Source of the DNA: Porticoccaceae bacterium
GTDB taxonomy: Bacteria > Pseudomonadota > Gammaproteobacteria > Pseudomonadales > Porticoccaceae
NCBI GenBank assembly: GCA_018663035.1
Contig: JABJEX010000047.1
Coordinates: 1 to 64,000, forward strand
Direction of reading: 5' to 3'
Length of the DNA: 64,000 nt
Shown here: piece after piece, positions 1 through 64,000 of the stretch
Numbering within the stretch: the stretch's first letter is position 1
How the letters are laid out: each line of letters begins with the position of its first letter
The notes under the pieces: generated by a model
What the model was told of the DNA's origin: nothing
Databases searched by the model: none
The model's input: the letters and a program-made list of their open reading frames with translations, nothing else
Position numbers and translations under genes: made by a program

Positions 1-1
1 G

Positions 2-223
2 TTCTTTAATGAAACCTTTGTCTATGTTCGTGAACTGACTGGTGATAATCAGGCCATACTGGAGTTTAAGGTCGAGATTAACGGCATTACCGTAAACGGT
101 GTAGACATGATGACTTGGGATGAGACTGGCCAAATTATTGACTTTAAAGTAATGATACGGCCGCTAAAGGCAGTGAGCCTGATCCATGAAAATATGGGCA
201 AAATGCTGGCGGCGCACAAATAA
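2..223 (+). CDS. NTF2/SnoaL-like protein, C-terminal fragment
   Basis: The window opens inside a reading frame that runs 73 codons to a TAA at 221-223. The C-terminal residues (VNGVDMMTWDETGQI, then IRPLKAV and ending MGKMLAAHK) have the pattern of the SnoaL-like/nuclear transport factor 2 fold: a conserved Trp-Asp on one strand followed by a Pro-Leu-rich final strand and helix. These small cone-shaped proteins bind or isomerise hydrophobic ligands, and the substrate cannot be told from this fragment. The N-terminus lies upstream of the window. The stop codon is one base before the next ATG, so the next gene is probably co-translated. Confidence 0.7.
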   Translation, partial: FFNETFVYVRELTGDNQAILEFKVEINGITVNGVDMMTWDETGQIIDFKVMIRPLKAVSLIHENMGKMLAAHK

Positions 224-224
224 C

Positions 225-1148
225 ATGTCTTTGCGAATACTGCTGACCCTGACCCTGTGCTTGGCTAATTTTTATGTTGCAGCCGATCAGACTGAACGTC
301 CTTACCTCTATGTGCTGGGAGTTGCCCAAGATGCCGGTTATCCGCAGGCAGGCTGTTATCAGCAACACTGCATGCCAGGATGGGTTGATGCAAAGCGTGA
401 ACTGGGTGCCACCGCCTTGGCTCTGGTGGATCCTAAAACAAGAAAGACCTACCTATTTGAGGCAACTCCGCATCTGCCGCGGCAACTTTATAGGCTTGAG
501 CAACAGGCAGGGGGCTATGCGCTGTCGGGTGTATTTCTTACCCATGCCCATATTGGTCATTATGCAGGCCTGATTTTTTTTGGTCATGAGGCCATGGGTG
601 CTAGCAATATACCGGTGTTTGCCATGCCACGAATGGCCGACTATCTAAGTTCCAACGGCCCCTGGAGTCAGTTGGTGGCCTTCAATAATATTATTTTGCA
701 GCCGCTAGCCCACAATCGCACTGAAACGCTTTCAGGTCTCGGTGTTACCCCGTTTTTAGTGCCTCACCGCGATGAATTTTCTGAAACCGTGGGCTATTCC
801 ATAAAGGGCCCAGCCAAGACTGCGCTATTTATCCCAGATATTAATAAGTGGTCAGTCTGGGAAAAGGATATTGCCGAGGTTATTAAGACGGTCGACTATG
901 CTCTGCTGGATGCGACATTTTTTGGCGACGGTGAGCTACCTGGACGGGATATGTCCAAAGTTCCGCACCCCCTAGTAACAGAAACCATGGAGGCTCTGGC
1001 AGCGTTGGGGCCAGAGCAGCGAGAAAAAGTCTGGTTTATTCATATGAACCATACCAATCCGCTGTTAAACCCTGAGAGCACAGAGGCCTTAATGGTGCGT
1101 GCTGCCGGCTATAATATTGCTACACAATCTACTCGCCTCGACCTCTGA
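225..1148 (+). CDS. PqqB-like MBL-fold metallohydrolase, exported
   Basis: A 307-residue metallo-beta-lactamase-fold protein. I chose the ATG at 225 over the in-frame ATG at 186 because 225 directly follows the upstream stop codon and begins with a clean signal peptide (MSLRILL..., likely cleaved after VAA at about residue 20), placing the protein outside the cytoplasm. The metal-binding motif is HAHIGH at residues 107-112. The usual Asp of HxHxDH is Gly, which I recall as normal in PqqB-like members. Further likely ligands are His in PHRDE, Asp in LLDATF and His in HMNHTNP. Two cysteines sit near residues 44-49. No other pqq gene is nearby, so a role in PQQ synthesis is not supported. The substrate is unknown. 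Confidence 0.8.
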   Translation: MSLRILLTLTLCLANFYVAADQTERPYLYVLGVAQDAGYPQAGCYQQHCMPGWVDAKRELGATALALVDPKTRKTYLFEATPHLPRQLYRLEQQAGGYALSGVFLTHAHIGHYAGLIFFGHEAMGASNIPVFAMPRMADYLSSNGPWSQLVAFNNIILQPLAHNRTETLSGLGVTPFLVPHRDEFSETVGYSIKGPAKTALFIPDINKWSVWEKDIAEVIKTVDYALLDATFFGDGELPGRDMSKVPHPLVTETMEALAALGPEQREKVWFIHMNHTNPLLNPESTEALMVRAAGYNIATQSTRLDL

Positions 1149-1182
1149 AAGGCTTTACACAACATAGGCCACAACTCTGATA

Positions 1183-1737
1183 ATGCATATTCCTGTTAAA
1201 CCACTAAAACAATACCCCTTCTGGCTGAGGCCATTTTTTTGGAATCAACAGCGTAAATATGGCGCTGTCCTTGACCCGGGATTGCTCTGGGGTCGAGTAC
1301 CAACACTGTTTGCTGCAGTGGCGCTGCTGTACGGCGCAATTGATCGTAAAAGATCCCCTATCGATCAGGTCCTTCGGTCCTTGGTAACAGTGCGAGTTTC
1401 ACAGATTAACTGGTGTCATTTCTGTGTCGATATAAATTCTGCTACCTTGGCCGCCAGAGCCGGCTCAATGGAAAAGGTAGAGCAGCTTGAGCACTGGCGC
1501 GAATCTGCAGTCTATACGGATAAAGAACGCGTCGCCCTGGAGTATGCAGAGGCCGTTACCTATTCCCATCAACAGATCAGCGCAGACTTGATGGCAAGGC
1601 TGAAAACATTTTTTAGCGATGATGCTCTGGTCGACCTCACTGGCCTCATTGCTTTTCAAAATCTCTCCAGCAAATTTAATGCAGCCTTAGATGTCCCAGC
1701 TCAGGGCTTTTGTCAGCTGGGTGAGCAGCCTAAATAA
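1183..1737 (+). CDS. Carboxymuconolactone decarboxylase (AhpD-like) family protein
   Basis: A 184-residue all-helical protein of the CMD/AhpD family. The diagnostic element is INWCHFCVDIN with Cys78 and Cys81 (CxxC), followed by a downstream helix, as in the peroxidase-associated AhpD branch. Such proteins use the cysteine pair for thiol-disulfide or peroxidase chemistry. The specific substrate is unknown. No signal peptide is visible, so it is probably cytoplasmic. It lies 34 bases after the MBL-fold gene on the same strand and may be transcribed with it. Length is typical of the single-domain members. Confidence 0.8.
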   Translation: MHIPVKPLKQYPFWLRPFFWNQQRKYGAVLDPGLLWGRVPTLFAAVALLYGAIDRKRSPIDQVLRSLVTVRVSQINWCHFCVDINSATLAARAGSMEKVEQLEHWRESAVYTDKERVALEYAEAVTYSHQQISADLMARLKTFFSDDALVDLTGLIAFQNLSSKFNAALDVPAQGFCQLGEQPK

Positions 1738-1828
1738 GCACGCATAATAGGGTACTAAGTGATGCTATTGGCTCCACACAGAATAACGAGAGGGTTATTT
1801 TAATGTTCGTTTTTGCCGCGCTCGATGG

Positions 1829-2125
1829 TTGCCTGTGAGTATTGATGTGCATAATCTGGTTGATCCAGACATTAGCTGTGCCAGCTGCAAAGCGGACTGT
1901 TGCAAGCTGGAGGTTATGCTTATCACTGATACCGGTGTGCCAAGAGAATACATCAGTGAGGATCGCTGGGGTGCTGAAACCATGACGCGTCTCGCCGACG
2001 GATGGTGTGCAGCGTTGGATCGCAGCACCATGATGTGCCGGATTTATGAGCATCGCCCCTGGATCTGCAGGGAGTTTGAGATGGGAGCCCAGGACTGTCA
2101 GGTCGAGCGCTTAAAAGCGGACTAA
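1829..2125 (+). CDS. YkgJ-family cysteine-cluster protein
   Basis: A protein of about 98 residues with the YkgJ/CxxCxxxCC metal-binding arrangement: Cys-Ala-Ser-Cys-Lys-Ala-Asp-Cys-Cys near residue 15, a Trp-Cys near residue 53, a Met-Cys-Arg-Ile-Tyr segment and a final Arg-Pro-Trp-Ile-Cys-Arg-Glu-Phe. Members of this family are thought to chelate zinc or iron, and their cellular role is poorly known. There is no in-frame ATG at the right place. The frame begins with TTG at 1829 or GTG at 1835, so the start is uncertain by two codons. It is probably cytoplasmic. Confidence 0.78.
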   Translation: MPVSIDVHNLVDPDISCASCKADCCKLEVMLITDTGVPREYISEDRWGAETMTRLADGWCAALDRSTMMCRIYEHRPWICREFEMGAQDCQVERLKAD

Positions 2126-2226
2126 TCGGCTCTTGTCCAAATATTCTGGTTGAGCTGGGTCGTTGCAAGAGCCCAACGAGCAAAATCTCTGTATAGTTCG
2201 GACATAATCCCCTGAGGCCATTAGCT

Positions 2227-2523
2227 ATGCCAGATTCTCAACCCAATAACCCGCTGCACGGCATTAAACTTGAACAGGTGGTTACCCAGCTGCAAGAGCA
2301 TTATGGCTGGGCGACTTTGGCTGAGAAGATAAATATTAACTGTTTTAAAACTGATCCCTCGGTCAAGTCGAGCCTTAAATTCCTGCGCAGAACACTTTGG
2401 GCGAGAGAGAAAGTCGAAGCCCTGTATGTCAGGACTTTTGCCAATCAAACTCAGGGTATAAGCACCTCTAGAAAGCCCGCTGCTATCGACCCCTGGGCCA
2501 ACAGCCGGGCGAAAAAACTCTGA
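2227..2523 (+). CDS. VF530 (DUF2132) family DNA-binding protein
   Basis: A 98-residue protein matching the VF530 family almost throughout: [11 protein letters not shown] near the start, [16 protein letters not shown] in the middle and [20 protein letters not shown] toward the end. The family forms a small helical fold reported to bind DNA, and its biological role is not established. The C-terminal 25 residues (Ser/Lys/Ala-rich) are an unconserved tail. It starts at ATG 2227 and is likely monocistronic: 101 bases separate it from the gene before and 317 from the gene after. Confidence 0.82.
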
Positions 2524-2840
2524 CGTCGCAGTCTTTTAAAATCTGGTCTATCTTTAGATAACTGCCAGATAACTGTCTTTCACAGGCTGCAGAGATCGCT
2601 CTCTAATTTGTGGCCAACCCCTAAAACTTTAAAGTGCTTTACGTCGCGATTCTCCGCTGTGCTGCGGTGATTTACATCGCTTAACAACTGGTAGGGGCGC
2701 AGGGATGGTGAGCAATAAAATCTATCCGCATACTGGTGGCTTGAGGTGTAGTTAAAGGAGAGGGAGAGGAGAGCGACAAGCAGCAGACACTTCGTAAAAA
2801 AGTTAATCAATGTTATTGCAGCAAAAGGGAGCTATTAAAA
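2524..2840. other. Intergenic stretch without a supported gene
   Basis: This 317-base gap precedes the unusual gene pair at 2841-4027. A minus-strand frame at 2580-2810 would encode 76 residues with a hydrophobic start, but it lacks a ribosome-binding site and family resemblance. A purine-rich stretch (2757-2776) and an AGGGAG ribosome-binding site just before 2841 are the only elements I can point to. I see no convincing terminator or consensus promoter. Confidence 0.5.
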
Positions 2841-3701
2841 ATGGATTTGTTAGATTCAAAAAACGTTAATAATCGCGTTAAAAAACGCAGCATTGCCATC
2901 GCCTGCTTGGTTCATCTCTATCTAATTTTGGGTACTCTCGGCATTTGGATCATTGTCCTTGCAGTATTTGGGTTGATTACTGCAACCCTCCTGCGCAACG
3001 ATATTGAAGAGGCAGTCGCCAGCGTAAAAAATTTTAATAAGGCGCAGCCCTCCAAATATTACGGACAGGTTTACACCCATATCCAACATGTGTTCCATCA
3101 TCCGATCAATATCGAGACGGATATCTTTGCCACCATTGAACAAGAGTTAAAAAATAAAACACCGATCAGTGGGCTGGAATCTATCGCTATAACCGATAGC
3201 GACAAAGACTTATTGGCCCCAGAGCAGCGCAGCTTTTTAAAAGGCCAAGCCAGCCCAACTCAGCGTGGCACAACATTAACCCTGATTTTAAACCAGAGCA
3301 GTTTCGGCGCTATCCGCTCGTTCGAATGGCGCGTGATGGTAGGAGGCTATATAGATAAAAATGCTAAATTCAATTTGATAGCTTACTCGCCGTTTACTCT
3401 GCTTTTTTGGATTGGCGCTTACTTAAAGCGCGAGACCAATCTTTTGAATAAAGTGAGAACCGTCTACCCCAGCGCATATAACGATATTGATATCTCAACT
3501 CAGGTGCGTTCAATGAGCGAAACCGTATTCGATGCGATGGTCTTAGCACTGGATAAAAACGGCATAGATACCAGCGATCTAAAAGCACAGAAGCTACAAT
3601 CCATGAATATTAATATTACTGGTGGCAAGGTAAATATGGGCAATGTGGTACAGGGCGCCATGAATAAAATAACCGGTGCGGTGAAAGGTGCTAAGGCATG
3701 A
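2841..3701 (+). CDS. Membrane protein with C-terminal NINITGG/GNxxQG motif
   Basis: I do not recognise this 286-residue protein. Visible parts are a basic N-terminus; a long hydrophobic segment at about residues 18-51 (one long or two tight membrane helices); a mixed soluble region; a second weaker hydrophobic stretch at 178-194; a polar stretch with PSAYNDIDISTQVRSM (210-225); and a C-terminal motif NINITGGKVNMGNVVQG at 256-272 followed by a Gly/Lys/Ala tail. The motif recurs at the N-terminus of the next protein. The two genes overlap by four bases (ATGA), so they are almost certainly co-translated. Inference: a membrane-anchored effector or scaffold that pairs with the small partner through a beta-forming, amyloid-like motif. 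Function is unproven. Confidence 0.75.
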   Translation: MDLLDSKNVNNRVKKRSIAIACLVHLYLILGTLGIWIIVLAVFGLITATLLRNDIEEAVASVKNFNKAQPSKYYGQVYTHIQHVFHHPINIETDIFATIEQELKNKTPISGLESIAITDSDKDLLAPEQRSFLKGQASPTQRGTTLTLILNQSSFGAIRSFEWRVMVGGYIDKNAKFNLIAYSPFTLLFWIGAYLKRETNLLNKVRTVYPSAYNDIDISTQVRSMSETVFDAMVLALDKNGIDTSDLKAQKLQSMNINITGGKVNMGNVVQGAMNKITGAVKGAKA

Positions 3702-3736
3702 GCAAGCCCGGAATCAATATTAATATTACTGGTGGC
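3606..3736 (+). repeat. Identical 21-base segments encoding NINITGG in two adjacent genes
   Basis: Bases 3606-3626 (end of the first gene) and 3716-3736 (start of the second) are identical over 21 bases. Each is read in frame as Asn-Ile-Asn-Ile-Thr-Gly-Gly. Flanking codons differ at the DNA level even where residues match (Gly-Asn...Gln-Gly). The offset is 110 bases, not a multiple of three, which fits the frame change between the overlapping genes. Confidence 0.9.
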
Positions 3737-4027
3737 CGCGCGACTCTGGGTAACATCAACCAAGGCGACAACAACCATTTAGAGGCCAATCAGAGCCTTT
3801 GCTTTGCGGCCGCTGATTTGGAGCAGTTCAACAGAGCCATAGAAGCCCTAGCCAGTCAAAGCAACAGCGTCTCAGAGGAAGATTACCTTGCACTCAGGAC
3901 AACGGTAGAAAATCTTGCACAGCAACCGCCAAACACTGATATTGTAGAGCGGCTAAAAGATCTCTACCAAAAATACGCCTGGGCCGCGGCTCCATTGCGC
4001 AGATTGTTAGGGCTATTGGTCGCCTAG
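3698..4027 (+). CDS. Small partner protein with N-terminal NINITGG/GNxxQG motif
   Basis: An unrecognised 109-residue protein. It opens with ININITGGRATLGNINQGDNN (residues 6-26), the same motif that closes the upstream protein. The rest looks alpha-helical: an acidic middle (residues 37-77) and a C-terminal amphipathic or hydrophobic helix (YAWAAAPLRRLLGLLVA, 93-109). There is no signal peptide. The start codon overlaps the upstream stop (ATGA at 3698-3701). The layout (effector with motif at its C-terminus, partner with matching motif at its N-terminus) is what bacterial amyloid signalling pairs show, but the NLR/STAND ATPase normally found in the partner is absent. Function is unknown. Confidence 0.75.
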   Translation: MSKPGININITGGRATLGNINQGDNNHLEANQSLCFAAADLEQFNRAIEALASQSNSVSEEDYLALRTTVENLAQQPPNTDIVERLKDLYQKYAWAAAPLRRLLGLLVA

Positions 4028-4168
4028 ACTGATCAACCCCGAGATAGAAAATATAAACTAGCTGTAACCGATCAATGTATGTTTTGGTATTATCTTCGAT
4101 TCGATGCTGTACCGCCCTATCCAGAGTTTCAGTATCTCAAACTAGTGTTTTTCTGAGGAGTCGACGTA

Positions 4169-4336
4169 ATGTCCACAGCCTATGGTCTGGTTATTGTAAA
4201 CATTGCTTGTATCTTTGCCTGCTATCTTATCGCTCAAGAGCGTCGCGCAGATGCCCGCTTCTGGGGTTGGATGGGGGCTCTACTCGGCCCACTTGCACTG
4301 CCCTTTGTATTCTTCGCTCAACCAAAAGATAGATAA
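4169..4336 (+). CDS. Small membrane protein, 55 residues
   Basis: A short gene starting at ATG 4169, with a GAGGAG ribosome-binding site at 4155-4160, and ending TAA at 4334-4336. The product has two hydrophobic segments (about residues 5-22 and 31-50) separated by a basic-acidic hinge (QERRADAR), with WGWMGALLGPLALPFVFFA in the second. This looks like a two-helix inner-membrane hairpin protein. The next gene's ATG follows after one base, so the pair is translationally coupled. Function is unknown. Confidence comes from the good ribosome-binding site, the coupling and the coherent membrane pattern. Confidence 0.65.
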   Translation: MSTAYGLVIVNIACIFACYLIAQERRADARFWGWMGALLGPLALPFVFFAQPKDR

Positions 4337-4337
4337 T

Positions 4338-4739
4338 ATGTCTGGTGAAACCGATTTAAAGAGACTTCTCAATGGGCTGTCGCCGCTCATTCTAGAGCCC
4401 TGCTACGTATTTTGTACTCTTGCCAATGGGTGCTACGGAGACTATTCCGAGGCTAAGCCAATCGCCAGTTTTCAGGAGCCAGAGGGTTTGACTCTGGTGC
4501 TAACCAAGGAAAATGCCGATACCTATGGATTGAGTTATGAAGGCCTGTTCCGCTGCATCAGCTTGCAGGTTCACTCCAGCCTTGAAGCTGTGGGGCTAAC
4601 GGCCATCATTTCAGGCAAGCTGGCGTCCTATGATATTAGCGCCAACGTGATCGCGGGTTTCTACCACGACCACGTTTTTGTGCCTGAGCAAGATGCCGAA
4701 CAGGCCCTAGAGCTATTGAATAACCTCAGTAAGCTCTAA
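4338..4739 (+). CDS. ACT-domain protein (ACT_7/COG3602-like)
   Basis: A 133-residue protein with an N-terminal segment (LLNGLSPLILEPCYVFCTL) followed by an ACT_7-type regulatory domain (LTLVLTKENAD..., ...SSLEAVGLTAIISGKL, then a His-Asp-His-Val-Phe-Val strand). ACT_7 domains bind amino acids, and the stand-alone family has no proven enzyme partner. I use ATG 4338 rather than upstream in-frame starts because 4338 directly follows the stop of the 55-residue gene and the conserved region begins there. It converges with the Pit phosphate transporter gene, with only five bases between stops. Probably a cytoplasmic amino-acid-sensing protein. Confidence 0.75.
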   Translation: MSGETDLKRLLNGLSPLILEPCYVFCTLANGCYGDYSEAKPIASFQEPEGLTLVLTKENADTYGLSYEGLFRCISLQVHSSLEAVGLTAIISGKLASYDISANVIAGFYHDHVFVPEQDAEQALELLNNLSKL

Positions 4740-4744
4740 ATATT

Positions 4745-6025
4745 CTAGCTACCGAATACCCCTTTAAAGAAAAAGAAGAACAGAATAGACAGGGCTGCTC
4801 CAGCGGGCAGAGTTACTACCCATGAAAGGAAGATAGAGCCGACCATTCGCAGGTTTAGTGCGCCTATACCTCTAGCCATACCTACACCCAGAACAGCACC
4901 AACCAGAGTATGGGTGGTAGAGATCGGCAAACCAGTACCAGATGCCAAAACAACCGTCGCAGCAGCGCCTAATTCAGCAGCAAAGCCACGGCTTGGCGTG
5001 AGCTCAGTAATCTTGCGTCCAATGGTACCCATTACTTTAAAGCCGTAGGTGGCAAGGCCCACTACGATACCACCACCACCAAGCAACAGAATCCAGCTGG
5101 GCATGGAGCTTTTTGCGGCAATATCGCCACCTGCATTCACTACATTGACAACCGCAGCCAGAGGGCCAACGGCGTTAGCCACGTCGTTAGAGCCGTGTGC
5201 AAAGGCCATGCTACAGGCCGTGAAAATCATGAGTACCGCAAACACCTTTTCAACATTGTAGAAACGATTGCCTTCTTCTTTGGATTCGTCCCGTTCAACT
5301 TTGCTTAATAGATAGGTACCAATAATAGTGACCAAAATACCGAAACCAACAGCGACCAGGGCGTTTTCACCAAAGGACAACTTGATGCCGATATCTTTAA
5401 AAACGTGTTTCAGACCTTTAAGCAGGGTCACCATAGCCATCAAGAAACCCACGGCGAACATGTACATGGGCGCGTACTTTTTTGCACGCTCAAAGGGATT
5501 GTCTTGGATAAGAATCAGCCGCTGAACGCTTCTGAAAATAGCGAAGGAGATAGTGCCGGCCATAACAGGTGAAACCACCCAGCTGGCTACAATAGTGCTG
5601 ACCTTGCTCCAGTTAACCGCATCGTAAGAAACGCCAACAGCCGCAAACCCAACAATCGCTCCGACAATAGAGTGTGTCGTAGAGACCGGCCAGCCCATAA
5701 AACTAGCTATCGCCAGCCAGGTACCAGCAGCCAAAAGGGCCGACAACATTCCGAATACCAGTAGGTCGGGCTGATTAGTAAACACACCGGAGTCGACTAT
5801 GCCTTTGCGGATGGTAGAGGTCACCTCGCCACCCGCCAAATAGGCTCCTGCAAACTCAAAGACCATCGCGATCAATATTGCCTGCTTGATGGTGAGCGCT
5901 TTCGAGCCTACCGAGGTACCCATTGCATTAGCAACATCATTGGCGCCGACACCCCAAGCCATAAAGAAGCCAAACATTGCGGCCATAATGATGAGAATGG
6001 TGCCGTGTTCAGTAAATAGTTCCAT
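4745..6025 (-). CDS. pit: Low-affinity inorganic phosphate transporter, PiT family
   Basis: A 426-residue polytopic membrane protein of the PiT/PHO4 family, which imports metal-phosphate with protons or sodium. Both inverted signature motifs are present: GANDVANAMG at residues 27-36 and the C-terminal copy GSNDVANAVGP, each followed by a TTH motif (STTHSIVG and STTHTLVG). Length matches bacterial family members. It sits 21 bases downstream of a DUF47/PhoU-like gene on the same strand, the usual pairing for Pit systems. No convincing Pho box is seen upstream of the pair, which fits constitutive low-affinity uptake. Confidence 0.93.
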   Translation of the reverse strand: MELFTEHGTILIIMAAMFGFFMAWGVGANDVANAMGTSVGSKALTIKQAILIAMVFEFAGAYLAGGEVTSTIRKGIVDSGVFTNQPDLLVFGMLSALLAAGTWLAIASFMGWPVSTTHSIVGAIVGFAAVGVSYDAVNWSKVSTIVASWVVSPVMAGTISFAIFRSVQRLILIQDNPFERAKKYAPMYMFAVGFLMAMVTLLKGLKHVFKDIGIKLSFGENALVAVGFGILVTIIGTYLLSKVERDESKEEGNRFYNVEKVFAVLMIFTACSMAFAHGSNDVANAVGPLAAVVNVVNAGGDIAAKSSMPSWILLLGGGGIVVGLATYGFKVMGTIGRKITELTPSRGFAAELGAAATVVLASGTGLPISTTHTLVGAVLGVGMARGIGALNLRMVGSIFLSWVVTLPAGAALSILFFFFFKGVFGS

Positions 6026-6046
6026 AGTGACTGTTCCGAGTAATTA

Positions 6047-6727
6047 TTATTTTGCTAGGAGGAGTTCGAGGCTATTGCCCACGCGTTCTGCAGTATCTGC
6101 AATGGCACCTATATTATCTATGGTGCTGTACAGGAACATAACGTCCACAGGGGGCATATCTGCTTCAAGTTTAAAGAGTCGATGGCGGAGCTTGAGCTCT
6201 TTCTTGTCGACTTTCTGTTCCTGTGCATCCAGCTCTCGGATCAGTTTTTTGACGAATTTGACTTCCTGCCCGGTAAAGCCTGTTTCTAGCAGTTCATCGA
6301 GCTCATTGATGGCTGTCAGTGCTTTTTGGCAGGTTTCGATAGCACTCTGCACAAAACCCATAAAATCGGTTTGCAGTGCGGTGGGTATATCCATTTCGCG
6401 TCCCAGCACGATGCCGCAAACATCCTTAGTGGTGTTAGCAATCTCATCTTGCTGCGCCAAGATGCTCAGCAGATCGCCTCGTGGGACGGGCATAAAGAGG
6501 CTGTTTGGCATATTGAGCCGGAAGTCCTTTTTTAGCTCATCGGCCTTATTTTCGTACTCAACAATTTGATTAAAGATGTTGGTAGCCTGAGGCCAATTAT
6601 CGGCAATGGCTGCCTCAAAGAAGGGCTCTAGCTGGGTAGCGCATCTGACTACTAGGGACATGTGGTCCTGTAGTGGAAGGATAGGAGACTTGCCAAACAG
6701 GTTTGAAATTGGATTACTAAACGCCAT
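6047..6727 (-). CDS. DUF47 (TIGR00153) PhoU-like Pit accessory protein
   Basis: A 226-residue, mostly helical protein of the DUF47/TIGR00153 family, related to PhoU. Markers include the N-terminal FGKSPILPLQDHM, the acidic stretch VEYENKADELKKDFR (around residue 55), and a second heptad-rich region (ELDAQEQKVDKKE) with long coiled helices. In phosphate uptake, such proteins are always near pit genes and are thought to gate or regulate the transporter. Here it is the first gene of a two-gene operon with pit. The start at 6727 precedes a conserved N-terminus. Confidence 0.88.
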   Translation of the reverse strand: MAFSNPISNLFGKSPILPLQDHMSLVVRCATQLEPFFEAAIADNWPQATNIFNQIVEYENKADELKKDFRLNMPNSLFMPVPRGDLLSILAQQDEIANTTKDVCGIVLGREMDIPTALQTDFMGFVQSAIETCQKALTAINELDELLETGFTGQEVKFVKKLIRELDAQEQKVDKKELKLRHRLFKLEADMPPVDVMFLYSTIDNIGAIADTAERVGNSLELLLAK

Positions 6728-6806
6728 ATGCTTACCCTCTAATTTGGGTTTCAGTATAGGGCCTTGTCATAAAAATGAAATATTAATATCACTTATATTT
6801 TTGCTG

Positions 6807-8918
6807 TTAAGCTTGGGCGTATTGCTCGGCATGACCAAGCCATCTCGCGATAAGTGGGTCGACCTTTTGTTGGTGGTTAAGCAGGAGTTTTTCAGCGGCT
6901 CGCTTCACCTGTGGCAGCATATGAGCATCACGCTGTAGATCGGCAATATGTAGCTGCATATCGCCGGTCTGCCTAGTGCCTAGCACCTCGCCTGGCCCCC
7001 TGATTTCGAGGTCTTTTTCGGCAATCTTAAAGCCATCAGTAGTTTCGCGCATAATTTTGAGGCGTGCACTGCCATTATTGGAAATAGGAGCGCTATACAG
7101 TAGAACACAGTGGCTGCTCTGTGAGCCTCGACCTACTCGGCCGCGCAACTGATGCAGTTGAGAGAGCCCCAAACGCTCTGCATTTTCGATAATCATCAGG
7201 CTAGCATTGGGCACATCGACGCCTACCTCTATCACTGTGGTCGCTACCAGCAAATTAATGTCACCCGACTTAAATGCGTTCATCACCTCAAGCTTTTCTC
7301 TCGGCTTAAGTCGGCCATGCACCAAACCAATACTCAATTCAGGCAACATTAGCTGTAGCTCGCTGGCGGTTACCTCTGCGGCCTGAGCTTCCAGTACATC
7401 TGATTCTTCAATGAGCGTACAGACCCAATAGGCTTGACGGCCAACAGTGCATGAGGCTCGCACCCGATCTATGACGTCGTTGCGTCGTAGGTTGTTTAAC
7501 ACGACAGTTTCCACCGGGGTTCGGCCTGGGGGCAGTTCGTCTATAACCGAGCAATCTAGATCAGCATAGGCACTCATGGCCAGAGTGCGAGGAATTGGGG
7601 TTGCCGTCATAATTAGCTGATGAGGAGCAGGCCCCATGGCAACAGGGTTATCCGGATTAAAGCCTTTATTGCGCAGCGCCAGACGTTGGTGCACGCCAAA
7701 ACGATGCTGTTCGTCAATAATACTAAGCCCCAAATCATGAAAGCTTACAGCCTCCTGAAACAGAGCATGTGTGCCGATAACCATCTGCGCGGAGCCATCG
7801 ACCATGGCTTCAAGCTGCATTTCTCTGGCCTTGCCTTTAACTTTGCCGGTTAGAAAGGCAACGCGGATGCCTAGGGGGCGAAGCCACTGGTCAAAATTAA
7901 TACGGTGCTGCTCAGCTAAAATTTCAGTGGGCGCCATCAAAACGGCCTGTTTGCCATTGGCTATGGCCTGCACGGCGGCCATGGCTGCTACGACCGTCTT
8001 GCCCGAACCCACATCTCCTTGAACAAGGCGAAGCATGGGTATGGCGGTACTTATATCCTGATTAATTTCGTCTACTACTCTCAGCTGGGCTGCGGTGAGC
8101 GTAAAGGGCAGCTGTTGTAAAAATTTGTCTTGCGCCGTTTTATCTCGCATCAGCACGGGCGCTTGCTGCTGCTGTACTTTTTGGCGTAGACGAAGCAGGC
8201 TTAGGTTATGTGCTATTAACTCTTCAGCGGCCAGTCGTTGCTGCGCTGGGTGTTCGCCCTCGGATAACAGATGCAGCGCAGTCCCGGGTGGCGGGTTGTG
8301 GAGTAGGCGCAATGCGTTATCTAGAGAGTAGCTGAGTTCATGCCCTAACTCTGTTTTTACCTCATTAGGGAGCAGTTCCGCAATCTGATACTCCTGAAGC
8401 TGTTTTAGTGCCTGAGCGCAGAGATCGCGAATCCGAGTTTGAGTAATTCCCTCAGTGGCCGGATATATAGGTGTTAATGTCTCTTCTAGTTGCGCCGGAT
8501 TAGCGCTGTCTAGATACTGATATTCGGGATGGTAGAGTTCGACACCAGATTTTCCTCGCCGCACTTCGCCGAAACAACGCAGGCGAGTACCTGGTTTTAG
8601 GCGCTCCTGTTGAGCTCGATTAAAATGAAAGAATCGCAAAGTAACCACGCCGGTTGAATCTTGGATTCTGCACACTAGACTGCGACGCCGACCAAAAACC
8701 ACATCGCTCGCTCGAATCTCGCCCTCAATAACTACGTCAGACATAGGCTGAATGCCGCCAATGGGGGTGACCTGAGTGCGATCTATGTAGCGCAGCGGGA
8801 GGTGAAAAAGCAGATCTTGCACGCTGTAAAGGCCAAGTTTCTTTAGTTTGGATGCAAGCTGAGGCCCCACCCCATGCAGACTGGTAACGCTTATTTTATC
8901 AAGAGTTTGCGGCGCCAT
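6807..8918 (-). CDS. recG: ATP-dependent DNA helicase RecG
   Basis: A 703-residue RecG, which remodels stalled replication forks and branch-migrates Holliday junctions. The N-terminal wedge/OB domain occupies about residues 60-150. Walker A GDVGSGKT is at 301-308, followed by motif II as DEQH and the helicase C-terminal domain with QLRGRVGRG. Full length for the family. The ATG overlaps the stop of oxyR (TAATG at 8916-8920), so translation is coupled to oxyR. The recG-oxyR neighbourhood is shared with Pseudomonas. Confidence 0.97.
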   Translation of the reverse strand: MAPQTLDKISVTSLHGVGPQLASKLKKLGLYSVQDLLFHLPLRYIDRTQVTPIGGIQPMSDVVIEGEIRASDVVFGRRRSLVCRIQDSTGVVTLRFFHFNRAQQERLKPGTRLRCFGEVRRGKSGVELYHPEYQYLDSANPAQLEETLTPIYPATEGITQTRIRDLCAQALKQLQEYQIAELLPNEVKTELGHELSYSLDNALRLLHNPPPGTALHLLSEGEHPAQQRLAAEELIAHNLSLLRLRQKVQQQQAPVLMRDKTAQDKFLQQLPFTLTAAQLRVVDEINQDISTAIPMLRLVQGDVGSGKTVVAAMAAVQAIANGKQAVLMAPTEILAEQHRINFDQWLRPLGIRVAFLTGKVKGKAREMQLEAMVDGSAQMVIGTHALFQEAVSFHDLGLSIIDEQHRFGVHQRLALRNKGFNPDNPVAMGPAPHQLIMTATPIPRTLAMSAYADLDCSVIDELPPGRTPVETVVLNNLRRNDVIDRVRASCTVGRQAYWVCTLIEESDVLEAQAAEVTASELQLMLPELSIGLVHGRLKPREKLEVMNAFKSGDINLLVATTVIEVGVDVPNASLMIIENAERLGLSQLHQLRGRVGRGSQSSHCVLLYSAPISNNGSARLKIMRETTDGFKIAEKDLEIRGPGEVLGTRQTGDMQLHIADLQRDAHMLPQVKRAAEKLLLNHQQKVDPLIARWLGHAEQYAQA

Positions 8919-9841
8919 TAGGACTTATTGATTCCCGGTAGCTTGCGGTCATAGATCGCGTTGCGCAATGCATCTATCGCTTTGTGGCGGGGGAAACTTG
9001 CTCGCCAAGCCAATGCCGTTGTGCGCGACGGGCTACTGCCGGCGAAGGGACGAGTCACTAAACTATTGCCGCGGTGCTCTGCGCCTATGGCCGCAGATTG
9101 CGGCAATATGGTGATGCCCAGACCAGAGGCAACCATGTAGCAAAGGGTTTCCAGAGAACTGCCTTCGGTCATAGTGCGGATTGGCGCACTGCCAACAGGG
9201 TTTCGATTAATATTGGGGAGCGCCTCTATTACCTGGTCTCTAAAACAATGCCCCTCTCCCATCATCAGAACATTTTCGCCATCTAAATCACTGTGATCAA
9301 TTTCCTGCTTGGCGGCGAGTGGGTGGTTGCCCGGCAATAGCAGTACAAAGGGTTCTTCGTACAGTGGTTGCACCACGACATCTGGTTCATTAAATGGCAG
9401 CGCGACAATAATCACATCTACCTCGCCACTGCGCAGGCGTTTGCGCAGCGTACTAGTGTAGCCCTCCTCAATGACCAGCGGCATCTGTGGTGCAGACTTT
9501 TGCAGCGGTGGAATAAAGTGCGGGAATAGATAGGGGCCAATGGTAAAAATAGCGCCCACATGCAGTGGGCTGTTGAGCTGATCTTTACCGGAGGTCGCAA
9601 TATCTTTAATGGCCGCTGCTTCTTCCAGTACTCGCTGAGACTGGGCGATTATCTGCTCTCCTATAGGCGTGGGTCTAACGCTGCTTTTTGAGCGCTCAAA
9701 AAGATCAACTCCAAGCTCACTTTCTAGTTTTTTAACCGCTATACTCAGAGTTGGCTGGCTGACATTGCAGCGCTCTGCGGCATGGCCAAAGTGCGAGACC
9801 TGAGCCAGAGTTGTGATATAGCGGAGTTCTGTAAGTGTCAT
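8918..9841 (-). CDS. oxyR: OxyR-type LysR regulator lacking the resolving cysteine
   Basis: A 307-residue LysR-family activator with an N-terminal winged helix-turn-helix (MTLTELRYI..., CNVSQPTLSIAVKKLE) and a ligand/redox domain. The peroxidatic Cys199 sits in GEGHCFRDQ at exactly the E. coli position. However, residue 208, the resolving cysteine of E. coli and Pseudomonas OxyR (EACP in the latter), is Leu (EALP). Another cysteine is at 234 (SSLETLCYM). The protein may sense peroxide by sulfenylation or through Cys234 rather than a 199-208 disulfide. Divergent from the YeeZ-like gene across 55 bases. OxyR identity is strong; the peroxide mechanism is uncertain. Confidence 0.88.
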   Translation of the reverse strand: MTLTELRYITTLAQVSHFGHAAERCNVSQPTLSIAVKKLESELGVDLFERSKSSVRPTPIGEQIIAQSQRVLEEAAAIKDIATSGKDQLNSPLHVGAIFTIGPYLFPHFIPPLQKSAPQMPLVIEEGYTSTLRKRLRSGEVDVIIVALPFNEPDVVVQPLYEEPFVLLLPGNHPLAAKQEIDHSDLDGENVLMMGEGHCFRDQVIEALPNINRNPVGSAPIRTMTEGSSLETLCYMVASGLGITILPQSAAIGAEHRGNSLVTRPFAGSSPSRTTALAWRASFPRHKAIDALRNAIYDRKLPGINKS

Positions 9842-9896
9842 GTTATAGGCTCAATTGAAAAACAGTTTCTCTAATAATAGCTAATATTAATCAAGC

Positions 9897-10772
9897 ATGA
9901 AAGATCAATTAAAAATACTATTTGCCGGCTGTGGTGACATTGGTCAACGCACGGCGCTGCGTCTGGCGCCAAACCATTGTTGCTACGGCATGAAACGACA
10001 GCCTCAGAATCTTCCTCAGGGCATTGTTCCTATTGCCGCAAATATTACGGATGCTGAGCAATTAACGACTATTCTCGATCAGGGTTTTGATGTGGTGGTG
10101 GTAACGCTGACACCAAGCGGCTTTACTGAACAGGCTTATAGAGAGTCCTATGTGCGGGGCGCCGCAGCCCTATCCAAGGCAATTGATGCCACTGCACATA
10201 GGCCAGGTCTAGTTATCTGGGTATCTAGTACCAGTGTCTATGGCAACAATAATGGTGACTGGGTTGACGAGACAACAGCTACAGAACCTGAGTCTTTCTC
10301 TGGCGTTCTGTTACTAGAGGCCGAGCAACTCATAAAGGCGCTGCCAGTGGCTCAGACCACTGTGCGTTTCTCTGGCATATATGGGCCCGGGCGCACCAGA
10401 ATGCTGAGCCAGATAATGGAGGGTAAAGGTCGGCCGGCGCAGCCACCGCAATGGAGTAACCGGATTCACAGTGATGACTGCGCTGGTGTTCTCTGCCATC
10501 TTGTTGAGCGCTATGCTGCTAATAAGCCTATCGAAACGCTTTATTTGGCTACCGACTCACAGCCAGTCACTCAGCATGATTTGCGGCGTTGGATGGCGGA
10601 CCAGATGCAGGTCAAGTTAGAAGATGAAATTGTCGAGCAGAAGGCGGCGAGGCGCTGCAGTAATCAGCGCCTTTTAGCTAGTGGATATCAGTTTATTTTC
10701 CCCAGCTATAAAGAAGGCTATCTGGCATTGATGGCAGAGGTTGGGGGGTTAGCGGGTAATCTAGATAACTAG
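9897..10772 (+). CDS. NAD(P)-binding SDR-family epimerase-like protein (YeeZ type)
   Basis: A 291-residue atypical short-chain dehydrogenase/epimerase-like protein. The N-terminal dinucleotide motif is AGCGDIGQ (residues 10-17), and [12 protein letters not shown] (around residue 103) contains the YeeZ-like Ser/Tyr region, followed by [10 protein letters not shown]. The closest named relative in style is E. coli YeeZ, whose substrate is unknown. It is cytoplasmic with no signal peptide. Its 3' end overlaps the convergent ridA gene by 12 bases. An enzymatic role is inferred from the fold only. Confidence 0.8.
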
Positions 10773-11144
10773 AATACCGTCCATTTCAACTTCAGCCCCT
10801 TTGGGTAGTTCGCTGACACCTATAGCTGCTCGTGCCGGGTAGGGTTCTTGAAAATGTTGGCTCATAATCTCATTGACCTTAGGGAAATGGCTGAGATCGG
10901 TGAGGAAGATATTGAGCTTAACTATATTGCTAAGGTCACCACCGGAGGCCTCGCAGACGGCAGCGAGATTTTTAAACACCTGATGAATCTGTGCGCTGAT
11001 ATCACCCTCCACTACAGTCATCGTCTCTGGATCTAGTGGAATCTGGCCAGACAGGTACACAGTGTTATTGACCTTTACTGCCTGAACGTAGGTGCCTATG
11101 GCTGCCGGGGCGCTGTCTGTATGGATAATGGCTTTATTGGTCAT
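10761..11144 (-). CDS. ridA: RidA family reactive enamine/imine deaminase
   Basis: A 127-residue RidA/YjgF protein that hydrolyses reactive 2-aminoacrylate and related imines produced by PLP enzymes. Recognisable parts are [28 protein letters not shown], the central [13 protein letters not shown] and the C-terminal [23 protein letters not shown], which holds the catalytic Arg. Length is standard. It is the last gene after spoT, 14 bases downstream, as in many gammaproteobacteria, so it is probably transcribed with rpoZ and spoT. Confidence 0.95.
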
Positions 11145-11158
11145 CTATGTCTCCTAGC

Positions 11159-13273
11159 TTACTTATTTTTTACACGGTAAATACGGCGTACAGGTTTTAG
11201 GCTGCGCGCACGACGCAGAATATCTGCCAGATGAATGCGGTTCTTAACATTGAGCACCACATCAACCACACTGGTAAAGGCATCCTTTTCAGTGACGGTG
11301 ATATTCTCAATAGTGGCGTCTTCCTCTGTCATTCTGGATGCCAGCGCGGCAATAAACCCGCGCTCTGGGGTGATTTCTACTTTGATCTCTACTGGGAACT
11401 CTCCCCTGACTACCGTTGACCAGGTCAGAGGCATGCATTTCTCTGGATTGGAACGAATCTCTTTGAGATTGCGACAGGACTCAAGATGAATAACCAACCC
11501 TTTGCCTGGAGTTACATGACCAAGAATTGGGTCGCCGGGAATTGGGTGACAGCAGCGCGCATATTGCAGCAGCAGCCCCTCCGAGGCATCTATGACTACC
11601 GGCAGGGTAGAGTTGCGCTTGCCGTCAGCAATTTTACGTTTGGCTGGCGGCACTAAAAGATTAGCCACTGCGAAGGGCACTCGGTTGCCAAGCCCGATTT
11701 GCTGGAGCACATATTCGAAGGTCGAAGCTCCAGTTTCTTTGAGCAGGCGCTTAATCTGCGATTTCTTGAGTTCTTTGTATCTGGTGCCAAGGTTGGAAAG
11801 TGCCTGATCTAACAGCCGCTTGCCCAGATCCACAGATTCATCGTGCTGCTGATTTTTCAAGAAGTGGCGAATAGCACTGCGCGCCTTTGCCGTTACTACA
11901 AAATTCAACCAGTTAGGGTTTGGCTGAGCGCCGGGTGTGCTAACAATTTCAATCTTCTGGCCACTTTGGAGGTGTTCGGAAAGAGGTGTTAATTCGCCGT
12001 CTACTCGACAGGCAATACAGGTGTTACCCAGGCCAGTGTGCACAGAGTAGGCAAAATCAATTGGCGTGGCACCCGAGGGTAGCTCAACTATGGTGCCCTT
12101 GGGGGTGAACACATAGATTTCGTCTGGAAACAGATCAGCTTTTACATGCTCCAAGAATTCTAGCGAGTCACCCGCCTGCTTTTGCATTTCCAGCAGGCCT
12201 TGTACCCAGCGTGTTGCGCGGTGCTGACTACCTTCAATATTTTTATTGCCAGCTTTGTACTCCCAGTGAGCGGCAATACCATAGTTGGCCATTCTCTCCA
12301 TTTCTTTGGTGCGAATCTGCACCTCAATAACAACCCCATGCATACCAACCAACAGGGTATGCAGTGACTGATAGCCATTGGCCTTGGGGATGGCAATATA
12401 GTCTTTGAATTCGCCGGGTACTGGCTTAAAAATATTATGCACTATACCTAGGGTACGATAGCAATCATCCACGGTATTGACGACAAGTCGAAAGGCAAAT
12501 ACATCCATGATGTCGCGGAAAGATCTGTGCTTACCACGCATTTTTTTGTAGATACTCCACAGGTGCTTTTCTCTGCTTTTCACTATAGCGGGGAAGGATT
12601 CACTTTCCATCCGCAGTTCAATTGCCTGATGGATTTCTGCAACAATCTCTTTACGGTTTTTGCGCGCCGCTTTCATTGCCTCGCGCAGGCGTCGGTGACG
12701 CAGCGGATACATGGCGGCAAAGCCGAGATCCTCGAATTCAATACGAATATCATTAATCCCAAGGCGCTGGGCAATTGGTGCATAGATATCTAAGGTTTCC
12801 CTGGCAACGCGACGCCGTTTTTCGGGGGAGAGCCCGCCAAGGGTGCGCATGTTGTGCAGCCTGTCTGCGAGCTTGACTAGAACAACACGGATATCTCTGG
12901 ACATTGCCAGAGTCATCTTCTGAAAACTTTCTGCCTGCTGCTCGGCTTTGGTTTCAAATTCTATTTCGGTGAGTTTGCTAACGCCATCTACTAGATCGGC
13001 AACAGTACGCCCAAAACGGCGGCTGATCTGCCCTTTGGTGACACCAGTATCCTCGATAACGTCATGTAAAAGAGCCGCGATAAGGCTCTCGTGATCCATA
13101 TGCATGTCGGCCAAAATATTGGCCACTGCCAGCGGATGGGTGATGTAGGGGTCGCCACTTTGGCGCATCTGGCCCCTGTGACACTGCTCGGAGAATTTGT
13201 AAGCTCGCTCGACCCTGCGGACTTCTCCTGGGTCGAGGTAAGAAGAGAGCTTGTCGGTGAGCACTGTCAGCAC
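11159..13273 (-). CDS. spoT: Bifunctional (p)ppGpp synthetase/hydrolase SpoT
   Basis: A 704-residue RelA/SpoT homologue. Domains in order: HD hydrolase (LLHDVIEDT near residue 70, intact HD), synthetase (FRDIMDVFAFR; FKDYIAIPKANGYQSLHT near residue 305), TGS (VFTPKGTIVELP), the helical and zinc-finger-like region (YARCCHPIPGD) and a C-terminal ACT domain. With rpoZ upstream and ridA downstream, this is the usual rpoZ-spoT locus and controls the stringent response to starvation. The intact hydrolase motif and the rpoZ context support SpoT rather than RelA. Confidence 0.97.
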   Translation of the reverse strand: MLTVLTDKLSSYLDPGEVRRVERAYKFSEQCHRGQMRQSGDPYITHPLAVANILADMHMDHESLIAALLHDVIEDTGVTKGQISRRFGRTVADLVDGVSKLTEIEFETKAEQQAESFQKMTLAMSRDIRVVLVKLADRLHNMRTLGGLSPEKRRRVARETLDIYAPIAQRLGINDIRIEFEDLGFAAMYPLRHRRLREAMKAARKNRKEIVAEIHQAIELRMESESFPAIVKSREKHLWSIYKKMRGKHRSFRDIMDVFAFRLVVNTVDDCYRTLGIVHNIFKPVPGEFKDYIAIPKANGYQSLHTLLVGMHGVVIEVQIRTKEMERMANYGIAAHWEYKAGNKNIEGSQHRATRWVQGLLEMQKQAGDSLEFLEHVKADLFPDEIYVFTPKGTIVELPSGATPIDFAYSVHTGLGNTCIACRVDGELTPLSEHLQSGQKIEIVSTPGAQPNPNWLNFVVTAKARSAIRHFLKNQQHDESVDLGKRLLDQALSNLGTRYKELKKSQIKRLLKETGASTFEYVLQQIGLGNRVPFAVANLLVPPAKRKIADGKRNSTLPVVIDASEGLLLQYARCCHPIPGDPILGHVTPGKGLVIHLESCRNLKEIRSNPEKCMPLTWSTVVRGEFPVEIKVEITPERGFIAALASRMTEEDATIENITVTEKDAFTSVVDVVLNVKNRIHLADILRRARSLKPVRRIYRVKNK

Positions 13274-13371
13274 TTTACGGCCGCCCCCTTCTCTTATCTG
13301 ATTGGTGGAACTTTGACTGGGTTAATCTATATTCGGGCTAATAGCTATTGAACAGACTACTATGCAAAAGA

Positions 13372-13650
13372 CTAAAAAGCAGGCGGAATAGCAGCCTCTT
13401 CAGTTGTTTCAGCTATTTCTTCAGCGTCGACAATTTCGTAGTCCTGAGCGACTTCCGTCAGGATGTCTGCGTTAATAAGGCCTTCTTCGATTTCACGAAG
13501 AGCAATAACCGTGGGTTTGTCGTTTTCTTCGTCAACCAGAGCAGGTCTGCCTTCAACCGCTAGTTGACGAGCGCGCTTAGAGCCAACCATAACCAATTCA
13601 AAACGGTTATCTACATGATCTAAACAGTCTTCTACAGTAATGCGAGCCAT
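13372..13650 (-). CDS. rpoZ: RNA polymerase omega subunit
   Basis: A 92-residue omega subunit: [20 protein letters not shown] followed by VGSKRARQL and a Thr-Val-Ile-Ala-Leu-Arg-Glu-Ile helix. Omega helps RNA polymerase assembly and forms part of a ppGpp-binding site, which makes its position directly before spoT functionally apt. The C-terminal tail is acidic and alanine-rich. It is separated from gmk by 92 bases on the same strand. Confidence 0.97.
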
Positions 13651-13742
13651 CTTTTTTCCGCCAATACTAAAATTTCGATAAATTTAATAACAGTAGCACA
13701 GCCAAAGGCTGCGCGGCCGGCCAGTTTACCTAAAGACGGTGG

Positions 13743-15283
<1,541 letters not shown>

Positions 15284-15300
15284 GCCTTTGGCTGTAAAAA

Positions 15301-16164
15301 TTATTCAATATTCTGGATCTGCTCGCGCATCTGTTCTATCAATACCTTGAGTTCTACAGAGGCCTGTGTGGTCACGCCAGCAATAGATTTTGAGCCCAGA
15401 GTATTGGCCTCTCTGTTTAATTCCTGCATTAAAAAATCTAGTCGGCGGCCAATGGCATCAGAGCTTTTGAGGGTCAAACGAATCTCGCTGATATGAGCTT
15501 CGAGGCGATCGAGCTCTTCATCGACATCGGCTCGATTGGCAATGATGATCATCTCCTGTTCGAGACGCTCTTCGTCTAGCTGAGATTTTAGCTCACTGAG
15601 TTTTTCACTAAGTCGTGCACGCTGTTGACTGAGAATGTCGGGCAGGTGGTTACGAACCGTATCGATCTGTTTTTCTATACCGACAAGCCGTTGTTCAATC
15701 ATTTCAGCTAGTTTATCGCCCTCCCGTTGACGCCCCTCTAAGAGCTTATCCGCAGTTGTGCTATAAGCCTGAATCGCTGCTGCATGCAGTATCTCTGGCT
15801 CTAGGTGCTGATCTTTGAGTATGCCGGGCCAGCGCATAATCTCTAGAGGCGAAATTGGCGCTGGATTGCGTATTTCTCCGGCTACTTTTTCGGCGATATC
15901 TATATAGCGCTTTGCTAACTCAAGATCGGCATTAACCGAGGCATCGTTACTATTAAAGCTGACCTGTATGCCACAGTCGACTTTGCCGCGTTTGAGCTTC
16001 TTGCGGGCGATTTCACGCAGCGGCATTTCAATATCTCGAAGAGTCTCAGGAAGCCGGAAGCCCGTTTCCAGAAAGCGATGGTTGACCGAGCGCAGTTCAC
16101 AGGTTAGTGAACCCCAGCTAAATTCAATAGTGTTTCTGGCAAATGCCGTCATGCTGCGAGGCAT
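15301..16164 (-). CDS. yicC: YicC family endoribonuclease-like protein
   Basis: A 287-residue YicC/YloC family protein (DUF1732 at the C-terminus). Markers are MPRSMTAFAR at the start, CELRSVNHRFLETGFRLPE, a long central coiled coil, and the C-terminal RLDFLMQELNREANTLGSKS. E. coli YicC is described as a ribonuclease affecting the RyhB small RNA. It is divergent from rph, the classical yicC-rph arrangement. The separation to rph is 115 bases and contains a weak promoter-like TACAAT for rph. Confidence 0.95.
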   Translation of the reverse strand: MPRSMTAFARNTIEFSWGSLTCELRSVNHRFLETGFRLPETLRDIEMPLREIARKKLKRGKVDCGIQVSFNSNDASVNADLELAKRYIDIAEKVAGEIRNPAPISPLEIMRWPGILKDQHLEPEILHAAAIQAYSTTADKLLEGRQREGDKLAEMIEQRLVGIEKQIDTVRNHLPDILSQQRARLSEKLSELKSQLDEERLEQEMIIIANRADVDEELDRLEAHISEIRLTLKSSDAIGRRLDFLMQELNREANTLGSKSIAGVTTQASVELKVLIEQMREQIQNIE

Positions 16165-16279
16165 ATTTTCTCCAAACTAAAAATTAATGGTGTGCCATGG
16201 TAACAAAGGCGGTCAATGGGTAGGTAGATTTGCTACAATTCCGCAAAATTTTTATCGCCCATTATCCAGGATACCCATT

Positions 16280-16999
16280 ATGAATAGACCTAGCGGCAGA
16301 CGCCCAGAACAACTCCGACAAGTAAAGATCACAAGAGACTATACCTGTCACGCCGAGGGCTCTGTGCTAGTCGAGTTTGGCAATACCAAAGTTATCTGCA
16401 CTGCGAGTGTCGAAAACGGTGTGCCGAGATTCTTGCGCGGCAGTGGCCAGGGTTGGGTAACCGCCGAGTATGGTATGTTGCCGCGGTCAACCAATAGCCG
16501 GATGGGTCGCGAGGCTGCGCGCGGTAAACAGAGCGGTCGAACCCAAGAAATTCAACGTCTGATCGGTCGGTCTCTGCGAGCTGCGGTGGACCTCAAGCAG
16601 CTTGGTGAACACACCATCAATATTGACTGTGATGTCATTCAGGCAGATGGCGGTACCAGAACCGCTTCCATCACTGGTGCTTGCGTTGCTCTGGTGGATG
16701 CAATCCGCCACCTTCAGCGCAAGAAGGCTATCGCTGGAGATCCTTTGGTCACAATGATTGCTTCAGTTTCTGTAGGTGTCTACAAAGGTGTTCCAGTATT
16801 GGATTTGGATTATGCAGAGGATTCTAATGCCGAAACCGATATGAATGTGGTGATGAATAGCGACAATGGTTTTATCGAGGTGCAGGGCACTGCTGAAGCT
16901 GCGCCCTTTAGCGCGGAAGAATTAACTCAGATGTTGGATCTGGCCAAACGTGGCGTCGCTGATTTGGTGCGAGTTCAGCAAATGGCATTGGCTCAATAA
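16280..16999 (+). CDS. rph: Ribonuclease PH
   Basis: A 239-residue RNase PH, a phosphate-dependent 3'-5' exoribonuclease that trims tRNA 3' ends. It starts [13 protein letters not shown] at ATG 16280. An in-frame upstream ATG at 16187 would add 31 residues absent from the family, so it is rejected. Core motifs: [44 protein letters not shown], and a C-terminal phosphate-binding region. It is followed 12 bases later by pyrE, forming an rph-pyrE operon. The crc gene that Pseudomonas places nearby is absent. Confidence 0.97.
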
Positions 17000-17011
17000 T
17001 AGAAGACTACT

Positions 17012-17653
17012 ATGACTAATTACAAAACTCAGTTTATCGATAATGCCCTTGATAGTGGCGCTTTAAAGTTTGGCCAGTTCAGGCTTAAATCTGGACGCGT
17101 ATCACCGCACTTTTTTAATGCGGGCGAATTTTATCGCGGCAAAGCTCTTGCTGCGTTGGGACGGTGCTATGCGGCGGCGATTGTTGAGTCTGGAATCCAG
17201 TTCGATGTGTTGTTCGGGCCAGCATATAAAGGTATTACTTTGGCTTCGGCGACTTCTGTTGCACTTGCCGAGCATCATGATTTGGATGTGCCATACTGTT
17301 TTAACAGAAAAGAGGCGAAGTCCCATGGCGAGGGCGGCACTATAGTGGGGGCGCCGCTCGAAGGCAAAGTCCTGATAATTGACGACGTGATTACTGCAGG
17401 TACAGCGATCAGAGAAGTCATGGCTATGGTTGACCAAGCTGGCGCACAGGCCGCTGGTGTTGTGATAGGCGTGGATCGCAAGGAGCGCGGCAATACTGAA
17501 CTATCGGCGATTCAAGAAGTAGAAAAGCAGTTCTCTGTTCCAGTGGTTAGCATTATCGATATTGATGATATTTTAGATTACCTGAATGCTAAGCCAAATA
17601 TGCAATTGCTGGTTGAGCAGATTAAAGAGTACAGGCAAGAGTACGGCGTATGA
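17012..17653 (+). CDS. pyrE: Orotate phosphoribosyltransferase
   Basis: A 213-residue orotate phosphoribosyltransferase of pyrimidine synthesis, joining orotate and PRPP to make OMP. The PRPP-binding motif [16 protein letters not shown] is present, as are FGPAYKGI and the loop [12 protein letters not shown]. Downstream of rph in the same operon. Its stop overlaps the next gene's start (ATGA at 17650-17653). Confidence 0.97.
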
Positions 17654-18213
17654 ATAAAATGGTAGGTCTTCTTATGCTGCTGTTAATCCAAGGGGTTGCA
17701 GCCAAGGAGCTCTACCGTTTTCAGGATAGCACTGGCACCCATGTCACTGCTGATACCATTTCGCCACTGGATGCTGCCGAAGGCTACGAAATTGTGAACG
17801 AATGGGGTCAGGTTCTGCGAGTGGTTGTTGCTCAACCAGTTGAGCTTTCCGATCTCGAGCAGCGCAAGCAGGACAGCTATCTGCTCTCTAGCTTCAGCAA
17901 GGTCTCTGATATTATTCAGTTAAAAGATCGCAAAATGGCGCTGTTAACCAGAGAAATCACTAACCTAAAAAGCAACCTGCAAAGCCTTCAGTCTCTTGAG
18001 CTGGAGTACCTTAGAAGCGCAGCTTACAACGAGATGGCTGCCGAGCAGGTTCCAGAGTCGCTGCGCCAAAAGCTTAGCCGGGTTGAGCAGGATACAACAG
18101 AGTTGCAAAACATGCTGCGCGAGCGTCAAGCGGACGTTGCCAATCTAGTTCTGCGCTATGGGCATTACGAAGATCGGCTGCGTCAGCTCAAAAAGGCTGA
18201 GCAATCTGATTAA
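17650..18213 (+). CDS. Exported DUF4124-like coiled-coil protein
   Basis: A 187-residue protein with a signal peptide ([18 protein letters not shown], cleaved near residue 18) followed by a DUF4124-like domain: [20 protein letters not shown] and [10 protein letters not shown]. The rest is predicted coiled coil (residues about 75-185) rich in Leu, Lys, Glu and Gln. It would sit in the periplasm. Its start overlaps pyrE, so it is translated with that operon, but a functional link is unlikely to be metabolic. Function is unknown. Confidence 0.75.
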
Positions 18214-18238
18214 CCCTATTGAGTGGGCCCTAGGCTAT

Positions 18239-18825
18239 CTAGTTGAACATCCTAGCCGTCATCAGCGACCAGTGCTCAGACCAGTATTCTGTGGGCAGTT
18301 GCTTAAAGCCACTGCGGACAAACTGGCTAATTTTACCCTCAGCCGTGACCAGCATTAGGTTGGCAGTCACGGTGACAGAGGCATTCACTTTTAGTCCGTC
18401 ACGAATCTCGGCTTCCCGTAAGCACTGCTTGAGTTGCGACTCCAGGCGGTCAAAAAACTGAGCTACCCGTTCATGGAGACGGCTAGTCTCGCCGGTTAGG
18501 GCGTCGCCATTAAGGATTCTGCTGATACCCGGATTCTTCTCACTAAAGGCCAGCACCAGACTTAAAATCCTGTAACACTGATTTAGAGCGTCGGGCTCGT
18601 CATTAACAATGGTGCGCACACGTGCAAAGATAGTTTCTTCGATAAAGTCTATGAGCCCTTCATACATACGAGTCTTGCTGGGGAAGTGGCGGTAGAGTGC
18701 CGCTTCTGACACACCAAGTTCTGCTGCCAGTGCCGCGGTGGTGATGCGACCACCTTTAGAAACCTCCAGCATGCGCGCCAGTGCTTGCAAAATCTCTTGG
18801 GCTCGGGAGCCTTTTTTACCGGCCA

Positions 18826-18826
<1 letters not shown>
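18239..18826 (-). CDS. slmA: Nucleoid occlusion factor SlmA
   Basis: A 195-residue TetR-family DNA-binding protein matching SlmA. It has an N-terminal helix-turn-helix ([25 protein letters not shown] at about residues 27-51) and a ligand-type C-terminal domain (NPGISRILNGDAL, FDRLESQLKQ). SlmA binds sites around the chromosome and blocks FtsZ ring assembly over the nucleoid. The ATG overlaps the argB stop (TGATG), so it is the last gene of the coaBC-algC-argB-slmA operon. The operon position matches Pseudomonas. Confidence 0.93.
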
Positions 18827-22175
<3,349 letters not shown>

Positions 22176-22207
22176 TGTAATTTACAACCCAGCGTTAAGG
22201 GTCGGTC

Positions 22208-23404
22208 TCAAAGGCTATGGCGACTGACCAAATGCTCAATAATATCCCTTGCCAGCTGCGTCTTGTTCCTTTTGCTGAATACCTTTGATGAGTCAGCATC
22301 TATCCAGCTGACCTCATTGTGATCCGAGTTAAACCCCACGTCGCTACGAGAAACATCGTTAGCAACAATCGCACTGAGCTTCTTGCGTGCCAGTTTATCT
22401 CTGGCATAGGCTTCAATATCTTGAGTTTCGGCGGCAAAGCCCAAAACAAATAATCTGTCGTTGGCTGCAGCCACTGTACTAACGATATCTGGGTTTTTTT
22501 CCAGCAGCAGGGTCATTTCATCGCCCTGTTTTTTGATCTTTTGGTCGGCCACCACGGCTGCTCGATAGTCGGCGACTGCGGCGGCGGCAATAAAGATATC
22601 GGCGTTCGCAGCGGCTTGCAGTGAGGCTTCAAGCATCTCTTGTGCGGAAGTGACTTTCACCAGCGAGCATCGCTCTGGCGCGTCTAGATTTACTGGCCCA
22701 GAAATTAAGGTTACAGCGGCGCCTGCCGCAAGTGCCGCCTCAGCCAAGGCATAGCCCATCTTGCCTGAGCTGTGGTTGCTGATATAGCGCACTGGGTCCA
22801 GTGCTTCACGCGTGGGCCCTGCGGTAATCACAACTTTTTTACCTGCTAACAGGCTGTTGTTAAATAGTCCGCTGACCTGATCGATAATCGCTTGCGGCTG
22901 TTCCATTCTGCCCGGACCAATATCACCGCAGGCCAATATACCTGAATCTGGGCCGATAATGGTTACGCCGCGCTGTTTTAATGTCTGAATGTTGTCGATG
23001 CTGGCAGGGTGCGCCCACATTGCTTGGTTCATTGCGGGTGCGACAGCCACCACAGCGGAAGTCGCTAGGTAGACAGTGCTTAAAAGATTATCTGCTCTGC
23101 CATGCACCATGTTAGCGATAAAGTCGGCACTGGCAGGCGCGATTAACAATAGATCTGCCCAGCGAGCCAGTTCGATATGACCCATGCCTGCTTCGGCCTC
23201 TGTATCCAGTAGGCTACTGTGCACCTGATGCCCAGACAGGGCCTGCATGGTTAAGGGCCTAATAAACTCCCCTGCCGCTGGTGTCATCACTACACGCACC
23301 TCAGCGCCCTGATCTTGAAGGCGCCGAATTATTTCCGCGCTCTTGTAGGCTGCAATGCCACCAGTGACGCCGAGAATTATTCGTTTGTTTGACAGGCTGC
23401 TCAT
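22208..23404 (-). CDS. coaBC: Bifunctional phosphopantothenoylcysteine decarboxylase/synthetase
   Basis: A 398-residue CoaBC (Dfp) fusion catalysing two successive steps in coenzyme A synthesis. The N-terminal flavoprotein decarboxylase (CoaC) starts KRIILGVTGGIAAYKSAEIIR, with APAMNQAMW and GILACGDIGPGRM. The C-terminal synthetase (CoaB) begins KVVITAGPTREALDPVRYISN and contains FIAAAAVADYR. First gene of the minus-strand operon, 32 bases before algC, and divergent from radC across 81 bases. Confidence 0.97.
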   Translation of the reverse strand: MSSLSNKRIILGVTGGIAAYKSAEIIRRLQDQGAEVRVVMTPAAGEFIRPLTMQALSGHQVHSSLLDTEAEAGMGHIELARWADLLLIAPASADFIANMVHGRADNLLSTVYLATSAVVAVAPAMNQAMWAHPASIDNIQTLKQRGVTIIGPDSGILACGDIGPGRMEQPQAIIDQVSGLFNNSLLAGKKVVITAGPTREALDPVRYISNHSSGKMGYALAEAALAAGAAVTLISGPVNLDAPERCSLVKVTSAQEMLEASLQAAANADIFIAAAAVADYRAAVVADQKIKKQGDEMTLLLEKNPDIVSTVAAANDRLFVLGFAAETQDIEAYARDKLARKKLSAIVANDVSRSDVGFNSDHNEVSWIDADSSKVFSKRNKTQLARDIIEHLVSRHSL

Positions 23405-23485
23405 TTATCGTCCGGACAGGCCATAAGAAGGGGCGTAAGATAACATTTTGTCAGCCAATTCTGTAGTTATTAATAAGGACTCACT

Positions 23486-24160
23486 ATGCCTATAACTCAA
23501 TGGCCTCTGGGAGAGCGACCTAGAGAAAAGCTTCTTGCCAAGGGGCCAGCTGCCCTCTCTGATGCGGAGTTATTAGCCATTTTTTTACGCACTGGGCTGC
23601 CTGGTCACACTGCGATAGATCTGGCTCGAGATCTGCTTGAGCACTTTGGTGGGCTGCGCTCAATGTTGAGTGCCGATCAGTCCACGTTCTGCCGCGCTAA
23701 GGGGTTAGGGCCAGCAAAGTTCTGTCAGGTGCAAGCTACACTGGAATTGACCAGTCGATATTTGCAGGAGCAGTTGCGCGGCAACCCCATTTTTACTAGC
23801 CCCCGTCATGTCAGGGATTATCTTGCGGTGCAGATGAGTGCTTATCATCGAGAAGTTTTTGTCGCGTTACTGCTGGATACCAGACATCGGTTGATCGAAT
23901 TCGCAGAGTTATTTCAGGGTACGATTGACGCGGCCCATGTGCACCCGCGAGAGTTGGTGCGTCTCGCTTTAGAAAAAAATGCCGCAGCGGTGATTGTTGC
24001 CCATAACCATCCTTCTGGTAATGCAGAGCCCAGCAAGTCGGATATCAGTATTACTCGCAAGCTAAGGGACGGTCTTAGATTAATGGATATTCGTCTGCTT
24101 GATCATTTTATTATTGGCCGTGGTGAAGTGACCTCTCTGGCAGATAAAGGTCTGATATAG
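23486..24160 (+). CDS. radC: RadC/JAB domain protein
   Basis: A 224-residue RadC family protein with an N-terminal helix-hairpin-helix-like domain (LSDAELLAIFLRTG; AKGLGPAKFCQ) and a C-terminal JAB/MPN domain with the metal motif VIVAHNHPSGNAEPSKSD. The family was once linked to DNA repair, but its activity is unsettled. Divergent from coaBC and upstream of rpmB-rpmG, the usual gammaproteobacterial order. The gene is intact, with GGAC-type weak ribosome-binding sequence before ATG 23486. Confidence 0.94.
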   Translation: MPITQWPLGERPREKLLAKGPAALSDAELLAIFLRTGLPGHTAIDLARDLLEHFGGLRSMLSADQSTFCRAKGLGPAKFCQVQATLELTSRYLQEQLRGNPIFTSPRHVRDYLAVQMSAYHREVFVALLLDTRHRLIEFAELFQGTIDAAHVHPRELVRLALEKNAAAVIVAHNHPSGNAEPSKSDISITRKLRDGLRLMDIRLLDHFIIGRGEVTSLADKGLI

Positions 24161-24201
24161 AGTTAAACTCAACTGTTTTCCGGTGATTCAGTGGTTTTCG
24201 T

Positions 24202-24230
24202 TTGATTCAAGTTAGGCTTTCTGGTATAAA
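24202..24230 (+). promoter_or_regulatory. Sigma70-like promoter for rpmB-rpmG
   Basis: TTGATT (24202-24207), a 17-base spacer and TATAAA (24225-24230) give a near-ideal sigma70 pattern. Transcription would start near 24237 and leave a leader of about 100 bases before rpmB. The leader contains a GC-rich hairpin (CGGGA-CGG-TCCCG at 24244-24256) that may matter for ribosomal-protein feedback, which is inference. Confidence 0.6.
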
Positions 24231-24337
24231 TCGCGCCTTCCTGCGGGACGGTCCCGTCAATGGATAAATAAATCTTAGAATTCTTTTGTTTTTCGGGTTG
24301 ATTCTCGAGGCAAAAATTGGAAACAGAGGCAGCAACA

Positions 24338-24574
24338 ATGTCCAGAGTATGTCAGGTCACAGGCAAGCGCCCAATGGCTGGAAACAATGTATCTCACGCG
24401 AAGAACAGAACACGTCGTCGCTTTGAGCCTAATCTTCACACTCACCGCTTCTGGGTTGAGTCTGAAAAGCGTTTTGTAAAGCTGCGTGTATCTACTAAGG
24501 GTATGCGCATTATTGACAAAAATGGTATTGAAAATGTCTTGTCTGGCCTGCGTGCCAATGGCGAGAAGGTCTAA
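24338..24574 (+). CDS. rpmB: 50S ribosomal protein L28
   Basis: A 78-residue L28: [20 protein letters not shown]-type basic centre ([15 protein letters not shown]) and a C-terminal [18 protein letters not shown] 24338 gives the exact family length. A longer TTG-initiated frame from 24317 is not needed. It is followed 11 bases later by rpmG with an AAGGAG-type site, the conserved rpmBG operon. Confidence 0.98.
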
Positions 24575-24585
24575 GGAGGCTACTC

Positions 24586-24753
24586 ATGGCTAAGTCAGCT
24601 CGAGAAAAAATTCGTTTAGTGTCTAGTGCAGGTACCGGTCACTTCTACACAACAGACAAGAACAAGCGCAATATGCCCGAGAAGATGGAGATCAAGAAGT
24701 ACGATCCCACTATTCGTCAGCATGTGATCTACAAAGAAGCCAAAATTAAGTAA
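24586..24753 (+). CDS. rpmG: 50S ribosomal protein L33
   Basis: A 55-residue L33, beginning [20 protein letters not shown] and ending [11 protein letters not shown], nearly identical in pattern to E. coli L33. It lacks the zinc-binding cysteines (C-minus form). Ribosome-binding site AAGGAGG at 24573-24579. Stop TAA 24751-24753, then a terminator. Confidence 0.97.
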
Positions 24754-24771
24754 TTTGGCTGCCGCTAGTCG

Positions 24772-24802
24772 AAAAATCCTGCCTTTTGGCGGGATTTTTT
24801 TT
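24772..24802 (+). terminator. Intrinsic terminator after rpmG
   Basis: A 10-base stem (24774-24783 with 24788-24797, one T-G wobble) closed by a TTTT loop and followed by a run of T. It ends the rpmB-rpmG transcript. Confidence 0.85.
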
Positions 24803-24918
24803 GCCTCCAATTCCAGCTTCGCTCAAATATATCAGGACAGGAGCAAGGTCTTACTTTAGACAGGGCACTAGGCTGAGCTGTTTCCACTGAGGCAGTAAGA
24901 AGCTGTCCGGCAGATATA

Positions 24919-24953
24919 AAAAAAGCCCCGATAATCTCTCATCGGGGCTTTTT
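24919..24953. terminator. Bidirectional terminator between rpmG and the cold-shock gene
   Basis: A perfect 12-base stem (24921-24932 with 24941-24952), an 8-base loop and T-runs on both strands. Its main user is the minus-strand cold-shock gene ending at 24993. It also backs up the rpmG terminator. Confidence 0.9.
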
Positions 24954-24992
24954 AATAATTTTCGTACTGCTATCTAGCGGCAGCGACAGAAA

Positions 24993-25202
24993 TTATTCGG
25001 CGACTACGTTCTCAGCTTGAGCGCCTTTTTGACCTTGAGTAACTTCCATAGTTACTGACTGGCCTTCTTTCAAGGATTTGAAGCCTTCAGCCTGGATTGC
25101 GCTGTGGTGAACAAATACGTCACCGCCGCCTTCCTGCTCAATAAAACCAAAACCTTTGCTGTCGTTGAACCACTTTACAGTGCCAGAAACTCTCTCCGAC
25201 AT
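24993..25202 (-). CDS. Cold-shock protein, CspA family
   Basis: A 69-residue single cold-shock domain protein. RNA-binding motifs are KGFGFI (RNP1) and DVFVHHSAI (RNP2), with VKWFNDSKG before RNP1. I start at the ATG at 25200-25202 (MSERVSGTV), preceded by GTGAGG, rather than 12 bases upstream. Such proteins act as RNA chaperones in cold or growth transitions. A long untranslated region before it (25203-25631) is typical of cold-regulated csp genes. Confidence 0.95.
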
Positions 25203-25631
25203 AACTAACCTCACTTAAAATTTGAATACCGTTTAAGGCGTTTAAAATATCCAGCCTCATAACGGGGCTAGCGTATACCAACAAGTGACCAGAATATCTG
25301 TACAGCTGTTGGCACTACTGACTCGGGACTCTGAAAAATTTCAGAACTGACCGGTCAGAATCAAGCAGTGTATTTGTTTTTTGGGGTTTTGGCTAATTTT
25401 GTGTGTTTTTAAATGAAAAAAAATGCCCTTTTGGCGGTTTTTTATCTGTTTTGTCGCAATTTGACCTCAGATTAAGGCCCTCTCTGGCAGAGAGCTTGGT
25501 AACATAGCCGCTCTTTGCAGCGATCCATAATCTAGAAAGTACTGAAAGCAATCAGTGCTATTCTTTATTCAGATGGGCTGTATTACTTTTTTACGCATTA
25601 TATCCAAGCAGATTATTCTCAGGAGACTGCT
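25203..25631. other. Divergent intergenic region upstream of csp and DUF4870 gene
   Basis: A 429-base gene-free region holding the likely long leader of the minus-strand csp gene and the promoter of the DUF4870 gene. It contains an inverted repeat TCTGAAA-AA-TTTCAGA (25330-25345), directly followed by a perfect 12-base palindrome CTGACCGGTCAG (25347-25358), and an AT-rich tract at 25376-25446. I could not identify a clear consensus promoter for csp. Confidence 0.55.
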
Positions 25632-25994
25632 ATGAGTGAACATGTTGCCGAGCCGCAAGCTGAAGTCAAAAGCGACGAGCTTCAGCACAGGAATCTGGCA
25701 CTTTTGGTCTATGTGCTACAAGGACTTGGTTTCTTTGCCGGCGGTATCACCTGTGTTGCGGCTCTGATAGTCAACTATCTCAAAATGAATGAGGTTCGGG
25801 ACACCTGGTTGGAGAGCCACTTTCGGTGGCAGTTAAATACCTTCTGGTACGGACTGCTGTGGACTTTTGTTGCGGCTATGTTCTGGATTGTGCTGCTCGG
25901 TTGGCTTGCTGGCGGAGTGGTAACGCTTTGGTTGATCTATCGGATCGTCAAGGGCGCACTCTACCTCAATGACAACAAGCCAATTATTTTTTAA
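25632..25994 (+). CDS. DUF4870-like small membrane protein
   Basis: A 120-residue protein with a hydrophilic N-terminal tail (to about residue 20), then three hydrophobic segments at about 23-47, 69-92 and 92-108. A conserved-looking WLESHFRWQLNTFW sits between the first two. This fits the DUF4870/Tic20-like family of small inner-membrane proteins of unknown role. An AGGAG ribosome-binding site lies just before ATG 25632. It stands alone, 46 bases before the next gene. Confidence 0.75.
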   Translation: MSEHVAEPQAEVKSDELQHRNLALLVYVLQGLGFFAGGITCVAALIVNYLKMNEVRDTWLESHFRWQLNTFWYGLLWTFVAAMFWIVLLGWLAGGVVTLWLIYRIVKGALYLNDNKPIIF

Positions 25995-26040
25995 TCTGCA
26001 ATAGATTTAATGAGCTAGGCTGGAGCTGCTCAATTAGGGA

Positions 26041-26721
26041 GTGGGAGTATTGAACTACCGTCATATAATCAATGGCGTCGACGCTGAGTTGCCTCTGGGT
26101 AAAGTCGTCTGCGTTGGGCGTAACTATGCTGCTCATGCTGCGGAGCTGAATAATCCTGTGCCCACTGAGCCGGTGCTCTTTATTAAGCCTAGCTCTGCTT
26201 TGGTCAGTCTCGATGAGCCTATCGCGATTCCTAGTCAGTTAGGTGACTGTCATTTTGAAGCTGAGATGAGTATTTTGGTTGGTAGTCCGCTCAGAGCGGG
26301 CTGTTCAGCAGAACAGGCTCGCGCAGCGATTGCCGGCGTTGGGTTGGCGTTGGATTTGACACTGCGAGATCTTCAACAACAGCTTAAAGAAAAGAGTCTA
26401 CCCTGGGAAAAAGCCAAGGCCTTTGACGGTGCATGCCCGATGTCAGAGTGCGTTTCATTAGATCGAGTTGCCGACCTGCAAAACCAAACTATTCAACTCC
26501 GCCAAAACCAACAACTGAGGCAGAACGGTAATACTGCGGATATGCTCACGCCAGTGCTGCCTCTATTAGGTTACATCAGCCAATTTTTTACTCTGTTACC
26601 TGGTGATCTGGTGCTGACTGGGACACCTGCCGGGGTCGGACCTTTGGCCGTAGGCGATGAACTAGAGCTATCACTGTCAAATCTATTGCACTGTCAGACC
26701 CAGGTCACTGCGAGAGTGTAG
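26041..26721 (+). CDS. Fumarylacetoacetate hydrolase family protein
   Basis: A 226-residue FAH-family hydrolase/isomerase-like protein. It begins at GTG 26041 and shows the family motifs: VVCVGRNYAAHAAEL, FIKPSSALV, the metal site HFEAEMSILVG (Glu ligands), and GDLVLTGTPAGVGPL near the end. Members act on acylpyruvates or oxaloacetate in carbon catabolism; the substrate here is not clear. The length and the position just before a DUF1653 gene suggest a small operon. The start codon could alternatively be TTG four codons later. Confidence 0.88.
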   Translation: MGVLNYRHIINGVDAELPLGKVVCVGRNYAAHAAELNNPVPTEPVLFIKPSSALVSLDEPIAIPSQLGDCHFEAEMSILVGSPLRAGCSAEQARAAIAGVGLALDLTLRDLQQQLKEKSLPWEKAKAFDGACPMSECVSLDRVADLQNQTIQLRQNQQLRQNGNTADMLTPVLPLLGYISQFFTLLPGDLVLTGTPAGVGPLAVGDELELSLSNLLHCQTQVTARV

Positions 26722-26730
26722 GGAGCTATC

Positions 26731-26961
26731 ATGAGCCTTCAGCCGGGAATTTATAAGCATTATAAAGGCAACCTCTATAAGGTTATGGGAGTGGCGCGCC
26801 ACAGTGAAACCGAGGAGCCGCTGGTGGTCTACACAGCCCTCTATGGAGACTTTGGTCTCTGGGTAAGGCCTCTAGAGATGTTTGTAGAAACGGTGCAAAT
26901 CGCTGATCGACAGATTCAGCGATTCGAATTTGTCGAATCTAGCGACGAGGCAAATCTCTGA
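26731..26961 (+). CDS. DUF1653 domain protein
   Basis: A 76-residue protein matching DUF1653: GIYKHYKGNLYKVMGVARHSET, VVYTALYGDFGLWVRPLEMF. The family is a small beta-rich domain of unknown role. Its ATG is nine bases after the FAH gene, and its final base overlaps the arfB start, so all three genes are likely one transcript. Confidence 0.85.
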   Translation: MSLQPGIYKHYKGNLYKVMGVARHSETEEPLVVYTALYGDFGLWVRPLEMFVETVQIADRQIQRFEFVESSDEANL

Positions 26962-27377
26962 TGCTTTTTATTACCAACAGCATGGCAATTGCTGATCATG
27001 AGATAGAGTTAACTGCTGTGCGTGCTCAGGGCCCGGGTGGCCAGAATGTCAACAAGGTTTCCACTGCGATTCACCTGCGCTTTGATATCCGATCGTCCTC
27101 GCTGCCAGAGATCTATCAGCAGCGCCTGTTAAAACTCAGTGACCACCGTATTTCGAAAGAGGGTGTGATTATTATTAAGGCGCAGCGCTCGCGGAGTCAG
27201 GACAAGAACCGCAGCGAGGCGCTGCAAAGATTACAGGCGCTGTTGCAATCGGTGACCCGTGATCCCAAGGTGCGCACCCCTACCAAACCCACCCGAGGGT
27301 CACAGCTAAGGCGAATGGATAAAAAAACACAGCAGGGCTTGAAAAAAGTCATGCGCTCTAAACCTAGCATTGACTAG
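26961..27377 (+). CDS. arfB: Alternative ribosome-rescue factor / peptidyl-tRNA hydrolase ArfB
   Basis: A 138-residue ArfB (YaeJ). It carries the catalytic GPGGQNVNK motif (residues 22-30), equivalent to the release-factor GGQ, and STAIHLRFDIR. The C-terminal basic tail (KPTRGSQLRRMDKKTQ) inserts into the empty mRNA channel of stalled ribosomes. It rescues ribosomes on mRNAs lacking stop codons independently of tmRNA. It overlaps the DUF1653 gene by one base. Confidence 0.94.
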   Translation: MLFITNSMAIADHEIELTAVRAQGPGGQNVNKVSTAIHLRFDIRSSSLPEIYQQRLLKLSDHRISKEGVIIIKAQRSRSQDKNRSEALQRLQALLQSVTRDPKVRTPTKPTRGSQLRRMDKKTQQGLKKVMRSKPSID

Positions 27378-27396
27378 CAGGATCCTAAAGTAGCCC

Positions 27397-28401
27397 ATGA
27401 CAGAGACCAGCAAGCACCCCTTCGATATTTTGACTCCCGACCTACTTATTGACGCGGTTGAGGCTCAGGGGTTTATCTCTGATGGCAGATTTATTGTTTT
27501 AAATAGCTACGAAAATCGCGTGTATCAAATAGGCATCGAAGACCAGACGCCAATGATCGCCAAATTTTACCGACCGGGGCGCTGGACTGACCAGCAGATT
27601 CAAGAGGAGCACGATTTTTGCTTTGATCTTCAAGAGCAGGAATTGCCCGTTGTCTGCCCCTGGCGCAATGCTGAGGGAAAGTCGTTTTTCCACTACGCTG
27701 GTTTCTGTGTTGCCCTGTATCCACGCAAAGGCGGCCATGCCCCTGAGCTAGACAATCTTGATAATTTATTTATCCTCGGGCGCCTGCTTGGACGTTTTCA
27801 CGCCATCGGAGCTACAAGGCCTTTTAAGGCTAGGCCAACGTTGAATGTCGAATCATTTGGCCGGCGATCGTTTCAGCTGATCAGCGAGCAGTTTATCCCA
27901 GCCGAGCTGGGTGCTGCATACAACTCCCTGGCTGAAGATCTCTTGAAAAAGATTGACCAGATCCTGACCGACTACGGGCCTATTAACAATATTAGAGTTC
28001 ATGGCGATTGCCATTCAGGCAATATTTTATGGCGCGATGAAAACCCACATTTTGTAGATTTCGACGATGCGAGAATGGCGCCCGCAGTGCAGGATTTATG
28101 GATGTTGCTGTCTGGTGACCGCCATGATCAAACATTGCAGATGGCTGAATTAATCGAAGGATACAATGAGTTCCATCTGTTTGATTACCGCGAATTACAG
28201 CTGATCGAGGTGCTGCGCACATTGAGGATTATGCATCACAGTGCTTGGATTGCTCGTCGTTGGGGTGACCCTGCTTTTCCGCGAGCCTTTTCTTGGTTTG
28301 ATTCCCCCAGATACTGGAGCGAGCATATTTTGATGTTGAGAGAGCAGTTGGCGGCACTCAATGAGCCGCCACTGCAAGTCAGACCTACCAGCTATAACTA
28401 A
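27397..28401 (+). CDS. srkA: Stress-response kinase SrkA (YihE-like)
   Basis: A 334-residue aminoglycoside-phosphotransferase-fold protein kinase of the SrkA/RdoA type. Key sites are FDILTPDLLIDAVEA at the start, the nucleotide-binding EDQTPMIAKFYRPGRWT, the catalytic loop RVHGDCHSGNILW, and the metal site FVDFDDARMAPAVQDLW. E. coli SrkA protects against stress-induced death. It lies 20 bases after arfB and converges with the DUF481 gene, overlapping it by 17 bases. Confidence 0.93.
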   Translation: MTETSKHPFDILTPDLLIDAVEAQGFISDGRFIVLNSYENRVYQIGIEDQTPMIAKFYRPGRWTDQQIQEEHDFCFDLQEQELPVVCPWRNAEGKSFFHYAGFCVALYPRKGGHAPELDNLDNLFILGRLLGRFHAIGATRPFKARPTLNVESFGRRSFQLISEQFIPAELGAAYNSLAEDLLKKIDQILTDYGPINNIRVHGDCHSGNILWRDENPHFVDFDDARMAPAVQDLWMLLSGDRHDQTLQMAELIEGYNEFHLFDYRELQLIEVLRTLRIMHHSAWIARRWGDPAFPRAFSWFDSPRYWSEHILMLREQLAALNEPPLQVRPTSYN

Positions 28402-29281
28402 CTCCAACAGTAAACTGGCTATCACTGGGGTCTTTGCCGGCGACAGGTTGGTTGTCATAGATCCATTCAAATTTAAGTTCGGTGAAAATATTGTTGACCA
28501 ATGGGGCTTTGAGGCCGACGTCAGCGCTGATTTCAGAATCACTCATATCTGATAACGAGACCCTTAGATAATGAGTATGAAACAGTTCCAACTGGTCGGT
28601 CAGCATCTGTCGATAATTGGCACCCCAGCTCCAGGTCAATCGGTTATCAGAGGTCTGATCCTGAAAGTCTTCGTTGACCCACACTAGACCTGTTTCAGCA
28701 GATAGAGCGCCAGTCTCAGTATCCCAGAACTGGCGACCTAGGGCGCTACCTATAGAGTAATATTGGTCAATGGCACGATTATCGTTGGCGCCAAAGGCAG
28801 CGCCTGTTTTTAAAAACCACTGTTCTTGGAAAAACCAGTCAAGGCTGTAATTTATACTGTACTCTTCATTGGCCGCAGAATTGTTCAGGCTGTGGCTTTC
28901 GAAGTTTATTCCTGAGCCATGACGAAAGTCACCTTCCCGCCATTCCACACTGGATTCGAAATCCCAGTCCTCACGCTCTTCATTGCCGCTGGCATAGGCG
29001 CCGGTCAATGATAGGTCGCCACTGTAGGTGTCTGCGAACCTTGCCGTTTCAACAACTGTTTGGTCGGGTTCTTCGATAGGGCTACCGTTGATGCTGGCGA
29101 TCTTATCCAGAGGAATTGGCAGCGCTCCGAAATTATCTGACTGCCAGATTAGCTGGTGTTCAGAGCGTTCGACCAGGCTGCCCTGAAGGATGTCGCCATT
29201 GCGTAATATCAGCTCGTCTGCACAGAGATTGGATGTTGCGATGATTAGAATAAAAAGCGATCTGCCAAGTCTGTACTGCAT
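28385..29281 (-). CDS. DUF481 outer-membrane beta-barrel protein (YdiY-like)
   Basis: A 298-residue protein with a signal peptide (IIATSNLCA, cleavage near residue 21) followed by a short domain ([11 protein letters not shown]) and a DUF481 barrel: repeating strands such as [40 protein letters not shown] and a terminal aromatic strand (FTVGVSYSW). This is probably a small outer-membrane beta-barrel like YdiY, of unknown function. Convergent with srkA (17-base overlap), and divergent from gcvH. Confidence 0.82.
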
Positions 29282-29437
29282 GGATACCTCGTATGGTTAG
29301 AAGGGTCTGGATCTACTCTAGGGCGGGTATTTTACAGATTTCAGCTGTACGGTCATTGGTTAGTTAAAATAACTTTATCTTTGAGCAGTTTCATCAGTAG
29401 AATGACCGTCGCAAATGATCAGGCTAAGGAGAACATA

Positions 29438-29827
29438 ATGAGCGATTTACCTACAGAGTTAAAATATGCCAACAGCCATGAGTGGGCTAGGGTAGAGAGT
29501 GATGGCACTGTAGTGATTGGTATCACTGACCATGCTCAGGAAGCCTTGGGTGATGTGGTCTATATTGAGTTGCCGGAAGTTGGTGCCGAAGTTGATGCCG
29601 GCTCTGAGGTTGCCGTTGTTGAATCTGTAAAAGCGGCTTCGGATATTTATTCACCGGTAAGTGGAGAGGTTGTTGAAATTAACCCAGTTCTGGAAGATGA
29701 ACCTGAAACAGTCAATCACAGCCCCTATGCAGACGGCTGGATGTTCCGGGTCAAGATCACAGATCAGGGTGAGCTGGATGAGATGCTTGATGCTGATGGT
29801 TATCAGGCTGCTATCGAAGAGTCCTAA
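29438..29827 (+). CDS. gcvH: Glycine cleavage system H protein
   Basis: A 129-residue lipoyl carrier of the glycine cleavage system. The lipoylated Lys65 lies in [14 protein letters not shown], preceded by [15 protein letters not shown] 29438, preceded by AAGGAG, gives the standard length; the in-frame ATG at 29381 would add 19 unsupported residues. No gcvT or gcvP is within this window, so the other parts of the system must be encoded elsewhere. Confidence 0.96.
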
Positions 29828-29847
29828 ATTAAGCGCAGATATCCCAG

Positions 29848-29874
29848 AGCCTCGGCAGTTGTCGGGGCTTTTTT
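29848..29874 (+). terminator. Intrinsic terminator after gcvH
   Basis: A 7-base stem (29848-29854 with 29863-29869, one wobble), an 8-base loop and a T-run after the stem. It separates gcvH from the convergent HAD-phosphatase gene. Confidence 0.7.
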
Positions 29875-29896
29875 ATGCGCGTACTGATACTTAAAG

Positions 29897-30553
29897 CTAG
29901 TCCCGGAGAGAGATAACGCTCCAGCCTCTTTTGGCTGCTTCGTCCTGAAGTGCTGGGTCAGGGTCCACGGCGATCGGATCACTGACTTGTAAAAGCAGCG
30001 GCAGGTCGTTGATCGAGTCAGTGTAGAAATAGCTGCGCGCTGGTTGCCCACCGTTTTCCGCCAGCCATTGGTTATAGCGTACAACCTTGCCGTCTTTATA
30101 GGTGGGTGTTCCGACAACCTCTCCGGTATATCGACCCTCTATCATCTCTGGGTCCGTTGCTAGGATGTCCTGAATACCCAAGGACTGACAGATTGGCTCA
30201 ACAATAAAGCGGTTGGTCGACGTAATAATTAGCAGTTGGTCGCCGGCCTGCCTGTGCTTTTCAACAAGTTGAGTGGCCTTTTCAAGACGCATGGGAGCGA
30301 TAACGGTGTGCATAAATTCTTGATGTAACTCCGCCAGTTCGGCGCTGGCAATAGCAGCTAAGGGAGCCAGAGAAAATTTTAAATAGGCATGAATGTCGAG
30401 ACAGCCAGCCTCATAGTCCGCATAGAAGCGGTCATTCATGGCGCGATAATGCGTACTGTCTACGCGGTTTTTGCTGACTAGAAACTCGCCCCAGCCATGG
30501 TCGCTATCGCCTGCTATCAAAGTGTTATCCAGATCAAAAATAGCTAGCGCCAT
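29897..30553 (-). CDS. HAD-IB phosphatase, candidate histidinol-phosphatase
   Basis: A 218-residue HAD-superfamily subclass IB phosphatase. Motif I is FDLDNTLIAGDSD (residues 6-18), motif II is the Thr in LLIITSTNRF, and motif IV is YFYTDSINDLPLL. The helical cap follows motif I. In Pseudomonas aeruginosa the homologue in the same rppH-ptsP neighbourhood has been reported, as far as I recall, as a histidinol-phosphate phosphatase of histidine synthesis. The same role is plausible here but rests on context. Divergent from rppH over 146 bases. Confidence 0.85.
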   Translation of the reverse strand: MALAIFDLDNTLIAGDSDHGWGEFLVSKNRVDSTHYRAMNDRFYADYEAGCLDIHAYLKFSLAPLAAIASAELAELHQEFMHTVIAPMRLEKATQLVEKHRQAGDQLLIITSTNRFIVEPICQSLGIQDILATDPEMIEGRYTGEVVGTPTYKDGKVVRYNQWLAENGGQPARSYFYTDSINDLPLLLQVSDPIAVDPDPALQDEAAKRGWSVISLRD

Positions 30554-30699
30554 GAAGAATTTCTCGGTTGGTTAAAAACAGTGATTGTGGCTGATCAAGG
30601 ATAGCGATGATGAAACAGAGCCTCAAGAGAAAATTGCTGGTCTCGCAAGACTGTGGAACAATGGGTCAACTTTACTAGCGCTTAAAAAGGATATACCAC

Positions 30700-31197
30700 G
30701 TGGTCGATAAGGACGGGTTCCGCTCCAATGTTGCTATTGTTATTGGCGATGGCCATGGCAAGGTATTCTGGGCTAAAAGATTGGGTCAGAACGCCTGGCA
30801 ATTCCCTCAGGGTGGCGTGAATCTCGGCGAGTCTGCCGAGCAGGCCCTATATCGAGAGCTGTACGAAGAGGTTGGCTTGGAGTCAACCGACGTTAAAATT
30901 ATCCAGCGCACCAAGCGATGGCTGCGCTATCAGATTCCGGTACAGATGCAGCGTAAAAATTCGCTACCTCTATGCATTGGTCAAAAGCAGAAATGGTTCT
31001 ACTTACAGCTTACTGGAGATAGCTCTAAAGTCTGCTTTAATACCACAGGGACGCCAGAGTTCGATGGTTGGGAGTGGGTAAATTATTGGTACCCCATAGA
31101 CTCTGTGGTCTCGTTTAAGCGCAATGTCTATCGCAATGCACTGATGGAGTTTGCAGGCGCCAATGCGCGTTTTGAAAAGCTCAGCCAAGGACGCTAA
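30700..31197 (+). CDS. rppH: RNA pyrophosphohydrolase RppH
   Basis: A 165-residue Nudix enzyme that removes pyrophosphate from the 5' end of mRNAs to start their decay. It starts at GTG 30700 (VDKDGFRSNVAIV), matching the E. coli start. The Nudix box GGVNLGESAEQALYRELYEEVGL runs from about residue 38. It is followed six bases later by ptsP, the conserved rppH-ptsP pair. Confidence 0.97.
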   Translation: MVDKDGFRSNVAIVIGDGHGKVFWAKRLGQNAWQFPQGGVNLGESAEQALYRELYEEVGLESTDVKIIQRTKRWLRYQIPVQMQRKNSLPLCIGQKQKWFYLQLTGDSSKVCFNTTGTPEFDGWEWVNYWYPIDSVVSFKRNVYRNALMEFAGANARFEKLSQGR

Positions 31198-31203
31198 CTA
31201 ACT

Positions 31204-33501
31204 ATGCTCAGCTCTCTGAGGTCCATAGTACAGGAGGTCAATAGCGCTCGCAGCCTACCTCAGGTACTTACCATTATCGTCAAAGAGGTACGCGCCGCCA
31301 TGCAGGCGGGTGTTTGCTCGGTGTATCTGTTTGATGAAACTGATCAGCGCTATGTGCTGATGGCCACCGAGGGCCTGCGCGAAGAATCTATTGGCAAGGT
31401 TCGGTTAGCCATGCGCGAAGGTCTTGTGGGCTTGGTGGCGGCCAAAGAAGAGCCGCTGAATCTTGAGGATGCAGATCAGCATCCTAACTTTGCCTACTTT
31501 GAAGAAACCGGTGAGGCACCTTTCCACTCTTTTCTCGGGGTTCCCATTATTCACCACAGAAAGGTACTGGGGGTGCTGGTATTACAGCAGCAGACTCAGC
31601 GCCGCTTCGCCTCGGAAGAAGAGGCCTTTGTGGTTACAGTTTGCGCTCAGTTATCTGGTGCTATTGCCCATGCTGAGGCGACAGGCGCTCTGCGTAAACT
31701 GGCTTCCGCAGGCCGCGGTAAAAGCCGAGAGGCAACTTTCCGCGGTATCCCCAGTTCTCCTGGTGTAGGCATTGGGCGCGTGGTTTTAGTGGCGTCAAAT
31801 ACTGATTTGGCATCCGTGCCCGAGCGCTTTACTCAAAATGCTCCCGCCGAGGTGGAGATATTTCGCAAGGCGCTAGCGGCCGTAAAAAAAGATATGCGCA
31901 AATTGGGCAGTGGTCTTGAGGACAAGCTGAGCTCTGAGGAGCTAGCGCTGTTTGATGTTTATATCCGCATGCTGGACGATAGTTCTCTGGGGGGAGAGGT
32001 AATCGCTGCTATCACTGCGGGGCAGACCGCGCAGAGCGCATGGAGTTCGGTGATTCTCAAGCACGTCCGCACATTTAATCAGATGGAAGACCCATACCTT
32101 CGTGAGCGCGCTGCAGACGTCAATGACCTAGGTAAGAGAGTGCTGGCTTATCTGCAAACCAGTCATAAAAAAGAACAGCCTATCCCGCGACGTATCGTGC
32201 TGGTGGGCGAAGACCTTTCAGCAACAGCGCTAGCGGATATTCCGGTCAATCGACTGGTAGGAATTATCTCCCTCAGAGGTTCCAGTAATTCCCACATGGC
32301 AATTGTTGGTCGTGCGCTTGGAATCCCCACTGTTATGGGAGCTATTGACCTGCCCTGGGCTGAGTTAGATGGCCAGGAACTTATTGTGGACGGCTTTACC
32401 GGCGATGTGATCAGCAGTGCTACCAGAACTCTGCGTCGCTCCTATTTGCAGCGCCAGCGCGAGGAAAAAATTCTCAATCAGGATCTTGAGAAACTCCGCG
32501 ATGTTCCCTGCGTCACGCCGGATGGCTTTGCTTTTTCACTCTGGGTCAATACAGGTTTGCGTCAAGATACGATGATGTCTCTGCGCAGTGGCGCGGCGGC
32601 AGTGGGGCTGTTTCGCACTGAGATGCCCTTTCTAATGCGCTCAAGTTTTCCAACAGAAGACGAACAGGTAGCAATTTACCGTGAGCAGCTAGAGGCCTTT
32701 GCACCGCGCCCGGTTACCATGAGAACTCTGGATATAGGTGGTGATAAAGACTTGCCCTATTTCCCCATAGAGGAAGAAAACCCCTTTTTAGGCTGGCGTG
32801 GTATTCGCATCTCACTTGACCACCCGGAAATTTTTCTGGTCCAGATTCGCGCCTTGCTGCGCGCCAGTCAAGGATCCAATAATCTGCGCATTATGCTGCC
32901 AATGATCAGCAACTTGCCGGAGCTAGATCAGGCTCTTAAATTAATTGATCGCGCCTACAGGGAGCTGACCTTAGAGGAGGGTTATCAGATTCAGCGTCCG
33001 CCGCTAGGCGCTATGATCGAGGTTCCAGCAGCAGTTTATCAGGTTAAAGAGATTGCTAAGAGAGTTGATTTTCTCTCTGTGGGTACCAATGATCTGACTC
33101 AGTATCTACTGGCTGTTGATCGCAATAATCAGCGAGTAGCAGGCCTTTATCACACATTACACCCAGCTGTATTACGAGCGCTTAAAGTGATTTATGATCA
33201 GGCTTCCTCGGTCAACTGCCAGCTCAGCGTCTGCGGTGAAATGGCGGGAGATCCTCTGTGTGCAGTGGTATTAATGGGCATGGGTTATGAGAATCTCTCC
33301 ATGAGTGCCAGTACCCTACTGCGGGTGAAATCTATGCTGCTCAACACCAGCCGCCAAGATGCCAGCAGAATTGTAAAGCGAGCGCTGCGGCTTTCGGATG
33401 CGGAGTCTATAGCACAGTTTATTTCTGCCTCATTAAAGCAACCTGAGGTGGTGAAATTGATTCGATCCTCGTCGACCAATCAGCGCTCGACGATGCGATA
33501 G
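31204..33501 (+). CDS. ptsP: Nitrogen PTS enzyme I (EI-Ntr, PtsP)
   Basis: A 765-residue EI-Ntr, which takes phosphate from phosphoenolpyruvate and passes it to the NPr-EIIA-Ntr chain that signals nitrogen/potassium status. An N-terminal GAF domain (to about residue 165) is followed by the PTS helical region, the phosphoryl-accepting His364 in RGSSNSHMAIVGRALG, and the PEP-binding barrel (FRTEMPFLMR; MRTLDIGGDKDLPYF; SVGTNDLTQYLLAVDR; CGEMAGDP). The 3' end overlaps the convergent NRDE gene by 22 bases. Confidence 0.96.
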   Translation: MLSSLRSIVQEVNSARSLPQVLTIIVKEVRAAMQAGVCSVYLFDETDQRYVLMATEGLREESIGKVRLAMREGLVGLVAAKEEPLNLEDADQHPNFAYFEETGEAPFHSFLGVPIIHHRKVLGVLVLQQQTQRRFASEEEAFVVTVCAQLSGAIAHAEATGALRKLASAGRGKSREATFRGIPSSPGVGIGRVVLVASNTDLASVPERFTQNAPAEVEIFRKALAAVKKDMRKLGSGLEDKLSSEELALFDVYIRMLDDSSLGGEVIAAITAGQTAQSAWSSVILKHVRTFNQMEDPYLRERAADVNDLGKRVLAYLQTSHKKEQPIPRRIVLVGEDLSATALADIPVNRLVGIISLRGSSNSHMAIVGRALGIPTVMGAIDLPWAELDGQELIVDGFTGDVISSATRTLRRSYLQRQREEKILNQDLEKLRDVPCVTPDGFAFSLWVNTGLRQDTMMSLRSGAAAVGLFRTEMPFLMRSSFPTEDEQVAIYREQLEAFAPRPVTMRTLDIGGDKDLPYFPIEEENPFLGWRGIRISLDHPEIFLVQIRALLRASQGSNNLRIMLPMISNLPELDQALKLIDRAYRELTLEEGYQIQRPPLGAMIEVPAAVYQVKEIAKRVDFLSVGTNDLTQYLLAVDRNNQRVAGLYHTLHPAVLRALKVIYDQASSVNCQLSVCGEMAGDPLCAVVLMGMGYENLSMSASTLLRVKSMLLNTSRQDASRIVKRALRLSDAESIAQFISASLKQPEVVKLIRSSSTNQRSTMR

Positions 33502-34265
33502 TTAAATACCTGTGAGCCCAGTACGGCCCCTGCCTCATGGGTGGTTTCCATTGCTGCCACCTGAGCTGATGCAGAGATAACTATGGCTGCTGATGCTCTG
33601 GTGCCATAGCCTTCAGCAACAATAAATGGCGACGACAGCAACTCCTCCCAGTCTTCCGACAGTCCAGTTTTTGGCAATAGCTTTCGCGCATAGGTCTTTT
33701 GCACAGACAGGGTCGCGATAAGCTCCGGTAGCTGTGTGGCGCCTATGTCGGGACGATCAATCGCAGCGCATAAGGTCTGACGTGCATGGTCGACCTTGGG
33801 CCAGGGGCTGTCTAAGTTGTTGTTGCTCAGCGCATAGACACCGGGCGCTAAATTCTTGGGAGGCTGGTTTTGGTAATTGTTCCAGTAAACCAGCGTTTGC
33901 CCGTCGTAGAGAAGTAGATTAAAACCTGCATAGCCAGCTGCACTGGCAGCGATGCTTTGGACCCAGTTTTCAGAGCTCTGTGTCGAGCATAAAAAATCGC
34001 AGACCAGATTTCCTCGCGACAGAGGCTTGGTTTCTAACTCGCCATTCTCTGGAATATAGCGATAGTTAGTCACTGCGGCAAAGCGACCATTGCGGGATAG
34101 GCCCATCCAGGTTCCTCCAGCTTGCAGATCCTTGCCGGCAAGTATTGGGGCGTCTTCCCACCAATGCATAGCCAATGTAGGGCGCGGATAAAACTCATCA
34201 CGATTAGAGGTGACGATCAGCGGCGCATCTGGATGGGTTTGAAAGGCAATTGCAAGTAAGCACAT
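33480..34265 (-). CDS. NRDE (TANGO2-like) family protein
   Basis: A 261-residue protein of the NRDE/TANGO2 family, named for its Asn-Arg-Asp-Glu motif in VTSNRDEFYPRP (residues 19-30). Other conserved parts are GKDLQAGGTWMGLSRNGRFAAVTNYR, SRGNLVCDFL and the C-terminal TRASAAIVIS. The ATG at 34263-34265 starts at MCLLAIAFQ; an upstream in-frame start would add 17 non-conserved residues. Function in bacteria is unknown; the eukaryotic relatives are linked to haem or lipid trafficking. Convergent with ptsP, divergent from lgt. Confidence 0.88.
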   Translation of the reverse strand: MCLLAIAFQTHPDAPLIVTSNRDEFYPRPTLAMHWWEDAPILAGKDLQAGGTWMGLSRNGRFAAVTNYRYIPENGELETKPLSRGNLVCDFLCSTQSSENWVQSIAASAAGYAGFNLLLYDGQTLVYWNNYQNQPPKNLAPGVYALSNNNLDSPWPKVDHARQTLCAAIDRPDIGATQLPELIATLSVQKTYARKLLPKTGLSEDWEELLSSPFIVAEGYGTRASAAIVISASAQVAAMETTHEAGAVLGSQVFNYRIVER

Positions 34266-34307
34266 GTATCGCAGTGTAACTTTTTCTCCTTGAGAACGAC
34301 ATCCTGC

Positions 34308-34337
34308 TTGGCGCATAGCCTTAGAACCCGCTATGAT
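34308..34337 (+). promoter_or_regulatory. Candidate promoter for lgt
   Basis: TTGGCG (34308-34313), an 18-base spacer and TATGAT (34332-34337) lie 33 bases before the lgt ATG. The pattern fits sigma70 moderately well. It overlaps nothing coding on the plus strand. Confidence 0.4.
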
Positions 34338-34370
34338 CTGCCCTCAAATAGAGATGGAGTACAGACCGTC

Positions 34371-35192
34371 ATGTTGACTTATCCAGCCATAGATCCGGTG
34401 GCGATCGCCTTGGGCCCTATTGAGATTCACTGGTACGGCGTTATGTATCTAGTGGCATTTGGGTTGGCCTGGTTTTTGGCTATGCGCAACAGTCAGCGAC
34501 CCTGGTCCCCCGTCAAGACAACTCAGGTTGAGGATCTAATCGTCTATGGCGCCTGGGGTGTTATCCTCGGTGGTCGTCTGGGCTATATGTTCTTCTACAA
34601 TGCCGACAAGTGGCTGGCTGATCCTGCTATGTTGCTGCGCATATGGGAAGGCGGTATGTCATTCCATGGCGGCTTAATCGGCGTTGCCATTGCTCTGTTT
34701 ATCTATGCGCGCAAACACAGATTGGCATTTTTAAGTCTCGCTGACTTTGCTGTGCCCCTGGTACCAACTGGGCTGTTTTTTGGCCGTATTGGTAATTTTA
34801 TTGGTCAAGAACTCTATGGTCGACCCACGGACGGCCCCTGGGCAATGGTTTTCCCCTCCGATCCAACGCAGCTTGGGCGCCATCCGTCCCAGTTGTACGA
34901 GGCTTTTCTTGAGGGTCTGGTGCTGTTCTTTATCATTAGCTGGTTCTCGCGCAAGCCAAGGCTCTATGGCGAAGTGACCGGGTTGTTTTTAGTGCTCTAT
35001 GGCCTTTTCCGTTTTGCAGTTGAGTTTGTGCGTCAGCCAGATGCACAATTTGCTGGACAGACTGGCATGTTTGAAGCCCTAGACTGGATGACTCGCGGCC
35101 AAACTCTGTGTATTCCCATGATTCTGCTGGGTCTTTGGTTTATGCGCAAAACTGTTCAGCGGCTACTGGCGCGTCCAAGCGTCAAGGCATAG
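34371..35192 (+). CDS. lgt: Prolipoprotein diacylglyceryl transferase
   Basis: A 273-residue integral membrane enzyme that transfers diacylglycerol from phosphatidylglycerol to the lipobox cysteine of lipoproteins. It starts MLTYPAIDPVAIALGPIEIHWYG at ATG 34371. Essential features include HGGLIG (99-104) and the signature GRIGNFIGQELYG (138-150), where the Asn usual after NFI is Gly145. About seven membrane segments. It lies 19 bases before thyA in the conserved lgt-thyA-folA order. Confidence 0.96.
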   Translation: MLTYPAIDPVAIALGPIEIHWYGVMYLVAFGLAWFLAMRNSQRPWSPVKTTQVEDLIVYGAWGVILGGRLGYMFFYNADKWLADPAMLLRIWEGGMSFHGGLIGVAIALFIYARKHRLAFLSLADFAVPLVPTGLFFGRIGNFIGQELYGRPTDGPWAMVFPSDPTQLGRHPSQLYEAFLEGLVLFFIISWFSRKPRLYGEVTGLFLVLYGLFRFAVEFVRQPDAQFAGQTGMFEALDWMTRGQTLCIPMILLGLWFMRKTVQRLLARPSVKA

Positions 35193-35211
35193 TGGGATCA
35201 GAGGTTAAAAG

Positions 35212-36117
35212 ATGAAGCAGTACTTAGATTTGATGCGCCATATCCGTGATTCTGGCGTCAAGAAAGAAGACCGCACAGGCACTGGCACGTTAAGCGTATT
35301 TGGCTATCAGATGCGTTTCGACTTGGCAGAAGGCTTCCCTTTGGTAACCAGCAAAAAGGTTCACCTAAAATCTATTTTGCATGAGCTGCTGTGGTTTATC
35401 CGCGGCGATACCAATATTCGCTACCTAGTTGAGAATGGCGTAGGTATCTGGAACGACTGGCCCTATCAAAGCTGGCTGCGTCAAACAGGTCAGGATGCAG
35501 CATTTGAGATGTATTCGCCGCAATGGAAGGCGAAAATGCAAGAATTTATTGAACTGATTAAAACTGATGATGCCTTCGCTCAGCAATACGGTGATTTGGG
35601 GCCAGTCTACGGTCATCAGTGGCGTAATTTCGAAGGGGTGGACCAGCTGGCGCAGGTAGTTGAAGATATCAAAACTAATCCCGACTCTAGGCGCTTAATT
35701 GTCTCAGCCTGGAACCCTAAAGATATTCCCATCATGGTTAAATCTGGGTTGCCACCCTGCCACAGTCTTTTTCAGTTCTATGTTATCGATGGTCGATTGT
35801 CCTGTCAGCTCTATCAGCGCAGTGCGGATGTATTTTTAGGCGTGCCCTTTAATATAGCGTCCTACGCGCTTTTAACACTGATGATCGCTCAGGTGACCGG
35901 CTTAGAGCCCGGCGACTTTGTGCACACCTTTGGAGACGCGCACCTTTACACCAATCATATGGAACAGGTTGAAGAGCAGCTCTCTAGAACTACTTTCCCG
36001 CTACCCAAGATGCAGTTAAACCCCGCAGTCGACAGTTTGTTTGATTTTGTTTACGAGGATTTCGAACTGCTTGACTACCAGTCGCATGGGCCCATTTCCG
36101 CTCCAGTAGCTGTTTAG
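35212..36117 (+). CDS. thyA: Thymidylate synthase
   Basis: A 301-residue ThyA methylating dUMP with methylene-tetrahydrofolate. Catalytic Cys183 is in [12 protein letters not shown], the arginine pair in [12 protein letters not shown] binds phosphate, and [17 protein letters not shown] is intact. An insert of roughly 35 residues near 85-120 makes it longer than the 264-residue E. coli enzyme, as in the Lactobacillus type. Followed by folA 12 bases later, which recycles the dihydrofolate product. Confidence 0.97.
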
Positions 36118-36129
36118 CTGAGGTAAAAG

Positions 36130-36627
36130 ATGAAACTCTCTCTTATAGTGGCTGTGAGTCGCAACGGTGTAATCGGTATCAATAATCAGCTGCCCTGGCA
36201 TCTGCCTGAGGATCTTAAATACTTTAAGTCTGTGACCATGGGTAAACCAATGATTATGGGCCGTAAAACCTATGATTCCATTGGCCGCCCTCTGCCTGGT
36301 AGAACGAATATTGTGATTACTCGAGACCCCAGTTGGCAGGCAGAAGGCGTAGAAGTTGCCAGCACCCTCGAGGCGGCTTTAGAGTTGGGACGGATTGCTT
36401 GCGACAAGGCTAATGCCGATGAAATTATGGTTATTGGTGGTGAGCAAATTTACCGCATGACAATACCTGCGGCCAAGCGCCTCTATCTTACACAGGTAGA
36501 GGCTGAGGTTGAGGGCGATGCCTTTTTTCCAGAGATTGATAACAATGATTGGCAGCAGGTGGCAGAAACACATCCTGAGCTAACTGATACACACCCCTAC
36601 AGATTTTTGATATTAGATCGAAGCTAG
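36130..36627 (+). CDS. folA: Dihydrofolate reductase
   Basis: A 165-residue DHFR reducing dihydrofolate with NADPH. Substrate and cofactor motifs are visible: VAVSRNGVIGINNQLPWHLPEDL, the catalytic Asp/Glu-position acid in the helix start, MGRKTYDSIGRPLPGRTNIVIT, and VIGGEQIYRM. Last gene of the lgt-thyA-folA run. No terminator is evident before the TonB operon region 220 bases on. Confidence 0.97.
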   Translation: MKLSLIVAVSRNGVIGINNQLPWHLPEDLKYFKSVTMGKPMIMGRKTYDSIGRPLPGRTNIVITRDPSWQAEGVEVASTLEAALELGRIACDKANADEIMVIGGEQIYRMTIPAAKRLYLTQVEAEVEGDAFFPEIDNNDWQQVAETHPELTDTHPYRFLILDRS

Positions 36628-36657
36628 TTGGCAGAAATTTCAAAACTACTGCCCAGT

Positions 36658-36812
36658 TGTTACGTTAGGTAACATACAGAAAACTTCTCTCTCTTATCCT
36701 GCGAATTCATTGCGGCCAAATTGATTCTTGTTCTAGAGACTGTTACAAAGTAGCCCCCAACAAAACACGTCTGATGTTGAAGGTTGGATTTGTAGATTGT
36801 TAGGCAGTAACA
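36658..36812 (+). promoter_or_regulatory. Candidate TonB-operon promoter flanked by two TGTTA/TAACA inverted repeats
   Basis: TTGATT (36721-36726), 17-base spacer and TACAAA (36744-36749) suggest a promoter with a leader of about 90 bases. One inverted repeat TGTTAC-N5-GTAACA is at 36658-36674, about 50 bases upstream of the -35 element. A similar one, TGTTA-N5-TAACA, is at 36798-36812 in the leader. A half-site TGTTAC overlaps the -10 region (36741-36746). The pattern suggests a dimeric regulator; it does not resemble a Fur box. Confidence 0.45.
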
Positions 36813-36847
36813 GATAACTAAACCGGTAGACCCAAATTGAGGGAACT

Positions 36848-37630
36848 ATGAACAAGCAACCACTAAAAGTATTGGCCTTTGCCGCCGCGCTTGCTGGTGG
36901 TCTGACTGTAGCAACAGTCCAGGCTGCTGAAGTAAGCGACGTGCTAGAAGCTGGAACCGCCAAGGTCCAGGCAGCCAAAGTCGCGCAAACCAAAGTTGAT
37001 CGTATTGCTGATCAAACTGACGGTCTTTTGCAAGAATTCAAACAGGTAAATAAGCAGATCGAATCGCTGAGAGTTTATAACTCGCAGTTGGATCGTCAGA
37101 TCGAAAGCCAGCAGCAGATGATGGCTGAGCTTAAAGAGTCTATCGAGAATGCTACTGTTATCGAGCGCGGTATCTCGCCTCTGATGCTGAGCATGCTCAA
37201 AGGTATTGAAGACTTTGTTGCTCTTGACGTTCCATTTAAGAAAGACCAGCGCGAAGCTGCTATTGCCGACCTCTATATCAACATGGACAGCGCCAAGTTC
37301 TCTGCTGCGGAAAAATTCCGCCAGATTCTGGAAATCTATGATATCGAGTCAGAGTACAGCCTCTCACTAGAGTCCTACCGAGACATGGTTGATATCAATA
37401 GCGACGGTTCTGAAGTAGAAGTAGAAATGCTTCGTATCGGACGTGTCGCATTGATGTACCAGACTAAAGACAAGTCACAGACTGGAGCTTGGAACAAAGA
37501 AACTTCGTCCTGGGAAACTCTAGGGTCTGAGTACCGTCGTCCAGTTGATCAGGGCATCCGCATAGCGAAGAAACTATCGCCTCAGGATGTTATGAAAATG
37601 CCAATTACAGCTCCGGAGTCAGCACAATGA
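36848..37630 (+). CDS. DUF3450 periplasmic protein of a TonB system
   Basis: A 260-residue exported protein with a signal peptide ending VQAAE (near residue 27) and long coiled-coil helices (TDGLLQEFKQVNKQIESLRVYN..., ...LDRQIESQQQMMAELKESIEN). The C-terminal half holds the DUF3450 pattern (FRQILEIYDIESEYSLSLESYR; LRIGRVALMYQT). DUF3450 genes open TonB-ExbB-ExbD operons in marine gammaproteobacteria, and the protein is believed to work with the TtpC-like channel. It overlaps the next gene by four bases (ATGA). Preceded by a GAGGGA ribosome-binding site. Confidence 0.9.
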   Translation: MNKQPLKVLAFAAALAGGLTVATVQAAEVSDVLEAGTAKVQAAKVAQTKVDRIADQTDGLLQEFKQVNKQIESLRVYNSQLDRQIESQQQMMAELKESIENATVIERGISPLMLSMLKGIEDFVALDVPFKKDQREAAIADLYINMDSAKFSAAEKFRQILEIYDIESEYSLSLESYRDMVDINSDGSEVEVEMLRIGRVALMYQTKDKSQTGAWNKETSSWETLGSEYRRPVDQGIRIAKKLSPQDVMKMPITAPESAQ

Positions 37631-38991
37631 ATAATTTTGTAAAAGTTTGTGCCGCTTTTGTAGCCGCTGCTGCTTTCAGCATGCCAGCGCTGGCACAGGA
37701 TGCGAAGACTCTTGATGAGCTTCTGCAAATGATCGAGAGCGCCAAGATTTCCGAAACAGCGGAACAGCGCGAGCGTGAGGCCGCCTTTAAAAGCGACCAG
37801 CGCAAACAGGCGGATGTCCTAAAGACAGCTCAGAACACCAAGGCTGCTGAAGAGCGTCGCTCTGACCGCTTGGAGCAAACTATCCGTGACAACGACATTA
37901 TGTTGGCTGGATTGCGTGAGCAGCGTGATAAGCGTTTGGGTTCTCTTAAAGAGCTATTTGGCCACCTGACTGGAGCGGCTGGTGATATTCGCGCCAACCT
38001 CAATCAGTCGATTGTTAGCGCCCAGATCCCAGGTCGTACCGAGTTTCTGGATGAGTTAATCGCCAAGATGAGCAGTGACACCCGTCTGCCTTCTATCGAA
38101 GATATCGAAAAGCTGTGGTTTGAACAGCAGCGTGAGATGGTTGAAAGTTCGCGTGTTGTTAAGTTCCCGGCTACTGTACTGCTTGCCAGCGGCGAGCAAA
38201 CTGAGATGGAAGTTGTGCGCGTTGGTACCTACAACCTGCTGTCTGATGGCATGTATCTTGAATACAGCCCTGAGAGCGGACAGGTTTCTGAGCTAGCGCG
38301 TCAGCCCTCTGGCTATGCAGGTAGCGCAGAGGATCTGCAGAGCTCTGAGTCTGGTTTCACTATGGTTGGCCTAGATCCTACTGGCCCACTGGGTGGCGGC
38401 TTGTTAAAAGCGCTGATCAACACGCCTACATTAGTTGAGCGCTGGCACTTCGGTGGCATCGTCGGTTACGTGATCACCGCGGTATTTGCAATTGCGATTA
38501 TGCTGGCTATCTGGCGTACCGTTGTACTGTCCGACATGTCTAGCAAGGTGAAAAAGCAGTTGAAAGCTGGCTCAGCCGATACTGGTAACCCGTTGGGTCG
38601 CGTACTGCAGGTAGCTGCTAACAATCCAGGTTTGGATCCAGAGTCTCTAGAGCTAAAACTGCACGAAGCTGTACTCAAAGAGCGTCCCGCAATTGAGTCT
38701 GGTCTGAGTCTGCTGAAAATTATTGCCATGGTTGCCCCTCTACTCGGTCTGTTGGGTACGGTGACAGGTATGATTATCACCTTCCAGATGATTACACTGT
38801 TTGGTGCTGGCGATCCTAAAGCAATGGCGGGTGGTATCTCTCAGGCCCTGATCACTACTGTATTGGGTCTTGTGGTAGCTATTCCTACCGTACTGATGCA
38901 CACCTTAGTAAATGGTAAAGCTCAGCGTATCCTGCACGTTCTAGAAGAGCAGAGCGCAGGTATTGTGGCTGGTTCCATCGAGGGTAAATAA
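37627..38991 (+). CDS. TtpC-like long MotA/TolQ/ExbB-family protein
   Basis: A 454-residue member of the proton-channel family with a long periplasmic N-terminal coiled-coil part (signal peptide MNNFVKVC...PALAQ, then about residues 25-270), three C-terminal membrane helices and the MotA/TolQ/ExbB core. The core has LLKIIAMVAPLLGLLGTVTGMI and KAMAGGISQALITTVLGLVVAIP. It corresponds in architecture to TtpC of Vibrio TonB2 systems. The four-base overlap with DUF3450 and tight spacing to exbB indicate one operon. The role is energising outer-membrane uptake. Confidence 0.9.
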   Translation: MNNFVKVCAAFVAAAAFSMPALAQDAKTLDELLQMIESAKISETAEQREREAAFKSDQRKQADVLKTAQNTKAAEERRSDRLEQTIRDNDIMLAGLREQRDKRLGSLKELFGHLTGAAGDIRANLNQSIVSAQIPGRTEFLDELIAKMSSDTRLPSIEDIEKLWFEQQREMVESSRVVKFPATVLLASGEQTEMEVVRVGTYNLLSDGMYLEYSPESGQVSELARQPSGYAGSAEDLQSSESGFTMVGLDPTGPLGGGLLKALINTPTLVERWHFGGIVGYVITAVFAIAIMLAIWRTVVLSDMSSKVKKQLKAGSADTGNPLGRVLQVAANNPGLDPESLELKLHEAVLKERPAIESGLSLLKIIAMVAPLLGLLGTVTGMIITFQMITLFGAGDPKAMAGGISQALITTVLGLVVAIPTVLMHTLVNGKAQRILHVLEEQSAGIVAGSIEGK

Positions 38992-38992
38992 G

Positions 38993-39517
38993 ATGTTTAT
39001 CGCTGATACGCTAGCGGAAGTTGGAAAGTTTATGGATTCAGGTGGCATGGTCCTTTGGGCCATTGTCATCCTGCTGTTCATCATGTGGACTCTCCTCTTC
39101 GAACGCATGTGGTATCTCCGATCCTCCGTCGGTACCGATGTACAGGGTGCTCTCGACGCATGGGAAAGCCGTGCCGAGCGCAAGTCAAAATTAGCGCACC
39201 AGGTTCGGGAGAAGTTAATTTCCGAGGTCAGCGTTAAGATTGATGAAAACCTAATGATGATCAAAACCCTAGTAGCCGTGGCTCCATTATTTGGGCTGCT
39301 GGGTACCGTAACGGGAATGATCGTGGTATTCGACGTGATGGCATTTACTGGTGGTGGTGATGCCAAGGCAATGGCCGGTGGTGTTTCTCAGGCAACTGTT
39401 CCAACAATGTCCGGAATGGTTGCTGCGCTCTCAGGTGTATTCGGCATGACTTATGTCGAGCGTATCGCTGAGCGCGAGAAGAACCTATTAGAAGACCATT
39501 TGACCATGGATCACTAA
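38993..39517 (+). CDS. exbB: ExbB proton channel component
   Basis: A 174-residue ExbB subunit. It starts at ATG 38993, directly after the previous stop, with an N-terminal helix MVLWAIVILLFIMWTLLFERMWYL and the C-terminal channel helices LVAVAPLFGLLGTVTGMIVVFDVMA and SQATVPTMSGMVAALSG. ExbB forms pentamers with ExbD to use the proton gradient. It is shorter than E. coli ExbB, as usual in TonB2-type operons. A GC-rich hairpin follows its stop. Confidence 0.93.
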   Translation: MFIADTLAEVGKFMDSGGMVLWAIVILLFIMWTLLFERMWYLRSSVGTDVQGALDAWESRAERKSKLAHQVREKLISEVSVKIDENLMMIKTLVAVAPLFGLLGTVTGMIVVFDVMAFTGGGDAKAMAGGVSQATVPTMSGMVAALSGVFGMTYVERIAEREKNLLEDHLTMDH

Positions 39518-39522
39518 TTGGA

Positions 39523-39544
39523 GCCCGCCGCGTATGCGGCGGGC
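39523..39544 (+). promoter_or_regulatory. GC-rich hairpin between exbB and exbD
   Basis: A perfect 9-base stem GCCCGCCGC / GCGGCGGGC (39523-39531 with 39536-39544) closed by GTAT. It has no T-run, so it is not a simple terminator. It could stabilise the upstream message or limit read-through, setting more ExbB than ExbD. Confidence 0.6.
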
Positions 39545-39562
39545 GTCCTATGAGAGAGAACT

Positions 39563-39967
39563 ATGCGTAACAGAACAAATAAAGCACAACCACAGGGTGA
39601 GGCGATTGACCTGACCCCAATGCTTGACGTGGTTTTCATTATGCTGATCTTCTTTATTGTGACAGCATCGTTTATCAAGCTACCTGGCGTCGAAGTTAAT
39701 AAGTACGATGCCGTTACTGCAGACCCCTACAAGAAGGTCGGCATTCTGGTTGCGGTAAGCGAAACTAATGAATATTGGATTGATAAGAAGCGCGTCGAAA
39801 CTACTGCGCTAAAGCTCAATCTAACTAGATTATTCAATGAAAACCCAAAGGGCGGCATGGTTATCCAAGCCGATAATGAGTCCAACATTGAAACAGTCGC
39901 CAAGGTAGCTGATATCGCCCGTGATATTGGTATTACGCCAGTGGCTATTTCTGTAGAAAAAGACTGA
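39563..39967 (+). CDS. exbD: ExbD proton channel component
   Basis: A 134-residue ExbD with an N-terminal cytoplasmic segment (RNRTNKAQPQGEAID), one membrane helix (LTPMLDVVFIMLIFFIVTASFI, residues about 17-38) containing the critical Asp25, and a periplasmic domain (VNKYDAVTADPYKKV...). It partners ExbB and TonB. Follows the hairpin by 18 bases, and precedes tonB by nine. Confidence 0.95.
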   Translation: MRNRTNKAQPQGEAIDLTPMLDVVFIMLIFFIVTASFIKLPGVEVNKYDAVTADPYKKVGILVAVSETNEYWIDKKRVETTALKLNLTRLFNENPKGGMVIQADNESNIETVAKVADIARDIGITPVAISVEKD

Positions 39968-39976
39968 GTTTATAGT

Positions 39977-40582
39977 ATGGCTTTAATCAGAGTTGGTGTT
40001 TCTGCCGCACTTGGAGTCTTAGTTACTTTTGCGTTGATTATCTTAATGTACAAGCTAATTGACTCAGGCAACAAAGATCTGGACGAAAAAGAAGCATTTA
40101 AAATTCCAGACTTTCTCCATGTCGAGCGACAGTTAACCGAGAATGCAAAGAAAACCGAGGTTGAAAAGCCTGAAGAGCCTGAGACTCCTCCACCAGAAAT
40201 TCCTGAGGAAAATCTCGAGTTTGAAGTGCCAGACAATGCTGTCAGCATGGCTGCGCCATCAGCTGGCGGTAACCTGAGTATTGGTAATTCAGGGTTTGCC
40301 CGTGATTCGGATTATATTCCGGTATACATTCCTCAGCCTCAGTATCCACGCCGTGCTCAAACGCGTGGTAAAGAAGGCTATGCAGTTGTTGAGGTAATTA
40401 TTACGACGACTGGTGGTGTACGTGATCCGATTATGGTCGAAGAATGGCCTGAAGGTTGGGGTTTTGGGCGAGCAGCGTTGAAAGCAGCTGGCAAGCTCAA
40501 GTACAACCCGAGAGTGATTGATGGCAAGGCCGAAGAAGTTCCGGGCGTGCTGTACAAATTCAGCTTCCAGATGGCGAAGTAA
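39977..40582 (+). CDS. tonB: TonB energy transducer
   Basis: A 201-residue TonB with an N-terminal membrane anchor (VGVSAALGVLVTFALIILMYKLI), a proline/glutamate-rich periplasmic spacer (EKPEEPETPPPEIPEEN) and a C-terminal TonB domain (PQPQYPRRAQTRGKEGYAVVEV, ending LKYNPRVIDGKAEEVPGV). It transmits proton-gradient energy to outer-membrane receptors. No TonB-dependent receptor gene is in this window. Confidence 0.94.
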   Translation: MALIRVGVSAALGVLVTFALIILMYKLIDSGNKDLDEKEAFKIPDFLHVERQLTENAKKTEVEKPEEPETPPPEIPEENLEFEVPDNAVSMAAPSAGGNLSIGNSGFARDSDYIPVYIPQPQYPRRAQTRGKEGYAVVEVIITTTGGVRDPIMVEEWPEGWGFGRAALKAAGKLKYNPRVIDGKAEEVPGVLYKFSFQMAK

Positions 40583-40592
40583 GGGGTAAACA

Positions 40593-41957
40593 ATGTTTAA
40601 AATTAGAACAGTATTAGCCGCCTTGGGCTTTGCCTTTGTACTTCCTTTGGTTGCAGCGAACATTTCGCCTGATTCCTCGTTTTCCTCCAGTGCTCAGGCT
40701 CAGGAAGAGAAGAAACAACCTAAGTATAAAGACGTAAAAACCCGTCAGCGTGCCTCTGTAGGTAAGAAGTGTGCGTCGGCTCTAGAAAAAGTACAGGTTG
40801 TAATCGAGCAAGAGCTATGGGCTGAGTCTCTTGAACAACTAAAGAGCATCGAAGCTAGTACCAAGACCTGTGACAGTGACTACGAGCAGACTCAAATCTG
40901 GAAGTTTATGGGCTATGTATATTATTCCCTAGACGATTTCCCCGGAGCCATTGGTGCATACCAGAAGGTTATCAATGGTGAGGGAACTCCAGAAGAACTC
41001 CGACTGGACACCAGGTACACATTGGCTCAGCTCTTCACCGTAGAAGAGCAATATGCCCTAGCTGCTAAAGAGCTCGAGATTTGGATGGAAGCGTCGATTA
41101 TCGTCGGCAGTGATGCGCGTGTCCTGCTGGCACAGATTTACTACCAGCTGGATCGCAAAGAAGACTCGCTGACTATGTTGGAAATCGCCATCGCCGATGC
41201 AGAGGCCAAAGATATTTTGCCCAAAGAAGGCTGGTGGAGTTTGCAGCGTGTTCTCTACTACGAGAAAAACGACTACAAGCGTGTAACCAGTATTCTTGAG
41301 CAGCTTATCAAACACTACCCCAAGTGGTCCTATTGGAAGCAGGTGGGTGGTATGTACGGTGAGTTGGAGCGTGAAGCCGATCGTCTGGTTGCCACAGAAG
41401 TTGTTTACCTAAATGATCAGCTCGACAAGGAAAGCCAGGTCATGAGCATGGCTTACATGTATCTTGGCGCGGAGGTTCCTTACCGTGCTGCAGTGATTAT
41501 CGAGAAAGGTATCAATGATGAGATCATTAAGAAAAATGCCAAAAATCTAGAAGTGCTTGGCACGGCTTGGTATCAGTCAAAAGACCTTAAGAAGGCGCTG
41601 AGTGCACTTGAAGCTGCCTCTAAGTACAGTGACACAGGCAACCTGCAATCTCGTCTGGCTGGTATTTATCTGGATTTGGGTCGTGATAAAGAAGCCTATA
41701 TCGCCTCTGTTCGCGCAGCGGAAAAAGGTGGTGTAAAGCGTCCCGATGCCAACTACCTAGTGATGGGTAATGCCTTAATCAATCTGCATTGCTACAAGGA
41801 TGCGATTACCGCGTTTCAAAAATCACTGAAGGTTGCCAAAGATAAGAAGAGCAAGAAATATCCTCAGCAGTGGATCCGTTATGCGGACACTGAAGGGAAA
41901 CGACTGGGTAAGTTGCGTGACGTAGGTGCGAAGGTACCTAGCTGCTCCAAGGCCTAG
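40593..41957 (+). CDS. Exported TPR protein of the TonB operon
   Basis: A 454-residue exported protein with a signal peptide (MFKIRTVLAALGFAFVLPLVAA). The rest is helical repeats in tetratricopeptide style (LWAESLEQLKSIEA; YYSLDDFPGAIGAYQKVI; YQLDRKEDSLTMLEIAI; LEVLGTAWYQSKDLKKALSALEAA; HCYKDAITAFQKSLKVA). Such TPR proteins close DUF3450-type TonB operons and may link the channel to peptidoglycan or receptors. The gene ends at a strong terminator. Confidence 0.88.
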   Translation: MFKIRTVLAALGFAFVLPLVAANISPDSSFSSSAQAQEEKKQPKYKDVKTRQRASVGKKCASALEKVQVVIEQELWAESLEQLKSIEASTKTCDSDYEQTQIWKFMGYVYYSLDDFPGAIGAYQKVINGEGTPEELRLDTRYTLAQLFTVEEQYALAAKELEIWMEASIIVGSDARVLLAQIYYQLDRKEDSLTMLEIAIADAEAKDILPKEGWWSLQRVLYYEKNDYKRVTSILEQLIKHYPKWSYWKQVGGMYGELEREADRLVATEVVYLNDQLDKESQVMSMAYMYLGAEVPYRAAVIIEKGINDEIIKKNAKNLEVLGTAWYQSKDLKKALSALEAASKYSDTGNLQSRLAGIYLDLGRDKEAYIASVRAAEKGGVKRPDANYLVMGNALINLHCYKDAITAFQKSLKVAKDKKSKKYPQQWIRYADTEGKRLGKLRDVGAKVPSCSKA

Positions 41958-41974
41958 TAAAGACCCTAGAGACT

Positions 41975-42003
41975 AAAAAGCCCAGCTGTGCTGGGCTTTT
42001 TTT
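41975..42003. terminator. Intrinsic terminator after the TonB operon
   Basis: An 11-base stem (41976-41986 with 41990-42000), a TGT loop and T-run. It also has an A-run on the other strand, so it may terminate ilvD transcription as well. Confidence 0.9.
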
Positions 42004-42045
42004 ATGCCTGTCTAAAACTAATGTCTGGATTAACGCAAGCCTGTA

Positions 42046-43881
42046 TTAGAGCTGAGACAGATCGCGAACTGCGCCTTTGTCCGCACTGGTTGCCAGTTTG
42101 GCGTAGGCTTTAAGAGCAGCAGACACTTTGCGAGGTCGGTCCTCTACTGGTTGCCAGCCCAGTTTCTCCTGCTCAGCTCGGCGATTCTGTAGCTCCTCAT
42201 CAGATATCAATACATCGATACTGCGGTTGGGAATATCAATTCGAATGCGGTCTCCCTGGCGTACAAGGGCGATGTTACCGCCAGCACCAGCCTCTGGTGA
42301 AACATGGCCGATTGACAGGCCAGAGGTGCCGCCAGAGAATCGACCATCAGTAATTAGTGCGCAGGCCTTGCCGAGATTCTTAGATTTGATATAGCTGGTG
42401 GGGTAAAGCATCTCTTGCATACCTGGACCGCCGCGGGGGCCTTCGTAACGAACAATAACCACATCACCCGCTTTTACTTTGTCGTTGAGAATACAGTCAA
42501 CGGCCTCATCCTGACTTTCAGTAATAAATGCTGGTCCTTCGAAGAGATGTATCGACTCATCTACACCGGATGTTTTCACCACACAACCATCGGGCGCTAG
42601 ATTACCCGTAAGAACCGCAAGACCACCCTCAAGGCTAAATGCGTTTTCGAGGTTGCGTATACAGCCGTTAGCGCGGTCAGCATCAAGCGATGGCCATCTA
42701 GTGCTCTGACTAAAAGCAGTCTGAGTTGGAATGCCAGCCGGGCCTGCTTTGTAGAAGGTTTTTACCTCTTCGCTGACGTGGCCACTAACAATGTCCCACT
42801 TGTCCAGGGCCTCTTGCATTGAACTAGAATGCACTGTTGGAAGGTCACCGTGAATCAAACCAGCTCGGCTAAGCTCAGCTAATATCCCCATGATACCGCC
42901 AGCGCGGTGGACATCTTCGATATGATATTCAGGAGTGTTCGGCGCTACCTTGCATAACTGTGGCACCGATCTGGATAGACGGTCAATGTCGTCCATATCA
43001 AAATCAATTCCGGCTTCCTGAACAGCGGCTAATAGATGCAGAATGGTATTGGTCGACCCACCCATACAGATGTCCAGCGTCATGGCGTTTTCAAAGGCCT
43101 TAAAATTCGCGATCGAACGCGGCAGTACGGAGTAGTCGTCCTGCTCATAGTGTTGGCGGGCCAAATCAACAATCGTGCGCCCAGCCTCTTTAAATAATTC
43201 GCGGCGATCAGAATGGGTTGCCAATACAGTACCGTTACCCGGTAGAGAGAGACCTAGCGCCTCGGTTAGGCAGTTCATAGAATTGGCTGTAAACATACCA
43301 GAGCAGGAGCCGCAGGTTGGGCAAGCAGAGCGCTCGTACTCTGCTACTTTTTCATCGCTGGCGGTGTCGTCAGCTGCAATCACCATTGCATCAACAAGAT
43401 CCAATTTGTGCTCAGACAGCTTTGTCTTACCGGCCTCCATAGGGCCGCCGGAGACAAAAATAACGGGAATATTTAGGCGCATGGCGGCCATCAGCATGCC
43501 AGGAGTAATCTTGTCGCAGTTGGAGATACAGACCAAGGCATCCGCACAATGTGCATTGACCATGTACTCTACAGAGTCAGCGATCACATCGCGAGAAGGC
43601 AATGAATAGAGCATGCCATCATGGCCCATCGCAATGCCATCGTCGACTGCGATGGTATGAAATTCCCGCGCAATACCGCCGGCCTTGGCGATCTCACCAG
43701 CCACTAGGTCGCCGAGATCTTTAAGGTGAACATGACCGGGGACAAACTGAGTATAGCTATTGGCAATGGCGATCATCGGCTTGTCAAAATCATCATCCTT
43801 CATGCCCGTTGCGCGCCAAAGCGCGCGAGCGCCAGCCATATTCCGGCCTTGGGTGGTTGTGTGTGAACGATACTTCGGCAT
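42046..43881 (-). CDS. ilvD: Dihydroxyacid dehydratase
   Basis: A 611-residue IlvD, an iron-sulfur dehydratase in isoleucine and valine synthesis. Cluster cysteines are in [12 protein letters not shown] and [16 protein letters not shown]; the C-terminal signature [32 protein letters not shown] is intact in pieces. The mRNA has a short GC hairpin early in the coding region (43811-43826 on the plus strand). It lies 39 bases downstream of argA on the same strand. ilvE, the last step, is also in this window. Confidence 0.97.
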
Positions 43882-43920
43882 GATGGTTCTCTTATTTACT
43901 GTTGTGGAACAAGCAGCAGC

Positions 43921-45225
43921 CTAAAGGGCTCTGCTAAAAATCCGTGAATTGCGTTGATAGTTGTAGAGCGACTGTCGCTGTTCCGGCAAATCAGTTACCG
44001 CTGCTTCCACAAAACCCTTTTCTAAAAACCAATGTGCAGTTTGCGTAGTCAGTACGAACAATCGCTCCATACCGATGTTTTTAGCGTCTGCAGCAATGCT
44101 ATCAAACAGCCTTGAGGCTATGCCCTGGCCATGGAACTCTGGATGGGTCGCAACACAGGCAAGTTCTCCGACCCTATTGTCTGCAGTCGGATACAGGGCC
44201 GCGCAACCCAGCAGCAACCCCTCAGGATGAACCACTACTTTAAAGCGGGCAATCTCATTTTCCAGCAGCTCTCTGGAACGTTTAACTAGTACCTGCTGCT
44301 CTTCCAGCGGGCTAATCAAATTAATAATGCCAGCCACATCATCGATGGTTGCCGGTCTGATCACTTCAGAGTGATCTTTCATGATTAGTGTGCCACTGCC
44401 GTCTCTGGTAAACAGCTCTGATAGCAGGGCGCCATCTTCAGCACAGCCGACCAGATGTACACGGTCCACTCCATGGGTACAGGCGCGATAGGCGCTGACT
44501 AGCAGCTGCTGCTCTTCGCTGTGCTTGCACTCAGTCAGCAGCGCTTTAACCTCTGGCAATGAAAGATTGCGCAGCAGTTCACCCTTCTCAAGAATACCTG
44601 GCGCTTCGCTGACCAGAATAAGCTTCTCCGCTTTCAGGCTTATTGCTACCTCTGCGGCTACATTCTGAAAATTGAGATTAAAGGCTTCGCCTGTTGGCGA
44701 AAAACCAACCGGAGAGAGTAATACCAGAGAGCCATCGACAAGCTGTTGCTGAATTGCAATGGCGTCAATCCGCCTGACTTCACCTGTAAGTTGGAAGTCA
44801 ATCCCATCGCGGACTCCCACAGGTTTTGCAGTGATAAAATTACCGCCTATAACGCGGATTCTTGCACCATGCATTGGCGAGTTGGGTAGACCCATGGACA
44901 GCTCGGACTCTATATGCAGTCTGGTGCTACCTACAGCTTCTTTCACGCAGAGCATGGCTTCGCTATCAGTGATGCGCAGTTGATCGTGAAATTTACTTTG
45001 CAGTCCAGCTTGGCTCAGTCGACCATTGGTCTGTGGTCGAGCCCCATGCACCAACACCAGACGAATGCCCAAGCTCTGCAGTAGAGCAATATCATGCACA
45101 ATGCTATGAAAGTTGGCGTGCGCAACCGCATCACCGCCAAGGGCGATAACGAAGGTTTTGCCTCTGTGGGCATGTATATAGGGAGAGGTCTGGCGAAAGA
45201 ACTCTAGGTAACCGTTTGTGTTCAT
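43921..45225 (-). CDS. argA: Amino-acid N-acetyltransferase ArgA
   Basis: A 434-residue N-acetylglutamate synthase: an amino-acid kinase domain (FVIALGGDAVAHANF; LVLVHGARPQTNGRL) fused to a C-terminal GNAT acetyltransferase (RVGELACVATHPEFHGQGIASRLFD). It makes N-acetylglutamate for the first step of arginine synthesis and is normally inhibited by arginine through the kinase-like domain. argB is also in this window at 18.8 kb. The 179-base gap to glnE contains the promoters for both. Confidence 0.96.
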   Translation of the reverse strand: MNTNGYLEFFRQTSPYIHAHRGKTFVIALGGDAVAHANFHSIVHDIALLQSLGIRLVLVHGARPQTNGRLSQAGLQSKFHDQLRITDSEAMLCVKEAVGSTRLHIESELSMGLPNSPMHGARIRVIGGNFITAKPVGVRDGIDFQLTGEVRRIDAIAIQQQLVDGSLVLLSPVGFSPTGEAFNLNFQNVAAEVAISLKAEKLILVSEAPGILEKGELLRNLSLPEVKALLTECKHSEEQQLLVSAYRACTHGVDRVHLVGCAEDGALLSELFTRDGSGTLIMKDHSEVIRPATIDDVAGIINLISPLEEQQVLVKRSRELLENEIARFKVVVHPEGLLLGCAALYPTADNRVGELACVATHPEFHGQGIASRLFDSIAADAKNIGMERLFVLTTQTAHWFLEKGFVEAAVTDLPEQRQSLYNYQRNSRIFSRAL

Positions 45226-45404
45226 GGCTGCGATTATATCATGCGTTGTGGTACAAGTAGCCTAGTATTGAAGTGCTCTGCTGATCGGCGAAATAAACTT
45301 ACACAGCACATCTCAGGCGAGTAAACTATGGATGATTAAGACGCCTAATCCGAACTAGCAAGTGCGAGCCAAGCCCACAGAACTAAATTAACCATGACAG
45401 TGCA

Positions 45405-48308
45405 ATGAGTGAAATCGAGACACCACATTTACTAGAAAAAACCTACCAGCGTTATTTAGAGCGTTTTGGCCATATTGGTGCACAGTCTCAGTGGTTGCAG
45501 GAAAAATTACAGGATCCGATTTTCGCTGGACAACTTCAGCTGGTGTGGAGCTGCAGTGATTTTGTTGCAGAGCAGTGTATAGCGGCGCCCGCTCTGTTTA
45601 GAGAGCTGGTTGACAGTGGTGATTTGCAGCGAGCATACGATTCAGATCATTACCTAACCCTGATGGCCACCCGAACTAAACTGTTAGCAGATAATCCTTC
45701 AGAGGAGCATTTGCATCGCCAATTAAGACAGTTTCGTCTGCGCGAGATGTTGCGGATTATCTGGCGAGATTTTACGCGCTTGGCCTCAATGCGCGACACT
45801 ACCAAGGATGTCACCCTGCTCGCAGAGGCCTGTATTAACGGCGCACTGGAATATTTGCATCCAGTCACGGCGGCGGAGCTAGGCACGCCAATCGGCCGAT
45901 CTGGCCGGGAGCAGCAGCTGTCAGTTATAGCTATGGGCAAAATGGGGGCTCAGGAGCTAAATCTCTCGTCAGATATAGACCTTATTTTTGCCTACCCAGA
46001 ATCAGGCGAGACTCAGGGCGCCAAGAAAACCGTCTCCAATCAGGAGTTTTTTCTACGCCTTGGTCAGAGACTAATTGCTGCGTTGGATCGACAAACCGCT
46101 GATGGGTTTGTATTTCGTGTGGATATGCGCCTGCGACCCTACGGCCAGAGCGGTAGCCTAGTGCTCAATTTTGCGGCTCTGGAGGAGTACTACTTAACTC
46201 AGGGTCGCGACTGGGAGCGCTATGCAATGATTAAAGCCCGTGTCGTGGCTGGTGCTTCGGCAGATGCGGCCTATTTGCACGAGATGTTGCAGCCCTTTAT
46301 CTATCGCAGGTATCTGGATTACGGTTCGATCGAATCGCTTAGAGATTTAAAGCGTACCATTAATCGCGAGGTCAGCCGCAAAGGTATGCAGGACAATATA
46401 AAGCTTGGCTCAGGGGGGATTAGGGAGGTCGAGTTTATTGCCCAGACCTTCCAGCTGATTCGCGGTGGCCGCGATAGTCGCTTGCAAACTCAATCGTTGC
46501 ATAGGGTACTGAGTGTTTTGGCTGAAGAAAAGCTGTTGCCGGAGCCCGAGTACCAAAACCTCTGTGCTGCCTATGAATTTTTGCGCAATACCGAGCATGC
46601 TATTCAGGGCATGGCTGACAAACAAACTCAGCAGCTTCCCCAAGATGAGTTGAGTCAACAGCGGCTGGCAACACTGATGGGATACACAGGCTGGATCTCT
46701 TTCTATCAGCAGCTACAGCAATGGCGCCAGCATGTCAGCGATAGCTTTGCGGCGATTATTTCGGAGCCTAATACAGCGCCTGAAACGGTTCAGTTGGATC
46801 TGCAGACTAACTGGCCGACCGAGCCAGAGCCTCAAGAGATAGCGCAATACCTAGAACAGCTCGGCTATCAGCAAGTGCAGGATACCAGCGATGTACTCGC
46901 GGATATGTACCACAGCCGAGCGGTTCAAAAGCTGGAAGAGCTACCTAGAATTAGGCTGGCTACACTGATGCCCAGACTATTGGAAGCTTGCGCTCAGCGA
47001 GAGAATAATGATCAAACATTACTGCGGGTACTAGGTCTTGTTCAGGTGATTCTGCGGCGCAGTGCCTACCTGGCACTATTGGTTGAAAATAATCAGGCGC
47101 TGCATCAGCTGTGTATTCTCTGCGAGCGCAGTGGCTGGATTGCCGACGAGCTCACCGCTTACCCGGCGCTACTTGATGAGTTATTAGATCCTCGCACCCT
47201 GTACAGCATTCCGCAAAAGCAGCATCTGCGGGACCAGCTTCGTCAACAGACCATGCGAATTGCCAGTGAAGACTTAGAGCAGCAGATGGAAGTGATTCGC
47301 TACTACTGCCGATCCTACACATTGCGTGCTGCAGCCTGTGAGGTCACCGACGCACTGCCACTAATGCAGGTCAGCGACTATCTAACTTGGATTGCCGAGG
47401 TGGTAGTTGAGCATGTGGTTAACGTAGCCTGGGATCAGCTGTTAGCAACTTACGGGAATCCAGTGATCAATGAGAGTGCAGATGCTGCCCTGAGCACCAG
47501 TCAAACACCGGGTTTTATTGTCGTCGCCTATGGCAAGATGGGCGGCATAGAAATGGGTTACAAGTCTGACCTCGATCTAGTGTTCTTACACAATGGTCAG
47601 GCCTCCCAGATGACCGATGGGCCGCGCAGCATAGATACGGGCACTTTTTTTATGCGCCTGGGACAGCGTATTATCCACATGTTAGCGACCTCTACTCCCT
47701 CGGGCATTGCCTACGAAATTGATATGCGCCTGAGGCCCTCAGGTAATTCAGGGCTATTGGTATCCAGCTTAAAAGGCTTTGAAAAATACCAGCAAACTGA
47801 TGCTTGGACCTGGGAGCATCAAGCCCTAGTGCGCTCACGCGTGGTCGCCGGAGACGAGCAGTTGGCTGCTGCCTATGATCTGGTGCGCGAAAATACGCTC
47901 AAGCAGAAAAGAGCACAGCAATCTGTGGTACGCGAAGTGCAAGAAATGCGAGAAAAAATGCGCAAACACCTAGGTCAGGGCACCAAAGATGGCAAATTCT
48001 CTCTCAAGCAAGGCAGCGGAGGTATCGTCGATATTGAATTTATGGTTCAATTTGCAGTCTTGGCTTGGTCTCACGAACATCCACAGCTTACTCGCTGGAG
48101 CGATACGATCCGTATACTAGAGTCTCTGGCTCAATCTGGACTGTTATCTGATCATAAATCTCTCCAGTTGATAGACGCGTACAAGAGTTACCGTTCCGCA
48201 GGGCATAGATTACAGCTGCAAAATCAGCAGGCCGAGGTGGCGATATCTGAATTTGTGGCGGAGCGCAAAGTAGTGGCAGATCTGTGGCAGGCGTTATTTA
48301 AAAGTTAA
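45405..48308 (+). CDS. glnE: Bifunctional glutamine synthetase adenylyltransferase/removase
   Basis: A 967-residue GlnE, which adenylylates and de-adenylylates glutamine synthetase in response to nitrogen status. It has two nucleotidyltransferase domains: an N-terminal removase with SSDIDLIFAYPE (about residue 187) and a C-terminal adenylylase with KSDLDLVFLHNG (about residue 724). The middle contains DMRLRPYGQSGSLV, repeated in the second half as DMRLRPSGNSGLLV. It is followed 20 bases later by ilvE with a GAGAGGA site. The glnE-ilvE pairing is Pseudomonas-like. Confidence 0.97.
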   Translation: MSEIETPHLLEKTYQRYLERFGHIGAQSQWLQEKLQDPIFAGQLQLVWSCSDFVAEQCIAAPALFRELVDSGDLQRAYDSDHYLTLMATRTKLLADNPSEEHLHRQLRQFRLREMLRIIWRDFTRLASMRDTTKDVTLLAEACINGALEYLHPVTAAELGTPIGRSGREQQLSVIAMGKMGAQELNLSSDIDLIFAYPESGETQGAKKTVSNQEFFLRLGQRLIAALDRQTADGFVFRVDMRLRPYGQSGSLVLNFAALEEYYLTQGRDWERYAMIKARVVAGASADAAYLHEMLQPFIYRRYLDYGSIESLRDLKRTINREVSRKGMQDNIKLGSGGIREVEFIAQTFQLIRGGRDSRLQTQSLHRVLSVLAEEKLLPEPEYQNLCAAYEFLRNTEHAIQGMADKQTQQLPQDELSQQRLATLMGYTGWISFYQQLQQWRQHVSDSFAAIISEPNTAPETVQLDLQTNWPTEPEPQEIAQYLEQLGYQQVQDTSDVLADMYHSRAVQKLEELPRIRLATLMPRLLEACAQRENNDQTLLRVLGLVQVILRRSAYLALLVENNQALHQLCILCERSGWIADELTAYPALLDELLDPRTLYSIPQKQHLRDQLRQQTMRIASEDLEQQMEVIRYYCRSYTLRAAACEVTDALPLMQVSDYLTWIAEVVVEHVVNVAWDQLLATYGNPVINESADAALSTSQTPGFIVVAYGKMGGIEMGYKSDLDLVFLHNGQASQMTDGPRSIDTGTFFMRLGQRIIHMLATSTPSGIAYEIDMRLRPSGNSGLLVSSLKGFEKYQQTDAWTWEHQALVRSRVVAGDEQLAAAYDLVRENTLKQKRAQQSVVREVQEMREKMRKHLGQGTKDGKFSLKQGSGGIVDIEFMVQFAVLAWSHEHPQLTRWSDTIRILESLAQSGLLSDHKSLQLIDAYKSYRSAGHRLQLQNQQAEVAISEFVAERKVVADLWQALFKS

Positions 48309-48328
48309 TAATTGAGAGGAATTGGTCG

Positions 48329-49258
48329 ATGTCGTTTTCAGACCGCGATGGTTTTATTTGGATGGATGGTGAAATGGTCGACTGGCGAGATGCTCAGACT
48401 CATTTTCTGACCTCGTCACTGCACTATGGCAACGCCGTTTTTGAGGGCATTCGGGCCTATCCGACGGCCAATTCTGGCACCTGCGTATTTCGTCTAGAAG
48501 ATCATATTAAACGCCTGTTTAACTCTGCAAAAATCCTACATATGCAGATTCCTTTTACTCAGGAAGAAATCTGTGAAGCCCACCGCGAAGTGATTAGAGT
48601 TAACAATCTAGATGCGGCCTATATCCGTCCTCTGGTCTTCTTGGGCTCTGAGGGCATGGGCCTACGCGCTGAGGGCCTCAAAGTACATGTTGGTATTGCG
48701 GCTTGGGATTGGCCCTCTTATATGTCGCCAGAGACATTGGAGGCTGGTTTAAAGGTGCGCACATCCTCTTACACAAGACATCATGTCAATATCACCATGG
48801 TTAAGGCCAAGGCCAGCGGCAACTATGTCAATAGTATGCTGGCGCTGAGAGAGGCTCTGGATTCCGGCTGTGACGAAGCCATTATGCTCGACCCAGAAGG
48901 TTATGTTGCTGAGGGTAGCGCCGAGAACTTCTTTATTGTTAGAGATGGGGTGATTTACACGCCCGATCTCACCTCTTGTCTTGACGGTTTGACCAGAGAC
49001 ACGGTGTTTAAACTAGCTGCTGATCATGGCATCGAGATACGCGAAAAGCGCATCTCACGAGATGAGGTGTATATCTCCGACGAGGCATTCTTTACAGGCA
49101 CTGCGGCAGAGGTTGTGCCCATTCGTGAATACGATAGCCGAATTATAGGTAGCGGTGCGCGCGGGCCGGTTACAACAGTGTTACAGGCGGCCTATTTTGA
49201 TCTGGTGCGTGGCAAAAATGATAAGTATCAGCACTGGCTAGCGCCAGTTGCTAACTAA
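48329..49258 (+). CDS. ilvE: Branched-chain amino acid aminotransferase
   Basis: A 309-residue class IV PLP aminotransferase for leucine, isoleucine and valine. The start is WMDGEMVDWRDAQTHFLT, with HYGNAVFEGIRAY; the PLP lysine is in TMVKAKASGNY; and the phosphate-binding EGSAENFFIVRDGVIYTP and TGTAAEVVPI are intact. Completes the pathway containing ilvD. The glycosyltransferase genes begin 26 bases downstream. Confidence 0.97.
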   Translation: MSFSDRDGFIWMDGEMVDWRDAQTHFLTSSLHYGNAVFEGIRAYPTANSGTCVFRLEDHIKRLFNSAKILHMQIPFTQEEICEAHREVIRVNNLDAAYIRPLVFLGSEGMGLRAEGLKVHVGIAAWDWPSYMSPETLEAGLKVRTSSYTRHHVNITMVKAKASGNYVNSMLALREALDSGCDEAIMLDPEGYVAEGSAENFFIVRDGVIYTPDLTSCLDGLTRDTVFKLAADHGIEIREKRISRDEVYISDEAFFTGTAAEVVPIREYDSRIIGSGARGPVTTVLQAAYFDLVRGKNDKYQHWLAPVAN

Positions 49259-49284
49259 TAGACTATAGATTAGGAATATTCCTG

Positions 49285-50019
49285 ATGGCGACGGTAAGCG
49301 AACCAGTCAATGTCCTGTGCATGAAATGGGGCACCAAGTACAAAGCTGACTATGTAAATACGCTGTACTCCATGGTTGCTCGCAATATGAGTAGAGATTT
49401 CCGATTTATCTGTCTGACCGAAGATGGCGCAGGCTTGCATGAAAATGTAGAGGTCTTCCCTCTACCTGAGATTAATGTAGATTTAAACGGCCCTGAGCGT
49501 GGCTGGAACAAGCTCGCGGTGTTTGGTGAAACACTCTACGACCTCAAAGGCAAGGTGCTCTGTTTAGATCTTGATCTGATAATCACTGGTAGTCTGGACG
49601 ACCTGTTTGATTGTCCCGGTGAAGTGATGATTATCAAAGACTGGATTAAAAAAGATGGTACCGGTAATTCTTCGGTGTACCGTTTTGAAGTGGGTGCCCA
49701 TCCAGAGGTGCTGGCCGAATTTGAAAAATCATTCGCGCATATAAAACAGATGCATCGCAATGAGCAGGAATACATGTCTGCGGCCATGATGGCCAAAGGT
49801 GCCTTGGTATACTGGCCCGACCACTGGTGCCGAAGCTTCAAGCGCCACTGTATTAAGCCATGGTCATTTTTATTCGCTCGTGAAACTGGTTTGCCGGCGG
49901 ATACCAGAGTACTGGTCTTCCATGGCAAGCCGGATCCCCATGAAGCGATCGCCGGTGTCAGTGGTAAATGGTATCGACGTTTCAAGCCCGCCACTTGGGT
50001 AGGTGAACACTGGCATTAA
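49285..50019 (+). CDS. GT-A-type glycosyltransferase, paralogue 1
   Basis: A 244-residue cytoplasmic protein without a signal peptide or transmembrane helices. The metal/nucleotide-sugar motif is CLDLDLII (around residue 95), which fits a GT-A, GT8-like fold. Other conserved segments are CMKWGTKYKADYVN, YSMVARNM, and C-terminal VLVFHGKPDP, WVGEHWH. It is closely similar to the next gene and also ends in G-x-x-HW. It probably adds a sugar to lipopolysaccharide core or another surface glycan. The ribosome-binding site lies within the palindrome AGGAATATTCCT (49272-49283). Confidence 0.75.
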   Translation: MATVSEPVNVLCMKWGTKYKADYVNTLYSMVARNMSRDFRFICLTEDGAGLHENVEVFPLPEINVDLNGPERGWNKLAVFGETLYDLKGKVLCLDLDLIITGSLDDLFDCPGEVMIIKDWIKKDGTGNSSVYRFEVGAHPEVLAEFEKSFAHIKQMHRNEQEYMSAAMMAKGALVYWPDHWCRSFKRHCIKPWSFLFARETGLPADTRVLVFHGKPDPHEAIAGVSGKWYRRFKPATWVGEHWH

Positions 50020-50043
50020 TTCGCCCCCACTAGGGAGCCACGG

Positions 50044-50859
50044 ATGGCTAACTCAGAAAAACAGATTATTTGTATATACTGGGGCACCAAATATAGTGCT
50101 GACTATGTGAACCGCCTCTATGGCATGGTCGCTCGCAATATCACTTCGCCCTTCAGTTTTACCTGCTTCACCGACAGCAGTGATAACTTTAGACCCGAAA
50201 TTACAGCTGCGCCCCTGCCGGGACTCAGCTTTGACCTACCAAAAACTAAAAAAGGTATCTGGCCGAAATGCCGGCTTTGGAGTGCAGCGCTCGGGGGTCT
50301 AAAAGGGCCGGTATTATTTTTGGATCTGGATTTGGTAGTGACGAGCAATCTAGATGCCTTCTTTGAATATGGCGATCCAGAGGATGTGATTCTGGCGCGT
50401 AACCCTAGCAACCCGCTCGAGAGGCTTGGTCAGACATCGGTTTACCGTTTTCCAGTGGGAAAACTATTGCCACTGCTTGAGGAGTTTTCCAGTTCACCAC
50501 TGGAAATTGCTGAGCGCTACGAATACGAACAGCGCTATGTAACTCGCAATGCTCCTGGCGGTGTTAAATTTTGGCCCAAGTCTTGGGTCCTGCACTTTCG
50601 CCGAAAATGTCGACGAGTTTTTCCGATTAATTATTTCAAAGTCCCAAAGCTGCCCACTGGTTGCAAGATAGTGATATTTCCGGGGGACCTTAACCCTGCA
50701 GGGGCCATTGAGGGTCGCTACCATGAAGACGAGGCACTTCGCACCCCTAGGGAACATATCAAAATGGCATTCAATGGCCAACGCAAGCGTTCATTAGCGG
50801 CACATTTAAGGCATTATATCTTGCCGACAGGCTGGGTTGAGCAGCACTGGAGAGAGTAG
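50044..50859 (+). CDS. GT-A-type glycosyltransferase, paralogue 2
   Basis: A 271-residue paralogue of the upstream gene, 24 bases after it. Shared landmarks in order are YWGTKYSADYVNRLYGMVARN, FLDLDLVVT (DxD-type motif), QTSVYRFPVGK, KFWPKSWVLHF, VIFPGDLNPAGAI and a final GWVEQHW. A basic C-terminal segment (NGQRKRSLAAHLRHY) may touch the membrane. It likely arose by tandem duplication and diverged, and acts on the same type of surface glycan. The linkage and sugar are not known. Confidence 0.75.
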   Translation: MANSEKQIICIYWGTKYSADYVNRLYGMVARNITSPFSFTCFTDSSDNFRPEITAAPLPGLSFDLPKTKKGIWPKCRLWSAALGGLKGPVLFLDLDLVVTSNLDAFFEYGDPEDVILARNPSNPLERLGQTSVYRFPVGKLLPLLEEFSSSPLEIAERYEYEQRYVTRNAPGGVKFWPKSWVLHFRRKCRRVFPINYFKVPKLPTGCKIVIFPGDLNPAGAIEGRYHEDEALRTPREHIKMAFNGQRKRSLAAHLRHYILPTGWVEQHWRE

Positions 50860-50910
50860 TTTTTCAGCGGTATTAACCGAGCTTTGCCCTGCTATTGCTC
50901 GCAGTGAGGT

Positions 50911-51570
50911 TCATTTTCTCTCATAGCCAAAGGCGGCAAAATCCTCACTGTAGATACTGTTGATAATCTGCAGAGACTCGGTACTGATCGCGGGGGGTGG
51001 CTTGATAGCGCCGGTGCTATTAGCACGATTGCTAAAGTCAAAGCCCGTGGCACTGGCAAAGGCCTCCATCTCCTCAGGCCGATCCATTTTGTAGATATTG
51101 AGTCTTGCAGGGTCGGCGCCTAGATCTTTTAAGAACCAATAGTTGGGATGGTTAAGAATCCAATACTGGGGCTGAATATGTTCATCCTGCCAGTAACATT
51201 TTTCTAGCAGTTTGACATAGTCGTCAAAAGAGGTGTTGATCAATGCCTGTTGAATTTCAAGATCGCTATTGTGTTTTAACGAGAGTCCCATGTAAGGAAA
51301 AAAAACACGCTGCGGCTTTTCCCACTTAAAGGGTTTGCCAAGATCTATGTTCTGGGGAATCTTCTGGAATTTGTCTTTATAAAGTGAAATCGCTTTTTGA
51401 TAGGGGTCTCTGACAGTAAAGTGAACCTCTGGGCGACTATATTTAGTCAGCAAGCGAGTCTTGTAGCGTTTGATCTTGGTGAAATTTGGCGTTTTCTTAA
51501 AAGAGGAAAACATTACTTTAAAATTGGTAACCACCAGATTATTGCTGTTATCCACAGTAAAATACGGCAT
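50911..51570 (-). CDS. Sulfotransferase family 2-like protein
   Basis: A 219-residue protein resembling the sulfotransferase-2 group that transfers sulfate from PAPS to carbohydrate. Evidence: the 3'-phosphate-binding motif TVRDPYQKAISLYKDKF (residues 52-68), DEHIQPQYWILNHP in the middle (acceptor/His region) and DRPEEMEAF. The 5'-phosphosulfate loop near residues 15-25 (TNFKVMFSSFKKT) is degenerate, so activity is less certain. No signal peptide. Convergent with the glycosyltransferase pair, which suggests a sulfated surface glycan. The reading frame is complete. Confidence 0.7.
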   Translation of the reverse strand: MPYFTVDNSNNLVVTNFKVMFSSFKKTPNFTKIKRYKTRLLTKYSRPEVHFTVRDPYQKAISLYKDKFQKIPQNIDLGKPFKWEKPQRVFFPYMGLSLKHNSDLEIQQALINTSFDDYVKLLEKCYWQDEHIQPQYWILNHPNYWFLKDLGADPARLNIYKMDRPEEMEAFASATGFDFSNRANSTGAIKPPPAISTESLQIINSIYSEDFAAFGYERK

Positions 51571-51745
51571 TGAGATGCTCTTCTTATAAGAAAACGTTGG
51601 AACAAAATAATATCTTATTATCGATGCAGATAAAAAATAAAATAGCCTTTGCTGGCCGATTGAAGCTATTAATCTGTCAATCGCCCTATGACTTTGCTAA
51701 CTTACTGCACAGGCTCCACAACTCAAACTGCAATCGGTATTGTGA

Positions 51746-53044
51746 ATGACTTTAAGTAGGCTCCTCTACACGACGATCCTCTATTTATTGAGCCCCGTGA
51801 TTATGCTGCGGTTAATGTACCGTGCACTAAAGTCTCCGGCTTATGCCGAACGCTGGGCTGAACGCTTTGGTTGGTATGACTCTATTGATAGCGACAACGT
51901 TATTTGGTTGCATGCGGTTTCTGTCGGCGAGACGCTGGCCGCCGCACCTCTGATAAAAGCCTTACAAAACACCTATCCCGATAGCCGCCTTTTGGTGACC
52001 TGTATGACACCCACAGGGTCCGAACGCATTCAGGCGTTGTTTGGGGACTCTATTGAGCACAGCTATGCACCCTATGATATGCCCCATGCTGTGGCCAGAT
52101 TTTTAGCAGTATTTAAGCCTAAACTGTTAATTGTCATGGAGACCGAGCTCTGGCCAAATACTATAGCTGCCTGTACCAAGCGGCATATTCCGGTAATTCT
52201 AGCTAACGCCAGACTGTCAGAAAAATCTGCTCGGGGCTACGGCAAAATAACCTCTATAGTGAAACCAATGTTGCAGTCAATGACCTCTGTCGTGGCTCAG
52301 CACCCAGATGATGGGGCTAGATTTGCAGCGCTGGGTCTGCCGCCGCAGTCGCTATCTGTCAGTGGCAATATTAAATTTGATCTAAACCTAGACGAGGGGC
52401 TACAGATTCAGGCAGATAAGTTGGCTGCCGAGTGGCGTGGCTTTCAGCAACGTAAGGTTTGGTTGGTAGCCAGCACCCACAGGGGTGAAGACGAAATTGT
52501 ATTGCAGGCCTTCAAAAAAATAGTGGCTGCTATGACAACGCCGCCACTATTAGTGCTAGTACCCAGACATCCAGAGCGCTTTAATCAGGTAGCAGAGCTC
52601 TGCGGAGAGGCCGGTTTCAAAGTTGCTCGGCGCAGCGTTCAGCAGTCTGTAGAGCAGGCAGATATTCTGTTGGGAGATACCATGGGTGAACTCATGAGTT
52701 TCTTTGGCGCCTGCGATGTGGCCTTTGTGGGCGGCAGTTTAGTACCCAATGGCGGTCACAATATGATCGAGCCAGCAGCCTGGGGTGTGCCTATTCTAAG
52801 CGGCCCCCACCTGTTTAATTTTTCTGAGGCCTCAAGGCTACTGATTGAGGGTCGAGCCATGCGAGTTTGCGAAGGCGCCGAGTCTGTGAACCGCGCAGAT
52901 AGCCTAGCCGGTGAATGTATAGAGATATTGCAAAATCAGTCACTAGCGACTGAGATGGGTAATGCCGCGCGCCGAATCGCAGAGGCCAATCGCGGCGCGT
53001 TAAATAAACTCCTTAAAGTTATCGATGATAACCTTAAGGAATAG
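51746..53044 (+). CDS. waaA: Lipid IV-A 3-deoxy-D-manno-octulosonate transferase
   Basis: A 432-residue Kdo transferase (WaaA/KdtA) that attaches Kdo to lipid A. It has an N-terminal membrane anchor (MTLSRLLYTTILYLLSPVIM), WLHAVSVGETLAAAPLI, GT-B domains with WPNTIAACTKRHIPVILANARLS and the C-terminal donor region FVGGSLVPNGGHNMIEPAAWG. It stands at the end of the LPS-core region and converges with tolC. A 13-base inverted repeat sits in its final codons. Confidence 0.96.
   Translation: MTLSRLLYTTILYLLSPVIMLRLMYRALKSPAYAERWAERFGWYDSIDSDNVIWLHAVSVGETLAAAPLIKALQNTYPDSRLLVTCMTPTGSERIQALFGDSIEHSYAPYDMPHAVARFLAVFKPKLLIVMETELWPNTIAACTKRHIPVILANARLSEKSARGYGKITSIVKPMLQSMTSVVAQHPDDGARFAALGLPPQSLSVSGNIKFDLNLDEGLQIQADKLAAEWRGFQQRKVWLVASTHRGEDEIVLQAFKKIVAAMTTPPLLVLVPRHPERFNQVAELCGEAGFKVARRSVQQSVEQADILLGDTMGELMSFFGACDVAFVGGSLVPNGGHNMIEPAAWGVPILSGPHLFNFSEASRLLIEGRAMRVCEGAESVNRADSLAGECIEILQNQSLATEMGNAARRIAEANRGALNKLLKVIDDNLKE
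53011..53039. repeat. Long inverted repeat in the waaA 3' end
   Basis: A 13-base arm (53011-53023) pairs with 53027-53039 with a single mismatch, around a three-base GAT centre. It falls in the last codons of waaA, immediately before the convergent tolC stop. There is no T-run. It may act as an RNA-stability or transcription-collision element; function is inferred. Confidence 0.75.
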
Positions 53045-53049
53045 GCCAA

Positions 53050-54432
53050 TTATTTAGCAATCACCAGCTGAGGGTCTAGCCACGCATTGAGAGCGAACAC
53101 ATCTTCCGGCGACAGTTGGCCGGCGACTTCCTTGAGGCTCATCATCGACAGAATGTAATCGTATCGAGCATTGGCAAAGTTGCGACGGGCTTGGTACAGC
53201 GTGCGCTGCGCCACAAGTACGTCGACAATATTTCTAGTGCCCACCTCATAACCAGCCTGAGTTGCTTCTAGAGCGCTGTTAGCCGAGGTGATTGCCTGCT
53301 TGCGGGCCTTAACTCGCGCCGCATTAGTAATCACCAGTTGGTGTAGCGAGCGAGCAGCCTGAACTGTGTTGCGCTGAGCCGCAGAGAAATTTTCACGAGA
53401 CTGAATAGATCGCTGTTTTGCTTGGCGACGCTGAGCATCTAGACCGCCACCCATCCAGATCGGCATGGTTACGCCGACAGTAACAGAGGTGCCATCCTGA
53501 ATAGCTTCAAAAGCTGAATCATATCTTGTGCCATCCGAGTCCGACTCAAAGTAGCTAGCGCGAGCGGACACCTTGGGTAGTCTTGCAGCGGCAGCAGCCT
53601 TGGCGCGATGGTAGGCTGCATCGCTACCTAATTTGGCAGCCTTGAGTTGAAAGTTGTTATTGATCGCAAAGGTTACCCAGTCCGAATTATCCAAAGGCTC
53701 TGGATTGGAAGCGACAAACTTATCTGTCAGACCCGCTAGCACCTCGTGGCTCTGGCCAGTCAGCACCTCTAGCCCTTCGAAGGCTATATTGAGAGCGCCG
53801 CGTGCTTCTAGACTGTTCACTCTGGCGTCATCGTATGCAGCCTGAGCTTCGTGGACATCAGTGACCGGCAGCAGGCCGACTTCGAAACGCTCTCTGGTTT
53901 GCTCAAGCTGTCGCTGGATAGCGCGTTCCTCGGCCTTGCGAGTTTCCATATTGTCGTAGGCTCGCAGCACGTTGAGGTACGCTTGGCTAACGCGAATAAT
54001 GAGAGACTGCTGGTCAGCAGAAAACTGTGCCTGAGCGCTTTTGCTTAACGCCTTGCCTGACTGAAAGTTATACCAGGATGGCATATCAAAGATCGCTTGG
54101 CTGAGAGACACATTATAAGAAGTGCCGGTGCTATCGATCAGGCCCTGGCTCACTGAGGACAGAGTCTGCCCTTCAATAATAAAAATTGAACGGGAGTCGT
54201 CGTTGGTCTCGGACTCTCTGTACTCTCCGGAAGCAGAAAGCTGCGGTAATAGCGCAGCGCGGCTGATATTTTTGGCTTCGCGCTCAGCATTAAAGCTGGC
54301 TTTAGCTGCTCGCAATACAGGGTCGTTTTGTAAGGCACTTTGATAGATATCTTTGAGGGAATCAGCCCAGCTGATCTGTGCAGCTAACAGCGTCGTACCA
54401 ACTGCGAATAGGCCCTGTTTAACCAAGCGCAT
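53050..54432 (-). CDS. tolC: TolC family outer-membrane channel
   Basis: A 460-residue TolC-type outer-membrane channel. It starts at the ATG at 54430-54432, preceded by GGAGAG, with a signal peptide (MRLVKQGLFAVGTTLLAAQISWA); an in-frame ATG 18 codons upstream is not needed. The protein has the typical two-fold repeat of helical/barrel segments (e.g. SLKDIYQSALQNDPVL and NISRAALLPQLSASGEYR in the first, ...VLVAQRTLYQARRNFANARYDYI in the second). It exports drugs and proteins with inner-membrane partners. Position next to waaA and nudF follows Pseudomonas. Confidence 0.93.
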   Translation of the reverse strand: MRLVKQGLFAVGTTLLAAQISWADSLKDIYQSALQNDPVLRAAKASFNAEREAKNISRAALLPQLSASGEYRESETNDDSRSIFIIEGQTLSSVSQGLIDSTGTSYNVSLSQAIFDMPSWYNFQSGKALSKSAQAQFSADQQSLIIRVSQAYLNVLRAYDNMETRKAEERAIQRQLEQTRERFEVGLLPVTDVHEAQAAYDDARVNSLEARGALNIAFEGLEVLTGQSHEVLAGLTDKFVASNPEPLDNSDWVTFAINNNFQLKAAKLGSDAAYHRAKAAAAARLPKVSARASYFESDSDGTRYDSAFEAIQDGTSVTVGVTMPIWMGGGLDAQRRQAKQRSIQSRENFSAAQRNTVQAARSLHQLVITNAARVKARKQAITSANSALEATQAGYEVGTRNIVDVLVAQRTLYQARRNFANARYDYILSMMSLKEVAGQLSPEDVFALNAWLDPQLVIAK

Positions 54433-54661
54433 AAACTCTCCATCTATTATGTTGTCGGGGAAGCTCCATCTCTGGGCTTCCAGCATTATATTTAGTTACA
54501 AAACTCCCGAGCATTCTAGCAGAAATGCTTGGTTGGGATAATAAATTTGGCTTTAACAGATCACCAACTTGGTAAGACGTTGCAGCTCATCAAAGCGTTG
54601 ACCTGCAGTGTAATAAGTTATTAAGTGACCAGGGCCATTAATTACGGATAAGCCTCGAAAA

Positions 54662-55288
54662 ATGATTAAAAAACATCGATATAGTCGTCAAGACTATGTA
54701 ATTGATTCGCGAGAAACTATGTTTCAAGGCTTCTTTCGGATCAGTAAATTAATTCTGCGCCATCGTCTATTTGCTGGCGATTGGAGTCAGCCGATTAGTC
54801 GCGAGTTATTTGAGCGCGGAGAAGCGGTTGGCGTACTATTATTCGATCCTGACCATCATCTGGTTGGGCTGGTGGAGCAATTTCGGGTCGGAGCTCTCAA
54901 TGAGCAGCATGGGCCCTGGCAGTATGAGGTGGTTGCTGGAATGGTAGAGCCTGGCGAGACACCGACGCAGGTCGCACTCAGAGAGCTCAAAGAAGAGGCT
55001 GGTGTGGATCTGACCCAGCTAATCCCCATTTGCAATTATCTCGTGAGTGCCGGAGGTACAGATGAAAAGATGCATATGTTCTGTGGCCTGTGCAATCTTC
55101 AAGAGCAGGGCGGTATCTTTGGTGTTGAGGGCGAAGCAGAGGACATTTTGTTCGAGGTATGGACCTACGCAGACGTTTTGAAGGCTCAAGCTGAGGGGCT
55201 ATTTAACAGCGCCGCCGCAACAATTGCGTTACAGTGGCTGCAACTAAATATAGAAAATTTAACCAACATCTCTGCCCGCAAAGACTAA
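54662..55288 (+). CDS. nudF: ADP-ribose pyrophosphatase NudF
   Basis: A 208-residue Nudix hydrolase cleaving ADP-ribose to AMP and ribose phosphate. The Nudix box GMVEPGETPTQVALRELKEEAG is intact (about residues 97-118), and the preceding EQFRVGAL and the following YLVSAGGTDEKMHMFCG fit the ADPRase branch. It is divergent from tolC and is the first of the nudF-DUF1249-cpdA-yqiA-parE-parC series. Confidence 0.95.
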   Translation: MIKKHRYSRQDYVIDSRETMFQGFFRISKLILRHRLFAGDWSQPISRELFERGEAVGVLLFDPDHHLVGLVEQFRVGALNEQHGPWQYEVVAGMVEPGETPTQVALRELKEEAGVDLTQLIPICNYLVSAGGTDEKMHMFCGLCNLQEQGGIFGVEGEAEDILFEVWTYADVLKAQAEGLFNSAAATIALQWLQLNIENLTNISARKD

Positions 55289-55349
55289 AATAGAGGTAGC
55301 GTCCCAGTAAAAGTAAGCTGGACTAGATTGAACAAATGGCAACCATAAA

Positions 55350-55799
55350 GTGACTCGTATGTCGGTGTTAGAAACCAGAAAACGGCAGTTGGACTTAGCG
55401 CGCTTGCACGAGGAGTGCGAGTTCAATTATCAGCGCTTGCACCGGGTAGTTCCCGAGGCCTTAGCCCTCGGCGCGCGCTTTGATTTGCATTATCGAGACC
55501 AACCGGATTCTGGTATCAGGCTAGAGGTTATCGAGGTCACTAAATACACCAGCACTGTTCTTATTGTCGCCGATCGGGCCGGCCCCCATTGGTTACCAAA
55601 GATTGAAATTAAGGTTCGAGTTTATCGCGACGCTAAAATGGCCGAGGTTGTTGAGTGGTGCAGCGACAGGACTATTCCCTGGGCGCTGTCCGAAAATAAG
55701 GGTATGCAGTCAAGAGATGAGAAACTGCAGTGGAATATGTTTCTAAGCGAACTGTTGGTCTTTGGCCTGAGGTCGGGTCTTGTGGGAGCAGATGCTTAG
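55350..55799 (+). CDS. DUF1249 family protein (YqiB-like)
   Basis: A 149-residue DUF1249 protein. Conserved elements include ARLHEECEFNYQRLHRVVP, HYRDQPDSGIRLEVIEVTKYTSTV and the C-terminal WNMFLSELLVFGLRSG. In E. coli the homologue YqiB lies beside nudF and cpdA; its function is unknown. It starts with GTG 55350 (or ATG 55359 three codons later). It ends six bases before cpdA. Confidence 0.85.
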   Translation: MTRMSVLETRKRQLDLARLHEECEFNYQRLHRVVPEALALGARFDLHYRDQPDSGIRLEVIEVTKYTSTVLIVADRAGPHWLPKIEIKVRVYRDAKMAEVVEWCSDRTIPWALSENKGMQSRDEKLQWNMFLSELLVFGLRSGLVGADA

Positions 55800-55804
55800 A
55801 TTTT

Positions 55805-56590
55805 ATGGCCAGCATTTCTCTCACTCAAATCACCGATCTTCATCTGGGCGATCACAGCGAATTCAGACTTGGTGGTGTACCCACCTTAGCGAGTTTTGAA
55901 GCAGTATTGCGAGCTGTGGAGGAGCAGGGTCGCGGCGCAGACAGGTTGCTGTTGACAGGTGATCTTGCCAGCGACTGCCAGCCGCATGCTTATCAACAAC
56001 TTAATCGGATACTGCGCCATCAGCAAAAGCAGGCAATCTGGCTGCCCGGCAATCATGATGATCCTGCACTGATGAGAGAACACCTAGTGGACTACCCGCC
56101 AACACCCTATGTGGAGTTGGGTTGCTGGGGGATCCTGACCCTAGACAGCTCAGTGCCTGATCAGCCTGGCGGTCATATTGCGGAGGTACAGTTGCAGCAG
56201 GTTCAGCGGAGCCTCAAAGCCCTAGAAGATAAATTTATCCTTGTTGCCATGCACCACAGCCCGGTCCCTGTTGGCTGCGCCTGGCTGGATAGGCAACAAA
56301 TTGACAATCAACAGCAGCTCTATCAGCTGTTGCAAAGTCAGTCCAACATCAAGGCCGTAGTTACTGGCCATGTGCATCAACAGTTCGAGGGATACTGGGG
56401 CAACCTGCCAATTTACTGCACCCCGTCAAGCTGTGTGCAATTTAAGCAACAGAGTTTTGATTTTGCTCTTTCAGAGCAGCCCCCAGCCTATCGCTGGTTC
56501 AATTTACATGACGATGGCAGCCTGGAGACCGATGTGACTTTTGTCGAGAATTTTACACCGCGCCCAGATCCCAATAGCGCAAGTTATTAA
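55805..56590 (+). CDS. cpdA: 3',5'-cyclic-AMP phosphodiesterase CpdA
   Basis: A 261-residue metallophosphoesterase hydrolysing cAMP. It starts MASISLTQITDLHL at ATG 55805; an earlier in-frame ATG at 55730 lies within the DUF1249 gene and is rejected. Metal motifs: DLHLGDH, LLTGDLASDC, LPGNHDDP, MHHSPVPVG and VTGHVHQQ. It controls the cAMP level for the Crp/Vfr regulator. Same order as Pseudomonas and E. coli. Confidence 0.94.
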   Translation: MASISLTQITDLHLGDHSEFRLGGVPTLASFEAVLRAVEEQGRGADRLLLTGDLASDCQPHAYQQLNRILRHQQKQAIWLPGNHDDPALMREHLVDYPPTPYVELGCWGILTLDSSVPDQPGGHIAEVQLQQVQRSLKALEDKFILVAMHHSPVPVGCAWLDRQQIDNQQQLYQLLQSQSNIKAVVTGHVHQQFEGYWGNLPIYCTPSSCVQFKQQSFDFALSEQPPAYRWFNLHDDGSLETDVTFVENFTPRPDPNSASY

Positions 56591-56603
56591 GCAAAATCAG
56601 TCG

Positions 56604-56631
56604 CTGACAACACCTCAGCTTTGGCTATAAT
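56604..56631 (+). promoter_or_regulatory. Candidate promoter for yqiA-parE-parC
   Basis: CTGACA (56604-56609), a 16-base spacer and the consensus TATAAT (56626-56631). It lies 28 bases before the yqiA ATG, and a short CCTG/CAGG hairpin follows the likely start site. Confidence 0.5.
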
Positions 56632-56658
56632 GGAGCCTGTTTTTCAGGTTAGCTAACT

Positions 56659-57234
56659 ATGCCAATGCTGCTCTATCTCCATGGGTTTAACAGCTCACCT
56701 CAGTCTAAAAAGGCTCTGCAAACTCAGCATTGGTTTGCTGCTAATGCGCCTGAAATAAAGTTTATATGCCCTGCGCTGCCGCCATTTGCGAACAGCGCGA
56801 TGCAAATGCTGAAAGCTCTGGTTGAGGCGCAGCTGCCAGAGCCGGTTTATTTAGTGGGTAGCTCTATGGGCGGTTTTTTTGCCACCTGCCTCGCCGAAAA
56901 ATATGATTTGCGCGCTGTGCTGATTAATCCGGCGGTAAGTCCGGGCCGAGGCCTCCACAGTTGGCTGGGCGAGAATAGCAACTACATGACCGGCGAAAAA
57001 TGGACGTTTACATCTCAGCATATAGAGGAATACCTGGCCTTGGATCCCAGGGAGATAAAAAACAAAAATAACTACAGAGTACTCTTGCAAACTGGTGACG
57101 AAGTGCTTGACTATCGAGACGCACAGGCGCGCTACAAGGGATGTGATATTGTCACTGAACAGCAGGGTGACCACAGTTTTATAAATTATCATCAGCACCT
57201 GACGGCAATACATCAATTTTTGATTGCCCTGTAA
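56659..57234 (+). CDS. yqiA: YqiA-family esterase
   Basis: A 191-residue alpha/beta-hydrolase of the YqiA type. The nucleophile is Ser69 in LVGSSMGGF (GxSxG), with the start LLYLHGFNSSPQSKKA, the Asp region LLQTGDEVLDYRDAQ and the terminal His in QQGDHSFIN. E. coli YqiA hydrolyses acyl-CoA and other esters. It lies just before parE, as in E. coli and Pseudomonas. Confidence 0.9.
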   Translation: MPMLLYLHGFNSSPQSKKALQTQHWFAANAPEIKFICPALPPFANSAMQMLKALVEAQLPEPVYLVGSSMGGFFATCLAEKYDLRAVLINPAVSPGRGLHSWLGENSNYMTGEKWTFTSQHIEEYLALDPREIKNKNNYRVLLQTGDEVLDYRDAQARYKGCDIVTEQQGDHSFINYHQHLTAIHQFLIAL

Positions 57235-57267
57235 AAATGCCACTAACTAAATTGACCAAAAGAGCTA

Positions 57268-59160
57268 ATGAGCAACTACAACGCAAAAGACATTGAAGTT
57301 CTAACTGGATTGGATCCGGTGCGGAAGCGCCCTGGAATGTACACGGATACCAGTCGCCCAAATCATCTCGCCCAAGAGGTTATAGACAACAGTGTCGACG
57401 AGGCACTGGCCGGACATGCTAGCCGCATTGATGTGACACTGCACAAAGATGGCTCGCTGTCTGTCTGTGACGATGGCCGCGGCATGCCCGTTGATATTCA
57501 TCCTGAACAGGGGCTGCCGGGAGTAGAGGTAATTCTCTCTACGCTGCATGCAGGTGGTAAATTTTCCAATGATAGCTATCAGTTCTCCGGTGGTCTGCAC
57601 GGTGTTGGTGTATCGGTAGTTAACGCCCTGTCCAGCAAGCTGGATCTTATTGTTAAACGAGACGGCAAGGTGCATCAAATGATGTTTGCCGGCGGTGATA
57701 AAACCTCTGATCTGGCAGTGATTGACAGCTGCGGTCAGCGCAATACTGGTACTATTCTTCGGTTTTGGCCCGATGCATCCTACTTCGACTCGGTAAAGTT
57801 TAGCCTCTCAAGATTACGCCATGTACTGCGAGCTAAAGCGGTACTCTGTGGCGGCCTAACCATGAGCTTTCACGACGAGAATAGCGGTGAGAGTGACGAG
57901 TGGTTCTATGAAGATGGCTTAAAGGACTATCTAGCCGGCGCCCTTCACGGTTGGGAAGTACTGCCTGCGGACCCTTTTATTGGCAGCTTCACCTCCGAAA
58001 ATGAAGCGGCAGACTGGGCTGTTCAATGGCTGCCTGAGGGAGGTGAACTGGTACAGGAAAGCTATGTCAACTTGATTCCAACACCCCAGGGCGGTACCCA
58101 TGTGAACGGTCTGCGCACCGGTTTGCTGGAGGCTATTCGCGAGTTTTGTGAATTCAGGAATTTGCTGCCCCGTGGTATTAAGTTAGCGCCAGATGACATT
58201 TGGGATCGCTGTAGTTTTGTGCTGTCATCTAAACTGGCTGACCCGCAGTTTTCTGGACAGACCAAAGATCGACTGTCTTCCCGTGAAGTTGCTGCTTTTG
58301 TCTCAGGGGTGGTTAAAGATGCCTTTAGCCTGTGGCTTAACCAGCATACCGAAGAGGCAGAGAAACTCGCAGAACTCTGCATTATGAACGCCCAGCGCCG
58401 CATGCGTGCAAGCAAAAAGGTGGTGCGCAAAAAGATCACTCAGGGCCCGGCTTTACCAGGAAAGTTAGCGGACTGCTCCAGTGGCGAGCCAGAGCGCAGC
58501 GAAATATTCTTGGTGGAGGGTGATTCTGCAGGGGGGTCGGCAAAACAGGCCCGCAACAGAGAGCATCAGGCAATCATGGCTCTGCGCGGTAAAATTTTAA
58601 ATACCTGGGAAGTGGATTCGCAGGAAATTCTCGCCTCTCAAGAGGTTCATGATATCTCCGTGGCGCTGGGGGTGGATCCAGGTGTAGAGTCCATAGAGTC
58701 TCTGCGCTATCACAAGATTTGTATTCTTGCCGATGCCGACTCTGACGGGCTGCACATAGCCACGCTCCTGTGCGCTCTTTTCGTTCGCCATTTTCGACCT
58801 CTAGTCAGTGCTGGACATGTCTACGTTGCTATGCCGCCGCTGTTTAGAATAGATGTCGGAAAAGAAGTTTATTACGCCCTAGACGAGGCCGAGCGGCAGG
58901 GTATTCTCGATCGCATTCAGGCTGAGGGCAAACGAGGCAAGGTCAATGTACAACGTTTTAAAGGTCTGGGTGAGATGAACCCACTTCAGTTGAGGGAAAC
59001 TACTATGGATCCCGACACTAGAAGACTGGTACAGCTGACTTTGGAGCCCGGCGATGACACTAACAGTATGCTCGATATGCTGCTTGCCAAAAAACGTGCC
59101 TCAGATCGACGTGCCTGGTTAGAGACCAAGGGTAATCTTACCGATGCAGCCAATCTTTAA
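57268..59160 (+). CDS. parE: DNA topoisomerase IV subunit B
   Basis: A 630-residue ParE, the ATPase subunit of topoisomerase IV that decatenates replicated chromosomes. GHKL ATPase motifs: EVIDNSVDEALAG, DGRGMPVDIHPE, GGLHGVGVSVVNALS, and QTKDRLSSREV; the TOPRIM part has EGDSAGGSAKQARNREHQAIMALRGKILN (in pieces) and ILADADSDGLHI. The start at ATG 57268 fits the family, and length is 630. It is followed by parC 30 bases later, a direct parE-parC pair. Confidence 0.97.
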   Translation: MSNYNAKDIEVLTGLDPVRKRPGMYTDTSRPNHLAQEVIDNSVDEALAGHASRIDVTLHKDGSLSVCDDGRGMPVDIHPEQGLPGVEVILSTLHAGGKFSNDSYQFSGGLHGVGVSVVNALSSKLDLIVKRDGKVHQMMFAGGDKTSDLAVIDSCGQRNTGTILRFWPDASYFDSVKFSLSRLRHVLRAKAVLCGGLTMSFHDENSGESDEWFYEDGLKDYLAGALHGWEVLPADPFIGSFTSENEAADWAVQWLPEGGELVQESYVNLIPTPQGGTHVNGLRTGLLEAIREFCEFRNLLPRGIKLAPDDIWDRCSFVLSSKLADPQFSGQTKDRLSSREVAAFVSGVVKDAFSLWLNQHTEEAEKLAELCIMNAQRRMRASKKVVRKKITQGPALPGKLADCSSGEPERSEIFLVEGDSAGGSAKQARNREHQAIMALRGKILNTWEVDSQEILASQEVHDISVALGVDPGVESIESLRYHKICILADADSDGLHIATLLCALFVRHFRPLVSAGHVYVAMPPLFRIDVGKEVYYALDEAERQGILDRIQAEGKRGKVNVQRFKGLGEMNPLQLRETTMDPDTRRLVQLTLEPGDDTNSMLDMLLAKKRASDRRAWLETKGNLTDAANL

Positions 59161-59190
59161 ACTGAATTTAAGTTAGGAATAGGAAAAACG

Positions 59191-61443
59191 ATGAACGATA
59201 TCGTCACCTTCAACGATCAGGGGCTCGAGAGCCGCCCTCTAAGTGACTATGCCGAGCAAGCTTATCTCGATTACTCCATGTACGTAATCCTAGATCGAGC
59301 ACTGCCGCATATTGGCGATGGTCTCAAGCCTGTGCAGCGCCGGATTGTCTATGCAATGAGCGAATTGGGCCTCAAAGCAAGCGCCAAATATAAAAAATCT
59401 GCGCGCACTGTGGGTGATGTGATTGGTAAATTTCACCCCCATGGTGACAGCGCCGCCTATGAAGCTATGGTGTTGATGGCACAGCCTTTTTCCTACCGTT
59501 ATCCGCTAGTTGATGGCCAGGGTAACTGGGGCTCGGCCGATGATCCTAAATCTTTTGCGGCTATGCGTTACACCGAGTCTAAACTTTCCAAATATGCGGA
59601 TGTACTGCTGTCTGAATTAGGTCAGGGAACAGCTAACTGGCGGCCTAATTTTGATGCCACCCTCGATGAGCCTGAGATTCTCCCAGCTCGGGTTCCCAAT
59701 GTATTACTCAATGGCACTACAGGTATTGCTGTGGGCATGGCAACAGATATTCCACCCCACAACCTCAATGAGGTCGTGAAGGCCTGCTTGCATTTGCTGG
59801 ATAGTCCGAAGGCGACTGTGCCAGAGTTAATGGAATTTATAAAGGCGCCGGACTTTCCCACCGACGCAGAGATCATTACCCCCAGAAGCGATATTCTCAA
59901 TGCCTATGAGACCGGCCGCGGCTCTGTAAAGATGCGCGCTGTGTGGAATAAAGAAGACGGCGATATTATTGTCACTGCGTTGCCATTTCAGGCCTCAGGT
60001 TCAAAAATTTTAGAGCAGATTGCAGCACAGATGCGCAATAAAAAATTGCCAATGGTGGAAGACCTACGTGATGAATCTGACCATGAAAACCCAACCAGAT
60101 TAGTGATTACCCCACGCTCCAACCGAGTTGATGTGCCGGCTCTAATGGATCATTTATTTGCCACTACAGACCTTGAGCGCAGCTATCGCATCAATATGAA
60201 TATTATTGGTATTGATGGTCGTCCAGCTGTAATGGATCTGCGGCGTATTCTTAAAGACTGGCTCAGCTTCAGAGTCGATGTGACTCGTCGTCGCTTGGAT
60301 TATCGCTTGCAAAAAGTCGATAAGCGACTGCATCTATTGGATGGCTTGCTGATTGCCTTCTTAAATATCGATGAAGTAATCCATATTATTCGTACTGAAG
60401 ACGAGCCTAAGCCCGCTTTGATTGCTCGCTTTGCGCTTTCAGATACTCAGGCTGAATATATCTTAGATACCAAGTTGCGTCAGCTGGCACGACTTGAAGA
60501 GGTAAAAATCCGTGCCGAGCAGGATGAACTAGCTCGAGAAAAAGCTGAGTTGGAGTTGTTGTTGGGCTCAGATGCGCGACTAAAGACACTGGTTAAGAAA
60601 GAGCTGGTCGCCACCGCAGAGGAATACGGCGATGAGCGCCGATCACCCTTAACCGAACGTGGAGAAGCTCAGGCCTTTAGTGAAAAAGATCTTATGACCG
60701 CCGAGCCGATTACTGCTGTTCTCTCCGATAAGGGTTGGCTGCGCGCGGCAAAAGGCCATGAAATTGACCCTACTAGCCTAAGTTATAAGTCTGGTGACAA
60801 ATTCCTCTCCGCCGCCAAAGGTAAGAGCAATCAAAATGTCTTCTTACAAGACACCACAGGGCGTTTTTATGCGCTGCCAGGCCATACCTTGCCCTCTGCT
60901 CGCGGCCAGGGCGAGCCAGCCACAGGGCGTCTAAAAATGCCGCCAGGTGCGCTATTTACCGATGTCGTGATGGGGCCGGATAATCAAAAGATACTGTTGG
61001 GTACTGATGCTGGCTATGGCTTTATTGGCACCATTACGGATCTGTACACCAAGAACAAAGCGGGTAAAGCAGTGGTCTCGATTTCTAAGGGCGCACGGAT
61101 CCTCAGCCCTAAGATGATTGGTGATCAAAATGCTTTGATTGCAGCAGTGAGCAACGAGGGCCGCATGTTAGTGTTCCCAATTAGCGAACTTCCGGAGCTG
61201 GCGCGAGGTAAAGGTAATAAGATTATCAATATTCCCAGTTCGAGACTGCAGTCCCGTGAAGAATACGTAGTAGATTACGGTGTTGTGCCTGAAGGCGGCG
61301 CTCTGGTGGTGCATTCCGGTAAGCGCTATCTAGTAATGAAAGGTAAGGATCTCGAACATTATCGCGGAGAGCGCGGCCGTCGTGGTCACAAGTTACCTCG
61401 AGGCTTCCAAAAGGTCGATAAATTGGATGTCGAATCCAATTAA
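59191..61443 (+). CDS. parC: DNA topoisomerase IV subunit A
   Basis: A 750-residue ParC, the DNA-cleaving subunit. The catalytic Tyr127 is in [11 protein letters not shown]. The quinolone-resistance region [10 protein letters not shown] has Ser87 and Glu91, which correspond to the wild-type Ser80 and Glu84 of E. coli, so no target-site resistance is evident. The C-terminal DNA-wrapping beta-pinwheel is present but degenerate compared to GyrA. Located directly after parE. Confidence 0.97.
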
Positions 61444-61464
61444 AGACCCCTACAAAAATTCTTT

Positions 61465-61527
61465 TAGTCGAGCTTTAGTCGACTACGCTTAATAGGAATA
61501 CTTGGCCCCCACTTATAAAGTTGGGGC
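61465..61527. repeat. Two inverted repeats between parC and mscS
   Basis: The first is TAGTCGA-N7-TCGACTA (61465-61485). The second is an imperfect GC-rich stem of about 11 bases around ATAAA (61503-61527). Neither is followed by a T-run. Together they may weaken read-through from parC into mscS. Confidence 0.55.
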
Positions 61528-61565
61528 TGAGATTACCTATAACTAGTGATAAAAAGGAATTTAAA

Positions 61566-62399
61566 ATGCCTGAGACAATTGAGTTATTTCAGGAGCTAGC
61601 ACTGCGCTACGGCATCAAGATAATTTTGGCGTTGGCGATCTTTATTCTGGGTAGGTGGCTGACCAAAAAAATCTCAGTACTTGTGCAGCATGTGCTGGAA
61701 AAAAACAATACCGACCGCGTTATTCAGCACTTTGTTGGTAGTTTGGTATCTTGGATATTACTTATTTTCGTGGTGATTGCAGCTCTGGGACAACTGGGTA
61801 TTCAGACTGCCTCTTTCGTCGCCATTGTGGGTGCCGCAGGGTTGGCGATTGGGTTGGCGCTGCAGGGTTCGCTGGCTAACTTCGCTGCCGGCGTACTGAT
61901 TCTGATCTTCTGTCCGTTTAAAGTCGGTGACTTTATTGAGGTTGCCGGTGTTGCTGGTGTGGTGCAGAGGATTCATATTTTTACCACAGAGTTACATTCC
62001 CCAGATAACAAAAAGATCATCGTGCCCAACGGTGGCGTTATCAGCGGTAACATTACCAACTATTCTGCCAATCAAACTCGCCGTGTTGATCTACAGTTTG
62101 GTATAGGTTACGGGGATGATATCGATGATGCTAAAGCTGTGCTAACTTCTGTGATCGCAGCTGAGTCAAAGGTGCTCTCAGATCCAGCTCCGAGCATTGC
62201 TGTGGTCGAACTGGCCGATAGCAGCGTTAATTTGGTCTGTCGACCCTGGGTTAAAACTGCGGACTATTGGGATGTCTATTTCAATATTACTGAAGCGGTA
62301 AAAAAAGCACTGGATGCCAAAGGTATTTCGATTCCCTATCCTCAGCGCGACGTGCACCTGCATCGAGCAGGAGAGCAGCCCCTGGTGGCGGAATCATAG
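61566..62399 (+). CDS. mscS: Small-conductance mechanosensitive channel MscS
   Basis: A 277-residue MscS-family channel that opens under membrane tension during osmotic downshock. It starts at ATG 61566 (MPETIELFQELALRYG); an upstream in-frame start at 61521 is rejected because the family begins here. Three N-terminal helices end with the pore helix GAAGLAIGLALQGSLANFAAGVLIL, followed by the beta domain with FIEVAGVAGVVQRI and NGGVISGNITNYS. A glycine-rich pore helix as in E. coli MscS. Confidence 0.94.
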   Translation: MPETIELFQELALRYGIKIILALAIFILGRWLTKKISVLVQHVLEKNNTDRVIQHFVGSLVSWILLIFVVIAALGQLGIQTASFVAIVGAAGLAIGLALQGSLANFAAGVLILIFCPFKVGDFIEVAGVAGVVQRIHIFTTELHSPDNKKIIVPNGGVISGNITNYSANQTRRVDLQFGIGYGDDIDDAKAVLTSVIAAESKVLSDPAPSIAVVELADSSVNLVCRPWVKTADYWDVYFNITEAVKKALDAKGISIPYPQRDVHLHRAGEQPLVAES

Positions 62400-62430
62400 G
62401 GGAGGGGGTTAACCGACAAGGAGAGAAACT

Positions 62431-62679
62431 ATGGGTATTTTTTCATGGATTTTGTTAGGTCTTATAGCAGGTATCTTGGCCAAATATATAATGCCAGGCA
62501 AGGATAATGGTGGCTTCGTCATTACCACAATACTGGGTATTGCCGGTGCCTTTACTGGAGGCTGGCTGGGCTCTTTGGTGGGTCTAGGTACTGTTGGTGA
62601 GTTTAGTTTTTCGGGCTTAATTACCGCTGTGGTGGGCGCCCTGCTGCTGTTGTTTATCTACAGATCCTGCACCAAGTAG
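62431..62679 (+). CDS. GlsB/YeaQ/YmgE-family small membrane protein
   Basis: An 82-residue inner-membrane protein with three hydrophobic segments, starting MGIFSWILLGLIAGILAKYI and containing MPGKDNGGFVITTILGIAGAFTGGWLG. It matches the transglycosylase-associated/GlsB/YeaQ/YmgE family, linked to general stress. An AAGGAGAG site precedes ATG 62431. It lies 31 bases after mscS and ends in a strong terminator. Confidence 0.88.
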   Translation: MGIFSWILLGLIAGILAKYIMPGKDNGGFVITTILGIAGAFTGGWLGSLVGLGTVGEFSFSGLITAVVGALLLLFIYRSCTK

Positions 62680-62689
62680 TCGTGGAATA

Positions 62690-62715
62690 AAAAACGCCGG
62701 CTGGCCGGCGTTTTT
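62690..62715. terminator. Bidirectional terminator between the GlsB-like gene and ctpA
   Basis: An 11-base stem with a four-base CTGG loop (62690-62700 with 62705-62715) and A/T-runs on both sides. It can end the plus-strand GlsB-like gene and the minus-strand protease gene. Confidence 0.92.
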
Positions 62716-62740
62716 GCAGATTCGTCTCAACCTGCTTGCA

Positions 62741-64000
62741 TCACTGGTTTAGGGTTCGATTACCTAAAAGATAAAAGCCCTTGAGTAGATTGACTGCCTC
62801 GTAGAGTTGATTGTCAACGCTGAGGTCTTCAGCGGGCGAACTGTTGTTGTCTGTCGGCTTGTTTTGAGATGCATCCTCAGTTTCAAGATGCCCTTCCAGA
62901 TCGGCCTCACGAACCCGTTTTCTGCTGAGGTAGGGGCGAATCTCTGCTCGCTCAACCACAATGTCTGGAACAATTCCCTCTGCCTGAATAGAGCGTCCCT
63001 TTGGGGTGAAGTAGCGGGCTGTGGTCAGTTTAACTGCGCGCCCATCACCCAATGGAATCACTGTCTGTACCGACCCCTTACCAAAACTTTGTGTACCCAG
63101 AATAGCGGCTCGGCCATGGTCTTGAAGTGCTCCTGCGACAATTTCAGAGGCTGAGGCGCTGCCGCCATTGATTAGTACCACCACAGGCAGGCCTTTGAGT
63201 ACGTCACCAGCTTTTGCATCAAAGCTTATATTTGAGCTTGGCAGACGCCCCTCGGTGTAGACGAGGGTGCCGCTGTCTAGCAATGCATCGGCAATCTCAA
63301 CCGAGGCGGGCACTAGACCACCAGGATTATTACGCAGATCAATAACCACGCCTTTCAATGGCTGCGACTGGTCAGATTTGCTCTGTAATTCCTCGACCGC
63401 GGCAACAAAATCTTTGCCTGAATTCTGCTGAAACTGGGCAACCCGAATGTACCCATAGCCCGGCTCTAACAGGCGATTGCGCACCGAGCTAATTTTGATA
63501 ATGTCACGCACCACTTCAATATCTAGGGTTTCATCCTGCCCCTCACGAAATACCGTAAGTTTAATACTGGTGCCCTTTTCCCCGCGCATTTTGTCTATGG
63601 CTTTTTGCAGGCTCATACCCTGCACTGGTTTGCCATCCATTTTGACAATCAGATCGCCAGCCTGAACGCCTGCTTTAGCCGCTGGGGACTCGTCGATTGG
63701 CGACACCACTCTAATAGCGCCCTCTCCTGTCCCTACCTCCAGGCCCAGGCCACCATATTCGCCCGTTGAGTTTTCTTGAAGGTCATCATAGTCCGCTTCG
63801 TCTAAATATACGGAATGGGGGTCTAACTCAGTTAGCAAGCCGGCTATCGCGTTATTTAAAAGCTCCGCATCGCTGACTTCTTCAACATAGCCAAGACGAA
63901 TCTGTTCGAAAACCTGGGTAAATATGCGCAGCTCTCGCAACGGTAGGCGCTGCTGTTCTTCCTTGCCTGCCTCTGTATCAGTCACAGGGCTCTGTGCCAG
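62741..64000 (-). CDS. ctpA: S41 C-terminal processing protease (CtpA type), N-terminal end outside window
   Basis: At least 420 residues of an S41 family serine protease with a PDZ domain. An N-terminal segment (LRELRIFTQVFEQIRLGYVE) is followed by the PDZ domain (STGEYGGLGLEVGTGEG... to VREGQDET) and the catalytic region: ISSVRNRLLEPGYGYIRVAQF, VIDLRNNPGGLV, then INGGSASASEIVAGALQDHGRA (nucleophile Ser) and SFGKGSVQTVI (catalytic Lys). The frame stays open to the window edge. A GTG at 63985 is internal, since Leu-Ala-Gln-Ser-Pro precede it and resemble the end of a signal peptide. It degrades periplasmic proteins or processes penicillin-binding proteins. Confidence 0.93.
   Translation of the reverse strand: MAQSPVTDTEAGKEEQQRLPLRELRIFTQVFEQIRLGYVEEVSDAELLNNAIAGLLTELDPHSVYLDEADYDDLQENSTGEYGGLGLEVGTGEGAIRVVSPIDESPAAKAGVQAGDLIVKMDGKPVQGMSLQKAIDKMRGEKGTSIKLTVFREGQDETLDIEVVRDIIKISSVRNRLLEPGYGYIRVAQFQQNSGKDFVAAVEELQSKSDQSQPLKGVVIDLRNNPGGLVPASVEIADALLDSGTLVYTEGRLPSSNISFDAKAGDVLKGLPVVVLINGGSASASEIVAGALQDHGRAAILGTQSFGKGSVQTVIPLGDGRAVKLTTARYFTPKGRSIQAEGIVPDIVVERAEIRPYLSRKRVREADLEGHLETEDASQNKPTDNNSSPAEDLSVDNQLYEAVNLLKGFYLLGNRTLNQ

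Follow-up and report, generated by a model that had tools for sequence, protein, structure and literature searches.

The window, a 64,000-nucleotide stretch of the genome of a Porticoccaceae bacterium, encodes a genuine OxyR orthologue of the oxyR-recG type of Pseudomonas, which retains the peroxidatic cysteine (Cys199) and carries leucine at position 208, where the resolving cysteine usually sits. Sequence comparison places the loss of Cys208 in the common ancestor of the family. On balance, and with moderate confidence, we favour the explanation that this is a Cys199-only OxyR, which would use a sulfenic acid or a mixed disulfide as its signal and have a peroxiredoxin under its control.

An OxyR orthologue with leucine at position 208

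The oxyR gene (8918..9841, reverse strand) encodes a protein of 307 amino acids, the C199/L208/C234 variant, and was identified from its open reading frame and translation, its best NCBIfam match and its closest PDB relative by sequence and fold. The best family match is the NCBIfam OxyR equivalog at 219 bits, under the cut-off of 329 for a model that is the enterobacterial PRK11151. By sequence the closest PDB relative is P. aeruginosa OxyR (4x6g, 57–58% identity). The AF2 model of the window protein (mean pLDDT 88.7) matches the full-length structure 4x6g (Foldseek E 9e-42, TM 0.87) and the reduced regulatory domain of the same protein (4y0m, TM 0.92 normalised by target), and its residues 199–207 are helical, as in reduced OxyR. 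The two proteins share the loop GEGHCFRDQV(L/I)EA(C/L)P and the pocket residues, P. aeruginosa OxyR being otherwise the best match in both sequence and fold; it differs in possessing Cys208, with which Cys199 forms a disulfide, in having arginine at position 234, and in controlling a regulon that includes catalases, of which this genome has none.

In the translation the redox loop reads GEGHCFRDQVIEALP. Cys199 (codon TGT, 9245..9247, reverse strand, as are all codons given here) and Leu208 (codon CTC, 9218..9220) fall in the same alignment columns as residues 199 and 208 of E. coli OxyR, so that reading frame, codons and alignment all confirm the initial annotation of an OxyR homologue with Cys199 kept and leucine at 208. 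That annotation also took the numbering to match E. coli exactly, which holds for these two residues but not for Cys234 (9140..9142): a six-residue insertion after 208 shifts it onto the column of E. coli Arg228. The leucine codon is two base changes away from TGC, and Phe208, a possible intermediate, is seen in relatives. The only other cysteine in the protein is Cys25 (9767..9769), which lies in the DNA-binding domain and is invariant in the alignment. Alongside Cys199 the protein has the full set of OxyR pocket residues, namely Thr100 (9542..9544), Thr129 (9455..9457), His198 and the active-site arginine Arg273 (9023..9025), which correspond to T104, T133, H202 and R271 of the S. oneidensis pocket (PMC8787470). 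The loop adjoining Arg273 (residues 269–272) has repeatedly gained cysteine in relatives that lack Cys208.

The start codon of recG (6807..8918, reverse strand) overlaps the oxyR stop codon by one base, and the two genes presumably form an operon. Among the named relatives recG lies in the flank of oxyR in 70 of 71, mostly less than 100 bp away. Pseudomonas has the same gene order. On the other side lies a divergent NAD-dependent epimerase-like gene (9897..10772, forward strand), a conserved neighbour according to the open reading frames and the flanks of relatives. Between them, an alignment of 25 SAR92 upstream regions revealed a conserved element, TTAGCTATTATTA (9872..9884, reverse strand), which is probably the promoter -10 of oxyR and may possibly overlap an autoregulatory site. 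The genome (2.02 Mb in 104 contigs, 100% complete) has SAR92-clade and Porticoccaceae genomes as its nearest named relatives and contains no second OxyR, its other LysR matches reaching at most 27% identity; the two-cysteine OxyR2 described below is absent from it.

Loss of Cys208 across the family and beyond

Among 55 distinct full-length sequences of the Porticoccaceae/SAR92 clade, position 208 is leucine in 47, methionine in three, isoleucine in three and phenylalanine in two; it is always hydrophobic and never cysteine. The 12 other distinct SAR92 orthologues, which are 87–90% identical to the window protein, all lack Cys208. Cys199 is kept in 54 of the 55, with one divergent lineage having Ser199 instead, and the pocket is preserved to the same degree (Thr129, His198 and Arg273 each 55/55, Thr100 54/55). 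In reduced S. oneidensis OxyR the resolving cysteine sits inside a fully non-polar cavity (PMC8787470), which fits the strictly hydrophobic character of residue 208 in this family.

Outside the family Cys208 is present in 61 of 69 distinct sequences, and the alignment shows it to be kept in sister groups, Cellvibrio, Aestuariicella and Exilibacterium among them. It has also been lost in Pseudomaricurvus (V, F), Marinagarivorans (L, F), a Candidatus Endobugula (L) and a second Cellvibrio copy (H). About seven independent losses, one of them spanning the whole family, and no regains were inferred from a quick tree built with the columns in question omitted, in which some branches are open. An order-wide survey of the loop pattern returned at least 150 loops; among the matches listed, which exclude the family's own, there were 144 with Cys, two with Ser, two with Asp, one with Leu and one with Met. 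The loops with Asp belong to two genomes of family f40 in the same order (G150, G180).

The initial annotation had suggested a lineage-specific trait of a marine bacterium, and this is borne out: the organism belongs to SAR92 and the loss extends across its lineage (55/55). The scenario that it named as a refutation, relatives with Cys208 and a local sequencing error here, is excluded since family relatives all lack Cys208; either a sequencing error or a pseudogene in the window is ruled out by conservation over the 55 sequences together with the dN/dS values given below.

Two further variations of the redox region were observed in the family. Porticoccus-type OxyRs (L032, L033, L036, L041–L050) have Arg201 replaced by glycine (14 sequences), and most of them have Cys272. 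A SAR92 subclade (L021–L025) has an extra conserved cysteine, Cys213, 14 residues past Cys199.

A candidate OxyR site upstream of a peroxiredoxin gene

This genome encodes neither KatG nor a monofunctional catalase, and has a single AhpC-type peroxiredoxin. In 50 genomes of the SAR92 genus we found no monofunctional catalase, and KatG in 16 (14 above the cut-off). Comparison of upstream regions identified a site, CTAT-N7-ATAR-N7-YWATTRG, common to 14 SAR92 genomes and lying 100–120 bp before the start of the peroxiredoxin gene; the site proposed as the target reads CTATCGGGATAATAAAAACAATTTATTAG. The E. coli OxyR consensus consists of four ATAG/CTAT boxes, and the peroxiredoxin site matches the last three of these.

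Counting G046, in which the site adjoins a fragment of the peroxiredoxin gene, the site lies beside the peroxiredoxin in 15 genomes, this one included, all of which have an intact C199/L208 OxyR. The pattern has 17 matches across the 50 genomes, no more than one per genome and 15 of them beside the peroxiredoxin, compared to five for a reversed control pattern; its recovery is partly circular, as the pattern was derived from these sites, but its near-uniqueness per genome is not. This genome has no exact match other than the one near the peroxiredoxin. The site is absent from two genomes that share this peroxiredoxin and have no oxyR (G039, G059), from G042, whose OxyR has Ser199, and from G060, whose oxyR is frameshifted, but also from G041 and G058 despite an intact OxyR. 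Presence of the site is associated with intact oxyR (Fisher p 0.0025, kinship ignored). The G042 protein (L063) combines Ser199 with Ile208 and Cys234, the peroxidatic cysteine having been lost in the same genome that lacks the site.

Searching this genome with the four-part OxyR consensus at three mismatches was uninformative, giving 11 sites compared to eight for a reversed-pattern control, and no site was found upstream of katG in relatives among the minority of katG starts that could be located. The main target of the window OxyR is predicted to be the AhpC-type peroxiredoxin, through binding to the putative site upstream of that gene.

A second, two-cysteine OxyR in SAR92

Twelve of the 50 genus genomes encode a different OxyR-like regulator (OxyR2, L240–L251), which shares about 29% identity with the window protein and, unlike it, retains both Cys199 and Cys208; in all 12 it is divergent from katG (four genomes) or an ahpC-type gene (eight genomes). 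Window-type oxyR is present in two of the 12 genomes with OxyR2 and in 30 of the 38 without it (p 0.0002, kinship ignored), and the exclusion holds in high-quality genomes alone (p 0.0017, kinship again ignored). Three to five of the OxyR2 genomes keep the wreckage of the one-cysteine, window-type oxyR. The simplest reading would be that one OxyR has been replaced by the other, and near mutual exclusion together with these remnants, so read, supports a shared role for the two regulators.

Proposed signalling without the Cys199–Cys208 disulfide

Two models of OxyR activation, a disulfide between residues 199 and 208 or, in the 'molecular code' model, modification confined to Cys199, have been debated for two decades on the basis of engineered mutants (both models in PMC3953959). 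As there is no Cys208, the disulfide model cannot operate here or elsewhere in the family, and sensing must do without it, as the initial annotation supposed for this protein. We propose that peroxide would oxidise Cys199 to sulfenic acid inside the intact pocket, with no Cys208 to lock the oxidised residue in the classical disulfide, and that the protein would be active either as this sulfenic acid or after Cys199 has formed a mixed disulfide with a small thiol such as glutathione; the latter is possible since a glutathione synthesis gene is encoded in this genome. Oxidised OxyR would then control the AhpC-type peroxiredoxin of an organism that has no KatG or monofunctional catalase to rely on. 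Both the response to H2O2 and the chemistry of the active form are predictions from sequence. The initial annotation had also allowed for a constitutive LysR regulator unrelated to peroxide; this is made unlikely by the conservation of Cys199 and the pocket, by the peroxiredoxin-linked site and by a distribution complementary to that of the two-cysteine OxyR.

Several observations count against our preferred explanation. The closest orthologue to have been characterised is that of P. aeruginosa, in which a C208A strain loses the response to H2O2 while basal expression of katA and ahpC stays normal (PMC13295329), and E. coli OxyR with C208S loses its response to polysulfide (PMC6831875); in addition there are the two genomes with intact OxyR and no site (G041, G058) and the repeated losses of the gene in SAR92. 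The main rival follows from the P. aeruginosa result: without Cys208 there may be no sharp H2O2 switch, and the protein may be a semi-constitutive activator or repressor of the peroxiredoxin, with persulfide or another thiol modification, rather than peroxide, tuning its Cys199. Persulfidation of Cys199 in P. aeruginosa OxyR has indeed been described as a 'single-Cys activated state' (PMC13295329), and streamlined surface-ocean bacteria may want steady rather than switched peroxiredoxin. However, Thr100, Thr129, His198 and Arg273 have been conserved as well as Cys199 since the loss of Cys208, the protein shares its niche, in mutually exclusive fashion, with a two-cysteine OxyR, and the P. aeruginosa C208A strain is a fresh mutant that is not adapted to the loss. 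We consider semi-constitutive or persulfide-tuned regulation rather unlikely and regard it as the main rival to the Cys199-only switch.

Cys234 and other candidate replacement cysteines

We think it improbable that a new cysteine took over the resolving role, although the pattern of gains has some features that would be expected of this. Under such a scheme the resolving thiol would have moved after the loss of Cys208, to position 234 in the lineage of the window protein and to the 269–272 loop in other branches of the family, so that a differently placed disulfide would lock the oxidised state and a few members would be left with Cys199 alone. Cysteine at 234 or 269–272 occurs in none of the 65 sequences that have Cys208, and about eight gains at 269–272, beside Arg273, all fell on branches without Cys208, which make up 45% of tree length (p 0.002, for sites picked after the data had been seen). 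Two sequences that have lost Cys234 (L014, L018) have Cys272. Examples of cysteine at 269–272 are L014, L041, L054, L055 and L135.

Against this, Cys234 was gained once, is confined to SAR92 and has become serine in one SAR92 subclade, the residue being arginine elsewhere in the family, and seven family sequences have cysteine at neither 234 nor 269–272. Six sequences without Cys208, five of them from the family, have Cys199 as their sole regulatory-domain cysteine, and thus no replacement cysteine is obligatory. An independent-pairs test of compensating cysteines, which was underpowered, was not significant. Cys234 as a general substitute or conserved partner was accordingly rejected, being lineage-limited, lost in a subclade and dispensed with in the six Cys199-only proteins, and the same observations weaken the proposal of the initial annotation that sensing may rely on it.

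Selection and gene loss in SAR92

Comparison of the window gene with its nearest relatives gave dN/dS of 0.03–0.05, with synonymous sites near saturation, and less saturated pairs within the family mostly gave 0.02–0.06; these values indicate strong purifying selection on oxyR in the clade of the window protein. With the conserved oxyR-recG operon and the site 5' of the peroxiredoxin gene, they make the gene look functional. An intact window-type orthologue (E 1e-60 cut-off) is nevertheless missing from 18 of the 50 genus genomes, four to six of which show visible oxyR remnants at the locus between the epimerase gene and recG. These include truncated or frameshifted pieces (L252 1129–1476, L253 1129–1476, L254 2361–2708), shorter traces (L255, L257) and two oxyR halves in different frames (L066 of G060, starting at position 2002). 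Window-type OxyR has thus been lost repeatedly in SAR92 and is not indispensable. That it is a decaying relic on its way out of SAR92, with Leu208 as a step of its degeneration, is nonetheless very improbable: these absences and remnants, and Ser199 in one divergent member, are what decay would leave, but the gene is under the strong purifying selection noted above, and the loss of Cys208 is far older than the decay, being fixed in the other genera of the family, which retain Cys199.

Relation to known one-cysteine regulators and implications

OxyR DR0615 of Deinococcus radiodurans is likewise a natural one-cysteine OxyR, thought to signal via sulfenic acid with no disulfide; its position 201 is threonine, C210 is kept, and T201C restores the missing cysteine (PMC2225504). 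It thus lacks the equivalent of Cys199 and has its sole redox cysteine at the equivalent of position 208, whereas the window protein, set apart from it by these described residues, is the reverse. Mycobacterial OxyS is also a LysR-type redox regulator with a single regulatory cysteine, but uses Cys25 in the DNA-binding domain (PMC3260234); Cys25 is present in the window protein but is invariant in its two-cysteine relatives as well. A search of an open-access library turned up no report of a SAR92 OxyR and nothing on a naturally occurring OxyR with Cys199 only. Within that library a natural OxyR of this kind is new, and it differs from the Deinococcus one-cysteine type.

A marine family in which Cys199 is strongly constrained and Cys208 is absent, along with the further independent losses, provides natural proteins with which to test the need for the disulfide, and sister genera with Cys208 can serve as controls for the same question. 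More generally, annotation of a protein as 'OxyR' does not imply a disulfide mechanism.
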